From Azospirillum cavernae (lineage in GTDB: Bacteria > Pseudomonadota > Alphaproteobacteria > Azospirillales > Azospirillaceae), in the NCBI RefSeq assembly GCF_003590795.1, contig NZ_QYUL01000001.1, positions 1,629,001 to 1,693,000 of the forward strand: 64,000 bases of DNA. The letters are read 5' to 3'. Shown piece by piece: positions 1-64,000 of the stretch (position 1 is the stretch's first letter; every line of letters begins with the position of its first letter). A model generated the notes under the pieces. It had not been told where the DNA came from. It searched no databases and saw only the letters and a list, made by a program, of their open reading frames with translations. The translations under genes and the position numbers were made by a program.

Positions 1-441
1 CACACCGGGCGCAGCAGCTTGGGGCAGGTCCGCCGCATGGTGGTGCATCTGCGCCGCCACGTCGCCCCGCAACGGCAAGCGCTGGGCCGCGTCACCCAAG
101 CCCAAATTCCGTGGGCGGGGGAGGACGGCATGGCCCGCATGCTGAACGCCACCGGCAAGCTGGGCGACGTGCTGTACGACATCGAAGCCTTGCAGGACCG
201 CACGAAGGTGTTGCAGGACGAATTGTCCGCCCGCATGGCGGAGGAACAGAACCGCAGCCTGTTCGTCTTGTCCTGGGTGACGGTGGTTTTCGCGCCGATG
301 ACGCTGATTTCCGGCGTCTTCGGCATGAACGTCGCCGGACTTCCCGGCGTCAGCGGTCATGAATCGGCGTTTTGGTGGGTGATGGCGTTGATCGTCGTGT
401 CGGGGATCGGCATGTGGTTTCTGGTCAAGCCGCGCCGGTGA
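1..441 (+). CDS. CorA/ZntB-type divalent cation transporter, C-terminal part (partial)
   Basis: The reading frame is open from the window edge, so only the last ~146 residues are present. They comprise the end of the cytoplasmic helical funnel (charged coiled segment around DRTKVLQDELSARMAEEQNR) and two C-terminal membrane helices. The first helix ends in the family signature GMN followed by VAGLPG, which resembles ZntB-type proteins more than classical CorA. The chain ends in a short basic tail. Proteins of this family are pentameric inner-membrane channels or transporters for Mg2+, Zn2+ or similar ions; the substrate cannot be decided from the C-terminus. A start at position 19 would be an artefact of the window edge. 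Confidence 0.85.
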   Translation, partial: HTGRSSLGQVRRMVVHLRRHVAPQRQALGRVTQAQIPWAGEDGMARMLNATGKLGDVLYDIEALQDRTKVLQDELSARMAEEQNRSLFVLSWVTVVFAPMTLISGVFGMNVAGLPGVSGHESAFWWVMALIVVSGIGMWFLVKPRR

Positions 442-540
442 GTGGTGATGAGATGCAAGTGGAAGGGAGATGTTGACCGAGACGCGCTCGATGCTTAGAA
501 CTCTGAAGAAATTCTCTCAGAGCGCGAGATTTAAACAAAT

Positions 541-1143
541 ATGCTTCATATCGCGGCCCTAAGTCCGCGCGACACACGCGAACGTTCAAAAATTCTTGAT
601 TTGGGAATGCTCTCAGGCTGCGAGCACCTGCGGGCCTATGATTGGCAGGATGGTTGGGTTGTCGAAGGGATTGGCGCGTTGCGGTCGGCGGTCTCCATCC
701 CCAGCCAGTTGGAAGAACGTCTGCTTGATCCGTGCGCAGAGTTGTACATTCACCACAACCACCCTGATGGGGGCGCCTTTAGCCGGAATGATCTTGTCCT
801 AGCGCTTGATCTCATGAGTCGGGCGCGCGGAAAGCTTTATGCTCACGGGCATGACGGTTCAACCTACAGTGTGATGTTTGCCAACCGCCGATACACGGAT
901 CTTCTGTATCGGTTTCTTGCGGATCGGATCCGTGAGGTGTTGAGTGATGCAATCAAGGCGGGGCAGTTGTCGAGAGCCGTCGCTCACGCGCATTTTGCCC
1001 ATGCCGTCTGTTTGGTCTTCGATCAGGCTGGCATCATGCATTACGAGTTCGTTTTGTCGCAAGGCAGGCTTGACGGTTGGCTTGAACACGCCGACTGTTT
1101 TGATGAAGCCATTCAGGTGGCCGTCCGCGCCATCGGGAGGTGA
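541..1143 (+). CDS. Stand-alone JAMM/MPN-domain (RadC-like) protein
   Basis: This 200-residue protein carries a JAMM zinc motif: H72-x-H74-P followed by S81-x-x-D84 (HNHPDGGAFSRND), with a candidate upstream glutamate at E42. RadC-type and other bacterial JAB proteins share this motif, but the helix-hairpin-helix front half of RadC is absent. The C-terminal ~100 residues match nothing I recognise. Base and codon usage is visibly less GC-biased than in neighbouring genes, which hints at horizontal acquisition. A gene for a 95-residue protein starts 4 bases after its stop, with its own ribosome binding site. Metallopeptidase or deubiquitinase-like chemistry is possible from the fold, but the substrate is unknown. 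Confidence 0.7.
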   Translation: MLHIAALSPRDTRERSKILDLGMLSGCEHLRAYDWQDGWVVEGIGALRSAVSIPSQLEERLLDPCAELYIHHNHPDGGAFSRNDLVLALDLMSRARGKLYAHGHDGSTYSVMFANRRYTDLLYRFLADRIREVLSDAIKAGQLSRAVAHAHFAHAVCLVFDQAGIMHYEFVLSQGRLDGWLEHADCFDEAIQVAVRAIGR

Positions 1144-1147
1144 TGCG

Positions 1148-1435
1148 ATGCCAATGCTTTTGATCGACGAGCCGAGTCCCTTCGCATCGTTGGAGGAGTG
1201 GCGGGCGTTTCGTGATGAAATTCTGACATTGCCGATAGAAGAGGCCACCGTCGTTGCGGCGCTTGCGTTGGCCGATCAGATGATTGCCGCCTTGGTCGAC
1301 GGGATTGCAGAGGGCGAGGCCGACTGTGGGCAAGGCGCCTTATCAGTGTCTGAGCCGTTGGTTGCCGAGGAGGGGCAGGCAGGGCTGGTTCGGCGCAGCG
1401 GAACAAGGAACGCCGTCACTTCCTTGCTGGGTTGA
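1148..1435 (+). CDS. Small hypothetical protein, cotranscribed with the JAMM protein
   Basis: Encodes 95 residues, acidic in the first two thirds (MPMLLIDEPSPFASLEEW...). No family was recognised. A GGAGGTGA ribosome binding site five bases before the ATG at 1148 decides the start, and the gene follows the JAMM gene by only 4 bases, so translation is probably coupled. A partner or regulator of the JAMM protein is a reasonable guess, not shown by the sequence. The stop codon lies inside a strong bidirectional hairpin terminator. Confidence 0.55.
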   Translation: MPMLLIDEPSPFASLEEWRAFRDEILTLPIEEATVVAALALADQMIAALVDGIAEGEADCGQGALSVSEPLVAEEGQAGLVRRSGTRNAVTSLLG

Positions 1436-1461
1436 ACAGGATGTTTTCATCCTGCCCAGCA
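1425..1461. terminator. Bidirectional hairpin terminator
   Basis: Compound inverted repeat: TGCTGGG (1425-1431) pairs with CCCAGCA (1455-1461), and the inner CAGGATG (1437-1443) pairs with CATCCTG (1448-1454) around a TTTT loop. It lies between the convergent small ORF (plus) and gtrA-like gene (minus) and overlaps the stop codon of the former. There is no long T-run on either side. Confidence 0.6.
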
Positions 1462-1474
1462 GGTTGATAATCGC

Positions 1475-1897
1475 TCACGCCCCTTTGAACACCAGATGCT
1501 TGGACGCCGCGAAGTTGAAGAACATGCCCGCGATGGACCCGGCGGCCACCGCCAGGAAGGGGTGCGCGGCGACCACATCCACCCCGGCCTCCAACCCGAC
1601 CGACACGCCGTAATTGACCACGCCGCCAAAGGCGTTGGCGGCGATGAATTTGGCCCATTGCCGGTGCAACGGCTCGGCCGCCGCGCCTTTGAAGGTGAAG
1701 GCGCGGTTCAGAATCCACGTGACCGTGGCGGCGGCGAAAAAGGACGGGATGCGGGCGGCGAAGAACTCCAACCCAACCGCCAGCCCGGCGTACAGCGCCG
1801 CCGTGTCCACCAGCAGACCGACGACGCCGACGACGCCGAACTTGCCGAACTGAACCGCGAGCCGCCCGAGACGGCTGTCGAGAAGCCCCGCGATCAC
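1475..1897 (-). CDS. GtrA-like family membrane protein
   Basis: The 140-residue protein has the GtrA-like pattern of four hydrophobic helices: an early FGKFGVVGVVGLLVDTAAL helix, the WILNRAFTF motif between helices 2 and 3, and a final helix leading to FNFAASKHLVFKG. GtrA proteins are associated with flipping or presenting polyprenyl-phosphate sugars made by a partner glycosyltransferase. The GTG start at 1897 overlaps the stop of the upstream glycosyltransferase (GTGA), so the two are translationally coupled and probably act in the same polyprenyl-sugar step. A longer frame upstream of 1897 overlaps the glycosyltransferase gene and is not credible. Confidence 0.85.
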   Translation of the reverse strand: MIAGLLDSRLGRLAVQFGKFGVVGVVGLLVDTAALYAGLAVGLEFFAARIPSFFAAATVTWILNRAFTFKGAAAEPLHRQWAKFIAANAFGGVVNYGVSVGLEAGVDVVAAHPFLAVAAGSIAGMFFNFAASKHLVFKGA

Positions 1898-2895
1898 GGC
1901 GCGCGGCCCGCCCCGTTCGCAACCAGCGCCGGATGGTTCCCCGGCGCCGGGATCGACAGATAGCGCATGCGCTTGGCCTCGCGCCGCCCCAACGTGACGG
2001 TGTCGAGGATCAGGCCGCAGGTCAGGCTGAGGAAGGCCAACAGCATCAGGCCCGTGGACAGAACGGCGGTGGGCAGACGCGGCACCAGCCCGGTGTGGGC
2101 GTAGGTCATCATCAAGGGCCACGCCAGAACCAGCGCCAGAAGGGCGAACAGCCCGGAAATGCCGACGAAGAAGGGGATCGGCCGCTCCTCCTTCACCAGA
2201 ATGATGATGGTCTTGAGAATGCGGATGCCGTCGCGGATGGTGTTCAGCTTGCTGTGCGAGCCGGGCGGACGATCCTTGTAGGGGGTCTTCACCTCGGCGA
2301 TGGGCATGCGCAGTTCCAGCGCGTGGACGGTCAACTCGGTTTCCGTCTCAAAGCCGCTGGCCAGCGCCGGGAAGGATTTGATGAAGCGGCGCGAGAACAC
2401 CCGGTAGCCCGACAGCATGTCGCCGATGCGGTTGCCAAAGATGTTGGCGACCATGCCGGTCAGCACCAGATTGCCCAGCCGGTGGCCGGGGCGGTAAGCG
2501 GCGACGATCTCCGTCACGCGGGCGCCGTTGACCATGTCGAGCTGGTCGTCCCACAGCCGCTTGACCATCTCCGGGGCCGAGGCGGCGTGGTAGGTGTCGT
2601 CGCCATCGACCAGCACATAGACGTCGGCCTCGATGTCCGAGAACATCCGGCGCATCACGTTGCCCTTGCCCTGCAACGGCTCGCTGCGGACCACGGCGCC
2701 GGCGGCGCGCGCCACCGCGATGGTCCGGTCGGACGAGTTGTTGTCATAGACATAAACCGTCGCGTCGGGCAGCGCCGCGCGGAAATCGCGCACCACCGAC
2801 GCGATGGCCGCCTCTTCGTTGTAGCAGGGAATCAGAACGGCGACGGTCGGCGACGGCAGGGCGGAACGGTCGGTGTCGGTCAAGGCGAGGCTCAT
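1894..2895 (-). CDS. Family-2 glycosyltransferase (dolichyl/polyprenyl-phosphate sugar synthase-like)
   Basis: 333 residues. The N-terminal GT-A domain shows VLIPCYNEE for nucleotide-sugar binding, YDNNSSDRT, and the metal-binding VDGDDTY. DMLSGYRVFSRRF and PYKDRPPGSHSKL are typical of the DPM/GtrB-like branch. Two C-terminal hydrophobic segments (about residues 225-250 and 262-290) anchor it in the membrane. Followed by a four-base-overlapping GtrA-like gene and preceded by a large membrane glycosyltransferase-like gene, it probably transfers a sugar to polyprenyl phosphate for envelope glycan modification. The ATG at 2895 fits the family N-terminus; the longer frame upstream overlaps the preceding gene's coding region. 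Confidence 0.9.
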   Translation of the reverse strand: MSLALTDTDRSALPSPTVAVLIPCYNEEAAIASVVRDFRAALPDATVYVYDNNSSDRTIAVARAAGAVVRSEPLQGKGNVMRRMFSDIEADVYVLVDGDDTYHAASAPEMVKRLWDDQLDMVNGARVTEIVAAYRPGHRLGNLVLTGMVANIFGNRIGDMLSGYRVFSRRFIKSFPALASGFETETELTVHALELRMPIAEVKTPYKDRPPGSHSKLNTIRDGIRILKTIIILVKEERPIPFFVGISGLFALLALVLAWPLMMTYAHTGLVPRLPTAVLSTGLMLLAFLSLTCGLILDTVTLGRREAKRMRYLSIPAPGNHPALVANGAGRAP

Positions 2896-2951
2896 GGTGC
2901 GGGACGCTTCGGACGATGTCGGTGACGGGATAAACAGCACAAAGCGAAGGC

Positions 2952-4592
2952 TTATTCCACCGCAACCCGCGCAATCGCGCAAAGGTTCAGCGTTTCGCCC
3001 AGATTGTTCGGGACCGGGCGGCAGCTTTGCGGGTCCAGGCGCAGGCCAAGCCGCAAGGCCGCTTTGGCCGCGCCCGGCGTGTCGGGAATCGTGCTCAGCA
3101 TCAGGAAGGCGCCGCGATGGGAGGCGATCTTGTCCTTCAGGATGGCGAGATAGCCGTTGCCGACCGAATCCGGCTGCAAGAAGTTCGATTGGATGCGGAC
3201 GAAGCTCAGCCGGGCGGGGAAAGACGGGATGACGTGGGAAATCGCCCAATAGCCGCCCATCAGCACCATGGTGGTTTCCGGGTCTTCGATGGGCGGAACC
3301 TCCGCCGTCACCCAACGTCCGGGGCCGTCCGGGTCGGGCCACGCCACGCGGCCCCAATCCGCCGGTCGCGCCGTGACCTGCACCGCCAGAAGCAACAGGA
3401 TGGCGAGGCGGACCGCCCAGCGGCGGGACAAAGGCAGCAGGCCGACCGCCATCACCAACGCCAACGGCGCCAGCATCTCCACCGGCACGAGGTAGCGGTA
3501 GATGCAAAACATCGCCACCCACAGACCATAGGTGACGGCCAACGCGGTCAGCAGGAAGCGGGTCGCGGGCGCTTCGGTCAGCCACGCGCTCGCCGGGCGG
3601 ATGCGGCGGATCGCCAGCGCGGCGACGGTCCCCAGCGGGATCAACACAAACAGCGCCAGAACCCGCAGATCGAACCACGGCACCTCGCCCACCGTCAGCG
3701 GGGCAAAGGTGAAGGTGAAGGGAAAGAACAACCGATCCCAGCGCGACGACGGGAAGAAGCTGACATTCACATAATCGGAGATCGCGGCGAAGGGCGAACG
3801 GAAGAGCTGGTTCATGTGCGGGAACACCGGATTCCCGTAATCATGCCACAGATGCGCCATCCAAAAGCCGCCGCCCAGCCCCAGCCCGGCCAGCACGCCG
3901 ACGCCAAAAAAGAAGGCCAACCACAGGCGGCGCCAGGGATGGGCGGGCAGCGCCAGAAAGGCCAGACACAGGCCGACCGCGTAGATCACCGTCGGATTCT
4001 TCAAGCCCATCGCCACCCCGGCGAACAGCCCGGCCAGCGCCACCCGGCCAAAGCTTGGGGCAAACCGCCCGGTCAACAGCCCCGGCAAACCGCGCGCCAC
4101 GATGACCAGCGCCGCCAACACGCCCAGACTGACCAGATTGTCGTGAAAGGTCGTGCCGATCAGCCCCAGCGTGCCGCCGCCCAAGCCCCCCATCGCCGCC
4201 AACAGCATCGCGGCGACCGTGCGGCGGAGCGGCGAGTCCCCGCGCAGGCAGGCCAGCGACAGCAGGAACAGCAAGGATAGGTTCACGCCCTGGATCGCGC
4301 CCCAGACGAACCCGGCGACACGCGCGGGCAGGCCGTTGGCCAGCGTGAAGAACAGCGCGTCCAGCGCCGGGTTGTAAAAGGTCGGCATTTGCGCGGGCAG
4401 CAGATCGCCGTCGATCCGCCCGGTCAGCAACGCGTAGCCGTTGTACCAATGGTAATTCCGCAAATCCCAATTGGCGTCCATGCCGAACGCCAGGGTCAAC
4501 CCGCTATAGGCCAGCGGGGCGAGAAGCAAAAACAGCCTCCCGATCAGGCGGGCGCGGCGGGCGTCGTCGTCGGGCGGAATCAAGGGCTGCAT
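2952..4592 (-). CDS. Large multi-pass membrane protein, GT-C glycosyltransferase-like
   Basis: 546 residues with roughly eleven or more hydrophobic helices and a C-terminal soluble ~120-residue part. A short N-terminal cytoplasmic stretch is followed by the first helix, then a periplasmic loop with FGMDANWDLRNYHWYNGYAL. That loop has the acidic/aromatic character of GT-C enzymes using polyprenyl-phosphate donors. The C-terminal region contains VLMGGYWAISHVIPSFP. Position upstream of the GT2/GtrA pair on the same strand supports a role in transferring the polyprenyl-linked sugar to an acceptor. The exact family is not recognised. The start at 4592 gives a basic residue-rich front before helix 1. 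Confidence 0.75.
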   Translation of the reverse strand: MQPLIPPDDDARRARLIGRLFLLLAPLAYSGLTLAFGMDANWDLRNYHWYNGYALLTGRIDGDLLPAQMPTFYNPALDALFFTLANGLPARVAGFVWGAIQGVNLSLLFLLSLACLRGDSPLRRTVAAMLLAAMGGLGGGTLGLIGTTFHDNLVSLGVLAALVIVARGLPGLLTGRFAPSFGRVALAGLFAGVAMGLKNPTVIYAVGLCLAFLALPAHPWRRLWLAFFFGVGVLAGLGLGGGFWMAHLWHDYGNPVFPHMNQLFRSPFAAISDYVNVSFFPSSRWDRLFFPFTFTFAPLTVGEVPWFDLRVLALFVLIPLGTVAALAIRRIRPASAWLTEAPATRFLLTALAVTYGLWVAMFCIYRYLVPVEMLAPLALVMAVGLLPLSRRWAVRLAILLLLAVQVTARPADWGRVAWPDPDGPGRWVTAEVPPIEDPETTMVLMGGYWAISHVIPSFPARLSFVRIQSNFLQPDSVGNGYLAILKDKIASHRGAFLMLSTIPDTPGAAKAALRLGLRLDPQSCRPVPNNLGETLNLCAIARVAVE

Positions 4593-4649
4593 GATGGCGC
4601 GGACGCGGGCTGTTGCGGCTGCTCCCTTGGTAGGCCACGGACCATCCCG

Positions 4650-4685
4650 CCGCAAGCCCGCCGTTTTTTTACGACAGGCTTGCGG
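4650..4685 (-). terminator. Possible hairpin terminator after the chemoreceptor gene
   Basis: CCGCAAGCC (4650-4658) pairs with GGCTTGCGG (4677-4685) around an 18-base loop that contains a T7 run. A second direct copy of GGCTTGCGG follows at 4687-4695. It lies between two minus-strand genes. No terminal T-run is seen on the minus strand, so the role is uncertain. Confidence 0.3.
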
Positions 4686-4701
4686 GGGCTTGCGGGAAAG
4701 G

Positions 4702-6387
4702 TCAGGCCGCATTCACGTCGTTGAGGAAGCTTTCGACCTCGCGCCGCAACTGGGTCGATTGGCTGGTCAGATGGACGGCGACCTCGCCGACCTCGTCCGC
4801 CGCCTTGCCGGTGTCGCCAGCGGCGCGCGTCACGCCGACGATGTTGCTGGTGACGCTCTGGGTGCCCTGCGCGGCCTCCTGAACGTTGCGGCTGATTTCC
4901 TGCGTCGCCGCGCTCTGCTCCTCCACCGCCGAGGCGATGGTGGCGGAGATTTGGCTGATTTCCGTGATGATGCGGCTGATCTCCTCAATGGCGTTCACCG
5001 CGTCGCGCGTGGCCCCCTGGATCGAGCCGATCTGCCCGGTGATGTCCTCCGTCGCCTTGGCGGTCTGGTTGGCCAAGCTCTTGACCTCGTTGGCGACCAC
5101 GGCGAATCCCTTGCCGGCCTCTCCGGCGCGGGCCGCTTCGATGGTGGCGTTCAGCGCCAACAGATTGGTTTGACCGGCGATGGAGTTGATGAGGTTCACC
5201 ACATCGCCGATTTTCTGCGCGCCTTCGGCCAGCCCGGCGACCACGCCGTTCGCCCGGTTGGCCCCGGCCACCGCCTGCTCCGACACGCGGGTCGATTGCG
5301 CCACCTGACGACCGATTTCGGAAATCGACAAGGACAGCTCTTCCGCCGCCGCCGCGACGGTCTGCACGTTGGCCGAAGCCTGCTCCGCCGCCGAGGCGAC
5401 GTTGGCGCCTTGTCGATTGGTTTCCGAGGCGGATTGCGTCAACACCCCGGCGGATTGCTGCATTTGGGTCGCGGCCCCGGACAAACTCCCGACCACCGTG
5501 GTGATGCTGTCCTCGAAACCACGCATCAGCGTGTCCAAGCGGGCGGCGCGGCGCGCCTTGCCCTCCTCCTCAGTCCGTTGGGCGGCGGCGAGGCGCTCGG
5601 CTTCGATGGCGTTGCGCTTGAAGACGTCCACGGCCTCCGCCATGGCGCCAACCTCGTCCTTGCGCCCAACGCCCGGGATCTCCACCTTGCGGTCGTTCGC
5701 GGCCAGCCGTCCCATCGCGGCGGTCATCTGAACAATCGGCCCCGTGATGGAGCGGTTGAGGATCATGCCGACCATCGCCGCGATCAGCGTCGACAGCAGC
5801 GCCCCGCCAATGGCGGCGGCGTATCCCGTGGAAAAAGCGTCGCTCTGCTCGACGCGGCGATGGTCCAGCAAGGCGCCCTCGGCCTCTTCGACCTCAGCCA
5901 CCAGCTTGCGGATGCCGTCCATAGCGCCTTTCCCCACGCCCTTGGCCTCCATGGCGCGGGCGCTTTCGCGGCTGTCCGGCTTGGCCATCAGAGCGATTTC
6001 CGGCTCGGCCACCGATTGGCGCCAGGACAGTCCAAGACGTTTGATCTCGTCCAGACGGCGCTGCTGTTGGGGATTGTCGGCGGTCAGGCGTTTAACCTCG
6101 GCCAACGTCTCGTCATAGGTCCTCTGTCCTGAGCGATAAGGTTCCAGAAAGGCTTGGTCGCCGCTGACCAGATAGCCGCGCACGCCGGTTTCCTGATCGA
6201 CCATCGCCGCCATCACGGCGTTGACGGTCTGGATCACCTTGTAGGTGTGGGTCGTCCGCCCGTTGGAGGTTTGGATGGTGGACAGGGCGCCATAGGTGGT
6301 CGCGTTGATGGCGCCGATCACCAGAATCAGCGCGGCGAAGGACACCAGGAGCTTCCGCCCGATCTGAAGGTTTGAAAACCAGGACAT
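4702..6387 (-). CDS. Methyl-accepting chemotaxis protein with CHASE3-like sensor domain
   Basis: 561 residues. A membrane helix spans about residues 12-32. The extracytoplasmic helical domain carries the CHASE3-type motif [21 protein letters not shown], and a second helix follows at ~188-212. Next come a HAMP domain ([15 protein letters not shown]) and a cytoplasmic signalling domain with the hairpin tip [24 protein letters not shown]. It should relay extracellular or membrane-state signals to CheA/CheW. No che genes are adjacent. The CheR-docking pentapeptide seen in some receptors is absent from the C-terminus ([10 protein letters not shown]). Confidence 0.93.
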
Positions 6388-6555
6388 TGCGAGTTCCCCA
6401 TGGCTGAATCATCCGCCAACCGGCGGTGGAGCCGATCACAGATCCGCTGTTTCCAGCGCTGTACGCAGAGGAACGCGACCATATCACTTGAGTGTTTCAG
6501 TTTTTTCACAGAACCGCGCCCACTCGGGCGTGGAGACGGCGGAGCGCGGCGGCGG

Positions 6556-6771
6556 TCACGGCGCGCGGCGCGGTCGCCCCGCCCACAGCAGCAGCGCCCC
6601 CAGCACCAGCGCCGGAAGACCGAACACAACAAACAGCATCACGAAGGCCTCGCCGCCCTTGCCGCCGCCAAGCCCCAGATGGCCGACGCCCGTCAAAGCG
6701 CTGAACGCCAGCAGAAGCCACCCCAGAACGGTCGCGAACCGCGCGCCGCCGGATCGACCCGATTGAGACAC
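6556..6771 (-). CDS. Small two-helix membrane protein
   Basis: 71 residues with two predicted membrane helices (ATVLGWLLLAFSALTGVG and FVMLFVVFGLPALVLGALLL) separated by a glycine-rich loop, with a basic C-terminus. The GTG start at 6771 has a very strong GGAGGAGGGG ribosome binding site. This favours it over longer frames that run into the LysR gene. No family recognised. It lies downstream of and parallel to the LysR gene and may be cotranscribed. Confidence 0.6.
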   Translation of the reverse strand: MSQSGRSGGARFATVLGWLLLAFSALTGVGHLGLGGGKGGEAFVMLFVVFGLPALVLGALLLWAGRPRRAP

Positions 6772-6812
6772 GCTTCCCCTCCTCCCCGCCAAGGCCATCG
6801 GCGCGGGCGGGG

Positions 6813-7712
6813 TTACGCCCACCCGGCGGGGGCATTGTCCGTCTGCGCCCGCAGCCAATCCAGAAATTCCGGCGCCTCTGTGCGATCCGGTTGACGACTT
6901 TCCAACAGGACATAGCGCCCCGACACCACCGCTGGACAATCGGGCAGAACGACCAGACGTCCGTTCGCCAGCGACCGTTCAATGAACAGCAGCGGGACCA
7001 GGGCGACCCCCAACCCATCCTCCGCCGCCTGGATGGCGAAATAGGTGTGATCCACCTCCAGCCGGTTGCTCAACCCATCGACGCCCACGCCGTTCGCCGC
7101 GCACCAGCAGGGCCACAGGTCGGGCCGCGAGCGGATGGCGATGATCGGCAAAGACGCCAGCCCGGCGGGAAAGCCGCGCGCCCCTGCTTCGGCCAACAGG
7201 CGCGGGCTGCACACCGGGGCGCTGCGCTCCGCCATCAGCGGGTGTGGGGTCAGCCCGGCGAAATGGTCGGGATCGCGGCGGATCGCGCAATCAAAGCGGC
7301 GCGACTGGTCGATGCGGTCGGGCGCGGTGAACAGCGACAGCTCCAGATCGGGGCAGCGCGCCTTGAAATCCGGCAGGCGCGGCAACAGCCAATGCATGGC
7401 GAAGGTTGGGATGCAATCCAGATGCAGGACCCGCCGCCCGCCCTCCTCGGCCAAGGCGTCGGTCGCGGTCGCCAACCGCTCGAACAGGTCGGCCACCCGC
7501 GCGAAATAGCGCGCGCCCACCGGCGTCAAGCGGACCTGCCGTTGCGAGCGGTCGAACAGGGTGTGGCCGATCCGCTCCTCCAACAGCTTGATCTGACGGC
7601 TGACCGCGCCCGGCGTGACGCACAGCTCCTCGGCGGCCAAGCGAAAATTGCTGTGGCGGGCGGCGGCGACGAAGGCGCGCAGCGCGTTGAGGGGCGGAAG
7701 CGGCGAGGACAT
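6813..7712 (-). CDS. LysR-family transcriptional regulator (GcvA-like)
   Basis: 299 residues. The N-terminal winged helix-turn-helix reads LNALRAFVAAARHSNFRLAAEELCVTPGAVSRQIKLLEERIG, with a PLPPLNALRAF opening typical of the GcvA/TrpI subgroup. A LysR substrate-binding domain covers about residues 90-295. The gene is divergent from an MFS transporter gene 110 bases away, the classical arrangement in which a LysR protein controls the divergent gene. A near-perfect palindrome in the gap is a candidate operator. The start at 7712 matches the family N-terminus; a ten-residue extension is possible but unlikely. Confidence 0.9.
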   Translation of the reverse strand: MSSPLPPLNALRAFVAAARHSNFRLAAEELCVTPGAVSRQIKLLEERIGHTLFDRSQRQVRLTPVGARYFARVADLFERLATATDALAEEGGRRVLHLDCIPTFAMHWLLPRLPDFKARCPDLELSLFTAPDRIDQSRRFDCAIRRDPDHFAGLTPHPLMAERSAPVCSPRLLAEAGARGFPAGLASLPIIAIRSRPDLWPCWCAANGVGVDGLSNRLEVDHTYFAIQAAEDGLGVALVPLLFIERSLANGRLVVLPDCPAVVSGRYVLLESRQPDRTEAPEFLDWLRAQTDNAPAGWA

Positions 7713-7738
7713 CCGTTGATTTTTTCTCAACAGACGCC

Positions 7739-7757
7739 GCAAAACAAGTCGTTTTGC
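7739..7757. promoter_or_regulatory. Palindromic candidate LysR operator
   Basis: GCAAAAC (7739-7745) and GTTTTGC (7751-7757) form a 7-base inverted repeat around AAGTC in the intergenic region between the divergent LysR and MFS genes. AT-rich symmetric sites in such gaps are typical LysR binding sites. Assignment rests on position and symmetry only. Confidence 0.45.
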
Positions 7758-7821
7758 CGCACCCCGGTCGTGGGTCTAGCCTTGCCTCCTCATTGCGCGG
7801 GCGGGAACGGCGTTGGATCAC

Positions 7822-8994
7822 ATGTCGCGGCGGTTGGTGGTGGCCTTGGGCCTGTCGCAGCTTTTGTGCTGGGGCATCTCTTATTATCTGGTCGGGGTGT
7901 TCGGCACGGCGATGGCCGCCGATCTGGGGCATGGGCTGACCGCGATTCACGGTGGCTTCACCGTGGCGCTGATCGTCCAGGGGCTGACGTCGAGCCGGAT
8001 CGGACGGGCGATCGACCAGCATGGCGGGCGCCCGGTGATGGTGGCGGGATCCTTGGTGATGGCGGTCAGCCTGTTGGGTCTGGCCGCCGCCCGCGAGTTG
8101 ATCGGCTATTACGTCGCCTGGATCGGCTTGGGGTTGGCCATGCGGATGACGCTGTACGACGCCGCCTTCGCCGCGTTGGCCCGCATCGGCGGGCGGGAGG
8201 CGCGGCGGCCCATCGCCCAGATCACCCTGCTCGGCGGCTTGGCCTCGTCGGTCCTCTGGCCGGTCGGGCAGGCGTTGGCCGATGGTTTGGGCTGGCGCGG
8301 GGCGCTGTGCGTCTACGCCGGAATCGCGCTGTCCACCATCCCGCTGCACCGGATGATTCCCGACCATCGCCACATCGCCGCGCCTGCGCCGGAAAGCAAC
8401 ATGGACGACGGTCCGGCTCCGCGCCCGGCGGGGGCCTCCCCCGCCGTCGCGGGCGTTCTGTACGCCGTGATGGTCGCCTTGACCGGCCTGCTGAATTCGG
8501 GACTGTCGGCCCACATGATCGGGTTGATGGCCGGGCTGGGGTTGGCCCCCGCGCTGGCGGTGTGGGTGTCCACCCTGCGCGGCGTCGGCCAGTCGGCGGC
8601 CCGGCTGGCGGAGGTGCTGTTCGGCGCGCGGCTGTCGCCCTTTGGGCTGGCGGCGTTCGCCAGCGCCCTGCTGGCCTCCTGCTTCCTGGCGCCGCTGCTG
8701 TTCGGCATGGCTCCGTTGGTGGGCGTTCTGTTCGCCCTGCTGTTCGGCGCGGGCAACGGGCTGCTGACCATCGTGCGTGGAACCTTGCCGCTGGCGCTGT
8801 TCGACCCGACCAGCTATGGGCGCACGGTCGGGCGGCTCATCACGCCGGGCTTCTACGTCGCCGCTCTGGCCCCGATGCTGTACGCGTTTGTGATCGAGCG
8901 GCACGGCGAAACGGCGGCGCTGTGGCTGTCGCTGGCCTGCGCGGTTCCCGTGTTGTTGGCGGCCCTGCTGCTGAAAGGCCTGTTTCATCGTTGA
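7822..8994 (+). CDS. Major facilitator superfamily (MFS) transporter
   Basis: 390 residues with about twelve hydrophobic segments and a central hydrophilic loop (about 185-205, RHIAAPAPESNMDDGPAPRP). The loop between helices 2 and 3 contains GRAIDQHGGRPVM, a form of the MFS motif A. Substrate is not evident. Divergence from a LysR regulator suggests inducible export or uptake of a small metabolite. The ATG at 7822 was chosen; a TTG three codons upstream is an alternative. Confidence 0.88.
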   Translation: MSRRLVVALGLSQLLCWGISYYLVGVFGTAMAADLGHGLTAIHGGFTVALIVQGLTSSRIGRAIDQHGGRPVMVAGSLVMAVSLLGLAAARELIGYYVAWIGLGLAMRMTLYDAAFAALARIGGREARRPIAQITLLGGLASSVLWPVGQALADGLGWRGALCVYAGIALSTIPLHRMIPDHRHIAAPAPESNMDDGPAPRPAGASPAVAGVLYAVMVALTGLLNSGLSAHMIGLMAGLGLAPALAVWVSTLRGVGQSAARLAEVLFGARLSPFGLAAFASALLASCFLAPLLFGMAPLVGVLFALLFGAGNGLLTIVRGTLPLALFDPTSYGRTVGRLITPGFYVAALAPMLYAFVIERHGETAALWLSLACAVPVLLAALLLKGLFHR

Positions 8995-9171
8995 TCGGCG
9001 GAAGCGAAGCGCGCAAGATTGCTGCGTCGTTCGCGGTCAACGCATGCCTGTTCGCTCGCCGCCGGGCGGCATGACGGCAAGCTTCCGCTGGCAATGGCCG
9101 GTCTGGTCTGCTATTCAGCGACACTCCGCATGCGCACGCTTGCGCCTTCTTGCGCGACAGGATTTTTGGCG

Positions 9172-9783
9172 ATGGAAAAGTTTACGGTTCTCTCCGGCGT
9201 CGCGGCGCCGTTGCCGATGATCAACATCGACACCGACATGATTATCCCCAAGCAGTTCCTGAAGACCATCAAGCGGACGGGACTGGGCAAGCATCTGTTC
9301 GACGAGATGCGCTACACGCCCGAAGGCGGGGAAATCGCCGAGTTCGTGCTGAACAAGCCGGCCTACCGTCAATCCAAGATCCTGGTGGCGGGCGACAATT
9401 TCGGCTGCGGCTCCTCGCGCGAACACGCGCCGTGGGCGCTGGCCGATTTCGGCATCCGCTGCATCATCGCCCCCAGCTTCGCCGACATCTTCTACAACAA
9501 CTGCTTCAAGAACGGCATCCTGCCGATCAAGCTGCCCAAGGAGCAGGTGGACCTGCTGCTCGACGACGCGTCGCGCGGGTCCAACGCCGTGGTCACGGTC
9601 GATCTGGAAAACCAGACCATCACCGGCCCGGACGGCGGCTCCATCAGCTTTGAGTTGGAACCCTTCCGCAAGCATTGCCTGCTGAACGGTCTGGACGACA
9701 TCGGCCTGACGCTTCAGGAAGTGTCGCGGATCGACAGCTTTGAAGGCAAGCGCCGGGCCGAACAGCCCTGGTTGGCGATCTAA
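9172..9783 (+). CDS. leuD: 3-isopropylmalate dehydratase small subunit
   Basis: 203 residues. It carries the hallmark swivelling-domain sequence [15 protein letters not shown] near the N-terminus and [17 protein letters not shown] around residue 80, with [19 protein letters not shown] after it. With LeuC it isomerises 2- to 3-isopropylmalate in leucine biosynthesis in the cytoplasm. leuB follows 86 bases downstream on the same strand. leuC is not in the window upstream, so either it lies elsewhere or the operon is split. Start at 9172 agrees with the family ([14 protein letters not shown]). Confidence 0.97.
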
Positions 9784-9869
9784 CCTCCATCGGATCGCGG
9801 GGGTTGGCTTGACCGCCCCCCGTCCCGTTTCCTCTGTTTTCGACGTCAGTGTTTGGGAGTGCGCGCGCC

Positions 9870-10985
9870 ATGCCCGCCAATAAGAAGCTTCTGTTCCTCC
9901 CCGGCGATGGTATCGGTCCGGAAGTCATGCGCCAGGTCCGTCGGGTCATCGATTGGATGGACCGCAAGCGCGGCATGACCTTCGACGTGTCGGAAGGTCT
10001 GGTTGGCGGCGCGGCCATCGACGCCTATGGCGTGCCGCTGAACGACGCCACGCTGGCCGAGGCGCTGGCCGTGGACGCCGTGATGCTGGGCGCCGTCGGC
10101 GGTCCGAAATGGGACAACCCGACCGACTACACCAAGCGCCCGGAAGCCGGCCTGCTGGCCCTGCGCAAGGAACTCGGCCTGTTCGCCAACCTGCGCCCGG
10201 CGGTGGTGTTCGACGCGCTGGTTGACGCCTCGACCCTGAAGGCCGACGTCATTCGCGGCCTGGACATCATGATCGTCCGTGAATTGACCGGCGGCGTCTA
10301 TTTCGGCGAGCCGCGCGGCATCACCGACATCGGCAACGGCGAACGTCGCGGCGTGAACACCCAGGTCTACACGACCTCGGAAATCCGCCGCGTCGCCCGC
10401 GTGGCCTTCGAGTTGGCGCGCAAGCGCAACAACAAGGTCCACTCGATGGAGAAGGCCAACGTCATGGAATCCGGCCTGCTGTGGCGGCAGGAAGTGACCA
10501 AGCTGCACCAGGAGGAATACTCCGACGTGACGCTGGAGCACATGTACGCCGACAACGGCGCCATGCAGTTGCTGAAGAACCCCAAGCAGTTCGACGTCAT
10601 CGTCACCGACAATCTGTTCGGCGACATCCTGTCGGACGAAGCGTCGATGATGACCGGCTCGCTCGGCATGCTGCCCTCGGCCTCGTTGGGCGCGCCCGAC
10701 GCCGACGGCAAGCGCAAGGCGATGTATGAGCCGGTGCATGGCTCGGCCCCGGACATCGCCGGTCGCGATCTGGCGAACCCCTGCGCCACGCTGCTGTCCT
10801 TCGCGATGGCCCTGCGCTACTCGTTCGACCTGGACGAGGACGCCAAGCTGATCGAAAAGGCCATCCAGAACGTGCTGGGCGGCGGCATGCGCACCGCCGA
10901 CATCATGGCGCCGGGCATGGCCCGCTGCTCCACCACCGTCATGGGCGACTCGATCCTGCGCGAGCTGGACAAGGTCGCTTCCTGA
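9870..10985 (+). CDS. leuB: 3-isopropylmalate dehydrogenase
   Basis: 371 residues with the isocitrate/isopropylmalate dehydrogenase fold: [14 protein letters not shown] at the start, [15 protein letters not shown] for substrate binding, and metal-binding aspartates in [38 protein letters not shown] is the NAD-binding signature. It oxidatively decarboxylates 3-isopropylmalate with NAD+ in leucine synthesis. It directly follows leuD and is closed by a strong intrinsic terminator, so leuDB appears to be the operon end. Confidence 0.98.
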
Positions 10986-11010
10986 TCGGTTGATCGGTTT
11001 TTAAGAAACA

Positions 11011-11046
11011 AAGGCCCGTCCTCCGCACGAGGGCGGGCCTTTTTTC
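11011..11046 (+). terminator. Rho-independent terminator of leuDB
   Basis: A GC-rich stem (AAGGCCCG paired with CGGGCCTT, extended by the partly paired GTCCTC/GAGGGC bases) with loop CGCAC is followed by a run of T residues. It starts 25 bases after the leuB stop codon. Confidence 0.9.
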
Positions 11047-11201
11047 TTGGGACGAAGCGCGCGCGTCAAGACGACGCGAAAGAAACCACTGTTTCTGTGG
11101 TCATTGCCGATTGCGGAAGCGCCGGGCTTTTGCTGTTGCGGCGCTGCGGGCGGGTGTCCAAGATCACGGACCTTCGCGACGCCGTGAGCCGATCAAACGC
11201 C

Positions 11202-12722
11202 ATGACCCTGCCCCCGCTTCCCCCCGGCCCGGTTGGCCAATTCACCGACGCCAAAGACGCGCTCGCCTGCCTGCGCGACATCTACGACCGCAACACCGGC
11301 TTTCTGCGCGACCGCTTCACCGCCTACACCAAGGGCGACGAGGAGGGCGGCCCCAACCGCGCCCATTATCCCTATGTGCGGCTGACCACCCGCTCCAGCG
11401 CGGCGGTGGACACCCGGCTGGCCTATGGCTTCGTCGGCGGTCCCGGCGCCCACGCCACCACGGTGACGCGGCCCGACCTGTATGAGCGCTATCTGTCCGA
11501 ACAATTGACGCTGCTGCTGCGCAACCACGGCGTTCCGCTGGAAATCGGCGTCAGCGACGAACCGATTCCCATCCATTTCGCCTTCCCCCAAGGGCTGTAT
11601 GTCGAAGGCGATTTGCCGCCCGACCGTTTGACCCGCCTGCCCGACCTGTTCGACCTGCCCGATCTGGCGCGGATGGACGACACCATCGTCAACGGCGTGG
11701 AGGATCTGGGGCCGGACGCGGTCAAGCCGCTGGCGCTGTTCACCGCGCCGCGCGTCGATTTCTCGCTGCACCGGCTTCGTCACTACACGGCGACGGCGCC
11801 CGAGCATTTCCAGAATTTCGTCCTGTTCACCAACTACCAATTTTATGTGGACGAGTTCATCCGCCTGTCGCGCGAGGTGATGGAGCCGACCGACGACCCG
11901 GCGCTCGCCGCCTACCGCGCGCAGTATGACCGCTTCGTCGAGCCGGGCGAGGGCGTCACCCACAGCCGCAACCGGGGCGCCGCGCAGAACGACGGGGCGC
12001 CGGACGACGTGGCGCCGAAGCTGGCGCGGATGCCGCAGATGCCCGCCTATCACCTGACGCGGCCCGACGGCAACGGCGTCACCCTGGTGAACATCGGCGT
12101 CGGCCCGTCCAACGCCAAGACCATCACCGACCACATCGCCGTGCTGCGCCCGCACGCCTGGATCATGCTGGGCCATTGCGCGGGCCTGCGCCACACCCAG
12201 CGGCTGGGCGATTACGTGCTGGCCCATGGCTATGTCCGCGAGGACCATGTGCTGGACGCCGATCTGCCGCTGTGGGTGCCGGTGCCGCCGCTGGCCGAGG
12301 TGCAGCGCGCCCTGGAAACGGCGGTGGAGCGCGTCACCGGCCTGTCGGGCTATGATTTGAAAAGCATCATGCGCACCGGCACGGTGGCGACCATCGACAA
12401 CCGGAACTGGGAGCTGCGCGACCACCGCGAACCGCTGATGCGCTTCAGCCAGAGCCGCGCCATCGGCCTGGACATGGAAAGCGCCACCATCGCCGCCAAC
12501 GGCTTCCGCTTCCGCGTGCCCTACGGCACCTTGCTGTGCGTGTCGGACAAGCCGATGCACGGCCAGTTGAAATTGCCCGGCATGGCCGACCGCTTTTACC
12601 GCGAGCGGGTGGACCAGCATCTGAAAATCGGCGTGCTGGCGATGGAGCTGCTGCGCGAATACGGGATGGAGACCCTGCATTCCCGCAAGCTGCGCAGCTT
12701 GGCGGAAGCGGCGTTTCAGTAA
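11202..12722 (+). CDS. amn: AMP nucleosidase
   Basis: 506 residues. The N-terminal AMP-nucleosidase-specific domain contains YPYVRLTTRSSAAVDTRLAYGFVGGPG and FTNYQFYVDEFIR. The C-terminal nucleoside-phosphorylase-like domain contains VNIGVGPSNAKTITDHIAVLRP, MLGHCAGLRHTQRLGDYVLAHGYVRED and LDMESATIAANGFRFRVPYGTLLCVSDKP. It hydrolyses AMP to adenine and ribose 5-phosphate in purine turnover. The start at 11202 fits the length of the family; an in-frame GTG six codons upstream is possible. A REP-like palindromic pair follows the stop. Confidence 0.95.
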   Translation: MTLPPLPPGPVGQFTDAKDALACLRDIYDRNTGFLRDRFTAYTKGDEEGGPNRAHYPYVRLTTRSSAAVDTRLAYGFVGGPGAHATTVTRPDLYERYLSEQLTLLLRNHGVPLEIGVSDEPIPIHFAFPQGLYVEGDLPPDRLTRLPDLFDLPDLARMDDTIVNGVEDLGPDAVKPLALFTAPRVDFSLHRLRHYTATAPEHFQNFVLFTNYQFYVDEFIRLSREVMEPTDDPALAAYRAQYDRFVEPGEGVTHSRNRGAAQNDGAPDDVAPKLARMPQMPAYHLTRPDGNGVTLVNIGVGPSNAKTITDHIAVLRPHAWIMLGHCAGLRHTQRLGDYVLAHGYVREDHVLDADLPLWVPVPPLAEVQRALETAVERVTGLSGYDLKSIMRTGTVATIDNRNWELRDHREPLMRFSQSRAIGLDMESATIAANGFRFRVPYGTLLCVSDKPMHGQLKLPGMADRFYRERVDQHLKIGVLAMELLREYGMETLHSRKLRSLAEAAFQ

Positions 12723-12730
12723 GTTTCTTT

Positions 12731-12831
12731 TCCCCCTCCCCAACCCTCCCCCGCTTCGCGGGAGAGGGAGGATTGGGCGACACCACGCTCGTTCCCTCTC
12801 CCGCGTGAGCGGGGGAGGGTTAGGGAGGGGG
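12731..12831. repeat. REP-like palindromic element pair
   Basis: Two inverted GC-rich units, 12731-12770 and 12792-12831, each built from CCCTCCC / CCCTCCCCCGC followed by a short loop and GCGGGAGAGGG. Together they can form one long stem-loop. Related units occur at 42910-43016 and 63595-63636 in this window, all at gene ends, which fits an interspersed bacterial REP/BIME family. Confidence 0.75.
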
Positions 12832-12845
12832 CAACGCGCGCGCCC

Positions 12846-13463
12846 TTACAGGAACGGCAGCGGATAGACCAGCGTGAAGCCGTCAACCGCCAGCGCCAAG
12901 CCGACCACCGCCAGAACGCGGCTGACCCACAGGATGAAGCCCATGTTGGTGATGGCGAAGACCGAGGCCAGCACGATGGCCAACTGCAACAGCCCCTCGG
13001 CGAAGTCGAAATAAGGATCCTGAGTCGCCGCGTGGTCGCGCTTGGCCTCCGCCGCCTTGGCCTTGGCCAGCAAATCCTTGCGGCTGTTTTTGCCGTCGTC
13101 GGCTTCCATCTTGTCGGCGTTGACGCGGTATTCGGCGGATTTCTTCAACGCGCGCGCCTGCCCTTCGGCGGGCATGCCAGCGCTCAGCAATTCCAACTCG
13201 TCCGCCGCCAGCCGCAGGCTGATCTGCCGTTGGGTCTTGGCCTGATAATAGGCGAAGCTGTCCGACGCCTCGATGGCGCTGGCCATCATGTCCTTGCCCG
13301 CGTTCGACCCGGCGACGCTGACGATGGCGAGAACCGCCGCCAACATCGAAATATAAACGGCGGTCGAAATCTTCAACCCGCCCTCGCCGTCGTCATGCCC
13401 GCGCTTGCGGTGCTCATGCTCGTGAGCCTCGTCGATCAGCTCTTTGACTTCCGCCGCGTCCAT
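12846..13463 (-). CDS. DUF4337-type membrane protein
   Basis: 205 residues. A His/charged-rich N-terminus (HEHEHRKRGHDD) is followed by a membrane helix at about residues 31-52 (ISTAVYISMLAAVLAIVSVAG), then a central charged helical region (SFAYYQAKTQRQISLRLAADE through DLLAKAKAAEAKRDHA), and two C-terminal helices. The order and the SFAYYQAKTQRQ segment match the DUF4337 family as I know it; its function is not established. It is convergent with amn across the REP pair. Confidence 0.75.
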   Translation of the reverse strand: MDAAEVKELIDEAHEHEHRKRGHDDGEGGLKISTAVYISMLAAVLAIVSVAGSNAGKDMMASAIEASDSFAYYQAKTQRQISLRLAADELELLSAGMPAEGQARALKKSAEYRVNADKMEADDGKNSRKDLLAKAKAAEAKRDHAATQDPYFDFAEGLLQLAIVLASVFAITNMGFILWVSRVLAVVGLALAVDGFTLVYPLPFL

Positions 13464-13613
13464 GGTCGTTCACCTGTGCTGGTCCAACGTGTCGCCGCAC
13501 AGTTAGACGAGCAACGCCGGAAAGGAAAGGCTTCGCAAAAACGTCACGCGATCACGCGCCGATGATTGCTTTCGCCCCTTTCACGGCGGGCCGGTTCGGG
13601 CTATGTCAGAGGA

Positions 13614-14177
13614 ATGAATCCGCTCGTTCGCCTGCTGACGGAGGCCGGCCCGCTCGCCGCCTTCTTCATCGCCAATTCCCAAGCCGGCATCATGACCGGC
13701 ACCGCCGTTTTCATGGTCGCGATCACCATCGCGCTGGCCGTCTCCTGGCATCTGGAGCGCCGGGTGCCGATCATGCCGGTGGTCGGCGCCGGATTCGTCC
13801 TGATCTTCGGCGGGCTGACCTTGTGGCTGCAAAATGATCTGTTCATCAAGATCAAGCCGACGCTGGTCAATCTGATGTTCGCCGCCGTGCTGTTCATCGC
13901 CCACGTCACCCGCCGCAACGTGATGAAACGGCTGCTGGGGACCGTGCTGGCCTTGAGCGATCAAGGGTGGCGAACCCTGAGCATCCGCTGGGCGTGGTTC
14001 TTCCTGCTGCTGGCCGTCGTCAACGAGGTTGTTTGGCGCAGCATGGACACCGACGCCTGGGTGAATTTCAAGGTGTTCGGCATCATGCCGCTGACCTTGC
14101 TGTTCAGCGCGCTGCAAACCCCGCTCATCATGCGCCATCAAATCCCGGAAACGGCGCCGAACCGCCCGTCTCCCTGA
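13614..14177 (+). CDS. yciB: Inner membrane-spanning protein YciB / intracellular septation protein A family
   Basis: 187 residues with five hydrophobic helices. Family features: LTEAGPLAAFFIANSQAGIMTGTAVFMVA at the start, LIFGGLTLWLQNDLFIKIKPTLVNLMFA in the middle, and WAWFFLLLAVVNEVVWRSMDTDAWVNFKVFGIMPLTLLF near the end. Homologues (IspZ/YciB) influence envelope structure and division. Ribosome binding site AGAGGA precedes ATG 13614. tatA follows on the same strand about 100 bases later. Confidence 0.93.
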   Translation: MNPLVRLLTEAGPLAAFFIANSQAGIMTGTAVFMVAITIALAVSWHLERRVPIMPVVGAGFVLIFGGLTLWLQNDLFIKIKPTLVNLMFAAVLFIAHVTRRNVMKRLLGTVLALSDQGWRTLSIRWAWFFLLLAVVNEVVWRSMDTDAWVNFKVFGIMPLTLLFSALQTPLIMRHQIPETAPNRPSP

Positions 14178-14279
14178 CCTTAGCCCCTTGTCGGCGGTCG
14201 GGCGCGCCCTCACATCCGGGGCGCATCCCCTCGACCCCGCACCCACCACAGACCGATCGACCACAGAGGTTTCACGCTC

Positions 14280-14576
14280 ATGGGCAGTTTCAGCATCTGG
14301 CATTGGATCATCGTTCTGCTGATCGTCCTCCTCCTGTTCGGCGCGGGCAAGCTGCCCGCCGTGATGGGCGACATCGCCAAGGGCGTGAAGGCCTTCAAGG
14401 CCGGTCTGAAGGACGGGGAGGAGGACACCGCCGCCGCCCCGCCCGCCACCACCGCCCAGACGGCGGCCCAGACGGCGGCCCCGGCGCAAACCGCCGCCCA
14501 AGCCCCGGCGCAACCGCAGGCCCAGCCGCAGCCGGTCGCCGCGCCGACCGAACCGGCGAAGCCGCATCAGGGCTGA
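14280..14576 (+). CDS. tatA: Sec-independent protein translocase subunit TatA
   Basis: 98 residues. A single N-terminal membrane helix ([20 protein letters not shown]) with the FGAGKLP hinge is followed by an amphipathic helix ([18 protein letters not shown]) and a long Ala/Pro/Gln-rich disordered tail. It forms the size-adapting pore of the twin-arginine translocase in the inner membrane. tatB and tatC are not adjacent, unlike the common tatABC order. A strong hairpin downstream probably terminates the transcript. Confidence 0.95.
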
Positions 14577-14645
14577 GGTCCCGTCTTTCTCACGGGCTGC
14601 GACCGCATAGCGGTTTGATCGCCCGAGGAAATACGATAGAAAGAT

Positions 14646-14691
14646 GGGGCTGTCCCGCAGCTTGCGTTTGCGCAAGGCTGGGGACAGCCCC
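14646..14691 (+). terminator. Compound hairpin downstream of tatA
   Basis: GGGGCTGTCCC (14646-14656) pairs perfectly with GGGACAGCCCC (14681-14691), and inside it CTTGCG pairs with CGCAAG around TTTG. A short T-rich stretch follows (TGTTCCTTT). Position between tatA and the SPOR gene suggests a terminator. It also argues against starting the SPOR protein upstream of it. Confidence 0.6.
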
Positions 14692-14718
14692 TGTTCCTTT
14701 CGGGATGCGTTGCCCGCC

Positions 14719-15912
14719 GTGACGTTCAAAGATCAAATGAAGGCCGCCGGCAAGTCCTCGGACGCGCCCACCCCGGAGAGCGAGGACATCGCCAAGCTGC
14801 TCCGCGCGCTGAACGACGATCTGAAGGCCGACCCCATCGACGACGTCGCCGATCTTGAAGACGATGACGACGAGCCAAAGGCCGCGCGCGGCGGCTTGCC
14901 GTTGGGCAAGATCGCCGCCGCCCTGCTCGCCGCCGCTGGAATCGGCTTCGCCGTGGTGATGCTCGATCCAGGCGGCAGTCCGCCCAGCGACCCATCCGCC
15001 GCCGCGACCACGTCCCTGGTTTCGCCCGCCCCGGCCATCACCCGCGCGCCCGCCGCCAACACGGCCAACCCCGCGCCGGAATCGCTGATCGCCCGCGCGC
15101 CCGCCGCCGCAACCCCGGCTTTGCCCGTTCCGCCGCCCACAGCGCCCGCGCCGACGCCGCCCGCTGGCGCTGCGCCGATGGCGCCGCCGCCCGCGTTGAA
15201 GGCGCCCGAACCGCCCGCCCTGCCGCCGACCGCCGCCCCGGCCTCCACCGCGAGGCCCGCCCCGGTCGCCAAACCGGCGGAACCGCCGCACGCCGCCCCG
15301 CCCCCCACGCAAACCGCCGCCGCGCCTGCGCCAGCGGCCCCGCCGCCGCCCGCAGCGCCCGCGCCCAAGGCCGTCGAGCCAGCCCCGGCCAAGCCCGCCG
15401 AACCGCCCGCCGCGAAGGCGACGGAAACCGGCGCCCTGCAAGCCATGCTGGCCCCGCCCAAGGATCCGCGCGAGCCGGTCAAACGCCCGCCGCCGCCCGC
15501 CAAACCGGCGGAGGCCAAAGCCGCCGAGCCGAAAGCGCCGGAACCGAAGCCCGCCGCCGCCAAGCCGCTGGCCCCGGCCACCGGCACCTTGACGGTGCCG
15601 ATCCAATCCACGCCCGCCGCCCCAGCCCCAGCCCCAGCCGCCGCGTCGGGGGCTTCCGACGACGCCGTTCCCAGCGGTCGCTATTCGGTGCAGGTCGGCT
15701 CCTATCAGGTCGCCGAAAACGCGGCGATTCAGGTGCAGAAGCTGAAAAAATCCGGCTACGCCGCCTTTGGGCTGGACTGGACCGACAGCGCCAACAAGAC
15801 GTGGCATGTCGTGCGCGTCGGCGGTTACGCCGACAAGGCCGCCGCCCAGCGCGCCGCCGACGATCTGAAAGCCAAGATGGGCCTGCCCGCCTACCCGGTA
15901 TCGGCGCGCTGA
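14719..15912 (+). CDS. SPOR-domain membrane protein with long Pro/Ala-rich linker
   Basis: About 397 residues: a cytoplasmic acidic front (residues 15-50, ESEDIAKLLRALNDDLKADPIDDVADLEDDDDE), one membrane helix (~58-78, GKIAAALLAAAGIGFAVVML), ~220 residues of Ala/Pro-rich low complexity, then a C-terminal SPOR domain (GRYSVQVGSYQVAENAAIQVQKL...WHVVRVGGYADKAAAQRAADDLKA). SPOR domains bind denuded glycan strands at the division septum, so a role in cell division or envelope maintenance is likely. The start is uncertain: GTG 14719 or ATG 14737. The longer frame from 14644 would run through the preceding hairpin. Confidence 0.8.
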   Translation: MTFKDQMKAAGKSSDAPTPESEDIAKLLRALNDDLKADPIDDVADLEDDDDEPKAARGGLPLGKIAAALLAAAGIGFAVVMLDPGGSPPSDPSAAATTSLVSPAPAITRAPAANTANPAPESLIARAPAAATPALPVPPPTAPAPTPPAGAAPMAPPPALKAPEPPALPPTAAPASTARPAPVAKPAEPPHAAPPPTQTAAAPAPAAPPPPAAPAPKAVEPAPAKPAEPPAAKATETGALQAMLAPPKDPREPVKRPPPPAKPAEAKAAEPKAPEPKPAAAKPLAPATGTLTVPIQSTPAAPAPAPAAASGASDDAVPSGRYSVQVGSYQVAENAAIQVQKLKKSGYAAFGLDWTDSANKTWHVVRVGGYADKAAAQRAADDLKAKMGLPAYPVSAR

Positions 15913-16170
15913 CGACAAAACGGACGGTCGTCGGATCGCTGGTCCCGACCGTCCGCCCCCGGTTGTCGCCGCTGCGGCATACTGTCATCCCCCGCGCGGA
16001 TTTTTGCGGAAACGGCGCTTTTCCTTGGCCGTTTCACCCCCCTGACTTTGGTCGCCCCTCCCGGCGCGCCGCTTGATCCGTGCTTCTGCTTGCTCGTACC
16101 ATGGACATTCCAGGGCGCACGCAAAACAGACAAGTCGGCACCAGACCGACGAGCCGGAGGAAGCCCCACC

Positions 16171-16581
16171 ATGAAGCCGACCATCCTGGTCGTCGACGAC
16201 GAGCCAAGCATCGTCCTGTCGCTCCAGGTCCTGCTGCAACGCGCCGGATTCGACGTGCGCGTCGCCCGCAATGGGGAGGAAGCGATCCAATCGGTCGAAT
16301 CCTTCACCCCCGATCTGATCCTGCTCGACGCCATGATGCCCAAGCGCGACGGCTTCGACGTCTGCCAGACCTTGCGCGCCAATTCCGATTGGAAAAGCCT
16401 GCCGATCATCATGCTGACGGCGAAAAGCCGCGACGTGGAGCGGCAAAAGGGCATGGCGCTGGGCGCCACCGACTACATCACCAAACCCTTTTCCACCCGC
16501 GACCTGCTGGCCACCGTGCGCCGCCATCTGGGAATCCCGGCGGACGCCGCCCCGGAAACCACGCTGGGGGGCGGTCGATGA
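16171..16581 (+). CDS. Single-domain response regulator (CheY-like)
   Basis: 136 residues forming one receiver domain: VVDDEP acidic pair, phospho-acceptor aspartate in LILLDAMMP, threonine in IIMLTAKS, and lysine in DYITKPFS. There is no output domain. The ribosome binding site GGAGGAAGC precedes ATG 16171. Its stop overlaps the start of the kinase-like exonuclease fusion gene (ATGA), and a symporter-type histidine kinase follows. The receiver is therefore likely the partner of that kinase, as in CrbR/CrbS-like acetate-sensing systems, though CrbR itself carries a DNA-binding output. Confidence 0.92.
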   Translation: MKPTILVVDDEPSIVLSLQVLLQRAGFDVRVARNGEEAIQSVESFTPDLILLDAMMPKRDGFDVCQTLRANSDWKSLPIIMLTAKSRDVERQKGMALGATDYITKPFSTRDLLATVRRHLGIPADAAPETTLGGGR

Positions 16582-18782
16582 CCCTGCCCGCCTCCAGCGC
16601 CGACGCGCCGACGCAGGCCGCCCCGTCCGCCGTCCGGCCGCCACCGGCCCCGCGCCGGATGGTGCCGCTGATCTTCCGCGCCGTCGGCGTCGGGCTGGTG
16701 GTTCTGTCCGTCGGGCTGGCCGTGGCCGTGCGCGATTCCGCCGCCGCCGATCCGCTGCTGACCTACGCCGTGGTGATGACCGGGGCGCTGGCCGCCGGGG
16801 TGTGGGGGCTGTGGCTGGCGGTGGACCGCTTCCTGCTGCGCGCCGCCGAAACCTTGAGCCGCGAAGCCGGGCTGATCGCCCATGGCAACGCCGAGGGGGC
16901 GGTCGGCGGGCGGGTGCCGCTGGCCCGTTACGGCGATCTCGCCCCCATCGCCCGCGCGGTCAATGATCTGTCCGACAAGCTGGCGCTGGTCCGCCGCGAC
17001 ATCGCCCGCACCGTCGCCGAATCGACCGCCAAAGCGGAAGAACAAAAGACCCGCCTCGCCGCCGTGCTGCGCGACCTGCATGAGGGCGTCATCGTCTGCA
17101 ACACGAAGCATCAGATCCTGCTCTACAACCAGACCGCCCTGGACATCCTGCATCTGACCGGCGATCTGGGGCTTGGCCGCTCCCTGCTGCATTTCGTGGT
17201 GGCGGAGCCGGTGACGCACACGCTGGAACGGTTGACCCTGCGCGTGCGCGAGGGGCGGCACGTCGATCACGAGCACGGGACCACCGCGCAATTCATCGGC
17301 TCCACCACCGACGGGCGCATCCTGCTGGAAGGCCGGATGAGCGCCGTCCTGCAAGAGACGGAGGACACGGGCGACGAGCCGCCGACCATCACCGGCTACG
17401 TCGTCACCCTGTCCGACGCCACCCGCGAGCTGGCGGCGCTGGGCCAGCGCGACGCCCTGCTGCGCGAAGCGACGGAGGGGTTCCGCGCGCCCATCGCCAA
17501 TCTGCGCGCGGCGGTGGAGACGCTCTACGACAACCCCGATCTGGGGCCGGGCGACCGCGCGGCGTTCGAAAGCGCCATGATGGAGTCGACCGGCGCCCTG
17601 TCGCAGCGGCTGGAACGCGTGACCACCGCCTACCGCGACGTCGTCACCGGCAGTTGGCCGATGAGCGACATCCATTCCAACAACCTCATCAATCTGGTCC
17701 GCCACCGCGTCGGCGGCGAAGCGGCGACGGTCGTCACCCTGACCGGCCTGCCACAATGGGTGCATGGCGACAGCTACACGCTGGTCGTGCTGTTCGGCCA
17801 TCTGATCGGCTCGGTCCACGCCCTGACCGGGGTCACGGCCTTCGATCTGGCGGCCGACGCCGGGGACCGCTGGGTCTATCTGGATCTGGTCTGGCGCGGC
17901 GCGACCGTGCCAAGCGCGACGCTGGACGGCTGGCTCGACCAGCCGCTGCCCGGCGGCTTGGGCGGCTTGACCGTCGGCGACGTGATGCAGCACCACCGCA
18001 GCACCGTCTGGTGCGAGCCGGTGCCGGAGCGCGAGGGCTTCGTCCGTCTGCGCATGCCGCTGCCGCCCGCCTTGTCGCCGCCCTCGGCCCACACCCTCAT
18101 CAAACCCAGCGCCCGCCCGGAGTTCTTCGATTTCGGCCTGCTGCACCAACCGCTGGCGACCAGCGAGTTGGGGCGGACGCCGCTCGACCGGCTGCATTAC
18201 GTGGTGTTCGACACCGAAACCACCGGCCTGTCGCCCAGCACCGGCGATGAAATCATCCAGATCGCCGCCGTCCGCGTCGTCGGCGGGCGCATTCTGACCG
18301 GCGAGACATTCAACACGTTGGTCAACCCGAAGCGGTCGATTCCCGCCGAATCGATCCCCTTCCACGGCGTCACCGACAGCATGGTCGCCGACAAGCCGAC
18401 GGTGGACAAGGTGCTGCCGCAATTCCGCAGCTTCGTGTCCGGCGCGGTCATGGTGGCGCACAACGCCGCCTTCGACCTGAAATTCCTGAAAATGAAGGAA
18501 CGGGCCAGCGGCGTGGTGTTTGACGGGCCGGTTCTGGACACCATGCTGCTGTCGCGGATGCTGCTGGGCAACGACGGCGACCACACGCTGGACGGCATCG
18601 CCGAACGGCTGGGCATCGCCGTGGTGGACCGCCACACCGCGCTGGGCGACAGTCTGGTGACGGCGGCGGTGTTCCTGCGCATGGTCGAGATGCTGCGCGA
18701 ACAGGGCGTGACCACGCTGGACGACGCCATTCGTGGCGCGAACATCCTGGTCGAGCTGGCGGCGCGGGAGCGGGCCTTTTGA
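16578..18782 (+). CDS. Membrane sensor (degenerate kinase core) fused to DnaQ-type 3'-5' exonuclease
   Basis: 734 residues. Two membrane helices span roughly 35-55 and 60-82, followed by a HAMP-like segment, a PAS-like domain (about 150-290, LRDLHEGVIVCNTKHQILLYN), and a region where HisKA should sit. There TEGFRAPIANL replaces the usual SHELRTPL, so the phospho-acceptor histidine is missing. The following ATPase-like region lacks clear N and G boxes. From ~540 to the end is an intact DEDDh exonuclease: VVFDTETTGL, AHNAAFDLKFL, HTALGDSLVTA. Similar sensor-exonuclease proteins are encoded beside symporter kinases in other proteobacteria. Their role is unknown. Confidence 0.85.
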   Translation: MTLPASSADAPTQAAPSAVRPPPAPRRMVPLIFRAVGVGLVVLSVGLAVAVRDSAAADPLLTYAVVMTGALAAGVWGLWLAVDRFLLRAAETLSREAGLIAHGNAEGAVGGRVPLARYGDLAPIARAVNDLSDKLALVRRDIARTVAESTAKAEEQKTRLAAVLRDLHEGVIVCNTKHQILLYNQTALDILHLTGDLGLGRSLLHFVVAEPVTHTLERLTLRVREGRHVDHEHGTTAQFIGSTTDGRILLEGRMSAVLQETEDTGDEPPTITGYVVTLSDATRELAALGQRDALLREATEGFRAPIANLRAAVETLYDNPDLGPGDRAAFESAMMESTGALSQRLERVTTAYRDVVTGSWPMSDIHSNNLINLVRHRVGGEAATVVTLTGLPQWVHGDSYTLVVLFGHLIGSVHALTGVTAFDLAADAGDRWVYLDLVWRGATVPSATLDGWLDQPLPGGLGGLTVGDVMQHHRSTVWCEPVPEREGFVRLRMPLPPALSPPSAHTLIKPSARPEFFDFGLLHQPLATSELGRTPLDRLHYVVFDTETTGLSPSTGDEIIQIAAVRVVGGRILTGETFNTLVNPKRSIPAESIPFHGVTDSMVADKPTVDKVLPQFRSFVSGAVMVAHNAAFDLKFLKMKERASGVVFDGPVLDTMLLSRMLLGNDGDHTLDGIAERLGIAVVDRHTALGDSLVTAAVFLRMVEMLREQGVTTLDDAIRGANILVELAARERAF

Positions 18783-18988
18783 CCGCCGGGCCGGAGGCCG
18801 CCAAGCCGCCGCGCCGCGACCGCATGGTCGGGCTGTTCCTGCTCGCCCTGGTTCTGTTCAACCCGCCGCTGCTCCGCCTGTTCGGGGTGGAGGGCGCTCT
18901 GTTCGGCCTGCCGCCGCTTTACGCCTACATCCTGATCGCCTGGGCGGCGGTGATCGGCTTGGCGGCGCTGGTGGCGGAGCGGCGATGA
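18779..18988 (+). CDS. Small two-helix membrane protein upstream of symporter kinase
   Basis: 69 residues: a basic front (PPRRDRMVG), helix one (LFLLALVLFNPPLLRLF) and helix two (YAYILIAWAAVIGLAALVAERR). A TTG start overlaps the upstream stop (TTGA); ATG 18824 is the alternative. Small proteins of this shape commonly precede sodium/solute symporter-type proteins, so it may be an accessory subunit of the adjacent symporter-kinase. It sits between two genes of what looks like one operon. Confidence 0.7.
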   Translation: MTAGPEAAKPPRRDRMVGLFLLALVLFNPPLLRLFGVEGALFGLPPLYAYILIAWAAVIGLAALVAERR

Positions 18989-19017
18989 TGAGTTCTTCGC
19001 GCTTGGGAGGCTGAGCG

Positions 19018-21711
19018 ATGGCCTGGACCAGCGTCCTGTTCGTTTCGCTGGCCTATTTGTCGGCGCTGTTCGCCATCGCCCATTGGGCGGACCGGCGGGC
19101 GGCGGCGGGGCGCAGCGTCATCGCGTCGCCCACCATCTACGCGCTGTCGCTGGGGGTTTATTGCACGACCTGGACCTTTTACGGGTCGGTCGGGCGGGCG
19201 GCGTCGCTGGGCATCGGCTTTTTGCCGATCTATCTCGGCCCCACCCTGCTGATGCTGCTGGCCCCGCTGCCGCTGCGGAAAATCCTGCGGATCGCCAAGA
19301 ACCAGCGCATCACCTCCATCGCCGATTTCCTGGGAAGCCGCTATGGCCGCAGCCCCCTGCTGGGCGGGCTGGTCGCGCTGACCGCCGTGGTCGGCGTCAC
19401 CCCCTACATCGCCTTGCAGTTGAAGGCGGTGGCGGTCAGCTTCGACGCGCTGACGGGGACCGGCGCGGGGGAGCGCCTGCCCTTTCTCGACAATGGGTTC
19501 CTGATCGCCGCGACCATGGCGCTGTTCGCCATCGTCTTCGGCGCCCGCCAGATCGACGCCGCCGAGCATCACCCCGGCATGGTCGCCGCCGTCGCCTTTG
19601 AATCGCTGGTCAAGCTGGCGGCCTTTCTCGCCGTCGGCGGCTTCGTCGTCTGGGGGCTGCATGACGGGCTGGAGGATCTGTTCCGCGCCGCCGCCGCCCG
19701 CCCCGACGTGCAGCGCCTGTTTTCCGCCGATCTGGCGTTGGGCGGCGGGGCATGGACCACCAGCCTGGTGTTGGCGGCGGCGGCGGCGCTGTGCCTGCCC
19801 CGGCAATTCCAGGTCATGGTGATCGAGAATGTCGATGAGCGGCACCTGAACCGCGCCCTCTGGCTGTTTCCGCTCTACATGCTGCTCATCAACCTGTTCG
19901 TTCTGCCGGTGGCGGTGGCTGGGCTGCTGCGCTTTGGCGGAACCACCGACCCGGACCTGTTCGTGCTGGCCCTGCCGATGGCGGGCGGGGCGGAGGGGTT
20001 GGCGCTGCTGGCCTTCCTCGGCGGGCTGTCCGCCGCCGCCGGGATGATCGTCGTCGAGTCGGTCGCCCTGTCCACTATGGTGTGCAACGATCTGGTCATG
20101 CCCGCGCTGCTGCGGCTGCGCCACCCGGCGCTGGAACGCTCGACCGACCTGTCGCCGCTGCTGCTGACCATCCGCCGGGCGGCCATCGCCATCATTCTGC
20201 TGCTCGGCTACGTCTATTTCCGGGTGGCGGGGTCGGCTTACGCCCTGGTCTCCATCGGGCTGATTTCCTTCGCGGCGGTGGCGCAATTCGCCCCGGCGCT
20301 GATCGGCGGGCTGTATTGGAAGGGGGCCACCCGGCGCGGCGCGCTGGCCGGGGTCGCCGCCGGGACGCTGGTGTGGGCCTACACGCTGCTGTTGCCCAGC
20401 TTCGCCCGGTCGGGCTGGCTGCCCGCCTCCTTCATCGAGCTTGGCCCGTGGGGCGTCGCCGCCCTGCGGCCCTACGCCCTGTTCGGGCTGGAGGGGTTCG
20501 ATCCGCTGACTCACGCCCTGTTCTGGAGCGCGTTGGCCAACATCGGCCTGTATGTCGGTCTGTCGCTGTTCGACCGCCCCGATTCGGCGGAGCTGGCCCA
20601 GGCCGCCGCCTTCGTCGATGTGTTCGAGCGCGCCGATTCGGCGGAACCGATCGCCGATTGGCGCGGAGCGGTGCGCGTCGGCGACCTGTCCCGCGTCGTC
20701 GCCCGTTTTCTCGGACCGCAACGCGCCGAACGGGCCTTCGCCGGGGATGACCCGGAGTCGCTGGCCGGGCCGAAGCGGCTGCGGCTGGCCGAACGGCTGC
20801 TGGCCGGGGCCATCGGCGGCGCGTCCGCCCGCGTCGCCTTGGCCTCAATCGCGCCGGGCGGGGCGGTCGGCACGGCGGAACTGCTGCGGATGCTCGACGA
20901 AACCAGCCACGTCATCGCCCACAGCCGGGCGTTGGAACTCAAAACCGCCGAGTTGGAGCGCGCCACCGACGCGCTGCGCGCCGCCAACGAACGGCTGACC
21001 GCGCTGGACCGGCTGAAGGACGAGTTTCTGTCCACCGTGACGCACGAGCTGCGCACGCCGCTGACCTCGATTCGCGCGCTCAGCGAGATCCTGCACGACG
21101 ATCCCGGCATCGAGGCCGACCAGCGCCGCGAGTTTCTGGCCATCGTCATCGCCGAAAGCGAGCGGCTGACCCGCCTCATCAACCAAGTGCTCGACATGGC
21201 GAAGATCGAGGCCGGGGAAATGGATTGGACCATCGGCCCGCTCGACCCGGCGGCGGCGCTGGAGCAGGCGGCGGCGGCGACCGCCGGGCTGTTCCAGGAA
21301 CGCGGGGTGACGCTGGACACGGCGATTCCCCCCGATCTGCCGCCGGTTTTGGCCGATCAGGATCGGTTGGTTCAGGTCGTCGTCAATCTGCTGTCCAACG
21401 CCGCGAAATTCACGCCCCCCGGCGGGCGGGTGACGCTGTCCGCCGAAAAGCGGGACGATGCCCTGCGCGTGGCCGTGACCGACACCGGCCCCGGCCTCGC
21501 CCCCGAACATCATGAGGTCGTCTTCGACCGATTCCGCCAAGTGGGCGACCCGATGACCGACAAGCCCGCCGGAACCGGTTTGGGGCTGGCCATCTGCAAA
21601 CGCATCGTCGAGCATCTGGGCGGGCGAATCGGCGTGGTCAGCGCCCCCGGCGCGGGCGCCTCCTTTTGGTTCACCCTCCCCCTGGTGAACGCGCAAGACC
21701 GCCGCACTTAA
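19018..21711 (+). CDS. Sodium/solute symporter-family sensor histidine kinase (CrbS/CbrA-like)
   Basis: 897 residues. The N-terminal ~520 residues form a 12- to 13-helix SSS/SLC5 module (TIYALSLGVYCTTWTFYGSVGRAA, ITSIADFLGSRYGRSP, LPRQFQVMVIENVDE). After a linker and coiled coil come HisKA with an intact box (LSTVTHELRTPLTSIRA) and HATPase with N box (NLLSNAAKFTPPGG), DTGPGLAP and GTGLGLAICK. SSS-kinases such as CrbS and CbrA couple solute sensing or transport to carbon-use regulation. The neighbouring single receiver gene (16171-16581) is the probable partner. No transcription-factor output is encoded nearby. Confidence 0.92.
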   Translation: MAWTSVLFVSLAYLSALFAIAHWADRRAAAGRSVIASPTIYALSLGVYCTTWTFYGSVGRAASLGIGFLPIYLGPTLLMLLAPLPLRKILRIAKNQRITSIADFLGSRYGRSPLLGGLVALTAVVGVTPYIALQLKAVAVSFDALTGTGAGERLPFLDNGFLIAATMALFAIVFGARQIDAAEHHPGMVAAVAFESLVKLAAFLAVGGFVVWGLHDGLEDLFRAAAARPDVQRLFSADLALGGGAWTTSLVLAAAAALCLPRQFQVMVIENVDERHLNRALWLFPLYMLLINLFVLPVAVAGLLRFGGTTDPDLFVLALPMAGGAEGLALLAFLGGLSAAAGMIVVESVALSTMVCNDLVMPALLRLRHPALERSTDLSPLLLTIRRAAIAIILLLGYVYFRVAGSAYALVSIGLISFAAVAQFAPALIGGLYWKGATRRGALAGVAAGTLVWAYTLLLPSFARSGWLPASFIELGPWGVAALRPYALFGLEGFDPLTHALFWSALANIGLYVGLSLFDRPDSAELAQAAAFVDVFERADSAEPIADWRGAVRVGDLSRVVARFLGPQRAERAFAGDDPESLAGPKRLRLAERLLAGAIGGASARVALASIAPGGAVGTAELLRMLDETSHVIAHSRALELKTAELERATDALRAANERLTALDRLKDEFLSTVTHELRTPLTSIRALSEILHDDPGIEADQRREFLAIVIAESERLTRLINQVLDMAKIEAGEMDWTIGPLDPAAALEQAAAATAGLFQERGVTLDTAIPPDLPPVLADQDRLVQVVVNLLSNAAKFTPPGGRVTLSAEKRDDALRVAVTDTGPGLAPEHHEVVFDRFRQVGDPMTDKPAGTGLGLAICKRIVEHLGGRIGVVSAPGAGASFWFTLPLVNAQDRRT

Positions 21712-22042
21712 GCAATCAAGACGCGTCAATGGGCAAACACCCCACTCCACAGGCCAGAAACGCGTGTTACTATAACGCGCACGTCATGCCGCGCGATGCT
21801 GGTGGAAGGGATAAGTCTTGCGGTTTTCCGGCCTTGACCGACGATTGGCGCCCACAACCCCGACAGGGCAAAGCGGCTCACCTCTTCCCGTTGGCGCAAT
21901 CCGCGCTTATGGTGTGACCGACGGTTCCGGCTTCGGGCGGCGAACGGCACGGGGTGTTCGCGCTCTGTCGGCTGGCCGCGTTCGGGGAACGGTCCCGCAA
22001 AAACGATTCGCTGATTCAGCGGGTTGGCGTTAGGGAAGCGGG
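21712..22042. other. Intergenic region, no gene recognised
   Basis: 331 bases between the symporter kinase and the next receiver-kinase gene. Short frames here have no convincing ribosome binding site or family. A moderately AT-rich patch (21760-21790) could hold the promoter of the downstream gene, but no clear -35/-10 pair is seen. Confidence 0.5.
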
Positions 22043-23659
22043 ATGGGCAAGATTCTGGTGGTCGATGACGAGCGGGATGTGGAGGCGCTGATTATGCAGC
22101 GCTTCCGCCGCGCCGTCCGTGCGGGAGAGTTGGAGTTCCTCTTCGCCCACAACGGGCAGGAGGCGTTGGCGACGTTGCGCGCCGAACCCGACATCGACAT
22201 GGTGTTGAGCGACATCAACATGCCCGGCATGGATGGCCTGACCCTGCTGGACCATTTGCCGCAGGTGAACGCCGACATCCGCGCCGTGATGGTCTCGGCC
22301 TATGGCGATTTGGGCAATGTTCGGGCCGCGATGAATCGCGGCGCCTTCGACTTCATCATCAAGCCCATTGATTTCGCCGACCTCGAAGCCACCATCCACA
22401 AGACGCTGGACGCCTGCAAGACGGTGCGCAAACTGCGCGACGCCTTGCAGGAAACCCGCACGGCGGAAGCCGCGTCGCGCGCGCAAGCCGCCCGGTTGCG
22501 CCGCGTGCTCGACACCAGCCCAATCGGCGTGTCGATCCTGACCGAAGCCGGGGAGCTTCTCTACAGCAACCAGCGCTGCGTCGAACTGTTCGGCGCCACG
22601 CCCGACTCCATGCGCCAGCGCGGGGCCGACGCCCTGTTCCGCCATGTCGAGGACCGCGACCGCCCGGCCAATCGGACCCGCGACGGCGAGGCGATCCGCA
22701 ACGACGAAATTCATTTCGTCCGCGACGACGGCCGCACGGTCTGGATGATTATGTCCTTCGACCACACCGTCTATGAAGGGCGCGCCGTTTACATCGTCTG
22801 GCTCTACGACATCACCGAACGCAAGGTCCAGGCCGAGGCGCTGCGCAGCGCCAAGGAAGCGGCGGAAAAGGCGTTGAGCGATCTGGAACGCATGCAAAGC
22901 GACCTGATCCGCGCGGAAAAGATGGCCGTGATCGGTGAATTGATCGCCGCCGTGGCGCACGAGATCAACACGCCGGTCGGCATCGCGCTGACCGCCGCCA
23001 CCCATCTGCAAAATGTTTCCGAGGCGATCATCCTGACCTTCAACGGCGGGCTGCTCCGCAAAAGCGACTTTCAGGAGTATGTCGGCACCGCCAGCGAGGT
23101 GTCGGGCCTGCTGGTGTCCAACATCGAACGCGCGGCGGCCCTGGTGCAAAGCCTGAAGCTGGTGACGGAGGGCAAAGCGTCGTCGCCGCGCAGCCGCTTC
23201 GACCTGCGCGAATATCTGTCCGACATCATCCTGGCGGTGCGCGTTCAACCCGCCGCCATCGGTCATGATCTGCGGCTGGAATGCCCGGACGGTCTGGTTC
23301 TGGACACCTACCCCGGCGCGCTGACCGAGGTGTTGATCGCCCTGTTGACCAACGCCTTCGCCCACGCCTTCGACCCCGACCATCATCCAGGCGGTCACGT
23401 GGCCGTGACCGCCCGCCTGTTGAGCGATGAGCGGGTGGAGTTGCGGGTGTCCGACAATGGGCGCGGCATCCCAACGGAAATCCTGCCGCGCTTGTTCCAG
23501 CCCTTCGCCACGACCCGGCGCGGCGCGGGCAGCATGGGGTTGGGCTTGTACGCCGTGTTCAATCTGGTGACGGGCAAGCTGGCGGGGGAAATCAACATCG
23601 ACAGCGCGTCTGATTGTGGGACGTCCGTCATCCTCCGCCTGCCGCTCGACGCGCCTTAG
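22043..23659 (+). CDS. Hybrid sensor: receiver-PAS-histidine kinase
   Basis: 538 residues, soluble. An N-terminal receiver (ILVVDDERD, phospho-acceptor in MVLSDINMPGMDGL, lysine in FIIKPID) is followed by a coiled coil, a PAS domain (~155-270, LDTSPIGVSILTEAGELLYSN) and a second coiled coil. Then come HisKA with AVAHEINTPVGIAL and a HATPase with LTNAFAHAF, VSDNGRGIP and GSMGLGLYAV. The receiver-first order indicates it is controlled by another kinase. The next locus encodes another PAS kinase plus a receiver with a nearly identical SDINMPG motif, so the two loci may be paralogous or one pathway. Confidence 0.92.
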   Translation: MGKILVVDDERDVEALIMQRFRRAVRAGELEFLFAHNGQEALATLRAEPDIDMVLSDINMPGMDGLTLLDHLPQVNADIRAVMVSAYGDLGNVRAAMNRGAFDFIIKPIDFADLEATIHKTLDACKTVRKLRDALQETRTAEAASRAQAARLRRVLDTSPIGVSILTEAGELLYSNQRCVELFGATPDSMRQRGADALFRHVEDRDRPANRTRDGEAIRNDEIHFVRDDGRTVWMIMSFDHTVYEGRAVYIVWLYDITERKVQAEALRSAKEAAEKALSDLERMQSDLIRAEKMAVIGELIAAVAHEINTPVGIALTAATHLQNVSEAIILTFNGGLLRKSDFQEYVGTASEVSGLLVSNIERAAALVQSLKLVTEGKASSPRSRFDLREYLSDIILAVRVQPAAIGHDLRLECPDGLVLDTYPGALTEVLIALLTNAFAHAFDPDHHPGGHVAVTARLLSDERVELRVSDNGRGIPTEILPRLFQPFATTRRGAGSMGLGLYAVFNLVTGKLAGEINIDSASDCGTSVILRLPLDAP

Positions 23660-23680
23660 AGCCGATTCATCAAAGCCTAA

Positions 23681-23793
23681 GCAGGTTTCTCCAGATCGGG
23701 CCACACATGGCCCGGCCTGGAGAAACCTGCGGACTCTCTGTTTTGCAGGTTTTCCGAGCCTGCCCATGTGTGGGCAGAGTTCGGAAAACCTGC
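23681..23793. repeat. Inverted pair of long structured hairpin repeats
   Basis: Hairpin 1 (23681-23730): GCAGGTTTCTCCAG pairs with CTGGAGAAACCTGC, enclosing GGGCCACACATGGCCC. Hairpin 2 (23745-23793): GCAGGTTTTCCGA pairs with TCGGAAAACCTGC, enclosing CTGCCCATGTGTGGGCAG. The reverse complement of hairpin 2 reads like a diverged copy of hairpin 1 in which stem differences are compensated on both arms. This suggests a REP-type element pair or structured RNA. It lies between two kinase genes. Confidence 0.75.
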
Positions 23794-23913
23794 TTGCGGA
23801 TCGCACAGGCTTTTCACCCGCTTGCTCGAACGCGCCTCGCCGTCCTGATTGCATCGCCGCCGTCCCTGCACAACAATGACCGAACACAAACGGCATCGGG
23901 ACACAGCACGGCC

Positions 23914-25629
23914 ATGAACGCTCCTGACCACAGCGGCGAGCACCTTCTGGACGGCACCATCGATCCCCCCGTCACGGTGGAGGGCACGCTCGACAGCGCC
24001 CGACTCTACCGCGATCAGGTCATGTCGATCATGCCCGGCCTGCTGGTCCATCGCGGCGAGGACATCCTCCATTGCAACGAGGGGCTGGCCCATCTGCTGG
24101 GCTATCTTGCCCCCGACGATGTGCTGGTTCTGCCCAGCGTGATGCGGCTTGTGCCCGACGACGCCCTCTTCTCCGAGCGTCAGGCCTATGACCAATGCCT
24201 GTCCGGCCTGACGCGCGCCGACGTCCGACGCACCAAGCGGCGGCGCGCCGACAACAGCGTCCAGTGGTTCGATCAGGTGCTGGAGCCGATTGATTGGGGC
24301 GGAAAGCCGGCGGTGATGGAGATGCTGGCGCAAGTGCGCCCCCACATCGGCTTCACCGAATTGCCGCATCAATGGCAACGGCTCCAGGCCGCCATCGACG
24401 CGATGCCGAACGGCGTCCTGATGCTCGACCGTGAAGGCCGGATGGAAGGGTTGAACAGCGAGTTGCTGCGTCTGTGGGACTATCCCCCCGGCCTGTTCCC
24501 ACCCGGCACGCCGATGGACGTCATGCTGCGCTACAACCACCAGCGCGGCGATTACGGCGATTGCACCGAGGATGATAAAATCTCGGAAATCCGCAAGTTG
24601 TTCCAGGTCAAGGGCGTCATCAATTCAGAGCGCCGGGTTCCCAGCGGACGCGTTTTGGACATCCGCACCGCGCCGCGCGCCGACGGCGGCATCGTCGTCA
24701 CCCATGTTGACATCACCGAACGCAAACGAATCGAAGACGAGCTGCGCGAAGCCAAGGAGCGCGCCGAATCCATTCTGGAAGAGCTGCGCGACACGCAGCA
24801 GCAACTGATTGTTCAGGAAAAAATGGCCTCCCTGGGCCAGCTCACCGCCGGGATCGCCCATGAACTGAAAAACCCCCTGAACTTCGTCAACAATTTCGCT
24901 GAACTGACCAGCGAATTGCTGGATGAACTGCTGAGTTTGCTCGGCCCATTGGACAATCGGCTCGACCAGGACGCCCAGGCCGAGGCCAAGGATCTGGTGT
25001 CGAGTCTGCACAGCAACTTGCGCAAGATCGCCGACCATGGCCGTCGCGCCGACAACATCGTCAAAAGCATGCTGGCCCATTCACGCGGCGGCGGCGGCGA
25101 ATGGCAGCGCACCGACGTGAATCCACTGGTCGAAGAGGCTCTGGCCCTGGCCTATCACGCGGTGCGCGCCCAGGATCGCGAGTTCAACACCAGTTTTATC
25201 CGCCATTACGATCCAAACGTCGGCGAGGTGAAAATCGTTCCCCCGGACATTTCCCGCGTTCTGGTCAATCTGTTCACCAACTCCTTCTATGCGGTGCGCA
25301 AACGTCAGCAAGCCGAAGCAGACCCCAACTATCACCCCACGCTCACCATAGCGACGTCTGATTGCGGCGACAAAATAGAAATTCGCGTTCGTGATAATGG
25401 CGTCGGGATGTCACAGGCGGTAATTGCGAAACTCTTCACGCCATTCTTCACAACCAAGCCAACAGGAGAAGGAACAGGCTTAGGACTTTCGCTCAGCTAT
25501 GACATCGTGGTACATCAACATAGGGGTCGCTTTGACGTTGCCAGCGTTGAGAACGACCACGCAGAGTTCACGATCACGCTGCCACGCGCCATTCCGGCGG
25601 TGTCGCTAGGGGAGCGCCGCAAGCCATGA
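23914..25629 (+). CDS. PAS-containing sensor histidine kinase
   Basis: 571 residues without membrane helices. Two PAS-like regions (about 30-140, VMSIMPGLLVHRGEDILHCNEGLAHLLGY; 160-275, LQAAIDAMPNGVLMLDREGRMEGLN ending HVDITERKR) are followed by a coiled coil, HisKA with GIAHELKNPLNFVNNF and HATPase with NLFTNSFYAV, DNGVGMS and GEGTGLGLSLSYDI. Its stop overlaps the start of a receiver gene (ATGA), its obvious partner. Around 25330-25560 the base composition becomes visibly less GC-rich than in the rest of the gene. ATG 23914 was chosen; longer frames run through the hairpin pair upstream. Confidence 0.92.
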   Translation: MNAPDHSGEHLLDGTIDPPVTVEGTLDSARLYRDQVMSIMPGLLVHRGEDILHCNEGLAHLLGYLAPDDVLVLPSVMRLVPDDALFSERQAYDQCLSGLTRADVRRTKRRRADNSVQWFDQVLEPIDWGGKPAVMEMLAQVRPHIGFTELPHQWQRLQAAIDAMPNGVLMLDREGRMEGLNSELLRLWDYPPGLFPPGTPMDVMLRYNHQRGDYGDCTEDDKISEIRKLFQVKGVINSERRVPSGRVLDIRTAPRADGGIVVTHVDITERKRIEDELREAKERAESILEELRDTQQQLIVQEKMASLGQLTAGIAHELKNPLNFVNNFAELTSELLDELLSLLGPLDNRLDQDAQAEAKDLVSSLHSNLRKIADHGRRADNIVKSMLAHSRGGGGEWQRTDVNPLVEEALALAYHAVRAQDREFNTSFIRHYDPNVGEVKIVPPDISRVLVNLFTNSFYAVRKRQQAEADPNYHPTLTIATSDCGDKIEIRVRDNGVGMSQAVIAKLFTPFFTTKPTGEGTGLGLSLSYDIVVHQHRGRFDVASVENDHAEFTITLPRAIPAVSLGERRKP

Positions 25630-26021
25630 CCCTGGGTATTCTTGTCGTTGACGACGAACCCGACATCGAAGATTTGTTCCGGCAACGTTTCCGTGCGGAG
25701 CTGCGCAGCGGGCAGGTGGCCTTCCATTTCGCCGCATCCGCCGAGCAGGCCTTGGAAGCGTTGGACGTCGGTCTGACCCCGGAAACCTTCCTGGTGCTCA
25801 GCGACATCAACATGCCCGGCATGAGCGGGCTGGATCTGCTCCAACGGCTGCGCGCGCAGACGCCAGAGGTTCCGGTCATCATGGTGACGGCCTATGGCGA
25901 CATCGAAAACCGCCGCCGCGCGCTTGACAACGGCGCCACCAATCTGGTGACGAAGCCGGTGGATTTCACCGAATTGAAAAAGCTGGTGAACTCGATCATC
26001 GCTGACAAGCAGGCCGCGTAA
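25626..26021 (+). CDS. Single-domain response regulator
   Basis: 131 residues, a single receiver: ILVVDDEPDIEDLF, phospho-acceptor aspartate in VLSDINMPGMSGL, VIMVTAYGD and NLVTKPVDF. No output domain. The start overlaps the kinase stop by four bases, so the pair is cotranscribed and likely cognate. It resembles the receiver of the 22043-23659 hybrid (shared QRFR..., SDINMPG, AYGD motifs), suggesting duplication. Confidence 0.93.
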   Translation: MTLGILVVDDEPDIEDLFRQRFRAELRSGQVAFHFAASAEQALEALDVGLTPETFLVLSDINMPGMSGLDLLQRLRAQTPEVPVIMVTAYGDIENRRRALDNGATNLVTKPVDFTELKKLVNSIIADKQAA

Positions 26022-26028
26022 CCGGAGA

Positions 26029-26056
26029 GCGCCCTTTCCCTGCCGGAAAAGGGCGC
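26029..26056. terminator. Hairpin between convergent genes
   Basis: GCGCCCTTT (26029-26037) pairs with AAAGGGCGC (26048-26056) around a ten-base loop, between the convergent receiver gene and the E1-like gene. There is no T-run, but the position fits bidirectional termination. Confidence 0.5.
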
Positions 26057-26062
26057 CCATCG

Positions 26063-27220
26063 TCACACCCCGCAGACCGCCGCCAGATCGGTCAAAGCGA
26101 CCGACGCGCCCGGCCCGCAAGACGGGCATTCGGGATCGACCGGAACGGCGATCTCGTTGAATTCGCCGCGCAGACCGTCATACAGCAGCAGACGCCCGGC
26201 CAGCGGTTCGCCCAGCCCCAGCAACAGCTTGATCGTTTCCGCCGCCATGATCGTGCCGATCACGCCCGGCAACACCCCCAACACGCCCGCTTCCGCGCAG
26301 GATGGCGCGTATTCCGCCGGGGGCGGTTCGGGAAACAGGCAGCGGTAGCAAGGGCGCGCGCCCGGCGTCGCGCCGCCGAACACCGACACCTGCCCCTCAA
26401 AGCGGAAAATCGCCCCATAGACATTGGGAACGCCCAACGTCACGCAAGCGTCGTTGACCAGATAGCGCGTCGGCAGATTGTCCGACCCATCCACCACCAC
26501 GTCGTGACCGCCCAGCAAATCGAGGACGTTGCCAGCCTCCAGCCGGGTGTCGTGCGCCACCACCTCGATGGTCGGGTTGAGGTCGAGCAGAGCCGCCCGC
26601 CCGCTGTCCACCTTGCGTTGGCCCAGACGGCTTTCGGCGTGCAGGATCTGCCGTTGCAGATTGCTGCGCTCCACCTTGTCGTCGTCAATCAGGGTCAGAC
26701 GACCGACCCCGGCCGCCGCCAAATACAAGGCGATGGGCGACCCCAGCCCGCCAGCGCCAATCAGGGCGACGCGGCTGCGCAACAGACGGTGCTGACCGGC
26801 TTCACCGACCTCCGGCATGGTCAAATGGCGGCGGTAGCGCTCGCGCTGGGCCGCGTCGAGTTGCGGCGGCGTCTCCACCGGCAGGCCCGCCGCCTTCCAG
26901 GCGGAAAAGCCCCCGGCGAGCGACCGGACATCGCCGTAGCCCAACCGCGTCAAATCCTCCGCCGCGAACAGCGACCGCGCGCCACCGGCGCACATCAGCA
27001 CCAAGGTCCGGCTGGCGTCGGGCGCTTTCTCCTCGATCCGCAATTCCAGGAAGCCGCGCGGCAGGCGCACCGCCGCCACCGGACTGCCCGTCGCCGTCTC
27101 CTCATCCTCGCGGACGTCGATCAGCAGGGCGCCCGCCTGTTGCAAGGCCAAAGCCTCAGCCGGGCCAACCTCTGGAACACGGGCGCGCAGCTCCGCAAGC
27201 CGCCGATCCTTCAAGCTCAT
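26063..27220 (-). CDS. Rhodanese-ThiF/MoeB fusion: E1-like sulfur-carrier activating enzyme
   Basis: 385 residues. The N-terminal rhodanese domain (~20-115) has candidate persulfide cysteine C77 in MCAGGARS. The ThiF/MoeB adenylyltransferase domain (~120-375) has GAGGLGSP at 155-162 for ATP, DDDKVERSNLQRQ, and two zinc CxxC pairs (291-294 and 365-368). Such enzymes adenylate the C-terminal glycine of a ThiS/MoaD protein and convert it to a thiocarboxylate. The ThiS-like gene ends 44 bases upstream, followed by YcaO/TfuA further up, so the target is almost certainly that carrier. AGGAGGG before ATG 27220 decides the start over an upstream GTG at 27241. No thi or moa gene is nearby. Confidence 0.92.
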   Translation of the reverse strand: MSLKDRRLAELRARVPEVGPAEALALQQAGALLIDVREDEETATGSPVAAVRLPRGFLELRIEEKAPDASRTLVLMCAGGARSLFAAEDLTRLGYGDVRSLAGGFSAWKAAGLPVETPPQLDAAQRERYRRHLTMPEVGEAGQHRLLRSRVALIGAGGLGSPIALYLAAAGVGRLTLIDDDKVERSNLQRQILHAESRLGQRKVDSGRAALLDLNPTIEVVAHDTRLEAGNVLDLLGGHDVVVDGSDNLPTRYLVNDACVTLGVPNVYGAIFRFEGQVSVFGGATPGARPCYRCLFPEPPPAEYAPSCAEAGVLGVLPGVIGTIMAAETIKLLLGLGEPLAGRLLLYDGLRGEFNEIAVPVDPECPSCGPGASVALTDLAAVCGV

Positions 27221-27264
27221 GCAACCCTCCTCACGCGCCACTGGGCCGCGTCGCCGTCACCCGA

Positions 27265-27543
27265 TCAACCGCCCGCCAGAGCGACCATCACCGTCAAGGT
27301 GGCTCCCGCTGGCAGCGGCGCGTCCAGCCCGCCCAAACGGCGCACATCCTCCCGCCCGAGATAGACATTGACGAAGCGGCGCAAATCGCCCTCCGCCGTG
27401 AACAGCCGGTCCTGGAACGTCGCTTGCCCAGCGGTCAGCGCCGACAGGGCCTCGCGCACGGTCGCGCCCGGCACCGCCACCTGGTCGCGCCCGCCGACAA
27501 AGCCGCGCAGCGGCGTCGGAATGCGGATCGTCACGTCACTCAT
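27265..27543 (-). CDS. ThiS/MoaD-like sulfur carrier protein
   Basis: 92 residues with a ubiquitin-like pattern: short strand TIRIPTPLRGFVGG, PGATVREALSALTA, and a C-terminus ending ALAGG. The terminal Gly-Gly is the site of adenylation and thiocarboxylation in this family. FVNVYLGREDVRRLGGLDAPLPAGATLTVM is the typical loop before the last strand. The start overlaps the TfuA stop by four bases. In methanogens TfuA hydrolyses thiocarboxylated ThiS to release sulfur for YcaO, so this is the likely sulfur donor of the cluster. Confidence 0.92.
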   Translation of the reverse strand: MSDVTIRIPTPLRGFVGGRDQVAVPGATVREALSALTAGQATFQDRLFTAEGDLRRFVNVYLGREDVRRLGGLDAPLPAGATLTVMVALAGG

Positions 27544-28922
27544 GCCTCGACCTCCTCCTTGCTCAACGCCGCTTCGGCTTCCTTGGCCAATTGGCGGAAC
27601 AGATCACGGACCTGCTTGGCGCGCATCAAATCAATGCGCAGATCATGGCCGTCCTTAAAGCCATACTCCTGCGCCCAAACCTCCGCCGGGGCGTCGATCC
27701 GGCATTGGGTGTTGGCCAGATGATCGGCCAGCAGATCCTCCAGCGCGCCCGGCGGCTGGCGGCTGGCGTCGCCGAAATGCAACTGCGTCACCCGGTCGAT
27801 CAAGGCCGCCTCGCTGGCGGTCTGTTCATACAAACCGCGCAGGCGCAACTCGTTCAGCACGGGTTTGGTGGTGCGGGCGAGGTAGCGGCGGGACACCAAC
27901 CAGCGCCGCATCGCCCGCTCAACCGCCAACTCCGCAATCAGCGCCGAGAATTCCGGGTCGCTCAGATCGTTGCGGCGGCACCAGTCGGCCAGCCCGACCG
28001 GGTCGACAATCCCGCGCGAGGCGCAGAAACGCTGCACCTCTTCGGTGATCTCCGCCGGTCCGGCGGCGACGCCGACGACATCGGCCAGTTGGGCGATCAA
28101 CAGCCGCCCCAGAGCCGCCGCGTTGATCTCGGCGAAGTCGGGGCGGTGCAACGCCGCGTGGCTGGCGATTTCCGACAAGGGCGCGCTGTGGCCGCCATGG
28201 GCGACGCGCCGATCCCGCTCGTACAGCACCTCGAAATAATGGGACGCGTTGAAGCTGAAGGGGGCCGGACGCGGCGCCTGATCCAACCCGCGCAGATGGG
28301 CGAGCAGCCCCTCGGCGTCCAGCCGCTTCTGGTCCACCGATCCGCTGGCGAGGAAGTCGTCCAGCCGCGCCGCCTCTTCAACCGTCAGACCGGCGTCGGC
28401 CCAAATGCGGTCGCGGGTGCGCTCCGGGAAAAAGCGCGCCTTGGCCGCCACCAGCAACCGCTCGTGCAGCGCCGCGTCGATCACCCCGGCGGCCTTCGCC
28501 GCCGCCAGACTGGCGCGCAGATTGACCAGCGGCTCCGACAGCGGAAAATAGCCGTCTTCCGCCCCAGCGTGGGCCAGCGCGACCTCGTCATCGCCCGTCA
28601 AGCGGCCCTCGACATAGTCGCGCGCCACAACGCCGAAGCCGATCATGCCAAAGGGCAAGCATTCCGCCGCCCGCAGCGCGCCCATGCTCGACGCGCCATA
28701 CACCGCGACGCCGCTGTGCAGCGCGAAGAGGATTTCCTTGTGCCACACCGACAGAGACTGCCCGAACACCCCGTCGATCAGCGCGATCGCGTCGGGCCGG
28801 TGAATCGTCATGGCGCTGAGCAGATCGGCCTGCGAGGCGGGCGGCAGATAGACCGCGTCCGGCAGAATCGCCCGCGCGTCCTCAACCGGCATGGTCGGCC
28901 CAAGAAAGACGCAAATCTTCAT
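27540..28922 (-). CDS. tfuA: TfuA-like protein (thioamidation partner of YcaO)
   Basis: 460 residues. The N-terminal ~220 residues are the TfuA core: ICVFLGPTMP, ALIDGVFGQSLSVWHKEIL (K62) and YGASSMGALRAAE (S78/S79). The serine and lysine match the hydrolase-like Ser-Lys pair described for this family. The C-terminal ~240 residues are helical and not assigned. Established work on methanogen TfuA shows it hydrolyses ThiS thiocarboxylate and strengthens YcaO binding to substrate. Start overlaps the YcaO stop and stop overlaps the ThiS start, each by four bases, so the three are tightly coupled. I see no membrane segments. Confidence 0.93.
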   Translation of the reverse strand: MKICVFLGPTMPVEDARAILPDAVYLPPASQADLLSAMTIHRPDAIALIDGVFGQSLSVWHKEILFALHSGVAVYGASSMGALRAAECLPFGMIGFGVVARDYVEGRLTGDDEVALAHAGAEDGYFPLSEPLVNLRASLAAAKAAGVIDAALHERLLVAAKARFFPERTRDRIWADAGLTVEEAARLDDFLASGSVDQKRLDAEGLLAHLRGLDQAPRPAPFSFNASHYFEVLYERDRRVAHGGHSAPLSEIASHAALHRPDFAEINAAALGRLLIAQLADVVGVAAGPAEITEEVQRFCASRGIVDPVGLADWCRRNDLSDPEFSALIAELAVERAMRRWLVSRRYLARTTKPVLNELRLRGLYEQTASEAALIDRVTQLHFGDASRQPPGALEDLLADHLANTQCRIDAPAEVWAQEYGFKDGHDLRIDLMRAKQVRDLFRQLAKEAEAALSKEEVEA

Positions 28923-30220
28923 GACGCGGCTCCCGCCTGGGTCGCGGCGTGGGTGGCGAGCGCGTTGGCGAACGCCACCGGACGGGCGCCCGGCGTGTAG
29001 AAGTCGAAACCATAGCCCTCCAGGCCGGGGACCACAACGCGGACCACGGGGATGCCCATCTCCTCCTGCGTCAGGTCAAACACCAGAACCTGCTCCACCC
29101 CACCCCGTCGCAACGCCGCCAGCAGCCGGGTGATGTCGCCCTCGAAGGTTGGGGTCGATTGGTTGGTGAAGCGCCGGGCGTCCGCCGTCGCCGGTTGGCT
29201 TTCCATCGCCGCCACCTCCGCCGCGCCGTCGGCGTTCTGGTTGCGTTGCAGATCGCGGCGAAAGAAGTCGTCGCGCGATCCGGCGATCAGCACCAGACGC
29301 GACTGCACCGATTCGGTCAGCGCCCGCGACATCGCCACCGCTGGCTCCAGATGCGTGCCATAGCCCCGATGCATGCCACTTTTGCGCACATCGCGGTCAT
29401 AGACGATGGAGAGGTAGGTGGGAACGCCCATGTCGGCGGTCAGGTCGAACAGCAACGGGCAAATGCCAGCCTCGTCAAAGCGGCGCAGCAGGTCCTGCAC
29501 CACCGGGCTGTCCACCGTGCTCAAATCCACGCGCGGCGTCGGCCAACCCAGCGCCTGGGCGGCGTAGCGCCAACAGGCGGCGGAGTCGCGCTCGATCACT
29601 TCATAGAGAGCCGAGGCGATGGCCTCCAAAACATGGTTGCCGCTGGCCAGCCCGTTGGTTCCCATGGCGTAGAAACTGCGCAGCCCCGGTCGCGCCACCG
29701 GATTGCCGAGCAGCGCCACCGACGCCCACGGCGCCGCCACCATCCGGTTGTTCATGAGATCCCAACCCCACGCCCAGAATTCCGGACGGTCGGCGCGGAA
29801 AGAACCGTTCTTGGTGCCGGGCAAACGTTCCACCGGGATTCGCGCGTCGGCGGGCAGATCGTTCCAACTCGCCTCGACATAAGGCAGGCGGATGGTTTCC
29901 GCATGATGGAACTCAATGGCCTCCATCGCGGCGGACACCGTGGCGGCGGCCAAGCTGAAGCCCTTTCCCGCGCTGCCGGACAGCGTCGGGCTGTTGGGAC
30001 GGTGGCCCAACACGGTGTGAATCCCCAGCCGGTCCAGGCCGGTCACGTCGGCCAGCCGGGTGATGCCGCAGCGGCCCAAATGGGGCGCGATGCGCGCAAG
30101 CGTCTCTTCCGGCGTCGCCGTGCGGTGGGTGCCCAGAAAGAAGCGCTTGGCGGCGCGGTGAACGGCATCGCCCAACCGGATCCCCGGCTCGGCTTGCGGC
30201 GACGTTGGGCTGTCGGTCAT
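28919..30220 (-). CDS. ycaO: YcaO-family ATP-dependent peptide backbone-modifying enzyme
   Basis: 433 residues from ATG 30220. The ATP/Mg-binding YcaO elements are present: SAAMEAIE at 96-103, EAIASALYEVIERD at 199-212 and RALTESVQSR at 299-308. YcaO proteins activate a backbone amide oxygen by phosphorylation; with TfuA the attacking nucleophile is sulfide, giving a thioamide. The N-terminal THRTATPEETLARIAPHLGRCGITRLADVT region is typical of the TfuA-linked branch. The C-terminus is not proline-rich as in azoline-forming YcaOs. It lies just downstream of a Nif11-leader precursor. A GTG start at 30280 is possible; neither start has a strong ribosome binding site. Confidence 0.93.
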   Translation of the reverse strand: MTDSPTSPQAEPGIRLGDAVHRAAKRFFLGTHRTATPEETLARIAPHLGRCGITRLADVTGLDRLGIHTVLGHRPNSPTLSGSAGKGFSLAAATVSAAMEAIEFHHAETIRLPYVEASWNDLPADARIPVERLPGTKNGSFRADRPEFWAWGWDLMNNRMVAAPWASVALLGNPVARPGLRSFYAMGTNGLASGNHVLEAIASALYEVIERDSAACWRYAAQALGWPTPRVDLSTVDSPVVQDLLRRFDEAGICPLLFDLTADMGVPTYLSIVYDRDVRKSGMHRGYGTHLEPAVAMSRALTESVQSRLVLIAGSRDDFFRRDLQRNQNADGAAEVAAMESQPATADARRFTNQSTPTFEGDITRLLAALRRGGVEQVLVFDLTQEEMGIPVVRVVVPGLEGYGFDFYTPGARPVAFANALATHAATQAGAAS

Positions 30221-30477
30221 CGGGTAAGGCAGGATCAACGACTCCGGTCGGTCGGGGATGGGGACGCGACGCCCCGGCACGATTCATGGCGTTGGCGGAC
30301 GCGACGAACGGAACAGGATGTGAGACAGGCCTATCCGCAACACCCTGTCTTATCAGGCGGTCTGGAAAAGCTCAAACAGCGCCAGAGCGTTCGGACGGAT
30401 GTGAGCGAGGGCGCGGCGCCCCGCCGGATTGGGCCGCCAGTTCCCTGGAGCCAACCCGGCGGAGCGCCGCAACACCG

Positions 30478-31155
30478 TCAGTCGACCTTCGTCGGATCGA
30501 CCGCGCCAACCGGCGCAGCGCCCGCATCCGGCGCCGGAGTCGCCGCCGCGATGCCTCCGCCCGCGATGGCTCCCGCCGCAATGGCGCCGGAAGCGATCGC
30601 GCCCGCCGCAATCGAACCAGCGGCAATCGCGCCGCCTGCGATTGAACCGGCGGCGATTTGGCCTGCCGCAATCGTGCCGCCAGCGATCTGACCCGCCGCG
30701 ATCATGCCACCAGCGATCTGACCAGCCGCAATCGAACCAGCCGCAATCGGACCACCAGCAGGCTGACCCGCCGCAATCATGCCGCCAGCGATCTGGCCCG
30801 CCGCAATCGAACCAGCGGCAATCGGACCACCAGCAGGCTGGCCCGCCGCAATCATGCCGCCAGCGATCTGGCCCGCCGCAATCGAACCAGCGGCAATCGG
30901 ACCACCAGCAGGCTGACCCGCCGCAATCATGCCTCCGGCGATCTGACCAGCCGCAATCGAACCAGCGGCAATCGGACCACCAGCAGGCTGACCCGCTGCA
31001 ATCATGCCACCGGCGATCTGACCAGCCGCAATCGAACCAGCGGCAATCGGACCACCAGCAGGCTGACCCGCTGCAATCATGCCACCGGCGATCTGGCCTG
31101 CCGCAATCGAACCAGCGGCAATCGGACCACCAGCAGGCTGACCCGCTGCAATCAT
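30478..31155 (-). CDS. C-terminal part of pentapeptide-array precursor (frame separated from leader)
   Basis: In this frame the array reads as repeated IAAGQ-PAGGP-IAAGS-IAAGQ-IAGGM units and closes with a clean non-repetitive tail (ATPAPDAGAAPVGAVDPTKVD) and stop. The frame is open further upstream to about 32010 without a start codon, because the upstream units carry ACG where these carry ATG. It is the same IAxGx frame used directly after the Nif11 leader, displaced only by small indels near 32010-32040. I therefore read it as the natural C-terminus of the precursor that starts at 32459. ATG 31155 is merely the first methionine in the array, without a ribosome binding site. Confidence 0.6.
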   Translation of the reverse strand: MIAAGQPAGGPIAAGSIAAGQIAGGMIAAGQPAGGPIAAGSIAAGQIAGGMIAAGQPAGGPIAAGSIAAGQIAGGMIAAGQPAGGPIAAGSIAAGQIAGGMIAAGQPAGGPIAAGSIAAGQIAGGMIAAGQPAGGPIAAGSIAAGQIAGGMIAAGQIAGGTIAAGQIAAGSIAGGAIAAGSIAAGAIASGAIAAGAIAGGGIAAATPAPDAGAAPVGAVDPTKVD

Positions 31156-31530
31156 GCCACCGGCGATCTGGCCTGCCGCAATCGAACCAGCGGCAATCGG
31201 ACCACCAGCAGGCTGACCCGCCGCAATCGTGCCGCCAGCGATCTGACCCGCCGCAATCGAACCAGCGGCAATCGGACCACCAGCAGGCTGACCCGCTGCA
31301 ATCGTGCCACCAGCGATCTGGCCAGCCGCAATCGAACCAGCGGCAATCGGACCACCAGCAGGCTGACCCGCTGCAATCGTGCCACCGGCGATCTGACCAG
31401 CCGCAATCGAACCAGCGGCAATCGGACCACCAGCAGGCTGACCCGCCGCAATCGTGCCTCCGGCGATCTGGCCTGCCGCAATCGAACCAGCGGCAATCGG
31501 ACCACCAGCAGGCTGACCCGCCGCAATCGT
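30690..31530 (-). repeat. 75-bp tandem repeat, eleven copies, within precursor core
   Basis: A 75-base unit recurs with the AGCAGGCTG block ending at 30765 and every 75 bases to 31515, eleven times. Each codes for five pentapeptides, IAAGQ-PAGGP-IAAGS-IAAGQ-IAGG(M/T). Copies differ mainly at third codon positions and at the M/T position. Confidence 0.9.
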
Positions 31531-32459
31531 GCCGCCAGCGATCTGACCAGCCGCAATCGTGCCGCCAGCGATCTGGCCCGCCGCAATCGTGCCACCGGCG
31601 ATCTGACCAGCCGCAATCGTGCCGCCAGCGATCTGGCCTGCCGCAATCGTGCCACCGGCGATCTGACCAGCCGCAATCGTGCCACCGGCGATCTGGCCAG
31701 CCGCAATCGTGCCGCCAGCGATCTGACCAGCCGCAATCGTGCCGCCAGCGATCTGACCAGCCGCAATCGTGCCGCCAGCGATCTGACCCGCCGCAATCGT
31801 GCCGCCAGCGATCTGACCAGCCGCAATCGTGCCGCCAGCGATCTGACCCGCCGCAATCGTGCCGCCAGCGATCTGGCCCGCCGCAATCGTGCCGCCAGCG
31901 ATCTGGCCCGCCGCAATCGTGCCGCCAGCGATCTGACCAGCCGCAATCGTGCCACCGGCGATCTGGCCAGCCGCAATCGTGCCACCGGCGATCTGACCAG
32001 CCGCAATCGTGCCACCGGCGATCTGGACCAGCCGCCAATCGTGCCGCCAGCGATCTGGCCCGCCGCAATCGTGCCGCCAGCGATCTGGCCCGCCGCAATC
32101 GTGCCGCCCGGCCAGCGATCTGGCCGCCGCTCGTGCGCCAGCGATCTGGCCGCCCGCAATCGTGCCGCAGCGATCTGGCCTGCCGCAATCGTGCCACCGG
32201 CGATCTGACCAGCCGCAATCGTGGCCGCCGTGGCGATCGATTCGGCGGCGACGCCGACGTCCACCCCACCGCTTCCATCCGTCAGGCTGCGGAACGCGTC
32301 AGCCGCCGCCGAGCGCACATCCTCCGCCCCGACCCCTTCAAAGCCGCTCTGCTCAAGCAGCGCACGCTTGCCATTGGCGTCCTGAGCGTTCAACCGATCA
32401 CGGAAATCGCTGTCGGTCGCGAGTCGCTTAATAAGATCGAGTGCCCGTTCGTTCGCCAT
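31152..32459 (-). CDS. Nif11-leader precursor with long repetitive core (frame disturbed)
   Basis: Residues 1-60 form a Nif11-type leader (ALDLIKRLATDSDFRDRLN, ALLEQSGFEGVGAEDV), then a DGSGG that could be a cleavage site, then IAAGQ/IAGGT pentapeptides from ~80. As written the frame slips at 32162-32190, returns for five or six pentapeptides (~32043-32100), then is lost at 32009-32040 into an Arg/Leu-rich out-of-phase reading (VARLRLVRS...) that stops at 31152. Corrected for a net two bases it would continue to 30478, ~659 residues. GAGGGCAGGA precedes ATG 32459. The leader is clearly homologous to that of 32881-34143, and YcaO lies downstream, so it is the likely thioamidation substrate. 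Confidence 0.75.
   Translation of the reverse strand: MANERALDLIKRLATDSDFRDRLNAQDANGKRALLEQSGFEGVGAEDVRSAAADAFRSLTDGSGGVDVGVAAESIATAATIAAGQIAGGTIAAGQIAAARLRAARSLAHERRPDRWPGGTIAAGQIAGGTIAAGQIAGGTIGGWSRSPVARLRLVRSPVARLRLARSPVARLRLVRSLAARLRRARSLAARLRRARSLAARLRRVRSLAARLRLVRSLAARLRRVRSLAARLRLVRSLAARLRLVRSLAARLRLARSPVARLRLVRSPVARLRQARSLAARLRLVRSPVARLRRARSLAARLRLVRSLAARLRRVSLLVVRLPLVRLRQARSPEARLRRVSLLVVRLPLVRLRLVRSPVARLQRVSLLVVRLPLVRLRLARSLVARLQRVSLLVVRLPLVRLRRVRSLAARLRRVSLLVVRLPLVRLRQARSPVA
31530..32220 (-). repeat. 30-bp tandem repeat, about 23 copies, within precursor core
   Basis: The 30-base unit codes for IAAGQ-IAGGT and is nearly perfect from 31530 to about 32008. Four units deviate in length: 32 bases (32009-32040), 32 (32101-32132), 29 (32133-32161) and 29 (32162-32190). 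All other units are exactly 30. Confidence 0.9.
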
Positions 32460-32880
32460 TCCTGCCCTCTTATTTTGCTTTGCCGGTGGGATAGCGGCAA
32501 TCGCGGACACTATATAAATTAAAAACAAGGCATCCTAGGAAAATTTCATCCTTAGCGCGTATATCCCTCCACCAATATCCTTGACGATAACATAAAATCC
32601 ATTATTGAGACTTGTCCGCCCTCATCACCGTCACCTCTTTATTACAAAAAGACTGCAATGCATACAGCATGAAATCAACAACATCAGACTGAACCTTGAG
32701 CGCTTCATTGAGGGTGTTTGGAAAAACAAAAGAGTGCATTAGAAGGCGATTGCAATATTTCCGCAGAGTTCCAAAGACACAAAAAATCACGAACCCCTTG
32801 ATTAATTGCAAGCAGCGAGGCTGCACGCAGCCCCGCCACCGCCATCACAAGCAAAAAACACTCGAAGATTTGGTGAATTT
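32460..32880. other. AT-rich gap between the two precursor genes
   Basis: 421 bases, markedly richer in A/T than the surroundings. On the minus strand a 74-codon frame (32602-32826, containing HSFVFPNTLNEALKVQSDVV) is open, but its GTG/ATG starts have no ribosome binding site and I recognise no family, so I do not call it. The gap probably holds the promoter of the 32459 precursor. A/T-rich stretches at 32510-32560 lie 50-100 bases upstream of that start. Confidence 0.5.
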
Positions 32881-34143
32881 TCAATTCAGAATTGGCGACT
32901 TCATGCCTTTTGACAGGCCCTCCGACGCCACCACCGCAAACGCAGCGCTGTGGTCCAGACAGTCCATCGCCTCCGGGAAACGCTCAGCCTGCTTGAGGTT
33001 CAGACGAGCGGCCAAAGCAACGCGCCGACGCGAAACGGCTTTACGCGAACCCGCCGCAGCCGAAAGCCACCGATTCGACAAGGCGCCGATCCGCGCCGCT
33101 CGCGCTTTGACCCGTTGAACCGGCGTCTGCTCTGCCGTATGGCGGCTCGCTCCAGCGACTGGCTGACCAAACGCAGCGGCGGAGGACGCAGGCTGACCAA
33201 ACGCAGCGGCGGAAGACGCAGGCTGACCAAACGCTGCGGCGGAGGACGCAGGCTGACCAAACGCAGCGGCGGAGGACGCAGGTTGACCAAACGCTGCGGC
33301 GGAGGACGCGGGCTGACCAAACGCTGCGGCGGAGGACGCGGGCTGACCAAACGCTGCGGCGGAGGACGCGGGCTGACCAAACGCGGCGGCGGAAGACGCG
33401 GGCTGACCAAACGCAGCGGCGGAGGACGCAGGCTGACCAAACGCAGCGGCGGAAGACGCAGGCTGACCAAACGCTGCGGCGGAGGACGCAGGCTGACCAA
33501 ACGCAGCGGCGGAGGACGCGGGCTGACCAAACGCTGCGGCGGAGGACGCGGGCTGACCAAACCAAGCGGCGGAGGACGCGGGCTGACCAAACCAAGCGGC
33601 GGAGGAAGCGGGCTGACCAAACGCAGCGGCGGAGGACGCAGGCTGACCAAACGCGGCGGCGGAGGACGCAGGTTGACCAAACGCAGCGGCGGAAGACGCA
33701 GGCTGACCAAACGCGGCGGCGGAAGACGCAGGCTGACCAAACCAAGCGGCGGAGGACGCGGGCTGACCAAACGCAGCGGCGGAGGACGCGGGCTGACCAA
33801 ACCAAGCGGCGGAAGACGCGGGCTGACCAAACCAAGCGGCGGAGGACGCAGGTTGACCAAACGCAGCGGCGGAGGACGCAGGTTGACCAAACGCAGCGGC
33901 GGAGGACGCGGCGGATTGCGGCGCCGTCTCACTCTGAAACTCGATTTGAGAGGTGGTCACGCCACGCTCATCGCTTGCGCCGCGAAACAGGCCCGCAGCG
34001 GCGGGAGCAATGTCGGCAGCCGTCACGCCATCAAAGCCGCTCTGCTCAAGCAGTTCACGCTTGTCTGTCAAACCGTTCAACCGATCCCGAAATTCGAGAT
34101 CCGTCGCCATCCGCTTTACAAGCTCCAGCGCAGTGAGAACCAT
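32881..34143 (-). CDS. Nif11-leader precursor with 25 FGQP decapeptide repeats
   Basis: 420 residues in one intact frame. Leader 1-55 (LELVKRMATDLEFRDRLN, LLEQSGFDGVTAADIAPAAAGLF) aligns closely with the other precursor. A linker (~56-80, ASDERGVTTSQIEFQSETAPQ) is followed by 25 units of AA(A/W)FGQPASS; five carry Trp at the third position and the last reads FGQPVAG. An 88-residue non-repetitive tail ends in KGMKSPILN. There is no cysteine in the repeats, so Cys-derived azolines are excluded; Gly, Gln and Ser backbones are candidates for thioamidation. AGGAG lies nine bases before ATG 34143. The gene is first in a minus-strand run leading to YcaO-TfuA-ThiS-ThiF. The length is far beyond ordinary RiPP precursors. 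Confidence 0.85.
   Translation of the reverse strand: MVLTALELVKRMATDLEFRDRLNGLTDKRELLEQSGFDGVTAADIAPAAAGLFRGASDERGVTTSQIEFQSETAPQSAASSAAAFGQPASSAAAFGQPASSAAWFGQPASSAAWFGQPASSAAAFGQPASSAAWFGQPASSAAAFGQPASSAAAFGQPASSAAAFGQPASSAAAFGQPASSAAWFGQPASSAAWFGQPASSAAAFGQPASSAAAFGQPASSAAAFGQPASSAAAFGQPASSAAAFGQPASSAAAFGQPASSAAAFGQPASSAAAFGQPASSAAAFGQPASSAAAFGQPASSAAAFGQPASSAAAFGQPASSAAAFGQPVAGASRHTAEQTPVQRVKARAARIGALSNRWLSAAAGSRKAVSRRRVALAARLNLKQAERFPEAMDCLDHSAAFAVVASEGLSKGMKSPILN
33163..33905 (-). repeat. 30-bp tandem repeat, 25 copies, FGQP array
   Basis: Perfectly phased 30-base units (two per 60 bases) run across the whole stretch with no length deviation. Differences are restricted to a few synonymous sites and to GCN versus TGG at the Ala/Trp codon (TGG in five units). 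Because 30 is divisible by three, several other frames are also open; these are artefacts. Confidence 0.95.
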
Positions 34144-34438
34144 ATTATCAACTCCTGGTCATTCGATTTTCATCGCGAGATGCGCAATGCGATACAAAAG
34201 CATCCAACGATTCCATCGTTTCTCCAATAAGCAATGTTTCCTCGGGAGATTATTTCAATTTTTAAAACCACGCGAACACGCGTTGCCACTGGAAATATGC
34301 GGTTGTTTCGGATTCGGTTCCATTTTGGGAAATCAGAACCCTCGATCACGGCGCCCCGCACAGCCGACGCATCGACCAATCAACGAGAAGAACGCTCACA
34401 ACCGCCGCCGCGAATCGGGGCGGGGCGGGGCGCGCGCC
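34144..34438 (-). promoter_or_regulatory. Upstream region of the precursor operon, with palindrome
   Basis: 295 bases between the FGQP precursor and an acetyltransferase gene, A/T-rich at 34240-34330. AACGAT-TCC-ATCGTT at 34206-34220 is a perfect 15-base palindrome 63 bases upstream of the precursor start and is a candidate operator. A TTGAAA lies further upstream on the minus strand, but no convincing -10 partner is seen. Confidence 0.4.
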
Positions 34439-34993
34439 TTACGACCGCCCCCGACGCGCGCGCCACTCCTCACGGGTCTGCGACCAGATGTCGATTTCAA
34501 TCATCTCCAACGGAGCTGGCAGTTGCCCAATTCCCCGCAACCGGGATCCCAGCCGGGTTGCGACGGCCTGCGAGGCGATGTTGTCGGGAACGATGGAATG
34601 GATGATTTCGTCCCAACCCAGCGTGTCGAACACCCAATCAATGGCGGCGGTCGCGGCCTCGACGGCGTAACCCCGCCCCCATCGGTTGCGCTCTATGGCC
34701 CATCCAACCTCGCTGCCGGGCCACCCCTCGGGCATCCACGGCCCAACGCGCCCAATCCAGTCGCCGGACTCTTTCTCGATCACCGAAAACATGCCGAATC
34801 CCTGAATGGTCCAGGCCCCCGCCATGGTCAGAAAGCCCCGCCACGCCACCGAGCGCTCTTGCAAACCGCCAATGAATTTCGTGGTTTCATCGTCCGCCAT
34901 CATCGCGGCCCACCCCTCGAAATCCTCCGCCTCCGTCGGGCGCAGAATCAACCGGGGCGTTTCCAGCACCACATTGCGCAAAACTTTCACCAT
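34439..34993 (-). CDS. GNAT-family N-acetyltransferase (RimJ/RimL-like)
   Basis: 184 residues. It opens with LETPRLILRPTEAEDFEGWAAMM, typical of the RimJ/RimL branch. The acetyl-CoA loop is the degenerate RNRWGRGYAVEAATAAIDWVF (QxxGxG/A-type), and IHSIVPDNIASQAVATRLGSR is the conserved late helix-strand segment. These enzymes acetylate N-terminal or side-chain amines. It lies on the same strand, 295 bases upstream of the repeat-precursor operon; a role in that system is conceivable but unsupported. Confidence 0.88.
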   Translation of the reverse strand: MVKVLRNVVLETPRLILRPTEAEDFEGWAAMMADDETTKFIGGLQERSVAWRGFLTMAGAWTIQGFGMFSVIEKESGDWIGRVGPWMPEGWPGSEVGWAIERNRWGRGYAVEAATAAIDWVFDTLGWDEIIHSIVPDNIASQAVATRLGSRLRGIGQLPAPLEMIEIDIWSQTREEWRARRGRS

Positions 34994-35271
34994 TCACCCT
35001 TCCGGCACATCATGGCCAACACTCCAACGCCGCAACGCGCGATCCGATCGACAAACAGGCGAAAAAACCATCACAGACGCTTGCCACGACCACCTTCCAC
35101 AAGCAGCGAATGCCCGTCCAGTGCGAAAAACCAGCGAAACCAGCAACCCTCCACACCGCGCGGCAGCCTTAACCCAGCCACATTCGCTCGATAAAATGGG
35201 AACAAAACCTCCGCTGGCCTCTTTATAGTGGAGGGACGATGGCGCTTCGGCGCCCTCAACAAGGAGAAACC

Positions 35272-35721
35272 ATGATGATCCGTCTTTGCACGTCCGTCTT
35301 GACCCTGGCCGCCATTGGCGGCGCGGCGCTGGCGTTGAGCGGGGGGACGACCCCGGCTTTCGCGCAGACCATGTCGGCGGCCGCACAACCGGAATGGACC
35401 GAGCAGGCCAACCAGCGCCCGACCAAGCCGGGGGACGAGGCTCTGACGGCGGGCACACTGTCCATCCGCACGGCGACCACCATGCCGGGCACCGTCAGCG
35501 TCTATGTCCGCAACGGCTACCCCTTCGCCATCGTGCTGACGCGGGTGGACGCGGTGGAGTGCATGAACATCGTCACCACCGATTGCGGTCTGATCGGTCA
35601 GGATCTTCCCGTCGCCTCGGGCGCCGAAATGCTGGTCCGCACGCTGCGGCAGGCCGATCCAGCCAAGACCTACGGCGTCACCCCGACCTTCACATGGCGG
35701 CCCGCCGTCGCCTCGAAGTAA
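35272..35721 (+). CDS. Small exported protein of unknown function
   Basis: 149 residues with a clear signal peptide (MMIRLCTSVLTLAAIGGAALAL...) and a probable cleavage after AFA (PAFA-QT). The mature ~120 residues are soluble with two cysteines (ECMNIVTTDCGL) that could form a disulfide. AAGGAGAAAC precedes ATG 35272 and decides the start; a GC-rich GGCGC-TTCG-GCGCC hairpin sits just before the ribosome binding site. No family recognised; periplasmic location inferred. Confidence 0.7.
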   Translation: MMIRLCTSVLTLAAIGGAALALSGGTTPAFAQTMSAAAQPEWTEQANQRPTKPGDEALTAGTLSIRTATTMPGTVSVYVRNGYPFAIVLTRVDAVECMNIVTTDCGLIGQDLPVASGAEMLVRTLRQADPAKTYGVTPTFTWRPAVASK

Positions 35722-35837
35722 CCACGGCGCTTGACTTCACCCGCCCGCCGGGCTGAATGCCAGAACACCGACGCCGCGCCGTTCCGGGATCCCCCGTCGC
35801 GACGGGCGGCGTCGGGTCCACACCGGCGGTTTCCGCG

Positions 35838-36110
35838 ATGCTGTCCTTGCCCAAACTTCTTCTTCTCGTGATCGTCGTCGCGCTGGTCTGGTTCGGCTGG
35901 CGCTGGGTCGCCCGCGTCCAGACCATTGGCCGCGCCCGCACGGAGGCGCGCCGAAACGGCGCCGCCGCCCCGACCGGCTCCCCCTTCACCCCCCGCGCCG
36001 CCAGCCCGACCGACGCGGAGGATATGGAAAAATGCCCGGAATGCGGCGCTTACGTCGCCCCGCGCTCCGCCGTGTCCTGCGGACGATCCGCCTGCCCCTA
36101 CGGTCGTTGA
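35838..36110 (+). CDS. PP0621-like small membrane protein with C-terminal zinc-ribbon-like motif
   Basis: 90 residues: one N-terminal helix (LLLLVIVVALVWFGWRWV), a basic linker (RARTEARRNG), and a C-terminal cysteine motif (MEKCPECGAYV...SCGRSACPYGR). The helix-plus-Cys-pair layout resembles the PP0621 family, whose function is unknown. ATG 35838 removes an unlikely Pro/Arg-rich upstream extension. It lies just upstream of glyQ on the same strand. Confidence 0.65.
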   Translation: MLSLPKLLLLVIVVALVWFGWRWVARVQTIGRARTEARRNGAAAPTGSPFTPRAASPTDAEDMEKCPECGAYVAPRSAVSCGRSACPYGR

Positions 36111-36208
36111 GCGCCGCGCCGCGTCCTGCGGATTCGGGTCCGGCTTGATTCCGCCGTCGCGCCCGCCTATCTTGCGGCGCTTTCAACCTTCTTTTTTGTG
36201 GACCGTCC

Positions 36209-37090
36209 ATGGCCTCCCAGAGCGGGACTTCCGCCGACAGTCGCGGCCTGTCGTTTCAGGCTCTGATCCTCAAGCTTCACCAGTTTTGGTCGGAGCAGGG
36301 CTGCGTCATTCTCCAGCCCTACGACATGGAGGTGGGGGCCGGCACCTTCCACCCGGCGACGACGCTGCGCGCGCTCGGCCCCGATCCGTGGAAGGCGGCC
36401 TATGTCCAGCCGTCGCGTCGGCCCAAGGATGGCCGCTATGGCGAGAATCCCAACCGGCTTCAGCATTATTACCAGTATCAGGTGATTATGAAGCCGTCGC
36501 CCGCCGACCCGCAGGCGCTGTATCTGGACAGCCTGCGCGCCATCGGCATCGACCCGTCGCTGCACGACATCCGTTTCGTCGAGGATGATTGGGAAAGCCC
36601 GACGCTCGGCGCCTGGGGCCTGGGCTGGGAAGTCTGGTGCGATGGCATGGAGGTCACGCAATACACCTATTTCCAGCAGGTCGGCGGCATCGAATGCGAC
36701 CCCGTCGCGGTCGAGCTGACCTATGGGCTGGAGCGTCTGGCCATGTATGTCCAGGGCGTGGAGAACGTCTATGACCTGGATTTCAATGGGCAGGGCGTGA
36801 AGTACGGCGACGTTTTCAAGCGCGCCGAAATCGAATACTCGAAGCACAATTTCGAGTACGCCAACACCGACATGCTGCTTCAGCATTTCAAGGACGCCGA
36901 GGCCGAGTGTCAGGCGCTGGTCGGCCAGAATTTGGCCCTGCCCGCCTATGACCAATGCATCAAGGCGTCCCATCTGTTCAACCTGCTGGACGCGCGCGGC
37001 GTCATCAGCGTGGTGGAGCGCGCCGCCTACATCGGCCGCGTCCGCACGCTGGCCAAGGCCTGCTGCGAAGTCTGGACGGGGGCCAAGTAA
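36209..37090 (+). CDS. glyQ: Glycine--tRNA ligase alpha subunit
   Basis: 293 residues. Class II signature parts: [40 protein letters not shown] at the N-terminus, [36 protein letters not shown] (motif 2 region) and [17 protein letters not shown] (motif 3 region). With GlyS it forms the alpha2beta2 enzyme that charges tRNA-Gly. Its TAA is directly followed by the glyS ATG with no gap, so the subunits are translationally coupled. Confidence 0.98.
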
Positions 37091-39178
37091 ATGACCGAAT
37101 TTCTGCTCGAATTCTTCTCCGAAGAAATCCCCGCCCGCATGCAGGCGCGGGCCGCCGACGATCTGAAGCGCCTCGTCACCGACGCGCTGACCGCCAACGG
37201 CCTGAGCTTCACCGCCGCCGCCGCCCATTCCACCCCGCGCCGTCTGGCGTTGGTGGTCGATGGCCTGCCCGACCGCACCGCCGACGTGCGCGAGGAAAAG
37301 AAGGGGCCGCGCGTCGGTTCGCCCGAACAGGCGGTCGTCGGCTTCCTGAAATCCGCCGGGTTGGCCAGCCTCGACCAGTGCGAGCAGCGCGACACCGGGA
37401 AGGGTGTGTTCTATTTCGCCGTCACCGAAAAGGCTGGCCGCGCCACCGCCGAGGTGTTGGCCGAGATCATCCCGACCGTGATGGCCGCCCTGCCCTGGCC
37501 GAAATCCATGCGTTGGGGCACCGGCACGGTGCGCTGGGTCCGTCCGCTGCACTCGATCATCGCCCTGTTTGGCGGCAAAATCCTGGACGGCGGTTTCGAG
37601 ATTGGTGGAACGCAGCCGCGCGTCGTCTTTGGAAACAGCACGCGCGGCCATCGTTTCCTCGCCCCCGACGCCTTCACGGTGGACAGCTTCGCCGACTATC
37701 AGGCGAAGCTGCTGGCCGCCAAGGTCGTGCTGGACCGCGACGCCCGCAAGGCCAAGATCAAGGCCGACGCCGAGGCGCTGGCCGCCCGCGAAGGTCTGAC
37801 CCTGTCGCCGGACGAGGCGCTGTTGGACGAGGTCGCCGGGCTGGTCGAATGGCCGGTCACGCTGATCGGCTCCATCGACGAAAGCTTCATGGACGTGCCG
37901 TCGGAGGTGCTCATCACCTCGATGCGGACGCACCAGAAATATTTCGCGGCGCTGGATGCGGCGGGCAAGATGGCCCCGCGCTTCATCGTCGTCGCCAACA
38001 CCGAAACGGTGGATGGCGGCAAGGCCATCGTCGCCGGAAACGAGCGCGTGCTGCGCGCCCGCCTGTCCGACGCCAAATTCTTCTGGGACCAGGACCGCAA
38101 GACCAAGCTGGAAGCCCGCGTCCCGGCGCTGGAAAAAATCACCTTCCACGCCAAGCTCGGCACGGTGGCCGAGAAGGTCACGCGCGTCCAGTTGCTGGCC
38201 GCCGAAATCGCCCGGACCATCGGTGCCGACGTGGACGCCGCCAGCCGCGCCGCCTTGCTTTGCAAAGCCGATCTGGTGACGGAAGTCGTCGGCGAGTTCC
38301 CCGAAGTTCAGGGGATCATGGGCCGCTATTACGCGCTGGGCCAGGGCGAGAGCGCCGAGGTGGCCGACGCCATCGCCGCCCATTACAAGCCGCTCGGCCC
38401 GTCCGACAACTGCCCGACCGCCCCAGTCTCCGTCGCCGTGGCGCTGGCCGACAAGATCGACACGCTGGTCGGCTTCTTCGCCATCGACGACAAGCCGACG
38501 GGGTCCAAGGACCCCTACGCGCTGCGCCGCGCCGCGCTGGGCGTGATCCGGCTGGTTCTGGAGAATGGCTTGCGCCTGCCGCTGTCGGCGGTGTTCACCG
38601 CCGCGCACGGCGCTTACACCGTCGGCGGTTTCGCCGCGTCGAACAGCGTCAGCGGCGACCTCATCGCCTTCTTCGCCGACCGCCTGAAGGTGGTGTTGCG
38701 CGAGCAGGGCGTGCGGCATGATCTGGTGGACGCCGTGTTCGCTCTGGGCGGCGGCGACGATCTGGTGCGGCTGCTGGCGCGGGTCAAGGCGTTGCAGGCC
38801 TTCGTCGGTTCCGACGAGGGGGCGAATCTGTTGGCCGCCTACAAGCGCGCCTCCAACATCGTCCGCATCGAAGAGAAGAAGGACGGCGCGTCGTTCGACC
38901 AGCCGGTCGAGGCCGCCCGTCTCGATCTCGCCGAAGAACAGGCGCTGTTCGCCGCCCTGAACGCCGCGTCGGCGACCGCCGCCCCGCTGCTGGCGGCGGA
39001 GGATTTCACCGGCGCCATGGCGGCGCTCGCCAACCTGCGCGGCCCGGTGGATGATTTCTTCACCAAGGTGACGGTCAACGCCGACGATTCGGGTCTGCGC
39101 GCCAACCGCCTGCGCCTGCTGACGCAAATCCGCGCGACGTTGAACGCGGTGGCCGATTTCTCGAAGATCGAAGGCTGA
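37091..39178 (+). CDS. glyS: Glycine--tRNA ligase beta subunit
   Basis: 695 residues, the usual length. Features: N-terminal [14 protein letters not shown], the tRNA-binding B3/B4-like region, and [19 protein letters not shown], then an HD-like domain and the C-terminal anticodon-binding DALR-type helical bundle ([27 protein letters not shown]). It provides tRNA recognition for the alpha2beta2 glycyl-tRNA synthetase. It starts immediately after glyQ and ends before a perfect 15-bp hairpin. Confidence 0.98.
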
Positions 39179-39185
39179 CGTCCCG

Positions 39186-39219
39186 CATCGACCTAGGGGC
39201 GGCAGCCCCTAGGTCGATG
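39186..39219. terminator. Perfect hairpin after glyS
   Basis: CATCGACCTAGGGGC (39186-39200) pairs perfectly with GCCCCTAGGTCGATG (39205-39219) around GGCA. It separates the convergent glyS and sulfatase genes. There is no strong T-run, but position fits a bidirectional terminator. Confidence 0.65.
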
Positions 39220-39249
39220 AAATCACGCCGCTTTATTCCGCTCAGACCC

Positions 39250-41292
39250 TTAGGCCGGGACGGCCGGTTGAACGTCCAGCCCCGCCCGCCGCTCCACATC
39301 CACCAGCAGGGCGGCGAGGCGGTCGGCTTCGGCCTGAACCGCCGCCGCGTCGTACCAGTTGGGCAGATTCTCCAGGTCGGCGCGCGCCGTCGGGGCTTGC
39401 CCGATCACCTGCACGAGGTTGGTTTCCTCGTTCGGATCCCGGTTCAGATCATACATCTCCCATTCCAGCAGAAGCGGGTTCGACGGGTCGAAATAGCGGG
39501 CCAGCTTGGCGTTGTCGGCGCGCACGCACCGGATGTGGTTGGGCTGGCGCACCGGGCCGGGGGACAGTTCCGGCACCTCCTTGACGTTGAAGGCGCCGGT
39601 GCGGACGGCCTCGACGGTCTGGCAGTACACCTCATACGCGCCATAATAGTCGGGCTGGGTGATCCGCCCCTTGTCGGCTGGCTGCGTCACCTCGTCGTCG
39701 GTCATGAACAGCACGCCTTCGCGCGGCTGACCGTTGGGGTACGTCACCGGCGTGCCGGGGGTCTTCAGCACCGGGGTCAGGTCGACGCCGGGCAACGGCG
39801 CCATGGTGTGGCGCTTGGCCAGTTCGGCCTCCGCCTTGTCCAGAGCCTTCCGACCGACGCCGGTCAGGCCCAGAACGGTGGGCACGAGGTCGGCGTGGCT
39901 GGTCACGGCATCCACATGCCGCAGCGTGGTCCCGTCGCCGCCCATCGAGGCCGGGAACCGGACGACCATCGGCACATGCACGGCCTCCTCATAGGCGACG
40001 TGCCACTTCTCCAGCATCATGTTGTGGGCCGCCCCCAGCTCGCCATGGTCGGCCACGAAGAGCACGATGGTGTTCTCGGCCTGCCCGGAATCCTCCAGGG
40101 CCTGGAGCACGCGGTTGATCTGGGGATCGACCTGGGAATGCAGCCAGGCATAGAATTGCAGGAGCTGGATGCTGTACCCCTCCGGATCCTCGGAGAGCTG
40201 GAACGGAATGGTGAATTTCAGGGCCAACGCCACCGCAGCTTCCCAGTCGGCGGTCCCGGCCACGTTCCCGGCGGCGCTGACGGCGCCGTGGCTCGCCTTG
40301 GCGGACAGGGCCAGCCCGATCTTGTAGGCGGCGTCGAACTGGCATGACGGCTTGGTCGACAGATCCTCATTCCAGGTGGGAATCTGGCCAGCGCAATCCT
40401 GCGGGAATCCCTGCGGGTTGAGCGGCATCGACATGGTGCCCCCGGTCGGCGGGAGCGACGACTGCCCCTGAAGGGGCACGTCGAGCGGGCCGAACACCGA
40501 CTGGGTCTTTGCCGTGCTTCCATCGGTCGGCGGCAGGGCCTGGGAAATCACCGTGGGATATGTGGCGATGTCGTGGGGGTTGGTGAAGGACACCACCGCG
40601 AACCACGGGCGCTGGGCGGCGTCAGTCGCGGGGGTGTTGGGGCCGGGCCGGGCCTCGTCCGCCGAAACCCCGTAATTGTAGGGCAGCGCCAGCCCACGGC
40701 GGTGCAGGAACAGGCAAGCGTTGTCGGCGAAACCGGCGTCGCGGTAGATGCCCAGATTGTTGATGGCCGCCCCATGGGGTTCGGGATAGGACAGCTCCCA
40801 ATCGGAAAAGCCATAACGGATCAGCGAATGGCCCGCCGGGTTGCTGACATGCCATTTGCCGAAATAATGGGAGGAATAGCCGATGGCCTGCATCCAATGA
40901 CCCAGGGTGGGATGGCCGTCGGCCTCCAACCACGGGAATTGGGCCGCGTTTCCATCCTTGAACATGCCGTCGGTCTGGGTCACGCCGGTGCGGTTGCCGT
41001 ACTGGCCGGTGAACATCACCGCACGGCTGGGGGTGCAGGCGCTGGACGCGATGGTGTGGTTGTGCAGCGCCACCGCGTTCCTGCGCAACCGGGTCAGGCC
41101 GGGAAAGAAGCGGGCGTATTCGTTCTCGCCCACATCCGCCTCGCCCCGGAATCCCAGGATCCGCTTCAGCGGTTCCGCCAGTCCGCCATTGGGACCATAG
41201 GAAAAGCGCGGATAGCGGTATTGATCGACGGAGATCAGCAGAATGTTGGGCTGCGCGCCGTTGCTCTGCGGTCGGTTGGTGTTTTCAGTCAT
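39250..41292 (-). CDS. Sulfatase-family hydrolase (Cys-type formylglycine site)
   Basis: 680 residues. Alkaline-phosphatase-like fold: N-terminal metal-binding NILLISVDQYRYP, the sulfatase signature SSACTPSRAVMFTGQ whose cysteine becomes formylglycine, GKWHVSNPAGH, and FVADHGELGAAHNMMLEKWHVAYEEAVHVPMVVRFP carrying the second metal Asp-His pair. A long insertion (about 240-360) lies between these halves. There is no signal peptide, so a cytoplasmic location is suggested unless another route is used. Substrate (aryl sulfate, choline sulfate, phosphonate ester) cannot be told. No formylglycine-generating enzyme or anSME is adjacent. ATG 41292 has AAGGA upstream and is preferred over ATG 41319. 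Confidence 0.9.
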   Translation of the reverse strand: MTENTNRPQSNGAQPNILLISVDQYRYPRFSYGPNGGLAEPLKRILGFRGEADVGENEYARFFPGLTRLRRNAVALHNHTIASSACTPSRAVMFTGQYGNRTGVTQTDGMFKDGNAAQFPWLEADGHPTLGHWMQAIGYSSHYFGKWHVSNPAGHSLIRYGFSDWELSYPEPHGAAINNLGIYRDAGFADNACLFLHRRGLALPYNYGVSADEARPGPNTPATDAAQRPWFAVVSFTNPHDIATYPTVISQALPPTDGSTAKTQSVFGPLDVPLQGQSSLPPTGGTMSMPLNPQGFPQDCAGQIPTWNEDLSTKPSCQFDAAYKIGLALSAKASHGAVSAAGNVAGTADWEAAVALALKFTIPFQLSEDPEGYSIQLLQFYAWLHSQVDPQINRVLQALEDSGQAENTIVLFVADHGELGAAHNMMLEKWHVAYEEAVHVPMVVRFPASMGGDGTTLRHVDAVTSHADLVPTVLGLTGVGRKALDKAEAELAKRHTMAPLPGVDLTPVLKTPGTPVTYPNGQPREGVLFMTDDEVTQPADKGRITQPDYYGAYEVYCQTVEAVRTGAFNVKEVPELSPGPVRQPNHIRCVRADNAKLARYFDPSNPLLLEWEMYDLNRDPNEETNLVQVIGQAPTARADLENLPNWYDAAAVQAEADRLAALLVDVERRAGLDVQPAVPA

Positions 41293-41796
41293 GACAATAT
41301 TATCCTTCGCGATCCACATCGGGGAAGAGCGACGTCAATGGGTAATCGGCCTTCGGAAAAGGAATGAATTTCCGTTGCGGAAGGTGTCCTGTGACTGCTT
41401 CTCTCCGCTCACCATGAAAGGATAATTTGATAATATTCAGTGCGTCAAATGATACTGTCGTTAAATCTCAATCAATCATCGAAAATCAATGCCATTACTA
41501 TGTATGTATTTTCATTCTAAGAATTTGATGGTCGTCGGCTCTCACTGTTTCAGCGCCGAAATTGGCTTTTGTCGAGCGTGCCGCTTCCAAATCCTTGGGG
41601 GAGCCTTCTTCAGCATCCGGGATGGCGGTTCCCTGCGTCAAAATCGCCGTGCCATGGACACCGGAGCGGCAACCTGCCCGAGGAGCGAATGGCGAGCAGC
41701 GTCGCCCCTGGACAGAGAGCGATGAAACCTATGCGGAGTTCGCAGGGGTCAAGGGAAAGCTTTCCCTACCGAGTCCGCAAAGGCTCACTCAAGCGT
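41293..41796. other. Intergenic region upstream of the sulfatase
   Basis: 504 bases. 41400-41540 is strikingly A/T-rich for this genome and likely includes the sulfatase promoter region. The remainder (41560-41790) is GC-rich with open frames that lack ribosome binding sites and recognisable families. No RNA gene or mobile element was recognised. Confidence 0.5.
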
Positions 41797-42414
41797 TCAT
41801 CCCGCCCGCGACCGCGCCAGCCGCAAATCATCGTGGAACACCGGGACCTCCGGCCAGTTGCCCCGCATCAGATAGCTGGGGTGGAAGGTCGGGACCACCT
41901 CGACCCCATCAAGAACACCGTCCAGCAGACGGCAGGGCAGCGGCGTTCCGCGCAGGCTGAGAATGCCGTTCCGCCCGGTCAAGGCCCAGGTCGGCGTGCG
42001 CCCGACCGCGATGATGACTCGTGGCGCGAAAGCGGCCAGCGCGTCGCGCAAATGCACGATCTCCCCGGCGTAGTCGGCCAGCAGGCGATCCGAGGTTCCG
42101 AACACCCCCCACCGCTCATCCAACGCCCGCCCCTCACGCTTGGCGCGGGCGCGGGAGGCGAAGAAATGGCCGACCTTGTTGCCGGGCGGCTGGCGGCGGA
42201 AGACGTTGGCGACCAGACACTCGCCCCGCGCGATCCCCGCCGCCGCCAACCCCTCGTCCAGCATCCGCCCGCTGCGCCCGACGAAGGGCATGCCCAACCG
42301 CGCCTCTTCCGCGCCGGGGGCCTCGCCGACGATGGCGACGCGGGGGCCGTCCACGTGTCGGGTCGGAAACTGGTAATCGGCGAAAGGCAGGTCTTGCAAA
42401 GCGGGGTTGGTCAT
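41797..42414 (-). CDS. Uracil-DNA glycosylase superfamily protein
   Basis: 205 residues. Motif 1 is VGEAPGAEEARLGMPFVGRSGRMLDEGL, the family 4/5-like active-site loop; LVANVFRRQPPGNK follows, and motif 2 is TFHPSYLMR near the C-terminus. The iron-sulfur cysteines of classical family-4 enzymes are not evident (only two scattered Cys), so this is a non-canonical member. Role: removal of uracil or related damage from DNA, inferred from motifs. ATG 42414 removes a 25-residue low-complexity extension. Confidence 0.82.
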   Translation of the reverse strand: MTNPALQDLPFADYQFPTRHVDGPRVAIVGEAPGAEEARLGMPFVGRSGRMLDEGLAAAGIARGECLVANVFRRQPPGNKVGHFFASRARAKREGRALDERWGVFGTSDRLLADYAGEIVHLRDALAAFAPRVIIAVGRTPTWALTGRNGILSLRGTPLPCRLLDGVLDGVEVVPTFHPSYLMRGNWPEVPVFHDDLRLARSRAG

Positions 42415-42549
42415 CGGTGGTCCGGCGGAAAGAACGGAGCGGAACGGAACAGGTCGGGCGGGCTTGCCGAGGGGGCGCGGCGTCCCCACTCTTCAGAACC
42501 GTCTGTCTACCCCACTCCGCCCCGAGCCGCCACCACAGGAGCGCTCCCC

Positions 42550-42921
42550 ATGACCACGCAAGAATCCGATCTGGCCGCCCAACGCTGCGAACCCTGCCGG
42601 GGCGGCGTTCCGGCGCTGGACCGCGACGCCGCCGAAGCCCTGTTGCCGCGCGTGCCGGGCTGGAGCCTGAAGAGCAGCCCCGACCGCGTCGAGCGGGAGT
42701 TCCGCTTCCCCGACTTCGCCCAGGCGCAGAGCTTCGCCGTCCAGGTCGGCGGCGTCTGCGAAGCGGAGGGCCATCACGCCGACCTCCGTTACGGCTGGGG
42801 CTATTGCGGCGTGTCCTTTTGGTCGCACAAGATCAACGGCCTGCACGAGAACGACTTCATCATGGCGGCGAAGGTCAACGCGCTGGCGGGAGAGGTCGAC
42901 GCCGGATTGCCCCCTCCCTAA
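42550..42921 (+). CDS. phhB: Pterin-4a-carbinolamine dehydratase
   Basis: 123 residues with the family pattern: a front with CEPCRGGVPALDRDAAEALLPRVPGW, REFRFPDFAQAQSFAVQV, the catalytic EGHHADLRYGWG region and HKINGLHENDFIMAAKVNAL. It regenerates dihydropterin from 4a-hydroxytetrahydropterin during aromatic hydroxylation. No phhA is adjacent. The last codons and stop lie within a REP-like element, so the C-terminal LPPP is repeat-derived. Confidence 0.95.
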   Translation: MTTQESDLAAQRCEPCRGGVPALDRDAAEALLPRVPGWSLKSSPDRVEREFRFPDFAQAQSFAVQVGGVCEAEGHHADLRYGWGYCGVSFWSHKINGLHENDFIMAAKVNALAGEVDAGLPPP

Positions 42922-43016
42922 CCCTCCCCCGCTGACGCGGGAGAGGGGACTGCCGCTGAGCGCTGACAAAGGTCCGGCCCCCTCTCCCGCGCAGCGGGGG
43001 AGGGATGGGGAGGGGG
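42910..43016. repeat. REP-like palindromic element pair
   Basis: Two inverted units (42910-42950 and 42978-43016) share the CCCTCCCTAACCCTCCCCCGC / GCGGGAGAGGGG consensus of the pair at 12731-12831. The first unit overlaps the phhB stop codon; the second ends just before the convergent epimerase gene. Confidence 0.75.
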
Positions 43017-43043
43017 AAAACCCCGACGCAGCAACGCGTCTCC

Positions 43044-44051
43044 CTACCCCCACAGCTCCGGCGCCGGGGGCTGCACAACGGCCCCGTTATAACTCAGACC
43101 CGGCGCGCGATCCTCGGCCAGCAGCAACGGGCCGTCGAGATCGACATAGCGGGCGCCCTGCCCGACCAGCATCGCCGGGGCCATGGCGAGCGACGTCGCG
43201 ACCATGCAGCCGACCATCACGTCAAAGCCCAGCGCGTCCGCCGCCCGGCGCATCGCCAACGCCTCCGTCAGCCCGCCGGTCTTGTCCAGCTTGATGTTGA
43301 CCACTTGGTACAGCCCCCTCAGCCCTTCCAGCGACTCAACGCCGTGGCAGGATTCGTCCGCGCCCAGCGGCACCGGACAGCGCACGCCGCGCAGCGCCTC
43401 GTCCTGCCCGGCGGGAAGCGGCTGTTCGATCATCTCCACCCCCAGCGCGGCCAGCGCCGGGCCGAACTGGTGGAGTTGCTCCAGCGTCCAGCCCTCGTTG
43501 GCGTCCACCACCAGCCGCGCCGCCGGGGCCGCCGCCCGCACCGCCGCCACCCGTTCCAGATCGCCCGCGCCGGTCAGCTTCATCTTGAACAGGGGATGGC
43601 GCGCCGCCCGCTCGCGCGCCGCCGCCGCCATCGCCGCCGGTTCATCGACGCTCAGCGTGTAGCAGGTGGTCAGCGGGCCGGGCGCAACGGCCAACCCCGC
43701 CGCCCGCCAGACCGGCGCGCCCGATTGTTTGGCCTCCAGATCCCACAGGGCGCAATCCAGCGCGTTGCGCGCCGCCCCCGGCGGCAAGGCGGCGGCCAGC
43801 CCGGCGCGGTCCATCCCCAAGGCCACGGCCTCGGCCAGTCCCTCCAGCGCCGAAATCACCCCCTCGACGCTCTCGCCGTAACGGGCGTAGGGCACGCACT
43901 CGCCCCAGCCGCGATGGGGGCCGTCCGTCACCTCGGCCACCACCACGGCGGCCTCGGTCTTGGCCCCGCGTGAAATCCGAAAGGCGCCGCGAATCAGAAA
44001 GCGTTCGCAACGAACCGTCAAACGGCGCACGGAGGAAACAGGGGTGGGCAT
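43044..44051 (-). CDS. Enolase-superfamily dipeptide epimerase (L-Ala-D/L-Glu epimerase-like)
   Basis: 335 residues, muconate lactonizing subgroup. Capping domain FRISRGAKTEAAVVVAEV...GWGECVPYARYGES is followed by the barrel with catalytic lysine pair FKMKLTG, metal ligands in VVDANEGW, IEQPLPAGQ and GADES, and the second catalytic lysine in VNIKLDKTGG. These are the residues expected for 1,1-proton-transfer dipeptide epimerases that recycle murein peptides. Exact specificity is inferred. ATG 44051 was chosen over a long upstream extension. Confidence 0.88.
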   Translation of the reverse strand: MPTPVSSVRRLTVRCERFLIRGAFRISRGAKTEAAVVVAEVTDGPHRGWGECVPYARYGESVEGVISALEGLAEAVALGMDRAGLAAALPPGAARNALDCALWDLEAKQSGAPVWRAAGLAVAPGPLTTCYTLSVDEPAAMAAAARERAARHPLFKMKLTGAGDLERVAAVRAAAPAARLVVDANEGWTLEQLHQFGPALAALGVEMIEQPLPAGQDEALRGVRCPVPLGADESCHGVESLEGLRGLYQVVNIKLDKTGGLTEALAMRRAADALGFDVMVGCMVATSLAMAPAMLVGQGARYVDLDGPLLLAEDRAPGLSYNGAVVQPPAPELWG

Positions 44052-44142
44052 GAGACGACGCTCCAGGCCAAAACGCGACAGGGGCCGGGAGTGTATCCCG
44101 GCCCCTGTCGATGATCGACCCATCCGTGAGCCGGAAAGCGCG

Positions 44143-45201
44143 TCACCGCTCCTGAACGATGACCCCGTACCAGCCCAACCCCTTGTAAGTCTCATAGCCC
44201 GGCGTCAGGGCGTAACCAAGAACCCGGTTGCCGTCCACATAATGGCCCATCACCCCGCCGCCCCGGCGCAGGGGCAGGCTTTCCGTCAGGATGCCGCGCC
44301 CGTCCGAGGAGGCGATCACCCGATGGCGGGCGTCGAGCAGCAGGCAGCGCGAGCGTTCCCGCTCATGCTCCTCCAACCGCACGCCTTGAACCACGGCGGC
44401 GGCCTGCGGCTCCCAATCAAAGAAGATGCCGAGCACGCCGAGAACCTCGCCGTTCGCCTCGCCGTCGCGACGGATGGCGGTGGCGTAGGTGGCGACGACG
44501 CGGTCGTCCAGCGAGCCGTTGCGGGCGACGTCGCCGACGATGAACTCCCCGCCGTTGCTGGTCGCCATCGCCTGGCGGAACCACGCCTCGTTGGCGACGT
44601 TGGCGCCGCGCGCCTGCCGGTAACGGTCGGGGCGGCCGTTGGCGATGACCTCGCCGTTCCGGTCGGCGATCCACAGATCCAGATACACCGTGTAGGATTC
44701 AAGGATCACGCCCAGCCGGTGCGCGGCGTGGCGGCGCGCGTCCTCCGTCGGGTCGGCGGCGCAATCGACAACGGCGCTGTCGGTCGCCCACCAACGGACG
44801 TCGCAGGAGCGTTCGTACAGATTGCGGTCGATGATCTCGATCATGTTCAAAGACAGGTCGGCCAGCCGCTTGCCGTGCATCTCCTGCACCATGGCGCTGC
44901 CGGTGGTGGTCAGATGATCGACGCGGGCGACGATCTCCGAGCGCAATTCCTTGGTGATGCTGTTGACCTGGGTCGAGATCTCCGAGACCTCGTTCGCCAC
45001 CACGGCGAAGCCGCGCCCGGCGTCGCCCGCCCGCGCCGCCTCGATCAGCGCGTTCATCGCCAGCATTTTGGTGCGGCGGGTGATGTCCTCGATCAGCGTC
45101 ACTTTCTTCGACGCCACATCCAGCACGCCGCGTGACAGCTCGAACAGATCGGTGCCCGCCATGCTCATTTTTTCGTCCCCCGCCATGACCGTCTCGTTCA
45201 T
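44143..45201 (-). CDS. Soluble receptor with truncated MCP signalling segment followed by Cache-like domain
   Basis: 352 residues with no membrane helix. The N-terminal ~110 residues contain an MCP hairpin-like core ([41 protein letters not shown]), then a helical spacer. The C-terminal ~220 residues look like a dCache/Cache fold (VYLDLWIADRNGEVIANGRPDRYRQARGANVANEAWFRQAM, GEFIVGDVAR, VLGVLGIFFDWEPQA, GYALTPGYETYKGLGWYGVIVQ). This reverses the normal sensor-then-signalling order and places a usually periplasmic sensor in the cytoplasm. It probably inserts into receptor arrays as an accessory sensor; that is inference. Confidence 0.82.
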   Translation of the reverse strand: MNETVMAGDEKMSMAGTDLFELSRGVLDVASKKVTLIEDITRRTKMLAMNALIEAARAGDAGRGFAVVANEVSEISTQVNSITKELRSEIVARVDHLTTTGSAMVQEMHGKRLADLSLNMIEIIDRNLYERSCDVRWWATDSAVVDCAADPTEDARRHAAHRLGVILESYTVYLDLWIADRNGEVIANGRPDRYRQARGANVANEAWFRQAMATSNGGEFIVGDVARNGSLDDRVVATYATAIRRDGEANGEVLGVLGIFFDWEPQAAAVVQGVRLEEHERERSRCLLLDARHRVIASSDGRGILTESLPLRRGGGVMGHYVDGNRVLGYALTPGYETYKGLGWYGVIVQER

Positions 45202-45532
45202 TCCCTATCTAATCAAAAGCCGTGCCAAGCGTCACGGCGCCGCCACACTGACCCAAAATCCGGCCATTCCTGCGGAGTCGCCCCCTCCGCACCAGCCCCG
45301 ATCATTCGTTCACAAAGGTTCTCTCCTGCGATGACTTGCCTTCTTTTCGGGCATTCCGGCATCACAAAAGACAACAGCCTGTGAACAGGGTCCATATGTT
45401 GCGGCGATGTAACATATTTTTGGGATCGACACGAAACAAAAAACCCGTGCCGCCCGTCAATTCGTTGCTTTCATATCGCAACGCACCGACACGCAACACG
45501 GGTGTGCTCAATCCATGGGCAGAGGCCGCCAA
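45202..45532 (-). terminator. Intergenic region with branched terminator-like structure
   Basis: 331 bases between two receptor genes. On the minus strand ACCCGTG pairs with CACGGGT and is followed by a T6 run (plus-strand AAAAAA at 45437-45444). Inside the long loop CGTTGC pairs with GCAACG. This could terminate the 45533-46843 receptor gene. The rest (45202-45430) likely holds the promoter of the Cache receptor; nothing else is seen. Confidence 0.4.
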
Positions 45533-46843
45533 TCAGGCGGCGCGGCCCATCTCATCCAGGAAGGTCTGAACATCGCGGGTCAGGCCATCCGCCTCGACCG
45601 CCATCCGTTCGGACGCGGCGAACACCGCGTGCGCGGCGCCGCTGGTGCGGCTGGCCGCTTCGGTGACGTCGCGGATGTCGTTGGACACCGTCCGGGTGCC
45701 CGCCGCCGCCTGTTCCATGTTGGCGACGATCTCGTGAACCGCCGCGCCTTGTTGCTCGATCCCGGCGCTGATGCCGCCCGCGATGCCGTTGATCGTGTGA
45801 ATGGTGCGGCCAATGCCAAGAATGGAGCCGACCGCTTGATCGGTGGAGTTTTGAATCCCGGCGATCTGGCTGGCGATGTCGCCGGTCGCCTTGGCCGTCT
45901 GGTCGGCCAGCCGTTTGACCTCGTTCGCCACCACGGCGAAGCCCTTGCCGGCGTCGCCCGCGCGGGCCGCCTCGATGGTGGCGTTCAGCGCCAACAGGTT
46001 GGTCTGGCTGGCGATGTCGTTGATGAGGGTGACGACCTCGCCCACCGTGCGCGCGGCACCGGACAGTTGCGCCACCAGCGCGTTGGAGCGTTCCGCCTCG
46101 CCCGCCGCGCCTTCGGCCACCTTGGCGATTTCCTCGACCTGCCGGGCGATTTCACCGATGGAGGCCGACAATTGTTCCGTCGCCGCCGCGACGCTGCCGA
46201 CGTTGGAGCCGGTCTGCGCCGCTGTGGACGCGACGGAGGAGGCCTTGGCGCAGGCCTGATCGGCGTCCTGCTCCATGGTCCGCGCCGACAGCTCCAACTG
46301 GTGGGCGGTGTCCGCCACCTCGGTGCAGACGCGCTTGATCTGCCCCTCGAACCGGGCGGCGACCCCGGCGAAGCCCGCCACCTTTTTGGAAATGCTGTCG
46401 GTCGCCGCGTTGATGGTGCGGCTGGCGTGCAGGAAGCCGCCCTGCATGCCGCGCTCAACAATGCGGCGGAAGTATTTGTGTTCCGAAACGCACTTCATCG
46501 AGGCGGTCGCCTCGCGCACGAAGGCGTCGGTGCGGTCGATGGCGTCGTTGGTGGCGTGCATCAACTCGCCCAACGGGCCGCCTTCGCGGATGCCGATGAC
46601 GCGGGCCTCGAAATCGCCCCGCGCCACCGCGCGGTTGACCTCGACCAATTGCGCCACCGCCGCGCCGCTGCGGTTCAGAAACAGCCCAGCCCCGGCCAGC
46701 GCCGCCAAAGCCCCGACGCCGAAGCCAAGACGCAGCGCGCCGCCGCCAAAGCCGATGGCGTCGGCCAGAAGCGGGACGACCAGAAGAGCGGCGGCCAGAG
46801 CGGTGCAGGCGGCGGCCTTAAAGAGAGAAGACGAATTCGTCAT
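45533..46843 (-). CDS. Methyl-accepting chemotaxis protein lacking a large periplasmic domain
   Basis: 436 residues. Two adjacent N-terminal membrane helices (about 8-30 and 38-55) have almost no periplasmic loop. A HAMP-like segment follows ([17 protein letters not shown]), then a second helical input segment and the MCP domain with [24 protein letters not shown]. This is the shape of Aer-type receptors after removal of the PAS domain. Its start lies 26 bases inside the preceding PAS gene, so the PAS protein is likely its sensor in trans. Confidence 0.9.
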
Positions 46844-47342
46844 ACCCGATCCCCTTCTCGGTCAGCAGCCCGACCACCGTGGCGAAGCCCGCCGCCATGC
46901 CCTGTTTGCGGTCGGCGTGGCTGTTTTCAATGTCCAGCAGCGTGCGGTACAGCGGCACGACCTTGTCCACCGCCGAACGGTCCGGAACCCGGCGGGAGGA
47001 ATGGTAGCCGATCACACGCCCGCCCGCGTCAAAGCTGGGCGTCACATGGGCGAAGACCCAGTAATGATCGCCGTTGCGCGCCCGATTGATGACGTAAGCG
47101 AAGATTTCCTGCTTGGCTTCCAGCGTGTCCCACAACAGCTTGAAGACACAGCGCGGCATGGCCGGGTGACGCACGATGGAGTGCGGCGCGCCCATCAACT
47201 CCGCCTCGCCATACCCGGCGACGCGCTGGAACACCCGGTTGGCGTAGGTGATCCGCCCTTTCAAATCGGTTTTGGAAACGATGACCTCATCGGCGTCGAA
47301 AAACCGCTCCACCCCCGTCAGGGGAACATCCTGTCGTGCCAT
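46818..47342 (-). CDS. PAS-domain protein, Aer-like sensor half
   Basis: 174 residues. The PAS domain (about 10-125) has the Aer-type sequence [44 protein letters not shown] and [28 protein letters not shown], consistent with FAD-binding Aer PAS domains. The C-terminal ~40 residues are helical. It overlaps the start of the MCP gene by 26 bases in a different frame. Together the two genes encode the parts of an aerotaxis receptor that is a single chain in E. coli. Confidence 0.88.
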
Positions 47343-47586
47343 CGTCCCTGCCGATTCCTAGGCCCCCCAAAGGGGTCCGTCTGGTGAAATCCGTCCAGCA
47401 GCCTGCAAAAACCGAACGAAAGGTTGTGCAAAGAATGCAGTTCTTCGAGCGTCCAACCGCGTGGACACCGAAACAAATGCCAATCTAAAGAGACGGGAGG
47501 TTTCAGAAAAGATGAAACTTGTTGCTGCGCTGAAATATCCAGGGAGCGAATCTGTCGCGGATTTTACACAATAACCTTTTGTAAGG

Positions 47587-48954
47587 TCATTCCGGCGGAT
47601 ATGGCACCGTCAAAACCCGGCCAATCGGCGGATTTTCAACCTCAACCACGCTGCCGTCGGGCCAGCGCACTTCGATCCGCTCAACCTCATGGCACGGCCC
47701 CAAACCGAAATGGGCGACCGGCTCGCCCTGGCACAGATAGCCCGATCCGGCGCAAACGATCCGGCGTTGCCGCCGCCCCTGCGCGACACAACTCACCATG
47801 GCGCCGCGCGCCGGGGCGCCATAGGGGGTCAAGGGCATGACGCGCAACCACCCATGATGATTCGCTTCCGGCCGGAAAATGGACAGCGGTTGCGCCGTTC
47901 CGTCGCCATGCGCCAGAACCAGCTCCAGGCGGCCATCGCCGTCGATGTCCACCGCCACCGCGCCGGTTCCCGACCCCTTCGGTTCGGCGGCGTCGCCCAA
48001 CGGCAGTTCCTGCCATGATTCCTCGCGCCAGCCAAACAGGCGGTTCGGCTCACCCTGGGTGTGGAAGAACAGCTCCTCATAGCCGTCATTGTCGAAATCG
48101 GCGACCACCACCGTCGTCACCCGCCCCGGCATCGACAGATCGCCTTCGGCCAGATCGACGAAGCCGCCACCCGAGCGCTGCTGAAACAAGCGCTGCGCGC
48201 CGTCCCAACCGCCGATCAACAGACCGAACAGCCCGTCGCCATCGGCGTCGATCGCCGCCACCGCCCGGTTGGGGGCGCGGGAATCGGCGATTCCCCGCTC
48301 CTCGGCGATTTCCTCGAAATTGCCGTCGCCCAGATTGCGGAAAAGCTGATTGGGGCCGCCGTCGTTCAGAACCACCAGATCCATGCGGTCGGAGACGATG
48401 GGCAGCCCCGCCACCCCGCGCGCGGCGACGATGACGTCCAACCCAGCCTCTTCCGCCCCATCCTCCAGACGGCCCCGGCGGCTCAGCTCCAGCAGACGCA
48501 GCGGCCCGCCGTCGGTCGCCACCACAAAGCCGTAACGACCATGGCCGAAGCGGTCGAGCGCCGCCACCGCGCGCGCCGCCGTCCGATTGCCCGCCGCCGC
48601 GTTTTCCGGTTGCCCCAACAGGTCGAGCCAATGTTTGCCAAAGCAGGCGAACAGCCGATCCGCCACGTCCTTTGGCCCGCTGGCCTGATCGGAATTGACG
48701 ACATACAGCTCTTCCCGGCCATCGCCGTCGATGTCGGCGGCGGCCAGCCCGATGGCGCAGCCGGTCGGGTCGGCCAGCAGCGGCCCGGCGACGTCCACCA
48801 GACGGGCGCCGTCCCATTTCAAAACCAGATTGTGGGTGCGGTATCCGGCCACCACCAGCTCGAACACGCCATCCCCGTCAAGATCGACCACCGCGACGCC
48901 GTTCGACAGACGCGGCGGGTTGACGGGCAGCAGCGACGAGCAGTCGATGAACAT
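47587..48954 (-). CDS. CRTAC1-type FG-GAP/VCBS repeat protein with ASPIC/UnbV C-terminus
   Basis: 455 residues. Several FG-GAP/VCBS repeats with Ca-binding loops of the type DLDGDG, DIDGDG, DADGDG and DFDNDG spread through the first 340 residues form a beta-propeller-like array. The C-terminal ASPIC/UnbV region contains YGAPARGAMVSCVAQGRRQRR, CAGSGYLCQGEPVAHFGLGP and VRWPDGSVVEVENPP. Such proteins are usually extracellular adhesion or matrix proteins, but no signal peptide is seen here. GAGGG before ATG 48954 favours this start over ATG 48966. A perfect 12-bp hairpin lies just upstream. Confidence 0.85.
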   Translation of the reverse strand: MFIDCSSLLPVNPPRLSNGVAVVDLDGDGVFELVVAGYRTHNLVLKWDGARLVDVAGPLLADPTGCAIGLAAADIDGDGREELYVVNSDQASGPKDVADRLFACFGKHWLDLLGQPENAAAGNRTAARAVAALDRFGHGRYGFVVATDGGPLRLLELSRRGRLEDGAEEAGLDVIVAARGVAGLPIVSDRMDLVVLNDGGPNQLFRNLGDGNFEEIAEERGIADSRAPNRAVAAIDADGDGLFGLLIGGWDGAQRLFQQRSGGGFVDLAEGDLSMPGRVTTVVVADFDNDGYEELFFHTQGEPNRLFGWREESWQELPLGDAAEPKGSGTGAVAVDIDGDGRLELVLAHGDGTAQPLSIFRPEANHHGWLRVMPLTPYGAPARGAMVSCVAQGRRQRRIVCAGSGYLCQGEPVAHFGLGPCHEVERIEVRWPDGSVVEVENPPIGRVLTVPYPPE

Positions 48955-48973
48955 CGGAACCCTCATTGTCCGA

Positions 48974-49000
48974 TGACGCCATCCAAGATGGCGTCATCCC
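48974..49000. promoter_or_regulatory. Perfect 12-bp inverted repeat just upstream of the FG-GAP gene
   Basis: GATGACGCCATC (48974-48985) and GATGGCGTCATC (48989-49000) form a perfect hairpin with a three-base loop, 19 bases before the FG-GAP gene start on the minus strand. It could be a transcript-leader structure, an operator, or a terminator remnant; the sequence does not decide. Confidence 0.5.
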
Positions 49001-49144
49001 GTTGACCGCGCGCCGCGATGCAGAGCCTTGTCCCGATTGGTCTTTCACAGCGCGTCGTTCGTAAATACCGCGTCCGGCGTCCCCCGTAAACCCAGACGGA
49101 GGGCGTGGTCCGGCGACGCCGCGTCCCGCGCCCGTTTCCAGGCA

Positions 49145-49194
49145 TGAAAAAACCCTGCGTCCGGTCCACGCGGCGCGCGGCGGAACGCAGGGTT
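49145..49194 (-). terminator. Rho-independent terminator of the min operon
   Basis: Read on the minus strand, AACCCTGCGT (49185-49194) pairs with ACGCAGGGTT (49151-49160), followed by a T6 run (plus-strand A run at 49146-49152). It lies 40 bases beyond the minE stop. Confidence 0.8.
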
Positions 49195-49233
49195 GCAAAC
49201 ACCCAACCGAGTTCGGCTCAGCGGCGCTTCTGG

Positions 49234-49620
49234 TCAGTGGCGCTTCTTGACGCCGCCATTGGTCAGCGGGCCGTTGGCGGCCAGCTTGTCATCCTCGTCA
49301 TCCTGGTCCGCGCTGGCCGACGGCTTCAGATCGGGCTTCTTGACGGCGGCCATCGCCGACTTCAGTTGCTCGCGCGCCGGAAGCTCGATGTTGAGTTCCA
49401 GGGTGGAGCAATCGCCGCCACGGTCCAGCTTCACCTCGACCTTGTTCTGGTCGATGTCGATGTATTTGGCGATCACCGCCAACAGCTCTTGCTGGAGCAT
49501 CGGCAGGTAATCCGGCCCGGTCCGCCCGGCGCGCTCATGCGCCATGACGATCTGCAAGCGCTCCTTGGCCTGCACCGCCGACGGCCGGGGGGCCGAGCGG
49601 AAAAAGCTGAAGATGCTCAT
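49234..49620 (-). CDS. minE: Cell division topological specificity factor MinE
   Basis: 128 residues. N-terminal MSIFSFFRSAPRPSAVQAKERLQIVMAHERAG carries the membrane-targeting and MinD-activating segment. PDYLPMLQQELLAVIAKYIDIDQNKVEVKLDRGGDCSTLELNIELP is the dimerisation domain. The last ~40 residues (SASADQDDEDDKLAANGPLTNGGVKKRH) exceed the usual ~87-residue protein and look disordered. It drives pole-to-pole Min oscillation. The start overlaps the minD stop (ATGA). Confidence 0.95.
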   Translation of the reverse strand: MSIFSFFRSAPRPSAVQAKERLQIVMAHERAGRTGPDYLPMLQQELLAVIAKYIDIDQNKVEVKLDRGGDCSTLELNIELPAREQLKSAMAAVKKPDLKPSASADQDDEDDKLAANGPLTNGGVKKRH

Positions 49621-50432
49621 GCGCTCCTCCGCAGGAGACGGCTGAACAGGCCCTTCTTCTGGGGGCTGACGAAGCGATGTTCGATCTCGTCGCCCAGGAA
49701 ACGGCCAACCGCGTCGGTGTAAGCCTGACCGGCGTTCGACGCCTCGTCCAAAATCACCGGCATGCCGACGTTCGACGCGCGCAGCACCGCCTGGCTTTCC
49801 GGGATCACGCCGAGCAGCGGAATGGCGAGGATCTCCAGCACGTCGTCGACCTTCAGCATCTCGCCGCGCTCCACCCGTTCCGGGTCGTAGCGGGTCAGCA
49901 AAAGCTGCTGCGTCACCGGCTCCAACCCCTGCTCCGCCCGGCGCGAGCGCGAGGCCAGCACGCCGAGGATGCGGTCGCTGTCGCGCACCGACGACACTTC
50001 CGGGTTGGTGACGATGATGGCGTGATCGGCGAAATAGAGCGACATCAACGCCCCGCGCTCGATGCCCGCCGGGCTGTCGCACAGGATGTAGTCGAACTCC
50101 TTCGACAGATCGTTCAGGACGCGCTCCACGCCGGCGGGGGTCAGCGCGTCCTTGTCGCGGGTCTGCGAGGTCGGCAGGATGTACAGATTGTCGATCCGCT
50201 TGTCCTTGATCAGCGCCTGGCTCAGCTTGGCTTCGCCGTTGATGACGTTGATGAAGTCGAAGACGACCCGGCGTTCGCAGCCCATGACGAGATCGAGGTT
50301 GCGCAGACCAACGTCGAAATCGATGACGACCGTCTTGAAACCGCGCAAGGCCAACCCGGTTGCGAACGCGGCGGACGAGGTCGTCTTGCCGACACCGCCC
50401 TTGCCGGAGGTCATGACGATGATCTTGCTCAA
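49617..50432 (-). CDS. minD: Septum site-determining ATPase MinD
   Basis: 271 residues. Deviant Walker A GKGGVGKTT near the N-terminus, VIDFDVGLRNLDLVMGCERRVVFD, DYILCDSPAGIERGA (Walker B region), and a C-terminal amphipathic membrane-targeting helix (KKGLFSRLLRRS). It recruits MinC and MinE to the membrane. GGGAGAGG five bases before TTG 50432 gives the normal LSKIIV N-terminus; ATG 50447 is the alternative start and would add five residues. Confidence 0.95.
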   Translation of the reverse strand: MSKIIVMTSGKGGVGKTTSSAAFATGLALRGFKTVVIDFDVGLRNLDLVMGCERRVVFDFINVINGEAKLSQALIKDKRIDNLYILPTSQTRDKDALTPAGVERVLNDLSKEFDYILCDSPAGIERGALMSLYFADHAIIVTNPEVSSVRDSDRILGVLASRSRRAEQGLEPVTQQLLLTRYDPERVERGEMLKVDDVLEILAIPLLGVIPESQAVLRASNVGMPVILDEASNAGQAYTDAVGRFLGDEIEHRFVSPQKKGLFSRLLRRSA

Positions 50433-50481
50433 CGGAGCCTCTCCCATAATCCCAAAGTTGCCAACACCAAAACCCTGTCGC

Positions 50482-51231
50482 TCAGACCGTCTTCAGCAGG
50501 TCCATGCGCAAAACCCCTTCACGCAGGAAAACCTGCACCGGCTTCTTGAAAAAGTCACTGCCGATGTCTTCGCTGACGCGGTAAATCCCTGCGACAGAGA
50601 CGACCTCGGCCTCCAGGCTGTGGCAGAACACGCGGGCGTTGATGTCGCCCGACACCCCGGCCAGCGCCCGACCGCGCAGCGCGCCATACACGTGAATGTT
50701 GCCGTCGGCCAGCAGCTCCGCCCCCGGCGACACCGACGCCGTGATGATGAGGTCGGTCTTTTCGGCGTAAACCTGCATGCCGGAGCGCACCGGCTCCGTC
50801 ACCACGACGGCCGGACGGTGCACCACCTCGATCGTGACCGTCGCCGCCGGGTTGGCGGCGCGCGGGTCCGGTCCCTTGGCGACCTCCAGCTTGGCGGCGC
50901 GCCCGGTCGGCATCGGCGTCAGACCGGCGGCGAGCGCGGCCTCCTGCACCGGACGAGGGCCACCTTGGAAGCCGACCGGCAGCAGATGATGCGCCCGCAC
51001 CTGCGCCACAAAGGCGGCGAGATCGAAGACCACCGTGTCCGGCAGCTCATCGAAATCCAGCACGACGGGGGCGTTGCGGAAGAAATTCGGCGCCTGCCGA
51101 ACCTTCACGTTCAACTGCGGGAAAAAATCTTGGGAATTCGGAGCGTTGACCTTCAACACCATCATGGTGAAGGAATTGCCCCGCAACTGGAACGGCGCGT
51201 CCCGTTCGGCAACCTGATTGGCGCTGCTCAC
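50482..51231 (-). CDS. minC: Septum site-determining protein MinC
   Basis: 249 residues from GTG 51231, which has GGGAAGG six bases upstream. The N-terminal MinC domain (FQLRGNSFTMMVLKV...FFRNAPVVLDFDELPD) and the C-terminal beta-helical domain (VRSGMQVYAEKTDLIITASVSPGAELLADGNIHVYGALRGRALAGVSGD, RVFCHSLEAEVVSVAGIYR) are joined by a Pro/Ala-rich linker. It inhibits FtsZ assembly away from midcell. First gene of minCDE; an upstream ATG at 51330 would add an unlikely Arg-rich extension. Confidence 0.95.
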   Translation of the reverse strand: MSSANQVAERDAPFQLRGNSFTMMVLKVNAPNSQDFFPQLNVKVRQAPNFFRNAPVVLDFDELPDTVVFDLAAFVAQVRAHHLLPVGFQGGPRPVQEAALAAGLTPMPTGRAAKLEVAKGPDPRAANPAATVTIEVVHRPAVVVTEPVRSGMQVYAEKTDLIITASVSPGAELLADGNIHVYGALRGRALAGVSGDINARVFCHSLEAEVVSVAGIYRVSEDIGSDFFKKPVQVFLREGVLRMDLLKTV

Positions 51232-51540
51232 CGCTGCCTTCCCGTCTGTTCCTGCCGACCCGACCCGCTCATGCCACCCCACCCGACCCGCCACCCGAAC
51301 GGGTGATCTTCGGTCTTCAATCTTTTGCACATCGTTGGTGACGGCGACGACGCGTCGGCGTCCCGACTTCTAGCCGTCCGCCCGGCCTTGGTTCAAGCGA
51401 ATCCCACCGCAAGGACGGCATCGCCCAGAATCAACGCCGAAAATCCCCATTGCGCCGAATAGTAGCCAATGCCGCCGCTTGCGGCAAAGCCTTTCGCCCG
51501 CCGCCGCCGCGCCCAACCGCCCAGCCTGTGGCGTGTCCGC

Positions 51541-51558
51541 CACACCACATATGGTGTG
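51541..51558. promoter_or_regulatory. 18-bp palindrome, candidate operator
   Basis: CACACCA and TGGTGTG flank CATA in perfect dyad symmetry within an otherwise gene-free region between minC and the phoH-like gene. An A/T-rich patch (GAATATTT) follows directly, as expected near a promoter. Confidence 0.4.
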
Positions 51559-51810
51559 AATATTTCGAGTCATGCGCAATTCCATCTGGCGCGCCGCCCG
51601 CTCCGCGCTCATCCTGCGCCTCAGTGGGTCGCCACGACGACGAGGGTCATTTGCGCCTGTGTCCGCTCAAACGAGACCGCAAGTCTCTTCCGCCCGCAGG
51701 GGCCAGCGCAACGGCGGCCCTTCGCCGTCACCGCGCGACGGCAGAGTTCCCCCGTCCCTCAAAACTCCTTCGTCCCGCAGCGCCCGCCATCCAGCATCGT
51801 CGATCAACGA

Positions 51811-51836
51811 ACCTCCCACCGTCGGGAGGTTTTTTT
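51811..51836 (+). terminator. Rho-independent terminator without an assigned gene
   Basis: ACCTCCC (51811-51817) pairs with GGGAGGT (51824-51830) around ACCGTC, followed by seven T residues. It lies 44 bases upstream of the phoH-like start codon. Confidence 0.8.
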
Positions 51837-51879
51837 GTGCCCGGAATCAGCGCCACCCCCACTGTCGAGGAGACGCGTC

Positions 51880-52632
51880 ATGGCCAAACGTTCGAGCAAA
51901 GCGATCGCCAGCACACCGGCGTCCACACGGGATGAATCGACCGTCCTCCCCCTGTTCCCCAGCCGGTCCGGCTGGGATCCGCTGGCCGGAGAGGAGCGGC
52001 GCGACCAAAGCTATCTGCGCACGGTCAAGCCGCAGAACGCGAATCAGAAGGCGCTGATGGACGCCATCGCCACCCACAATCTGGTGGTCGCCCTGGGTCC
52101 GGCGGGGACCGGCAAGACCTATTTGGCGATCTCGGCGGCGGTCGAGGCGTTGGAGGAGGGCAGCGTCGACCGCATCGTCCTCTCCCGCCCGGCGCTGGAA
52201 GCGGGCGAGAGCATCGGCTATCTGCCCGGCGACATGCACGAAAAGATGGCGCCCTTCCTGCGCCCGCTGACCGACGCGCTGTCCGACCGGATGGGAGCCA
52301 AGCGCCTGCGCGCCCTGATGGCCGAGGGAACCATCGAGGTCGCCCCGATTGGCTACATGCGCGGACGGACGCTGAACAACGCCTTCGTCGTGATCGACGA
52401 GGCCCAGAACTGCACCTATTCCCAAATCAAGATGCTGCTGACCCGGTTGGGCTGGCATTCCACCATGGTTTTGACCGGCGACCCCGACCAGACCGACCTG
52501 CTCGACAATTTGTCCGGTCTGGCCGACATCGCCCGGCGGCTGGAAGCGGTGGAGGGAATCGCGGTCGCTCGCCTGACGGAAAAGGACATCGTCCGTCACC
52601 CCTTGGTCGCCAGCATGCTGACCGTTTTGTAA
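51880..52632 (+). CDS. PhoH-like P-loop ATPase
   Basis: 250 residues. Walker A ALGPAGTGKTYLA, SRPALEAGESIGYLPGDMHEKMAPFLRPL typical of PhoH/PhoH-L, EVAPIGYMRGRTLNNAFVVIDEAQN (Walker B), and TGDPDQTDLLDNLSGLAD. PhoH-type proteins are ATPases linked to RNA metabolism. Here the protein has no N-terminal KH or PIN domain, only a ~50-residue disordered front. GAGGAG precedes ATG 51880. It stands alone; ybeY and other usual phoH neighbours are absent, so this is likely a second, PhoH-like paralogue. Confidence 0.93.
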   Translation: MAKRSSKAIASTPASTRDESTVLPLFPSRSGWDPLAGEERRDQSYLRTVKPQNANQKALMDAIATHNLVVALGPAGTGKTYLAISAAVEALEEGSVDRIVLSRPALEAGESIGYLPGDMHEKMAPFLRPLTDALSDRMGAKRLRALMAEGTIEVAPIGYMRGRTLNNAFVVIDEAQNCTYSQIKMLLTRLGWHSTMVLTGDPDQTDLLDNLSGLADIARRLEAVEGIAVARLTEKDIVRHPLVASMLTVL

Positions 52633-52832
52633 CAAAAAATTGAATCGGCGCGCGGGTTTGGAATGAAGCCATCGCCGCGCGCCAACAAACGCACGTCGCC
52701 GTGTGTTTTTGATGCGTGACTCCGGAAAAAATCAGTCCAGCAAACGATACGTCTTGACGAGCATAGGGGTGACGGCAAAAGTCACAAAAATTTTATGCAA
52801 ATGACAGATTTGTGACCGGAGGACCGTTGGCC

Positions 52833-54977
52833 GTGTTTGAGCGCATCAGCATCAAGGGCAAAATCGGGGTGATTCTGGCGGCCGCCGGCGTCGGGCTTCT
52901 CCTGGTCGCCATCGTCAGCCTGCTCGGGCTGCGAAGCGAAATGATGGCCGACCGTCAGGACAAGACCCGCAACGTGGTGGAGGTCGCTCACACCCTGATC
53001 GCCCATTACGAAGCGCAAGAGCGCGCCGGAAGCCTTAGTCGAGACGCTGCCCAGGCGGCGGCCAAAGCGGCTTTGCGGGCGCTGCGTCACGACGGGTCTG
53101 AATATTTCTTCCTAACCGACCTGTCGCCCCGGATGATGATGCACCCGATCAAGCCGGAACTCGACGGCAAGGATCTGTCGCAAGACGCTGACCCGACCGG
53201 GAAAAAGCTGTTCGTCGAGTTCGTCCGCGTGGTCAAGGCCAGTGGGGCCGGATTCGTCGATTACCAATGGCCCAAACCGGGTTTCGCCAAGCCGGCGCCC
53301 AAGCTGTCCTACGTGATGGGCTTCACCCCATGGGGCTGGCTGGTCGGATCGGGCATCTACATCGACGATGTCGACGCCGCGTTCCACGACGCCGCCCTGC
53401 GCTTGGGCGCCATTGGTCTGCTGATCGCTCTGGCGGCGACCCTCGTCGCCCTTCTGGTCAGCCGCGCCATCATCCGCCCGCTGGACGCGATGGGCCGCGT
53501 GATGCAGGCGCTGGCCGATGGCGACAGCGCGGTGACGGTCCCCGACACCGAACGCCGCGACGAAATCGGCGCCATGGCCCGCACGGTCGAGGTGTTCCGC
53601 GTCCAGCAGATCGACCTTGCCCGCCATTGGGAACGGCAACAGATCGACCTGCGCGTCACCGAACAGCGCGCCCGCGCGCTCAAGCGGTTGACGGACCGAT
53701 TCGACGCCACCGTGGCCGACACCATCCGCTCCGTTGGCGCCGCCGTCGGCACGCTGGAAGCCACCGCCCGCAGCCTGTCGTCAACCGCCGACCGCAACCG
53801 GCAGGAGGCGACGTCCGTCGCCACCGCCTCGCAACAGGCGTCCAACAGCGTGCAGACCGTCGCGGCGGCGGCGGAGGAGTTGACCGGCGCCATCGCCGTG
53901 ATTGGCGAGCAGGTCGTCACCTCCTCGACCATCTCCAGCCAAGCCGTCGCCGCGTCGCAACGCGCGGGCGCGCAGATTGACGGGTTGGGCAGCGCGGCCC
54001 AGAAAATCGGCGAGGTCGCCGACTTGATCGCCGGAATCGCCAGCCAGACCAACCTGTTGGCGCTCAACGCCACCATTGAAGCGGCCCGCGCCGGGGAGAT
54101 GGGCAAGGGCTTCGCCGTCGTCGCCGGAGAGGTCAAGAATCTCGCCGGGCAGACGGCCAAGGCCACCGAGGAAATCGGCCTCCACATCGCCCAGGTTCAG
54201 GACGCGACGCGCACCGCCGTGGACGCCATCCGCGACATCGGCGGCATCGTCGCCCGCAACGACGAGATCGGCGCCTCCATCGCCTCCGCCGTCCAGCAGC
54301 AGGGCGCGGCCACCGACGAGATCGCCCGCAGCGCGTCGGACGCCGCCCATGGCGCCCGTCAAGTGTCGGACAGCATCGAAGCGGTGTCCGCCGCCGCGCT
54401 GGACACCGAACGGTCGGCGGAGGAGTTGTTGAACGCGGCGGGCGGTTTGTCGCAACAGGCCGACGCCCTGCGCGGCATGGTCGACGCCTTTCTGGTCAAC
54501 GTCGAGGCGATCAACGCCGCCCCGCTGGTGACGCTGCATGACGGAAAATCCGCCGACGGCGCGGCGGTGTTCATGGCCTGGAGCGACGAGCTGACCGTCG
54601 GCGACGAGGGCATCGACACCGATCACATGATTCTGATCGCTCTGCTGAACGAGGCCGCGTCCCGCATCGCCGAACGGGCCGACCGCGCCGTCCTGACCGC
54701 CGCCATCGAGCGTCTGCTGGCCTACACTGTGCTCCATTTCGAGCAGGAAGAGCGGGTCATGGAGCGCAGCGGCTACCCCGACCAGATCGCCCACAAGGCC
54801 CAGCACGACGCGCTGCGCCAACGCGCCGCCGCCCTGAAGCAGCGGTTGGAAGCTGGGGAGGCTTCGGTCGGCGACGATCTGCTGGCTCTGGTTCGGGAAT
54901 GGCTGTTCGAGCACATCCAACGCTCCGACAAGCGCATCGGCGCGCATCTGGCCCGACAGTCCCGCGCGGCGGCCTAA
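52833..54977 (+). CDS. Cache-HAMP-MCP chemoreceptor with C-terminal hemerythrin domain
   Basis: 714 residues. After a membrane helix (~10-32) comes a single Cache domain (~40-180, [37 protein letters not shown]). A second helix (~190-210) leads into HAMP and the MCP domain with [24 protein letters not shown] complete bacteriohemerythrin occupies ~565-700: [35 protein letters not shown] and [10 protein letters not shown] supply the His/Glu/Asp diiron ligands. The receptor thus combines external small-molecule sensing with internal O2 or redox sensing. Start is uncertain: GTG 52833, TTG 52827 or GTG 52812 share one GGAGG ribosome binding site. Confidence 0.92.
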
Positions 54978-55008
54978 CCGCCCGTCGCCCAGTCAGGGAA
55001 GCCCCAAG

Positions 55009-56055
55009 TCAGGGAAGCGTCGAGAACCCGCGCAGCAACGCCGCCGCGATCATCGCGGCGAGTTGCGCGTGCTGGTCTTCCCGCGAGACGGCGCCCTCCT
55101 TGCACAGCGCCTCATCCTCGCCCTCGGCCCGCAGGATGGCGGCTCCGCGTGGCGTGCAGACGCCGAACAGGCTGAAGGCGTTGGCGCCCGGCAACCGGAT
55201 GTAGCGCGCGGTCGGCGCCGCCGCCCCCAACTCCGCCGCCTCCAGCCAGGGGGGAGTCTCGCCCCGCGCGCCCAGATTGATGATGGTCGTCGGCGCCGCG
55301 ATCTCGGCCAGACCATCCCAGGAAAAGCTTCCGCTCAGTTCCGGGTCGATGACCACGGCGGTGCGAAGGCGAGGATCACGGTGAGGCCGGGTCAACGGCG
55401 CGACGTCAACCTGATGCAGATCGACGCCCGCCTTGGCGAACCACGCGCAATCCGGCCCCCCGTTGGGGCCGTCGCACAGGCGCCGGTAGCGTTCGGGGTC
55501 GAGCCGCGCGCCCACCAAAGCCAAGGACGAGGCGCCGCCGAGGAAGAACCCCACAGCCGCCACTTTTTCCATATCGGCGTGCGGCCGCACCGACGGATCG
55601 CCCTCCACCGCCGACAAGGCCGCCGACAGATCGGCTGGGCGAAGGCCAACCTCGGCGACGGCCCGCGCCGCCTCGCTTGCTTCCAGAACCGGCGGCTGAA
55701 CCGCCGCGACGATGTAGCCGCGTTCGGCCAGACGGGCGCTGATCCAGCCGCTTTGATGCGGCGCGGCGCGCAAGCCGCCATGCGCGACCACCACCACCGG
55801 AAACACGCCATCGGCCATCGCCGCGTCCCGCAAGGCGGAGACCCCTGCGAACACGCTGTTCGCCCCGACGCGCTCGGGCTTGCCCCCGCTTCCGGCCGGA
55901 TACCACACGGTCAGAGCGAGCGTCGCCCCGCGCTCGGGCGCTGAGACGCTCATCATCCGCACCCCGATCGCGTCGGACGCGCGCGCCGACAGGCTCCCCC
56001 CGGTGGCGCAGAGCGCCAGAAGAGCCAACGTGCGAAGTGACGACAGCGAACGCAT
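55009..56055 (-). CDS. Exported alpha/beta-hydrolase-fold protein with altered nucleophile elbow
   Basis: 348 residues with a signal peptide (SLRTLALLALCATGGSLSARA). The architecture follows dienelactone-hydrolase/PAF-acetylhydrolase-like proteins: LTVWYPAGS, FPVVVVAHGGLRAAPHQSGWISARLAERGYIVAAVQPP, the elbow AAVGFFLGGASSLAL, VVIDPELSGSFSW. In the elbow the catalytic serine of GxSxG is replaced by phenylalanine (GFFLGG), although two serines follow shortly after. The protein may be a non-catalytic member or use another residue. It is convergent with the hemerythrin receptor. Confidence 0.8.
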   Translation of the reverse strand: MRSLSSLRTLALLALCATGGSLSARASDAIGVRMMSVSAPERGATLALTVWYPAGSGGKPERVGANSVFAGVSALRDAAMADGVFPVVVVAHGGLRAAPHQSGWISARLAERGYIVAAVQPPVLEASEAARAVAEVGLRPADLSAALSAVEGDPSVRPHADMEKVAAVGFFLGGASSLALVGARLDPERYRRLCDGPNGGPDCAWFAKAGVDLHQVDVAPLTRPHRDPRLRTAVVIDPELSGSFSWDGLAEIAAPTTIINLGARGETPPWLEAAELGAAAPTARYIRLPGANAFSLFGVCTPRGAAILRAEGEDEALCKEGAVSREDQHAQLAAMIAAALLRGFSTLP

Positions 56056-56226
56056 GAGACCTCAAGACAGGAAGGACCGATCACGGCGGCGCGCCAAACT
56101 TAAGACAGCGCGCCTGCGCCCGACAAGTCCAGCTTCAACCCGATTCTGGAACGCGCCGATCTTTTGCAACCCGACGCCCGCTTTCACCCTCTTGACCTTC
56201 ACGGCGGACAGGCCCATTCCTGGCGC

Positions 56227-56844
56227 ATGATGAAGGCCCGCCTCCTCCGTATCGCCGCCGCCTCCGCTCTGGCCCTCGCCGTGTCCGCCGGCATCGCCTG
56301 GTGGCAGGTCAACAACGTCTCCTCAATGGTGCAAAGCGCGACCAAAAGCGCCGTGCCCATCGGCGGCCCCTTCACCATGACGGACCAGACCGGCAAAGCC
56401 GTCACCGACGCCGATTATCGCGGGAAATACCTGCTGATCTATTTCGGCTACACCTATTGCCCGGACGTCTGCCCCACTGAGTTGGGCGTGATGGCCAAGG
56501 CGCTTGATCTGCTGGGTCGGCAGTCGGACAAGGTCCAACCCCTGTTCATTTCGGTGGATCCCGAGCGCGACACTGTGGCGCACCTGAAGGATTACGTCGC
56601 CCTGTTCCACCCCAACCTGGTCGGCCTGACCGGCACGGCGGAGCAGGTGCGCGACACCGCGCGGGCCTACCGCGTCTATTACGCCAAGGCCCCGCAAAAG
56701 GATGGAAAGCCGGAGGATTACCTGATGGATCACTCCAGCTTCATCTATCTGATGGGGCCGGATGGCGGATTCGTCGGAGTCTACCCGGCGGGGACCACCG
56801 CCGACCGCATCGCCCAAGACCTTGGCACGCGAATCGCGGGTTGA
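56227..56844 (+). CDS. SCO1/SenC-family copper chaperone
   Basis: 205 residues. N-terminal membrane anchor (LLRIAAASALALAVSAGIAWW), then a periplasmic thioredoxin-like domain: GGPFTMTDQTGKAVTDADYRGKYLLIYFGYTYCPDVCP with copper-binding C78 and C82, PLFISVDPERDT, and the third ligand histidine in DHSSFIYLM. SCO proteins deliver copper to cytochrome oxidase CuA. No oxidase genes are near; the atp F0 operon follows. Start at 56227 or the adjacent ATG 56230. Confidence 0.94.
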   Translation: MMKARLLRIAAASALALAVSAGIAWWQVNNVSSMVQSATKSAVPIGGPFTMTDQTGKAVTDADYRGKYLLIYFGYTYCPDVCPTELGVMAKALDLLGRQSDKVQPLFISVDPERDTVAHLKDYVALFHPNLVGLTGTAEQVRDTARAYRVYYAKAPQKDGKPEDYLMDHSSFIYLMGPDGGFVGVYPAGTTADRIAQDLGTRIAG

Positions 56845-57095
56845 CCGATGAATCCCCCCGTCAACAGGCCCTGGAATGGCGAAAAAGCCCGGTTTTCCGG
56901 TCATACCACTTGGTTTTTTCACGCCGCGAAGCGAGACAACACGCCGCAGCGCGGCATAAACCACGCCCATTTCGATTTTATTGTTATGTTTCAACAGGTT
57001 ATGCAGAGGGTTTTGCGACTTGACAGGGTTGCGCCCCGACCGTATGGTCTCGCCGCTTTCGTATGGCTGCGGGCCAACGGGAATGGCGGGGCGCT
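56845..57095. other. Upstream region of the atp F0 operon
   Basis: 251 bases with an A/T-rich stretch at 56960-57010, likely containing the atpI promoter. Short overlapping frames here have no ribosome binding site. No clear -35/-10 assignment is made. Confidence 0.4.
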
Positions 57096-57464
57096 GTGAC
57101 CAACAACACCCCTCCGAACCCGTTGGAAGACCTCGACGCCCGTTTGCGCAAAGCGCGAGAAGGACAGCGTGGCTGGTCGGGCGGACCTGGTAGCAAATAC
57201 CACCGCCCTCCCCAGGGAGCGATGGCCACCGCGTGGCGCATAGGGACGGAGTTGGTGGCGGCCATGATCGTCGGCGTCGGCGGCGGACTTTTGTTCGACC
57301 GTTGGCTCGGCACCGCGCCCTGGGGACTGATCGTCATGTTCTTCTTCGGGGCGGCGGCGGGAGTGCTGAATGTCTACCGGGCCGTCACTGGTCTCGGCAT
57401 CGCCGCCGGCTATGGCCGGCCCACTGGGGACGACAACGAGCGCCAAGACGGCGACGCACACTGA
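57096..57464 (+). CDS. atpI: ATP synthase protein I
   Basis: 122 residues. A charged N-terminus (LEDLDARLRKAREGQRG) is followed by two membrane helices (GTELVAAMIVGVGGGLLFDRWLGTAPWGLIVMFFFGAAAGVLNVYRAV), the AtpI/AtpZ pattern in which a GGGLLFDRWLGTAPWG loop links the helices. It is implicated in c-ring assembly and Mg handling. GTG 57096 was chosen for the typical front; it is first in the atpI-B-E-F'-F order. Confidence 0.92.
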   Translation: MTNNTPPNPLEDLDARLRKAREGQRGWSGGPGSKYHRPPQGAMATAWRIGTELVAAMIVGVGGGLLFDRWLGTAPWGLIVMFFFGAAAGVLNVYRAVTGLGIAAGYGRPTGDDNERQDGDAH

Positions 57465-57476
57465 GCGAGGACGACC

Positions 57477-58220
57477 TTGGATCCGCTTCACCAGTTCCAA
57501 ATCAACCCGTTGTTCCAGATCGTGCTCGGCGGTTACGACGTGTCGTTCACGAACTCCGCCTTGTTCATGGTCGTGGCCGTGGCGCTGATCTACGCGCTGC
57601 TGGTCGTCGGCATGGCGAACAAGTCGATGGTTCCCGGCCGTTTGCAGTCGCTGGCCGAAGTGTCCTACGAATTTGTCGCCGGTCTGGTCCGCGACAACGC
57701 CGGGCACGACGCCAAGCCCTACTTCCCCTTCGTGTTCTCGATCTTCATGTTCGTGTTGATCGGCAACATGATCGGCATGATCCCCTACACCTTCACCTTC
57801 ACCAGCCACATCATCGTGACCTTCGCGCTGGCGGCGACGGTGTTCGTGTTCGTCACGATCCTGGCCCTCCTCAAGCACGGCCTGCATTTCTTCTCCTTCT
57901 TCATGCCGCACGGCGCTCCGGTGGCGCTCGCTCCGATCCTCATCCCGATCGAGGTGATCTCCTACGTGATGCGCCCCGTCAGCCTCTCGATCCGACTGTT
58001 CGCCAACATGATGGCCGGTCACACGATGCTGAAGGTGTTTGCCGGCTTTACGGTTCTGATGATCAGCGGCCTTGGCGCGCTGGGCTTCGTCACCGGCCTC
58101 GTCCCGCTGGCCATCAACGTCGCGTTGACCGGCTTCGAGTTCCTGGTGGCGTTCCTGCAAGCCTACGTCTTCTCGATCCTGACCTGCCTGTACATCCGCG
58201 ACGCGCTGGAACTGCACTAA
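57477..58220 (+). CDS. atpB: F0F1 ATP synthase subunit a
   Basis: 247 residues, five to six helices. Hallmarks are RPVSLSIRLFANMMAGHTMLK, with the essential arginine in helix aIV, and LVAFLQAYVFSILTCLYIRDAL. It forms the proton half-channels against the c-ring. TTG start at 57477 with GCGAGGA upstream; 12 bases after atpI. Confidence 0.97.
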   Translation: MDPLHQFQINPLFQIVLGGYDVSFTNSALFMVVAVALIYALLVVGMANKSMVPGRLQSLAEVSYEFVAGLVRDNAGHDAKPYFPFVFSIFMFVLIGNMIGMIPYTFTFTSHIIVTFALAATVFVFVTILALLKHGLHFFSFFMPHGAPVALAPILIPIEVISYVMRPVSLSIRLFANMMAGHTMLKVFAGFTVLMISGLGALGFVTGLVPLAINVALTGFEFLVAFLQAYVFSILTCLYIRDALELH

Positions 58221-58289
58221 CCAAACCGCAAGCCAGCCTGTCTTCTCCCTGTTCCATTGAGTTCACACTTACCTAGAGGAATGAGTACC

Positions 58290-58514
58290 ATGGAAGCTGA
58301 AGCCGCCAAGTTCATCGGTGCCGGTCTGGCCGTTATCGCCCTCGCCGGCGTCGGCCTGGGTATCGGCAACATCTTCTCGACGCTCATCAGCTCGATCGCC
58401 CGCAACCCGGCCGTCCAGCCGAAGGTTTTCCCGATCGGCATTCTGGGCTTCGCTTTGACGGAAGCCGTCGCGCTGTTCGCCCTGCTGATCGCCTTCTTGA
58501 TCCTGTTCGCCTAA
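58290..58514 (+). CDS. atpE: F0F1 ATP synthase subunit c
   Basis: 74 residues, a two-helix hairpin: [19 protein letters not shown], the polar loop [14 protein letters not shown] and the second helix [19 protein letters not shown] with the proton-carrying glutamate. AGAGGA nine bases before ATG 58290 makes this the translated start rather than the ATG three codons upstream. Confidence 0.97.
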
Positions 58515-58609
58515 GGCCAGAGCGGCTCTTTACAAAACAACGCTCTGACGCGGCGCCGAGCTTCCTTCGGGACGTTGCGGCGCCGCTCCTTTGCCTAGGG
58601 GGACCGATC

Positions 58610-59257
58610 ATGCCGAACCTGTTGGCCAAAGGCCGGCTGGCCCGCTGGTCGGGTGTGGCGGGCGTTTCGCTCGTCACCCTCACCACGATGGCTGGCACTG
58701 TCCTGGCGGCTGCGGCGGAGCACGCTCCGGACGCGGCGCACGGCGGCGAGCACGCTTCCGGCGGCCTGCCGCAGCTCAATCCCGCCAATTTCCCGACCCA
58801 GATCTTCTGGTTGGCGCTGACCTTCGGCGTTCTCTATTACCTCATGTCCAAAAAAGCGCTCCCGCGCGTGGCCGAGGTTCTGGAGGCGCGGCAAGAGCGC
58901 ATTTCGCGCGACCTCGCCAAGGCCGCCCAGTTGAAGGAAGAGGCCGAAGCCGTTCTGGCCCAGGTCGAGAAGTCCCTCGCCGGCGCCCGCGCCGAGGCGT
59001 TGACCCTCATCGGTCAGGCCAGCGCGGAGATCGAGGCGAACAATCAGGCCCGTCAGGCCGCGCTCAACGCCGACCTTTCCGCCCGTCTGACCGCCGCCGA
59101 AGCGTCCATCGCATCGGCCAAGGAACAGGCCATCGCCAACGTCCGCATCGCATCGGCCGACATCGCCCGCGACATCGCCAGCCGTCTGGCTGGAATCGAC
59201 GTCGACTCGGCGCAGGCCGAAGCCGCTGTGGCCGCTGTGATTGAGGAGCGCCGGTGA
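58610..59257 (+). CDS. atpG: F0F1 ATP synthase subunit b' (diverged b copy)
   Basis: 215 residues. An unusually long ~60-residue front with a hydrophobic segment (GVAGVSLVTLTTMAGTVLAA) resembles a signal or extra anchor. It is followed by NFPTQIFWLALTFGVLYYLMSKKALPRVAEVLEARQERISRDL, the b'-type membrane helix and start of the dimerisation coiled coil, then a long Ala/Glu-rich coiled coil. It pairs with subunit b as the peripheral stalk; paired b/b' genes are typical of phototroph-lineage alphaproteobacteria. The stop overlaps the next start. Confidence 0.94.
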   Translation: MPNLLAKGRLARWSGVAGVSLVTLTTMAGTVLAAAAEHAPDAAHGGEHASGGLPQLNPANFPTQIFWLALTFGVLYYLMSKKALPRVAEVLEARQERISRDLAKAAQLKEEAEAVLAQVEKSLAGARAEALTLIGQASAEIEANNQARQAALNADLSARLTAAEASIASAKEQAIANVRIASADIARDIASRLAGIDVDSAQAEAAVAAVIEERR

Positions 59258-59739
59258 TGATCCAAAAGCCTGAATTCTGGGTCGCCGTCTCCTTCGTCAT
59301 TTTCATGGCCCTGGTGTGGAAGAAGGCTTCGGCGGCGATCACCGCCCTGCTCGACGCCCGCGCCGCCAAGATCCGCGCCGAACTGGACGAGGCCGAGCGT
59401 CTGCACAAGGACGCTCTCGCCCTGCTCAGCGGCTATCAGCGCCGTCAGGCCGACGCGCTGAAGGAAGCGGACGCCATCCTGTCCCACGCCCGCGAAGAAG
59501 CGGCCCGTCTGCGCGCGCAGGCCGGCGCCGATCTCGAGGCGGCGTTGAAGCGTCGCGAGGCGCAGGCCTTGACCCGCATCGCCCAGGCGGAAGCCGCTGC
59601 GGTGTTGGAAGTGCGCAACCTGACCGTCGATGTCGCCATCGACGCCAGCCGTCGTCTTCTGGCTGGCGGTCTCCAGGCCGCCCAGGCGGATCTGTTGATC
59701 GAGCAGTCGATCGGCGAACTGCCCAAGCACCTGCATTGA
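59257..59739 (+). CDS. atpF: F0F1 ATP synthase subunit b
   Basis: 160 residues: N-terminal helix (EFWVAVSFVIFMALVWKKA), then a charged Ala-rich coiled coil to the C-terminus. It is the second chain of the peripheral stalk holding F1. ATG 59257 lies in a TGATG stop-start overlap with b' and has GAGGAG eight bases upstream. It ends the F0 operon, before a strong terminator; F1 genes are not in the window. Confidence 0.95.
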   Translation: MIQKPEFWVAVSFVIFMALVWKKASAAITALLDARAAKIRAELDEAERLHKDALALLSGYQRRQADALKEADAILSHAREEAARLRAQAGADLEAALKRREAQALTRIAQAEAAAVLEVRNLTVDVAIDASRRLLAGGLQAAQADLLIEQSIGELPKHLH

Positions 59740-59807
59740 TCGCAGATACATAACTCTCTTCGGGTCCGCCGCCCTGTTTGTTGCGGAACTGAGAACAGAG
59801 TTTCGGA

Positions 59808-59836
59808 AAACCCCAGCCTAGCCGCTGGGGTTTTTC
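59808..59836 (+). terminator. Rho-independent terminator of the atp F0 operon
   Basis: AAACCCCAGC (59808-59817) pairs with GCTGGGGTTT (59824-59833) around CTAGCC and runs into T5. Confidence 0.9.
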
Positions 59837-59909
59837 TTTGGTCCAATGGTCGCCAGCCCCCCATCTATCGCTTGCCCCGCCCCACGGCCCGGCTGGAGTC
59901 CGACCCAAC

Positions 59910-60689
59910 ATGACCGTCTTTCCCTCCGTCTTCGTTTCCCACGGCGCCCCCACCCTGATTCTGGAAAACAGCCCTGGTCGGGATTTTCTCGCCGGGCTGG
60001 GAACCCGACTCGGACGCCCCAGCGCGGTTCTCGCCGTCTCGGCCCATTGGACCACCCGGCGACCAGCGGTCAGCGGCGCCGTCGCGCCGGAAACCGTCCA
60101 TGATTTCTATGGCTTTCCCGACGCGCTCTATCAACGGCGCTACCCGGCTCCCGGCGCGCCCGCGCTGGCCGAGCGGGTCGCCGGACTGACCGACGCCGTG
60201 GTGGACCCCACACAAGGGCTGGATCACGGCGCTTGGGTGCCAATGATGCTGATGTACCCCGAGGCCGATATTCCGGTGGCGCAGGTCGCGGTTCAACCGG
60301 GGCGCAGCGCCGCCGACCACATCGCGATGGGTCGGCAACTGGCCGCGCTGCGCCGCGAAGGCGTGTTGATTCTGGGCAGCGGCGGCGCGGTTCACAATCT
60401 GCGGGAGTTCCAGTTCGGCGGCGGCGCGGTGGCCCGTTGGGCTGGCGACTTCGCCAACTGGCTCGACGCCACGCTCACCGCTGGCGACTCCGAGGCGCTG
60501 GCCAACTGGCAGACCGGCAGCCCCGACGCCCGCCGCGCCCACCCCAGCGACGAGCATTTCCTGCCCCTGCCGGTCGCCTTCGGCGCGGCGGGCGAAGGCG
60601 CGCGGGCCGAACGACTGCACGCCGGGTTCGAGCATGGCAGCCTCGGCATGCAGGCCTACGCCTTTTCAAACCCGACGGACGACGCGTAA
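59910..60689 (+). CDS. 4,5-DOPA-extradiol-dioxygenase-like (LigB family, YgiD-type)
   Basis: 259 residues. Zinc-binding histidines are in VFVSHGAPTL and AVSAHWTT, with further conserved HGAWVPMMLMYP, LILGSGGAVHNLREF and HPSDEHFLPLPVAFGAAGE. These are typical of the bacterial/plant DODA-like family that opens catechol rings. Physiological substrate in bacteria is mostly unknown. ATG 59910 follows the atp terminator; the gene is monocistronic or joins the kinase downstream. Confidence 0.92.
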   Translation: MTVFPSVFVSHGAPTLILENSPGRDFLAGLGTRLGRPSAVLAVSAHWTTRRPAVSGAVAPETVHDFYGFPDALYQRRYPAPGAPALAERVAGLTDAVVDPTQGLDHGAWVPMMLMYPEADIPVAQVAVQPGRSAADHIAMGRQLAALRREGVLILGSGGAVHNLREFQFGGGAVARWAGDFANWLDATLTAGDSEALANWQTGSPDARRAHPSDEHFLPLPVAFGAAGEGARAERLHAGFEHGSLGMQAYAFSNPTDDA

Positions 60690-60797
60690 CCTCCACTTGC
60701 CTGTTTGCGAGACGAGCGCGCCAAGCTACAATCCCGCCCGCGCGGCGGCCCTTCGCCCCGCGCCTTTTTGGATTGGACATCGCGTGCGGGAGTTGGC

Positions 60798-62813
60798 GTG
60801 AAGCGGAGCGGCATTCTGTCCCGGAGCGGCGGCCTGCCCCGATTCCGCGCGATGACCGTGGCCTCCCGGATCTCGGTCGGCTTTGGCGTGGCGTTGGCTT
60901 TGGTGCTGGCGCTGACCATCGTTGGCCTTGGCTGGTTCTACGCGGTGAGCCGCGACGTCGGCGCCTTTTCCAACAGCGCCGACATCTCGCAAACAGCGGC
61001 CGACGCCGACATCGCCTTGCGCGATCTTGAGGTGTCGGTCCGCGATCATCTGACCTATGGCGACGACCAAAGCCTGCTCGACGCCACGTTGCGCCATGAC
61101 AGCATCAGCGAGCGACTCGCAACGCTGACCAAGGCCGCCACCGACCCCGCCGACCAGACGGCGCTGGCCAAGGCCAACGCCTCGCTCAGCGATTACTGGA
61201 CGGCGGTGCAGCGCATCATCGCCCTGCGCAACGACCGCAACACCCGCATCATCACCGCGTTGGAACCGCTGGTCAGCCAGACCCGCGAAAAGCTTGGGCA
61301 GTTGAAGAACGCCGGCGGCGTCGATTCGAGCGCGCTGGCCGGCGACGCCACCGTCGCCGTCCTGCTGATGCAAGAGCATCTGTCCCGCTACGTCGAGCGC
61401 CGCGATCCGCTGGACGCCGAGGCGATGCGGACGGAGTTGGCCAACGCCCGCAACAAGCTGGCGGAGATGAACCGTTATCTGTGGGTGTCCGGCACCCGCC
61501 AGATCATCGGCGAGGTCGGCGATCTTCTGGCCAAGGCCGACGACAACATAACCCGCGTCGAAGCGACGGTGGTGGAGGAGGACGGGCTGCGCGCCGACGC
61601 GATGGCCCCCAACGCCGCCGGAATCGCCGCCAACATCGGCGAGGTGCGCCGCCGCGCCGACGGCGGGGCCGATGGGTTGCGCAGCGCCCTCACGAGCAGC
61701 ATGAGCGGCTACACCACGATCGCCCTGTCCGTCGGCGGCGTGATTCTGCTGCTCGGTCTGCTGGCGGTGTGGCTGGTCCAGCGCAGCGTTGGGCGGCCCG
61801 TTCACAGCATGGCCGACGCGGTGACGGCGCTGGCCGCTGGACAGACGAATTTCCCATTGCCCGCCATCCGGGGCGACGACGAAATCGCCGCCATGGCGCG
61901 CGCCGTTCACCGCCTGCGCGCCACCGCCGAGGCCACCGAACGCGAGCGGCAGGAAAGCGACATTCAGACGAGCGCGTTGCTGCGCGACAAGGCCCGCGCC
62001 GAAAACGCCAACGAGGCCAAGACCAATTTTCTGGTCAACATGGGCCAGCAACTGCACAGCCCGCTGACCGACATCATCCAATCCAGCCAAACCCTGATGA
62101 GCGAGTTGCACCGGCTGGGCGTGACCGAGTTGGCGACCGACGTCGAACACATCCAATGGACCAGCGAACAGCTCGTCGGGCTGGTCGATTCGCTGCTCGA
62201 TTACGCCAAAATCGAGGCTGGGGCGATGGACGTCTGCCTTCAGGATTTCGACGTCAACCGCCTGTTGGTCGAGGTCCGCGAACGCAGCCTGCCCAACGCC
62301 GATCTGCACGACAACAGCCTGGACATCGCCGCCGCCGCCGGGCTGGGCGCGATGCATTCCGATTTCACCAAGGTGCGGCAGGCCCTGCTCAACCTGCTGG
62401 ATAACGCCTGCAAATTCACCCAGAGCGGCTCGATTGTCCTAGGGGCCGAAAAGACCGAGCGCGACGGCGTGTCCTGGTTCCGTTTCACCGTGACCGACAC
62501 CGGGCGCGGCTTCCCCAGCGCGCAAACCGGACGGCTGTTCCAGCCCTTCGTCCAGGGCGGCGCGGTGCCGACCAGCGGCAAGCGGCGCGGCGCCGGTCTG
62601 GGGCTGACTCTGGTCGGCCATTACACCGCCATGCTGGGCGGCGACATCGAGGTGACGAGCGAACCGGGCCAAGGCGCCCGCATCACCCTGACCCTGCCCG
62701 CCATTTACCAGCCCCCGGCGGAAGAGCGTTCCCTGCAACTCGACGCCATTGGCGGCGCGCGCCCGCTGCTGCGCGTCGCCTCGCACAAGCCGATGGCGCA
62801 ACTGACGCCGTAA
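60798..62813 (+). CDS. Membrane sensor histidine kinase homologue lacking the phospho-acceptor histidine
   Basis: 671 residues. A membrane helix (~25-47) is followed by a large helical periplasmic region (~50-315) and a second helix (~322-345). Then come HAMP, a coiled coil and HisKA-like NFLVNMGQQLHSPLTDIIQ, where SHELRTPL has become GQQLHSPL so the acceptor histidine is glutamine. HATPase elements remain: LLNLLDNACKFT, DTGRGFPS and GAGLGLTLVGHY. It may act by binding or modulating another kinase. GTG 60798 with GGGAG upstream was preferred; ATG 60852 is the alternative. Confidence 0.88.
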   Translation: MKRSGILSRSGGLPRFRAMTVASRISVGFGVALALVLALTIVGLGWFYAVSRDVGAFSNSADISQTAADADIALRDLEVSVRDHLTYGDDQSLLDATLRHDSISERLATLTKAATDPADQTALAKANASLSDYWTAVQRIIALRNDRNTRIITALEPLVSQTREKLGQLKNAGGVDSSALAGDATVAVLLMQEHLSRYVERRDPLDAEAMRTELANARNKLAEMNRYLWVSGTRQIIGEVGDLLAKADDNITRVEATVVEEDGLRADAMAPNAAGIAANIGEVRRRADGGADGLRSALTSSMSGYTTIALSVGGVILLLGLLAVWLVQRSVGRPVHSMADAVTALAAGQTNFPLPAIRGDDEIAAMARAVHRLRATAEATERERQESDIQTSALLRDKARAENANEAKTNFLVNMGQQLHSPLTDIIQSSQTLMSELHRLGVTELATDVEHIQWTSEQLVGLVDSLLDYAKIEAGAMDVCLQDFDVNRLLVEVRERSLPNADLHDNSLDIAAAAGLGAMHSDFTKVRQALLNLLDNACKFTQSGSIVLGAEKTERDGVSWFRFTVTDTGRGFPSAQTGRLFQPFVQGGAVPTSGKRRGAGLGLTLVGHYTAMLGGDIEVTSEPGQGARITLTLPAIYQPPAEERSLQLDAIGGARPLLRVASHKPMAQLTP

Positions 62814-62819
62814 CAGCGG

Positions 62820-63515
62820 TCACGCGCGCGGGCGAGCCGTGTCCTCTGGGGCGTCGTTGTCGTCGATGGGTTGACCGTACTTCATCCGGCGCATCTTTTC
62901 GGCCACCCGCGCGATTTCGGCGGGCGGCAGGATCACCGGCTCGCCAAGCTGTTGGGCGTAAAGATACTGGCGGGCCAGCGTTTCGACCTCCACCGCCAAG
63001 GCCAACGCCGCTTTGACGCTTTTGCCCAGAACGATCATGCCGTGGTTCGCCAGCAGGCAGGCCAACCGCCCGTCCAGCGCGGCAAGCGCGTGGTCGGACA
63101 GTTCTTGCGTCCCGAAGGTGGCGTAGGGCGCGCAGCGGATCGAATCGCCGCCAGCCAGCGCCACCATGTAATGAAAGCTGGGGATGCCGTGACCATGCAC
63201 GGCCAGCGCCGTGGCGAAGGTCGGGTGCGCGTGCAGCACGACGTCCACGTCGGCGCGCGCGCGCAGAATGTCGCGGTGAAACCGCCATTCCGACGAGGGG
63301 CGGCGCGCGCCGACGTACGTGCCGTCGAAGCCCATTGCGACGATGTCCTCCGGCGTCATCTCGTCATAAGGCAGGCTCGTCGGGGTGACGAGAAAGCCGT
63401 CGGCGATCCGCATCGACAGATTGCCCGACGCGCCTTGATTGACGCCCAGCCGGTTCATGGCGAGGCAGGCGTCGATGATCGCCCGGCGTTCGGTCAGATT
63501 GGCAAGCTGTGTCAT
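62820..63515 (-). CDS. Class II aldolase/adducin-family protein
   Basis: 231 residues. Motifs: MNRLGVNQGASGNLSMRIADGFLVTPTSLPYDEM (substrate phosphate-binding glycine/serine loop), SSEWRFHRDILRARADVDVVLHAHPTFATALAV with the acid and two zinc histidines, and LLANHGMIVLGKSVKAALALAVEVE with the third. These match fuculose-1-phosphate aldolase-type enzymes and related dehydratases. The real substrate is not evident. It is convergent with the kinase homologue (6-base gap). Confidence 0.92.
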   Translation of the reverse strand: MTQLANLTERRAIIDACLAMNRLGVNQGASGNLSMRIADGFLVTPTSLPYDEMTPEDIVAMGFDGTYVGARRPSSEWRFHRDILRARADVDVVLHAHPTFATALAVHGHGIPSFHYMVALAGGDSIRCAPYATFGTQELSDHALAALDGRLACLLANHGMIVLGKSVKAALALAVEVETLARQYLYAQQLGEPVILPPAEIARVAEKMRRMKYGQPIDDNDAPEDTARPRA

Positions 63516-63594
63516 CGGGGGTTGGCTCCGTCAGGATCGGAGCGCAGCGAGCCAGATCGGCGGAGCGGCGTCAAGAGCGTCGGAACGGTTCGCT

Positions 63595-63636
63595 TTTTCC
63601 CCCTCCCCGGCCCTCCCCCGCTTCGCGGGAGAGGGA
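63595..63636. repeat. Single REP-like palindromic unit
   Basis: One unit of the family at 12731 and 42910: CCCCCTCCCC, CCCTCCCCCGC, TTC loop, GCGGGAGAGGGAG. It sits between two minus-strand genes. Confidence 0.7.
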
Positions 63637-63669
63637 GAAGCGCTGCGAAGTCCCCGCGCAAATCAAGCT

Positions 63670-64000
63670 CTACTCCGCCGGAGTCCCGTGGCTGTGGTGA
63701 TGGCCGGGCTTCTCGCCAGTCACTTCCTCGACCCACAGGGAATGATGCTCGCGCGCCCATTGCAGTTCGACTTGCCCGTCGCCCATGGCGGCGAAGGCGC
63801 CCTCCATGCCGACCGAGCCGATGTAGATGTGGGCGACGATGATCGCGATCATGACGATGGCGATGGCCGCGTGGCCCAACTGGAACAGTTGCAATTCGGC
63901 CAGGGTGGCGAAGCTGAAGGGGAAGATCAGTTGCACGCCGGTGAAGGCCAGCATCCCGCCGCCAACCACGGTGGACCAGAAAATCACCTTCTGGCCACCG
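63670..64000 (-). CDS. Formate dehydrogenase gamma subunit (cytochrome b), C-terminal part (partial)
   Basis: The frame runs off the window end; 110 residues are visible. IFWSTVVGGGMLAFTGVQLIFPF and the helix GHAAIAIVMIAIIVAHIYIGSVGMEGAF are followed by WAREHHSLWVEEV. The HIYIGSVGMEGAF and WAREHHxLW elements are typical of the FdoI/FdnI-type membrane cytochrome that passes electrons from formate to quinone. The His-rich tail (GHHHSHG) is unusual. The start lies outside the window. Confidence 0.9.
   Translation of the reverse strand, partial: GGQKVIFWSTVVGGGMLAFTGVQLIFPFSFATLAELQLFQLGHAAIAIVMIAIIVAHIYIGSVGMEGAFAAMGDGQVELQWAREHHSLWVEEVTGEKPGHHHSHGTPAE

Follow-up and report, generated by a model that had tools for sequence, protein, structure and literature searches.

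We propose that six minus-strand genes in the window, i.e., the whole stretch of 64,000 nucleotides analysed here, constitute a RiPP-type operon in which long repeat proteins would be thioamidated at many sites under the guidance of their leaders, with sulfur supplied by a ThiS-TfuA relay, a reading to which we assign a probability of roughly 0.6. Azospirillum are soil and plant-associated bacteria, and enzymes of the YcaO-TfuA type swap a backbone oxygen for sulfur. The parts of the operon are of known kinds, and the novelty resides in its variable repeat cores of protein size; we found no paper on such cores in the open literature, subscription papers being mostly outside this coverage. The features of the locus are as follows.

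32881-34143, minus strand: precursor 1, 420 aa, intact frame
33910..34143, minus strand: precursor 1 leader (residues 1-78), divergent Nif11-like, with no Pfam or NCBIfam leader match of its own
33160..33909, minus strand: precursor 1 core (residues 79-328), 25 tandem decapeptides ASSAA[AW]FGQP (Tandem Repeats Finder)
32884..33159, minus strand: precursor 1 C-terminal tail (residues 329-420, 92 aa), predicted helical with low confidence
32220..32459, minus strand: precursor 2 leader, 80 aa from ATG at 32459, Nif11-like below cut-off, with ES[IV]A border motif
32023..32174, minus strand: cluster of small indels breaking the precursor 2 frame in GCF_003590795.1
30553..32022, minus strand: precursor 2 core, 98 in-phase pentapeptides, stop at 30478-30480
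28919..30220, minus strand: YcaO (Pfam YcaO), 433 aa from ATG
27540..28922, minus strand: TfuA, 460 aa, N-terminal TfuA domain and helical C-terminal domain of ~240 aa
27265..27543, minus strand: ThiS-like sulfur carrier (Pfam ThiS), 92 aa, GG end
26063..27220, minus strand: rhodanese-ThiF/MoeB-type E1 from ATG, alternative GTG start at 27241
25626..26021, plus strand: single-domain response regulator, convergent to the operon, co-present in the same 24 genomes
22043..25629, plus strand: pair of histidine kinase genes, one receiver-PAS-kinase and one PAS-kinase, lying upstream of the regulator gene

The operon runs in the order precursor 1, precursor 2, YcaO, TfuA, ThiS and rhodanese-ThiF E1, and the four enzyme genes are open frames. 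Coordinates read for each gene bear out the claim of the first-pass annotation that all six lie on the minus strand, and the 4-base overlaps that it had reported at YcaO/TfuA and TfuA/ThiS are both present. The linkage of leader-repeat proteins with YcaO-TfuA-ThiS, whose absence from related genomes would by its account have refuted the proposal, likewise holds: the leader, YcaO, TfuA, ThiS and response regulator share one distribution, occurring together in 24 of the 45 Azospirillum genomes. These 24 form the positive set among 82 genomes of the family and have YcaO sequences at least 69% identical, the locus-type YcaO being missing from the other 21 of the genus. The conserved set, carried by 24 species, includes either one or two repeat proteins, built largely from short Ala-rich units. 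In 15 of the 24 positives, one contig carries both YcaO and a leader gene upstream of it, and the other nine assemblies are broken at the repeats. The E1 is present in 22 of 24; a locus-type E1 is missing in two genomes (G029 and G044), an observation that counts against our reading. The positives are explained by only two gains or losses on the glyS tree, so the co-occurrence rests on few independent events, and this too weighs against it. Kinase matches were found beside the operon in 21 of the 23 loci read, and the response regulator and kinase genes are candidate, albeit unproven, partners of the operon. A GNAT acetyltransferase gene (34439-34993) was rejected as a part of the system: a copy at least 65% identical is present in 20 of 24 positives but also in three of 21 negatives, it lies on a different contig from the operon in two genomes (G003 and G012), and in three negatives (L176-L178) its neighbourhood yielded no gene of the operon.

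Loci with the same leader type upstream of YcaO, 48-52% identical, are also seen in an actinomycetotal genome (L104), Sphingomonas psychrolutea (L143), an alphaproteobacterial MAG (L103) and a member of the Gemmatimonadetes (L100). Unlike those of Azospirillum, these outgroup loci encode short cores, Thr/Ala-rich in three of the four (such as TVTASASAAVAT), and contain two YcaO genes. L103 has an additional DUF4135 protein, presumably LanM-like. TfuA has no match within the stretch of the L143 locus that was examined, a further point against the proposed system.

Tandem Repeats Finder, with a threshold of 50, gives the two repeat arrays scores of 1211 and 1510. Among the 25 units of precursor 1, the variable position is A in 20 and W in five, while the units of precursor 2 include IAAGQ, IAGGT, IAAGS, PAGGP and IAGGM, among others. 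A long tandem-repeat core had been described after each leader; this stands for precursor 1 but not in full for precursor 2, which is not one open frame in the assembly, its leader frame being lost within the indels at 32023-32174 and no stop interrupting the 98 in-phase units that follow. The broken frame counts against our reading; open full-length homologues of precursor 2 are present in other species. Repeats within a gene are held at the protein level. With a frame-blind choice of unit pairs in the 15 arrays that have a clear period, the pooled between-unit pN/pS is 0.19 in frame as compared to 2.8-3.0 out of frame, and the true frame gives the lowest ratio in 14 of 15 arrays, the count stopping at 14 because one wrong-frame ratio is undefined in one array. 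For precursor 1 the ratio is 0.16 in frame versus 3.3 and 20.8 out of frame, and in precursor 2 all 14 differences over the five unit pairs compared fall at third codon positions. The leaders are conserved and the cores vary widely among species groups, which have composition in common but not unit sequence. A search for a shared modification motif used 23 of 34 collected sequences, window precursor 1 among them, and set aside eight precursors of the second type along with three short pieces. Only PA and AA recur three times or more in every one of the 23 cores, a recurrence that could come from Ala-rich composition alone, and the want of any other core-wide motif speaks against the reading; the G026 precursor escaped the core pattern and is outside every core count. 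A single-sequence AlphaFold model of precursor 1 (mean pLDDT 39, about 30 in the core) reaches 69-78 in the ten-residue blocks of the first 30 residues alone and 70 in a single block of the tail, and was not taken as support for a fold.

The leaders had been called obviously Nif11-type, and this needs qualification. The precursor 2 leader scores 16.9 bits against Pfam PF07862 (cut-off 23.8) and 20.6-21.9 bits against NCBIfam TIGR03798 (cut-off 32.3), its match to the latter stopping at profile position 53 of 68, and the precursor 1 leader has no leader-family match in Pfam or NCBIfam. TIGR03798 is matched at E<=0.01 by 12 of 25 leaders (best E 1.5e-4), and just four of the 25 aligned leaders, that of window precursor 2 among them, have a GG dipeptide from residue 50 onwards, so the GG motif is not conserved. 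What stands is a profile relation: an HMM of the Azospirillum leaders retrieves two ORFs of L100 (7.7e-13 and 1.2e-12), one of which scores 56.4 bits on TIGR03798, above the cut-off of 32.3. The motif ES[IV]A marks the leader-core border in 23 of 23 main-type precursors. A protein database search with the L051 leader region gave 354 candidates and none at E<=0.01, which says nothing on absence since close leaders exist in genomes. Similarly, a class-wide leader search, with at most 15 candidates scored per genome, found two of 385 genomes at E<=1e-6, both Azospirillum. This result does not speak against relatives in other groups, the outgroup loci being examples.

YcaO (245.9 bits, cut-off 25.7) and TfuA (141.1 bits, cut-off 30) are adjacent and both exceed their curated Pfam cut-offs, and a precursor with leader and core lies beside them; both features are expected of a YcaO-TfuA RiPP locus. 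TfuA also has the fold of the structurally solved thioamidation TfuA. No solved-structure relative is listed for its C-terminal domain (residues 217-460), a region barely covered by the search, and a weak SurA_N_3 match there in six of 39 members is a lead only. The ThiS protein (26.9 bits, cut-off 22.5) ends in GG in all 24 positive genomes, the E1 is of the MoeB/rhodanese type (579.8 bits, cut-off 449), and the rhodanese Cys and CxxC motifs are present in 21 of 21 E1 sequences read; we take the GG end, the Cys and the CxxC to be relay motifs. Archaeal TfuA and ThiS are reportedly the subject of one published study. The equivalog models for McrA-glycine thioamidation (TIGR03266 and NF033432) are missed by both enzymes (YcaO 208 of 365 and TfuA 187 of 235.2 bits), and these misses count against our reading.

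From these features we infer leader recognition, the chemistry, the modified sites and the number of thioamides. Recognition of the repeat proteins by the YcaO-TfuA pair likely goes through their conserved leaders, and many backbone amides along the Ala-, Gly-, Ser- and Pro-rich repeats are predicted to become thioamides. Sulfur would pass from the rhodanese domain to the E1 and on to the C-terminal glycine of ThiS, where it would form a thiocarboxylate that TfuA hydrolyses in the vicinity of YcaO, with YcaO activating each amide in an ATP-dependent manner.

The same chemistry could have a different outcome if the thioamidated repeats were cut unit by unit, making each protein a multicore precursor of a small, species-specific thioamide peptide. 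Thiovarsolin precursors, with up to five repeats, yield N-acetyl-APR tripeptides (PMC6511847), units alike at the protein level within a gene and unlike between species groups are as expected of species-specific peptides, and the leader might be removed with the help of the ES[IV]A motif at its border. We nevertheless regard this fate as doubtful, given that no protease or transporter gene was seen among the operon genes (overlapping shadow ORFs being outside the family search), the leaders lack a conserved GG site, charged residues make up only 0-3% of main-type cores, leaving few trypsin-like sites, and the unit lengths (5, 9, 10, 15, 18, 20, 25, 29 or 44 residues) have no visibly common boundary. 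A product that stays long is slightly favoured over small peptides, because the operon has no protease or transporter gene, the GG is not conserved and composition but not unit sequence is shared; against an uncut chain, ES[IV]A could be a cutting site. More specifically, and only tentatively, we suggest uncut, protein-sized poly-thioamides in which a core of 100 to >400 residues would carry dozens of sulfurs in its backbone. Their repeat sequence would change from one lineage to the next at a constant composition, and their function may be a bulk property, be it binding of soft metals, resistance to proteases or self-assembly, under the control of the co-inherited kinases and response regulator.

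Three further explanations were considered. The repeat proteins might be unmodified surface or storage proteins, with YcaO-TfuA-ThiS-E1 acting on another protein, in the way that YcaO modifies ribosomal protein uL16; folded proteins can be YcaO substrates (PMC13063428), and the missed Nif11 cut-offs fit such a separation. We consider this unlikely in view of the leader genes that precede YcaO in Azospirillum (on one contig in 15 of 24 genomes) and in the four short-core outgroup loci, and of the identical presence pattern; further, the uL16 study describes TfuA as not encoded near suspected uL16-type YcaOs (PMC13063428). It is more improbable still that YcaO uses Ser, Thr or another nucleophile to form azolines or amidines with the E1 as cyclodehydratase partner. 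For Azospirillum sp. B510, Haft et al. (2010) place a docking scaffold and a cyclodehydratase three ORFs apart, listing AZL_022710 and AZL_022680 (PMC2887384), which by gene order are probably this YcaO and E1. However, TfuA and a GG-ended ThiS accompany YcaO in 24 of 24 genomes, the E1 is of the MoeB/rhodanese type and missing in two of them, YcaO reaches only 117.6 bits on the SagD-type model of azoline-forming TOMM YcaOs (TIGR03604, cut-off 219.25), and 62 of the 98 precursor 2 units are without Ser, Thr and Cys. Least probable of all, the locus may be decaying in the A. cavernae genome with its repeat proteins dispensable, as several indels within about 150 bases of precursor 2 and the patchy presence of the locus-type YcaO in the genus could indicate; an intact precursor 1, open enzyme genes, 98 stop-free units and the confinement of precursor 2 differences to third positions argue otherwise.

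If multi-site thioamidation is true, YcaO-TfuA would work along hundreds of residues in an iterative fashion and on units of unrelated sequence, far above the four thioamides of thiostreptamide S4. Related leaders and enzymes paired with many cores would provide a natural test of leader-only substrate recognition and a route to genetically encoded poly-thioamide proteins. It would also give a reason for the breaks of draft Azospirillum assemblies at these genes, which may be hidden from RiPP miners as a result.

Among known systems, the thiovarsolin var cluster of Streptomyces varsoviensis likewise has a YcaO-TfuA pair and a precursor with a repeated core, and its genes varA, varY and varT are enough to make a thioamide (PMC6511847). 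It differs in having up to five repeats as compared to 25 and 98 or more in the window, in the absence of a ThiS/E1 pair among its seven named genes (PMC6511847), and in its heme oxygenase (VarO), amidinotransferase and ATP-grasp, which are not among the operon genes of the window; its APR/GPR unit is absent from the window repeats, which are of the ASSAA[AW]FGQP and IAAGQ types. In the pathway of the thioamitide thiostreptamide S4, YcaO and TfuA homologues also place several thioamides iteratively, some on Ala, but the product is a small macrocyclic peptide made with extra tailoring enzymes and without repeats (PMC8153245). The NHLP/Nif11 families of Haft et al. (2010) combine a conserved leader with a hypervariable core as in Azospirillum, and the passages on the B510 pair do not mention neighbouring repeat proteins (PMC2887384). 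The first-pass annotation had taken the combination of Nif11 leader, repeat core and ThiS/E1 pair as new to it. Malit et al. (2021), however, reported Nif11-like precursors in TfuA clusters, with MoeB among the extra genes in their Figure 4 legend; their main text does not contain the word repeat or name Azospirillum (PMC8120280). Those precursors have a conserved GG cleavage motif (PMC8120280), whereas the Azospirillum cores are protein-sized repeats without it, and it is in these cores that the novelty lies.

The minus strand of the window carries, as read from the ORF list and family profiles, a series of genes for precursor 1, precursor 2, YcaO, TfuA, ThiS and a rhodanese-ThiF E1, with 4-base overlaps between YcaO and TfuA and between TfuA and ThiS, and this reading bears out the six-gene set and the overlaps proposed in the first-pass annotation. 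The closest named relatives of YcaO belong to Azospirillum (70-86% identity), and no gene for a transporter or a protease was seen within the operon on reading the ORF list. The two repeat arrays, each following a Nif11-like leader, score 1211 and 1510 in Tandem Repeats Finder. The features concerned are as follows:

32881-34143, minus strand: precursor 1, with 25 decapeptides ASSAA[AW]FGQP
ATG at 32459, minus strand: precursor 2, with 98 in-phase pentapeptides, chiefly IAAGQ, IAGGT, IAAGS and PAGGP
22043-26021, convergent to the operon: two histidine kinases with PAS domains and a regulator consisting of a lone receiver domain

Both arrays described in the first pass are present, but its claim of two long repeat proteins holds only in part, as precursor 2 is not a single frame in the assembly. 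Motif units occur in the leader frame at 32219-32175 and 32099-32040 and in a different frame at 32160-32146, and the phase is constant only from 32022 to 30553. The clustering of several indels within ~150 bases, with none in the following 1470, is consistent with either a localized sequence error or a recent scar at this spot. Full-length homologues of precursor 2 are open frames in other species.

The repeats are translated and held at the protein level. Among unit pairs picked on DNA identity alone and pooled over 15 arrays, differences at codon positions 1, 2 and 3 number 122, 95 and 549, with a pooled pN/pS of 0.185 in frame against 2.85 and 2.96 when the other two frames are read; within the precursor 2 array, all 14 differences among five unit pairs fall at third positions.

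An alignment of 25 leaders shows 11 invariant positions. Against the core of window precursor 2, none of 21 comparisons gave a 5-mer Jaccard index above 0.027, at leader identities of 60-82%. Across all 231 pairs of main-type precursors (a type that includes window precursor 2), leader identity is at least 60% in 204, and the core Jaccard index of these is below 0.02 in 116 and higher in 88; some species therefore have units in common. Composition is a feature widely common to the main-type cores, in which A, G, S, T and P make up 70-90% and D, E, K and R 0-3% of residues; the corresponding values for window precursor 1, tail included, are 69% and 6%, and charged residues reach 14% in second-type precursors. 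Complete main precursors beyond the window (n=14) span 174-505 residues. All 23 main-type precursors read (window 32220-32459 and 22 other genomes) have an ES[IV]A motif where leader and core meet, which is a candidate site for docking or cutting; the motif was not found in window precursor 1 or second-type precursors. A GG near the leader end is not general, occurring in 4 of the 25 aligned leaders. Four of the 25 leaders match the N-terminal domain model of IniB (NF038175; best E 1.5e-4), an Ala/Gly-rich mycobacterial protein.

Among 82 family genomes, of which 45 belong to the window's genus, YcaO at ≥69% identity is found in 24, all within the genus. The co-occurrence that the first pass proposed to look for is seen: the leader model matches the identical 24 of 82 (38 leaders, two apiece in 14 genomes), and full-length TfuA (≥68%) and ThiS (≥74%) match the identical 24 among the 45 genus genomes, with a weak ThiS in G017 (E 5e-8) and a second, weak one in G018. 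The regulator adjoining the operon tracks it in these 24 of the 45 genus genomes (E≤1e-40), being present in G012 though on a different contig from the operon, and kinase matches lie at 21 of 23 loci read, with none in L033 and L049 being a short contig. The E1 (≥81%) occurs in 22 of the 24; in G029 and G044 the sole copy is of the distant MoeB type that all 45 genus genomes share. The leader gene lies close to YcaO on one contig in 15 of the 24 (the window and 14 others). In seven more, the YcaO contig stops ~280-750 bases upstream of YcaO and the leader lies near the end of another contig; the remaining two, G033 and G035, have N gaps within the repeats, and the assembly of the former places the leader 0.93 Mb from YcaO on a single scaffold, that of the latter on a different contig from YcaO. 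These nine cases probably reflect assembly breaks and misjoins at repeats. A glyS tree built for the 45 genomes, however, places 23 of the positives in a single group and the remaining one, G029, on the side holding 16 negatives; two changes account for the presence pattern (bootstrap range 2-3, bootstrap not fully settled). Clade inheritance explains much of the co-occurrence, and G029, which is without the locus-type E1, is the sole clear second case.

Of 80 loci around YcaO relatives, 49 were examined (46 outside Azospirillum, plus three that are second loci within it; the remaining 31 are all Azospirillum). The leader model matched 12 ORFs here at E≤1, five of them at E≤1.8e-12 and upstream of YcaO in four loci, namely L100 (Gemmatimonadetes), L103 (an alphaproteobacterial MAG), L104 (Actinomycetota) and L143 (Sphingomonas psychrolutea), the last with no TfuA match within the stretch covered. 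The core is short and Thr/Ala-rich in L103, L104 and L143, e.g. TVTASASAAVAT, and likewise in L105, where the leader matches are weaker; Azospirillum cores of the G031 type start AASASATSASAT. We infer that tandem duplication may have enlarged a short core, with loss of the GG motif. ThiS and E1 genes also lie near YcaO-TfuA in L100, L103, L151 and L158. Between TfuA and ThiS, the L103 MAG encodes a DUF4135 protein (L103:13888-16773), presumably LanM-like, which suggests thioamide formation together with dehydration at that locus. YcaO-TfuA loci of Roseibium (L133:14064-14735) and Roseovarius (L147:5629-6312) each encode a protein with (YSGGKA)n repeats at its end; its N-terminus differs, it has no match in Pfam, and it is a candidate for a separate repeat-core type.

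We propose that the leader would be bound first and that the repeats would then be thioamidated iteratively, the sulfur plausibly passing from the rhodanese via E1 and ThiS to TfuA. Two reports (PMC8153245, PMC13063428) offer precedent for sulfur relay and iteration. TfuA residues 217-460 (window 27543-28274) are confidently modelled as a helical C-terminal domain, matched by SurA_N_3 in 6 of 39 members, and this predicted domain could possibly bind the leader or chain. The window's genome has a second YcaO-TfuA pair (G000:C5:282740-284676) with a short TfuA, a kind present in 44 of 45 genus genomes.

The combination had been put forward as unfamiliar, and we found no report of the repeat proteins in the open-access literature. 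However, Nif11-like precursors in TfuA clusters are already known from Malit et al. (PMC8120280), where a figure legend lists MoeB among extra genes. Haft et al. (PMC2887384) describe two entries of Azospirillum sp. B510 lying three ORFs apart, AZL_022710 as a docking scaffold and AZL_022680 as a cyclodehydratase. As the YcaO and E1 genes of the Azospirillum genome G021 match this order and spacing, the two B510 genes are likely the YcaO and E1 of G021.
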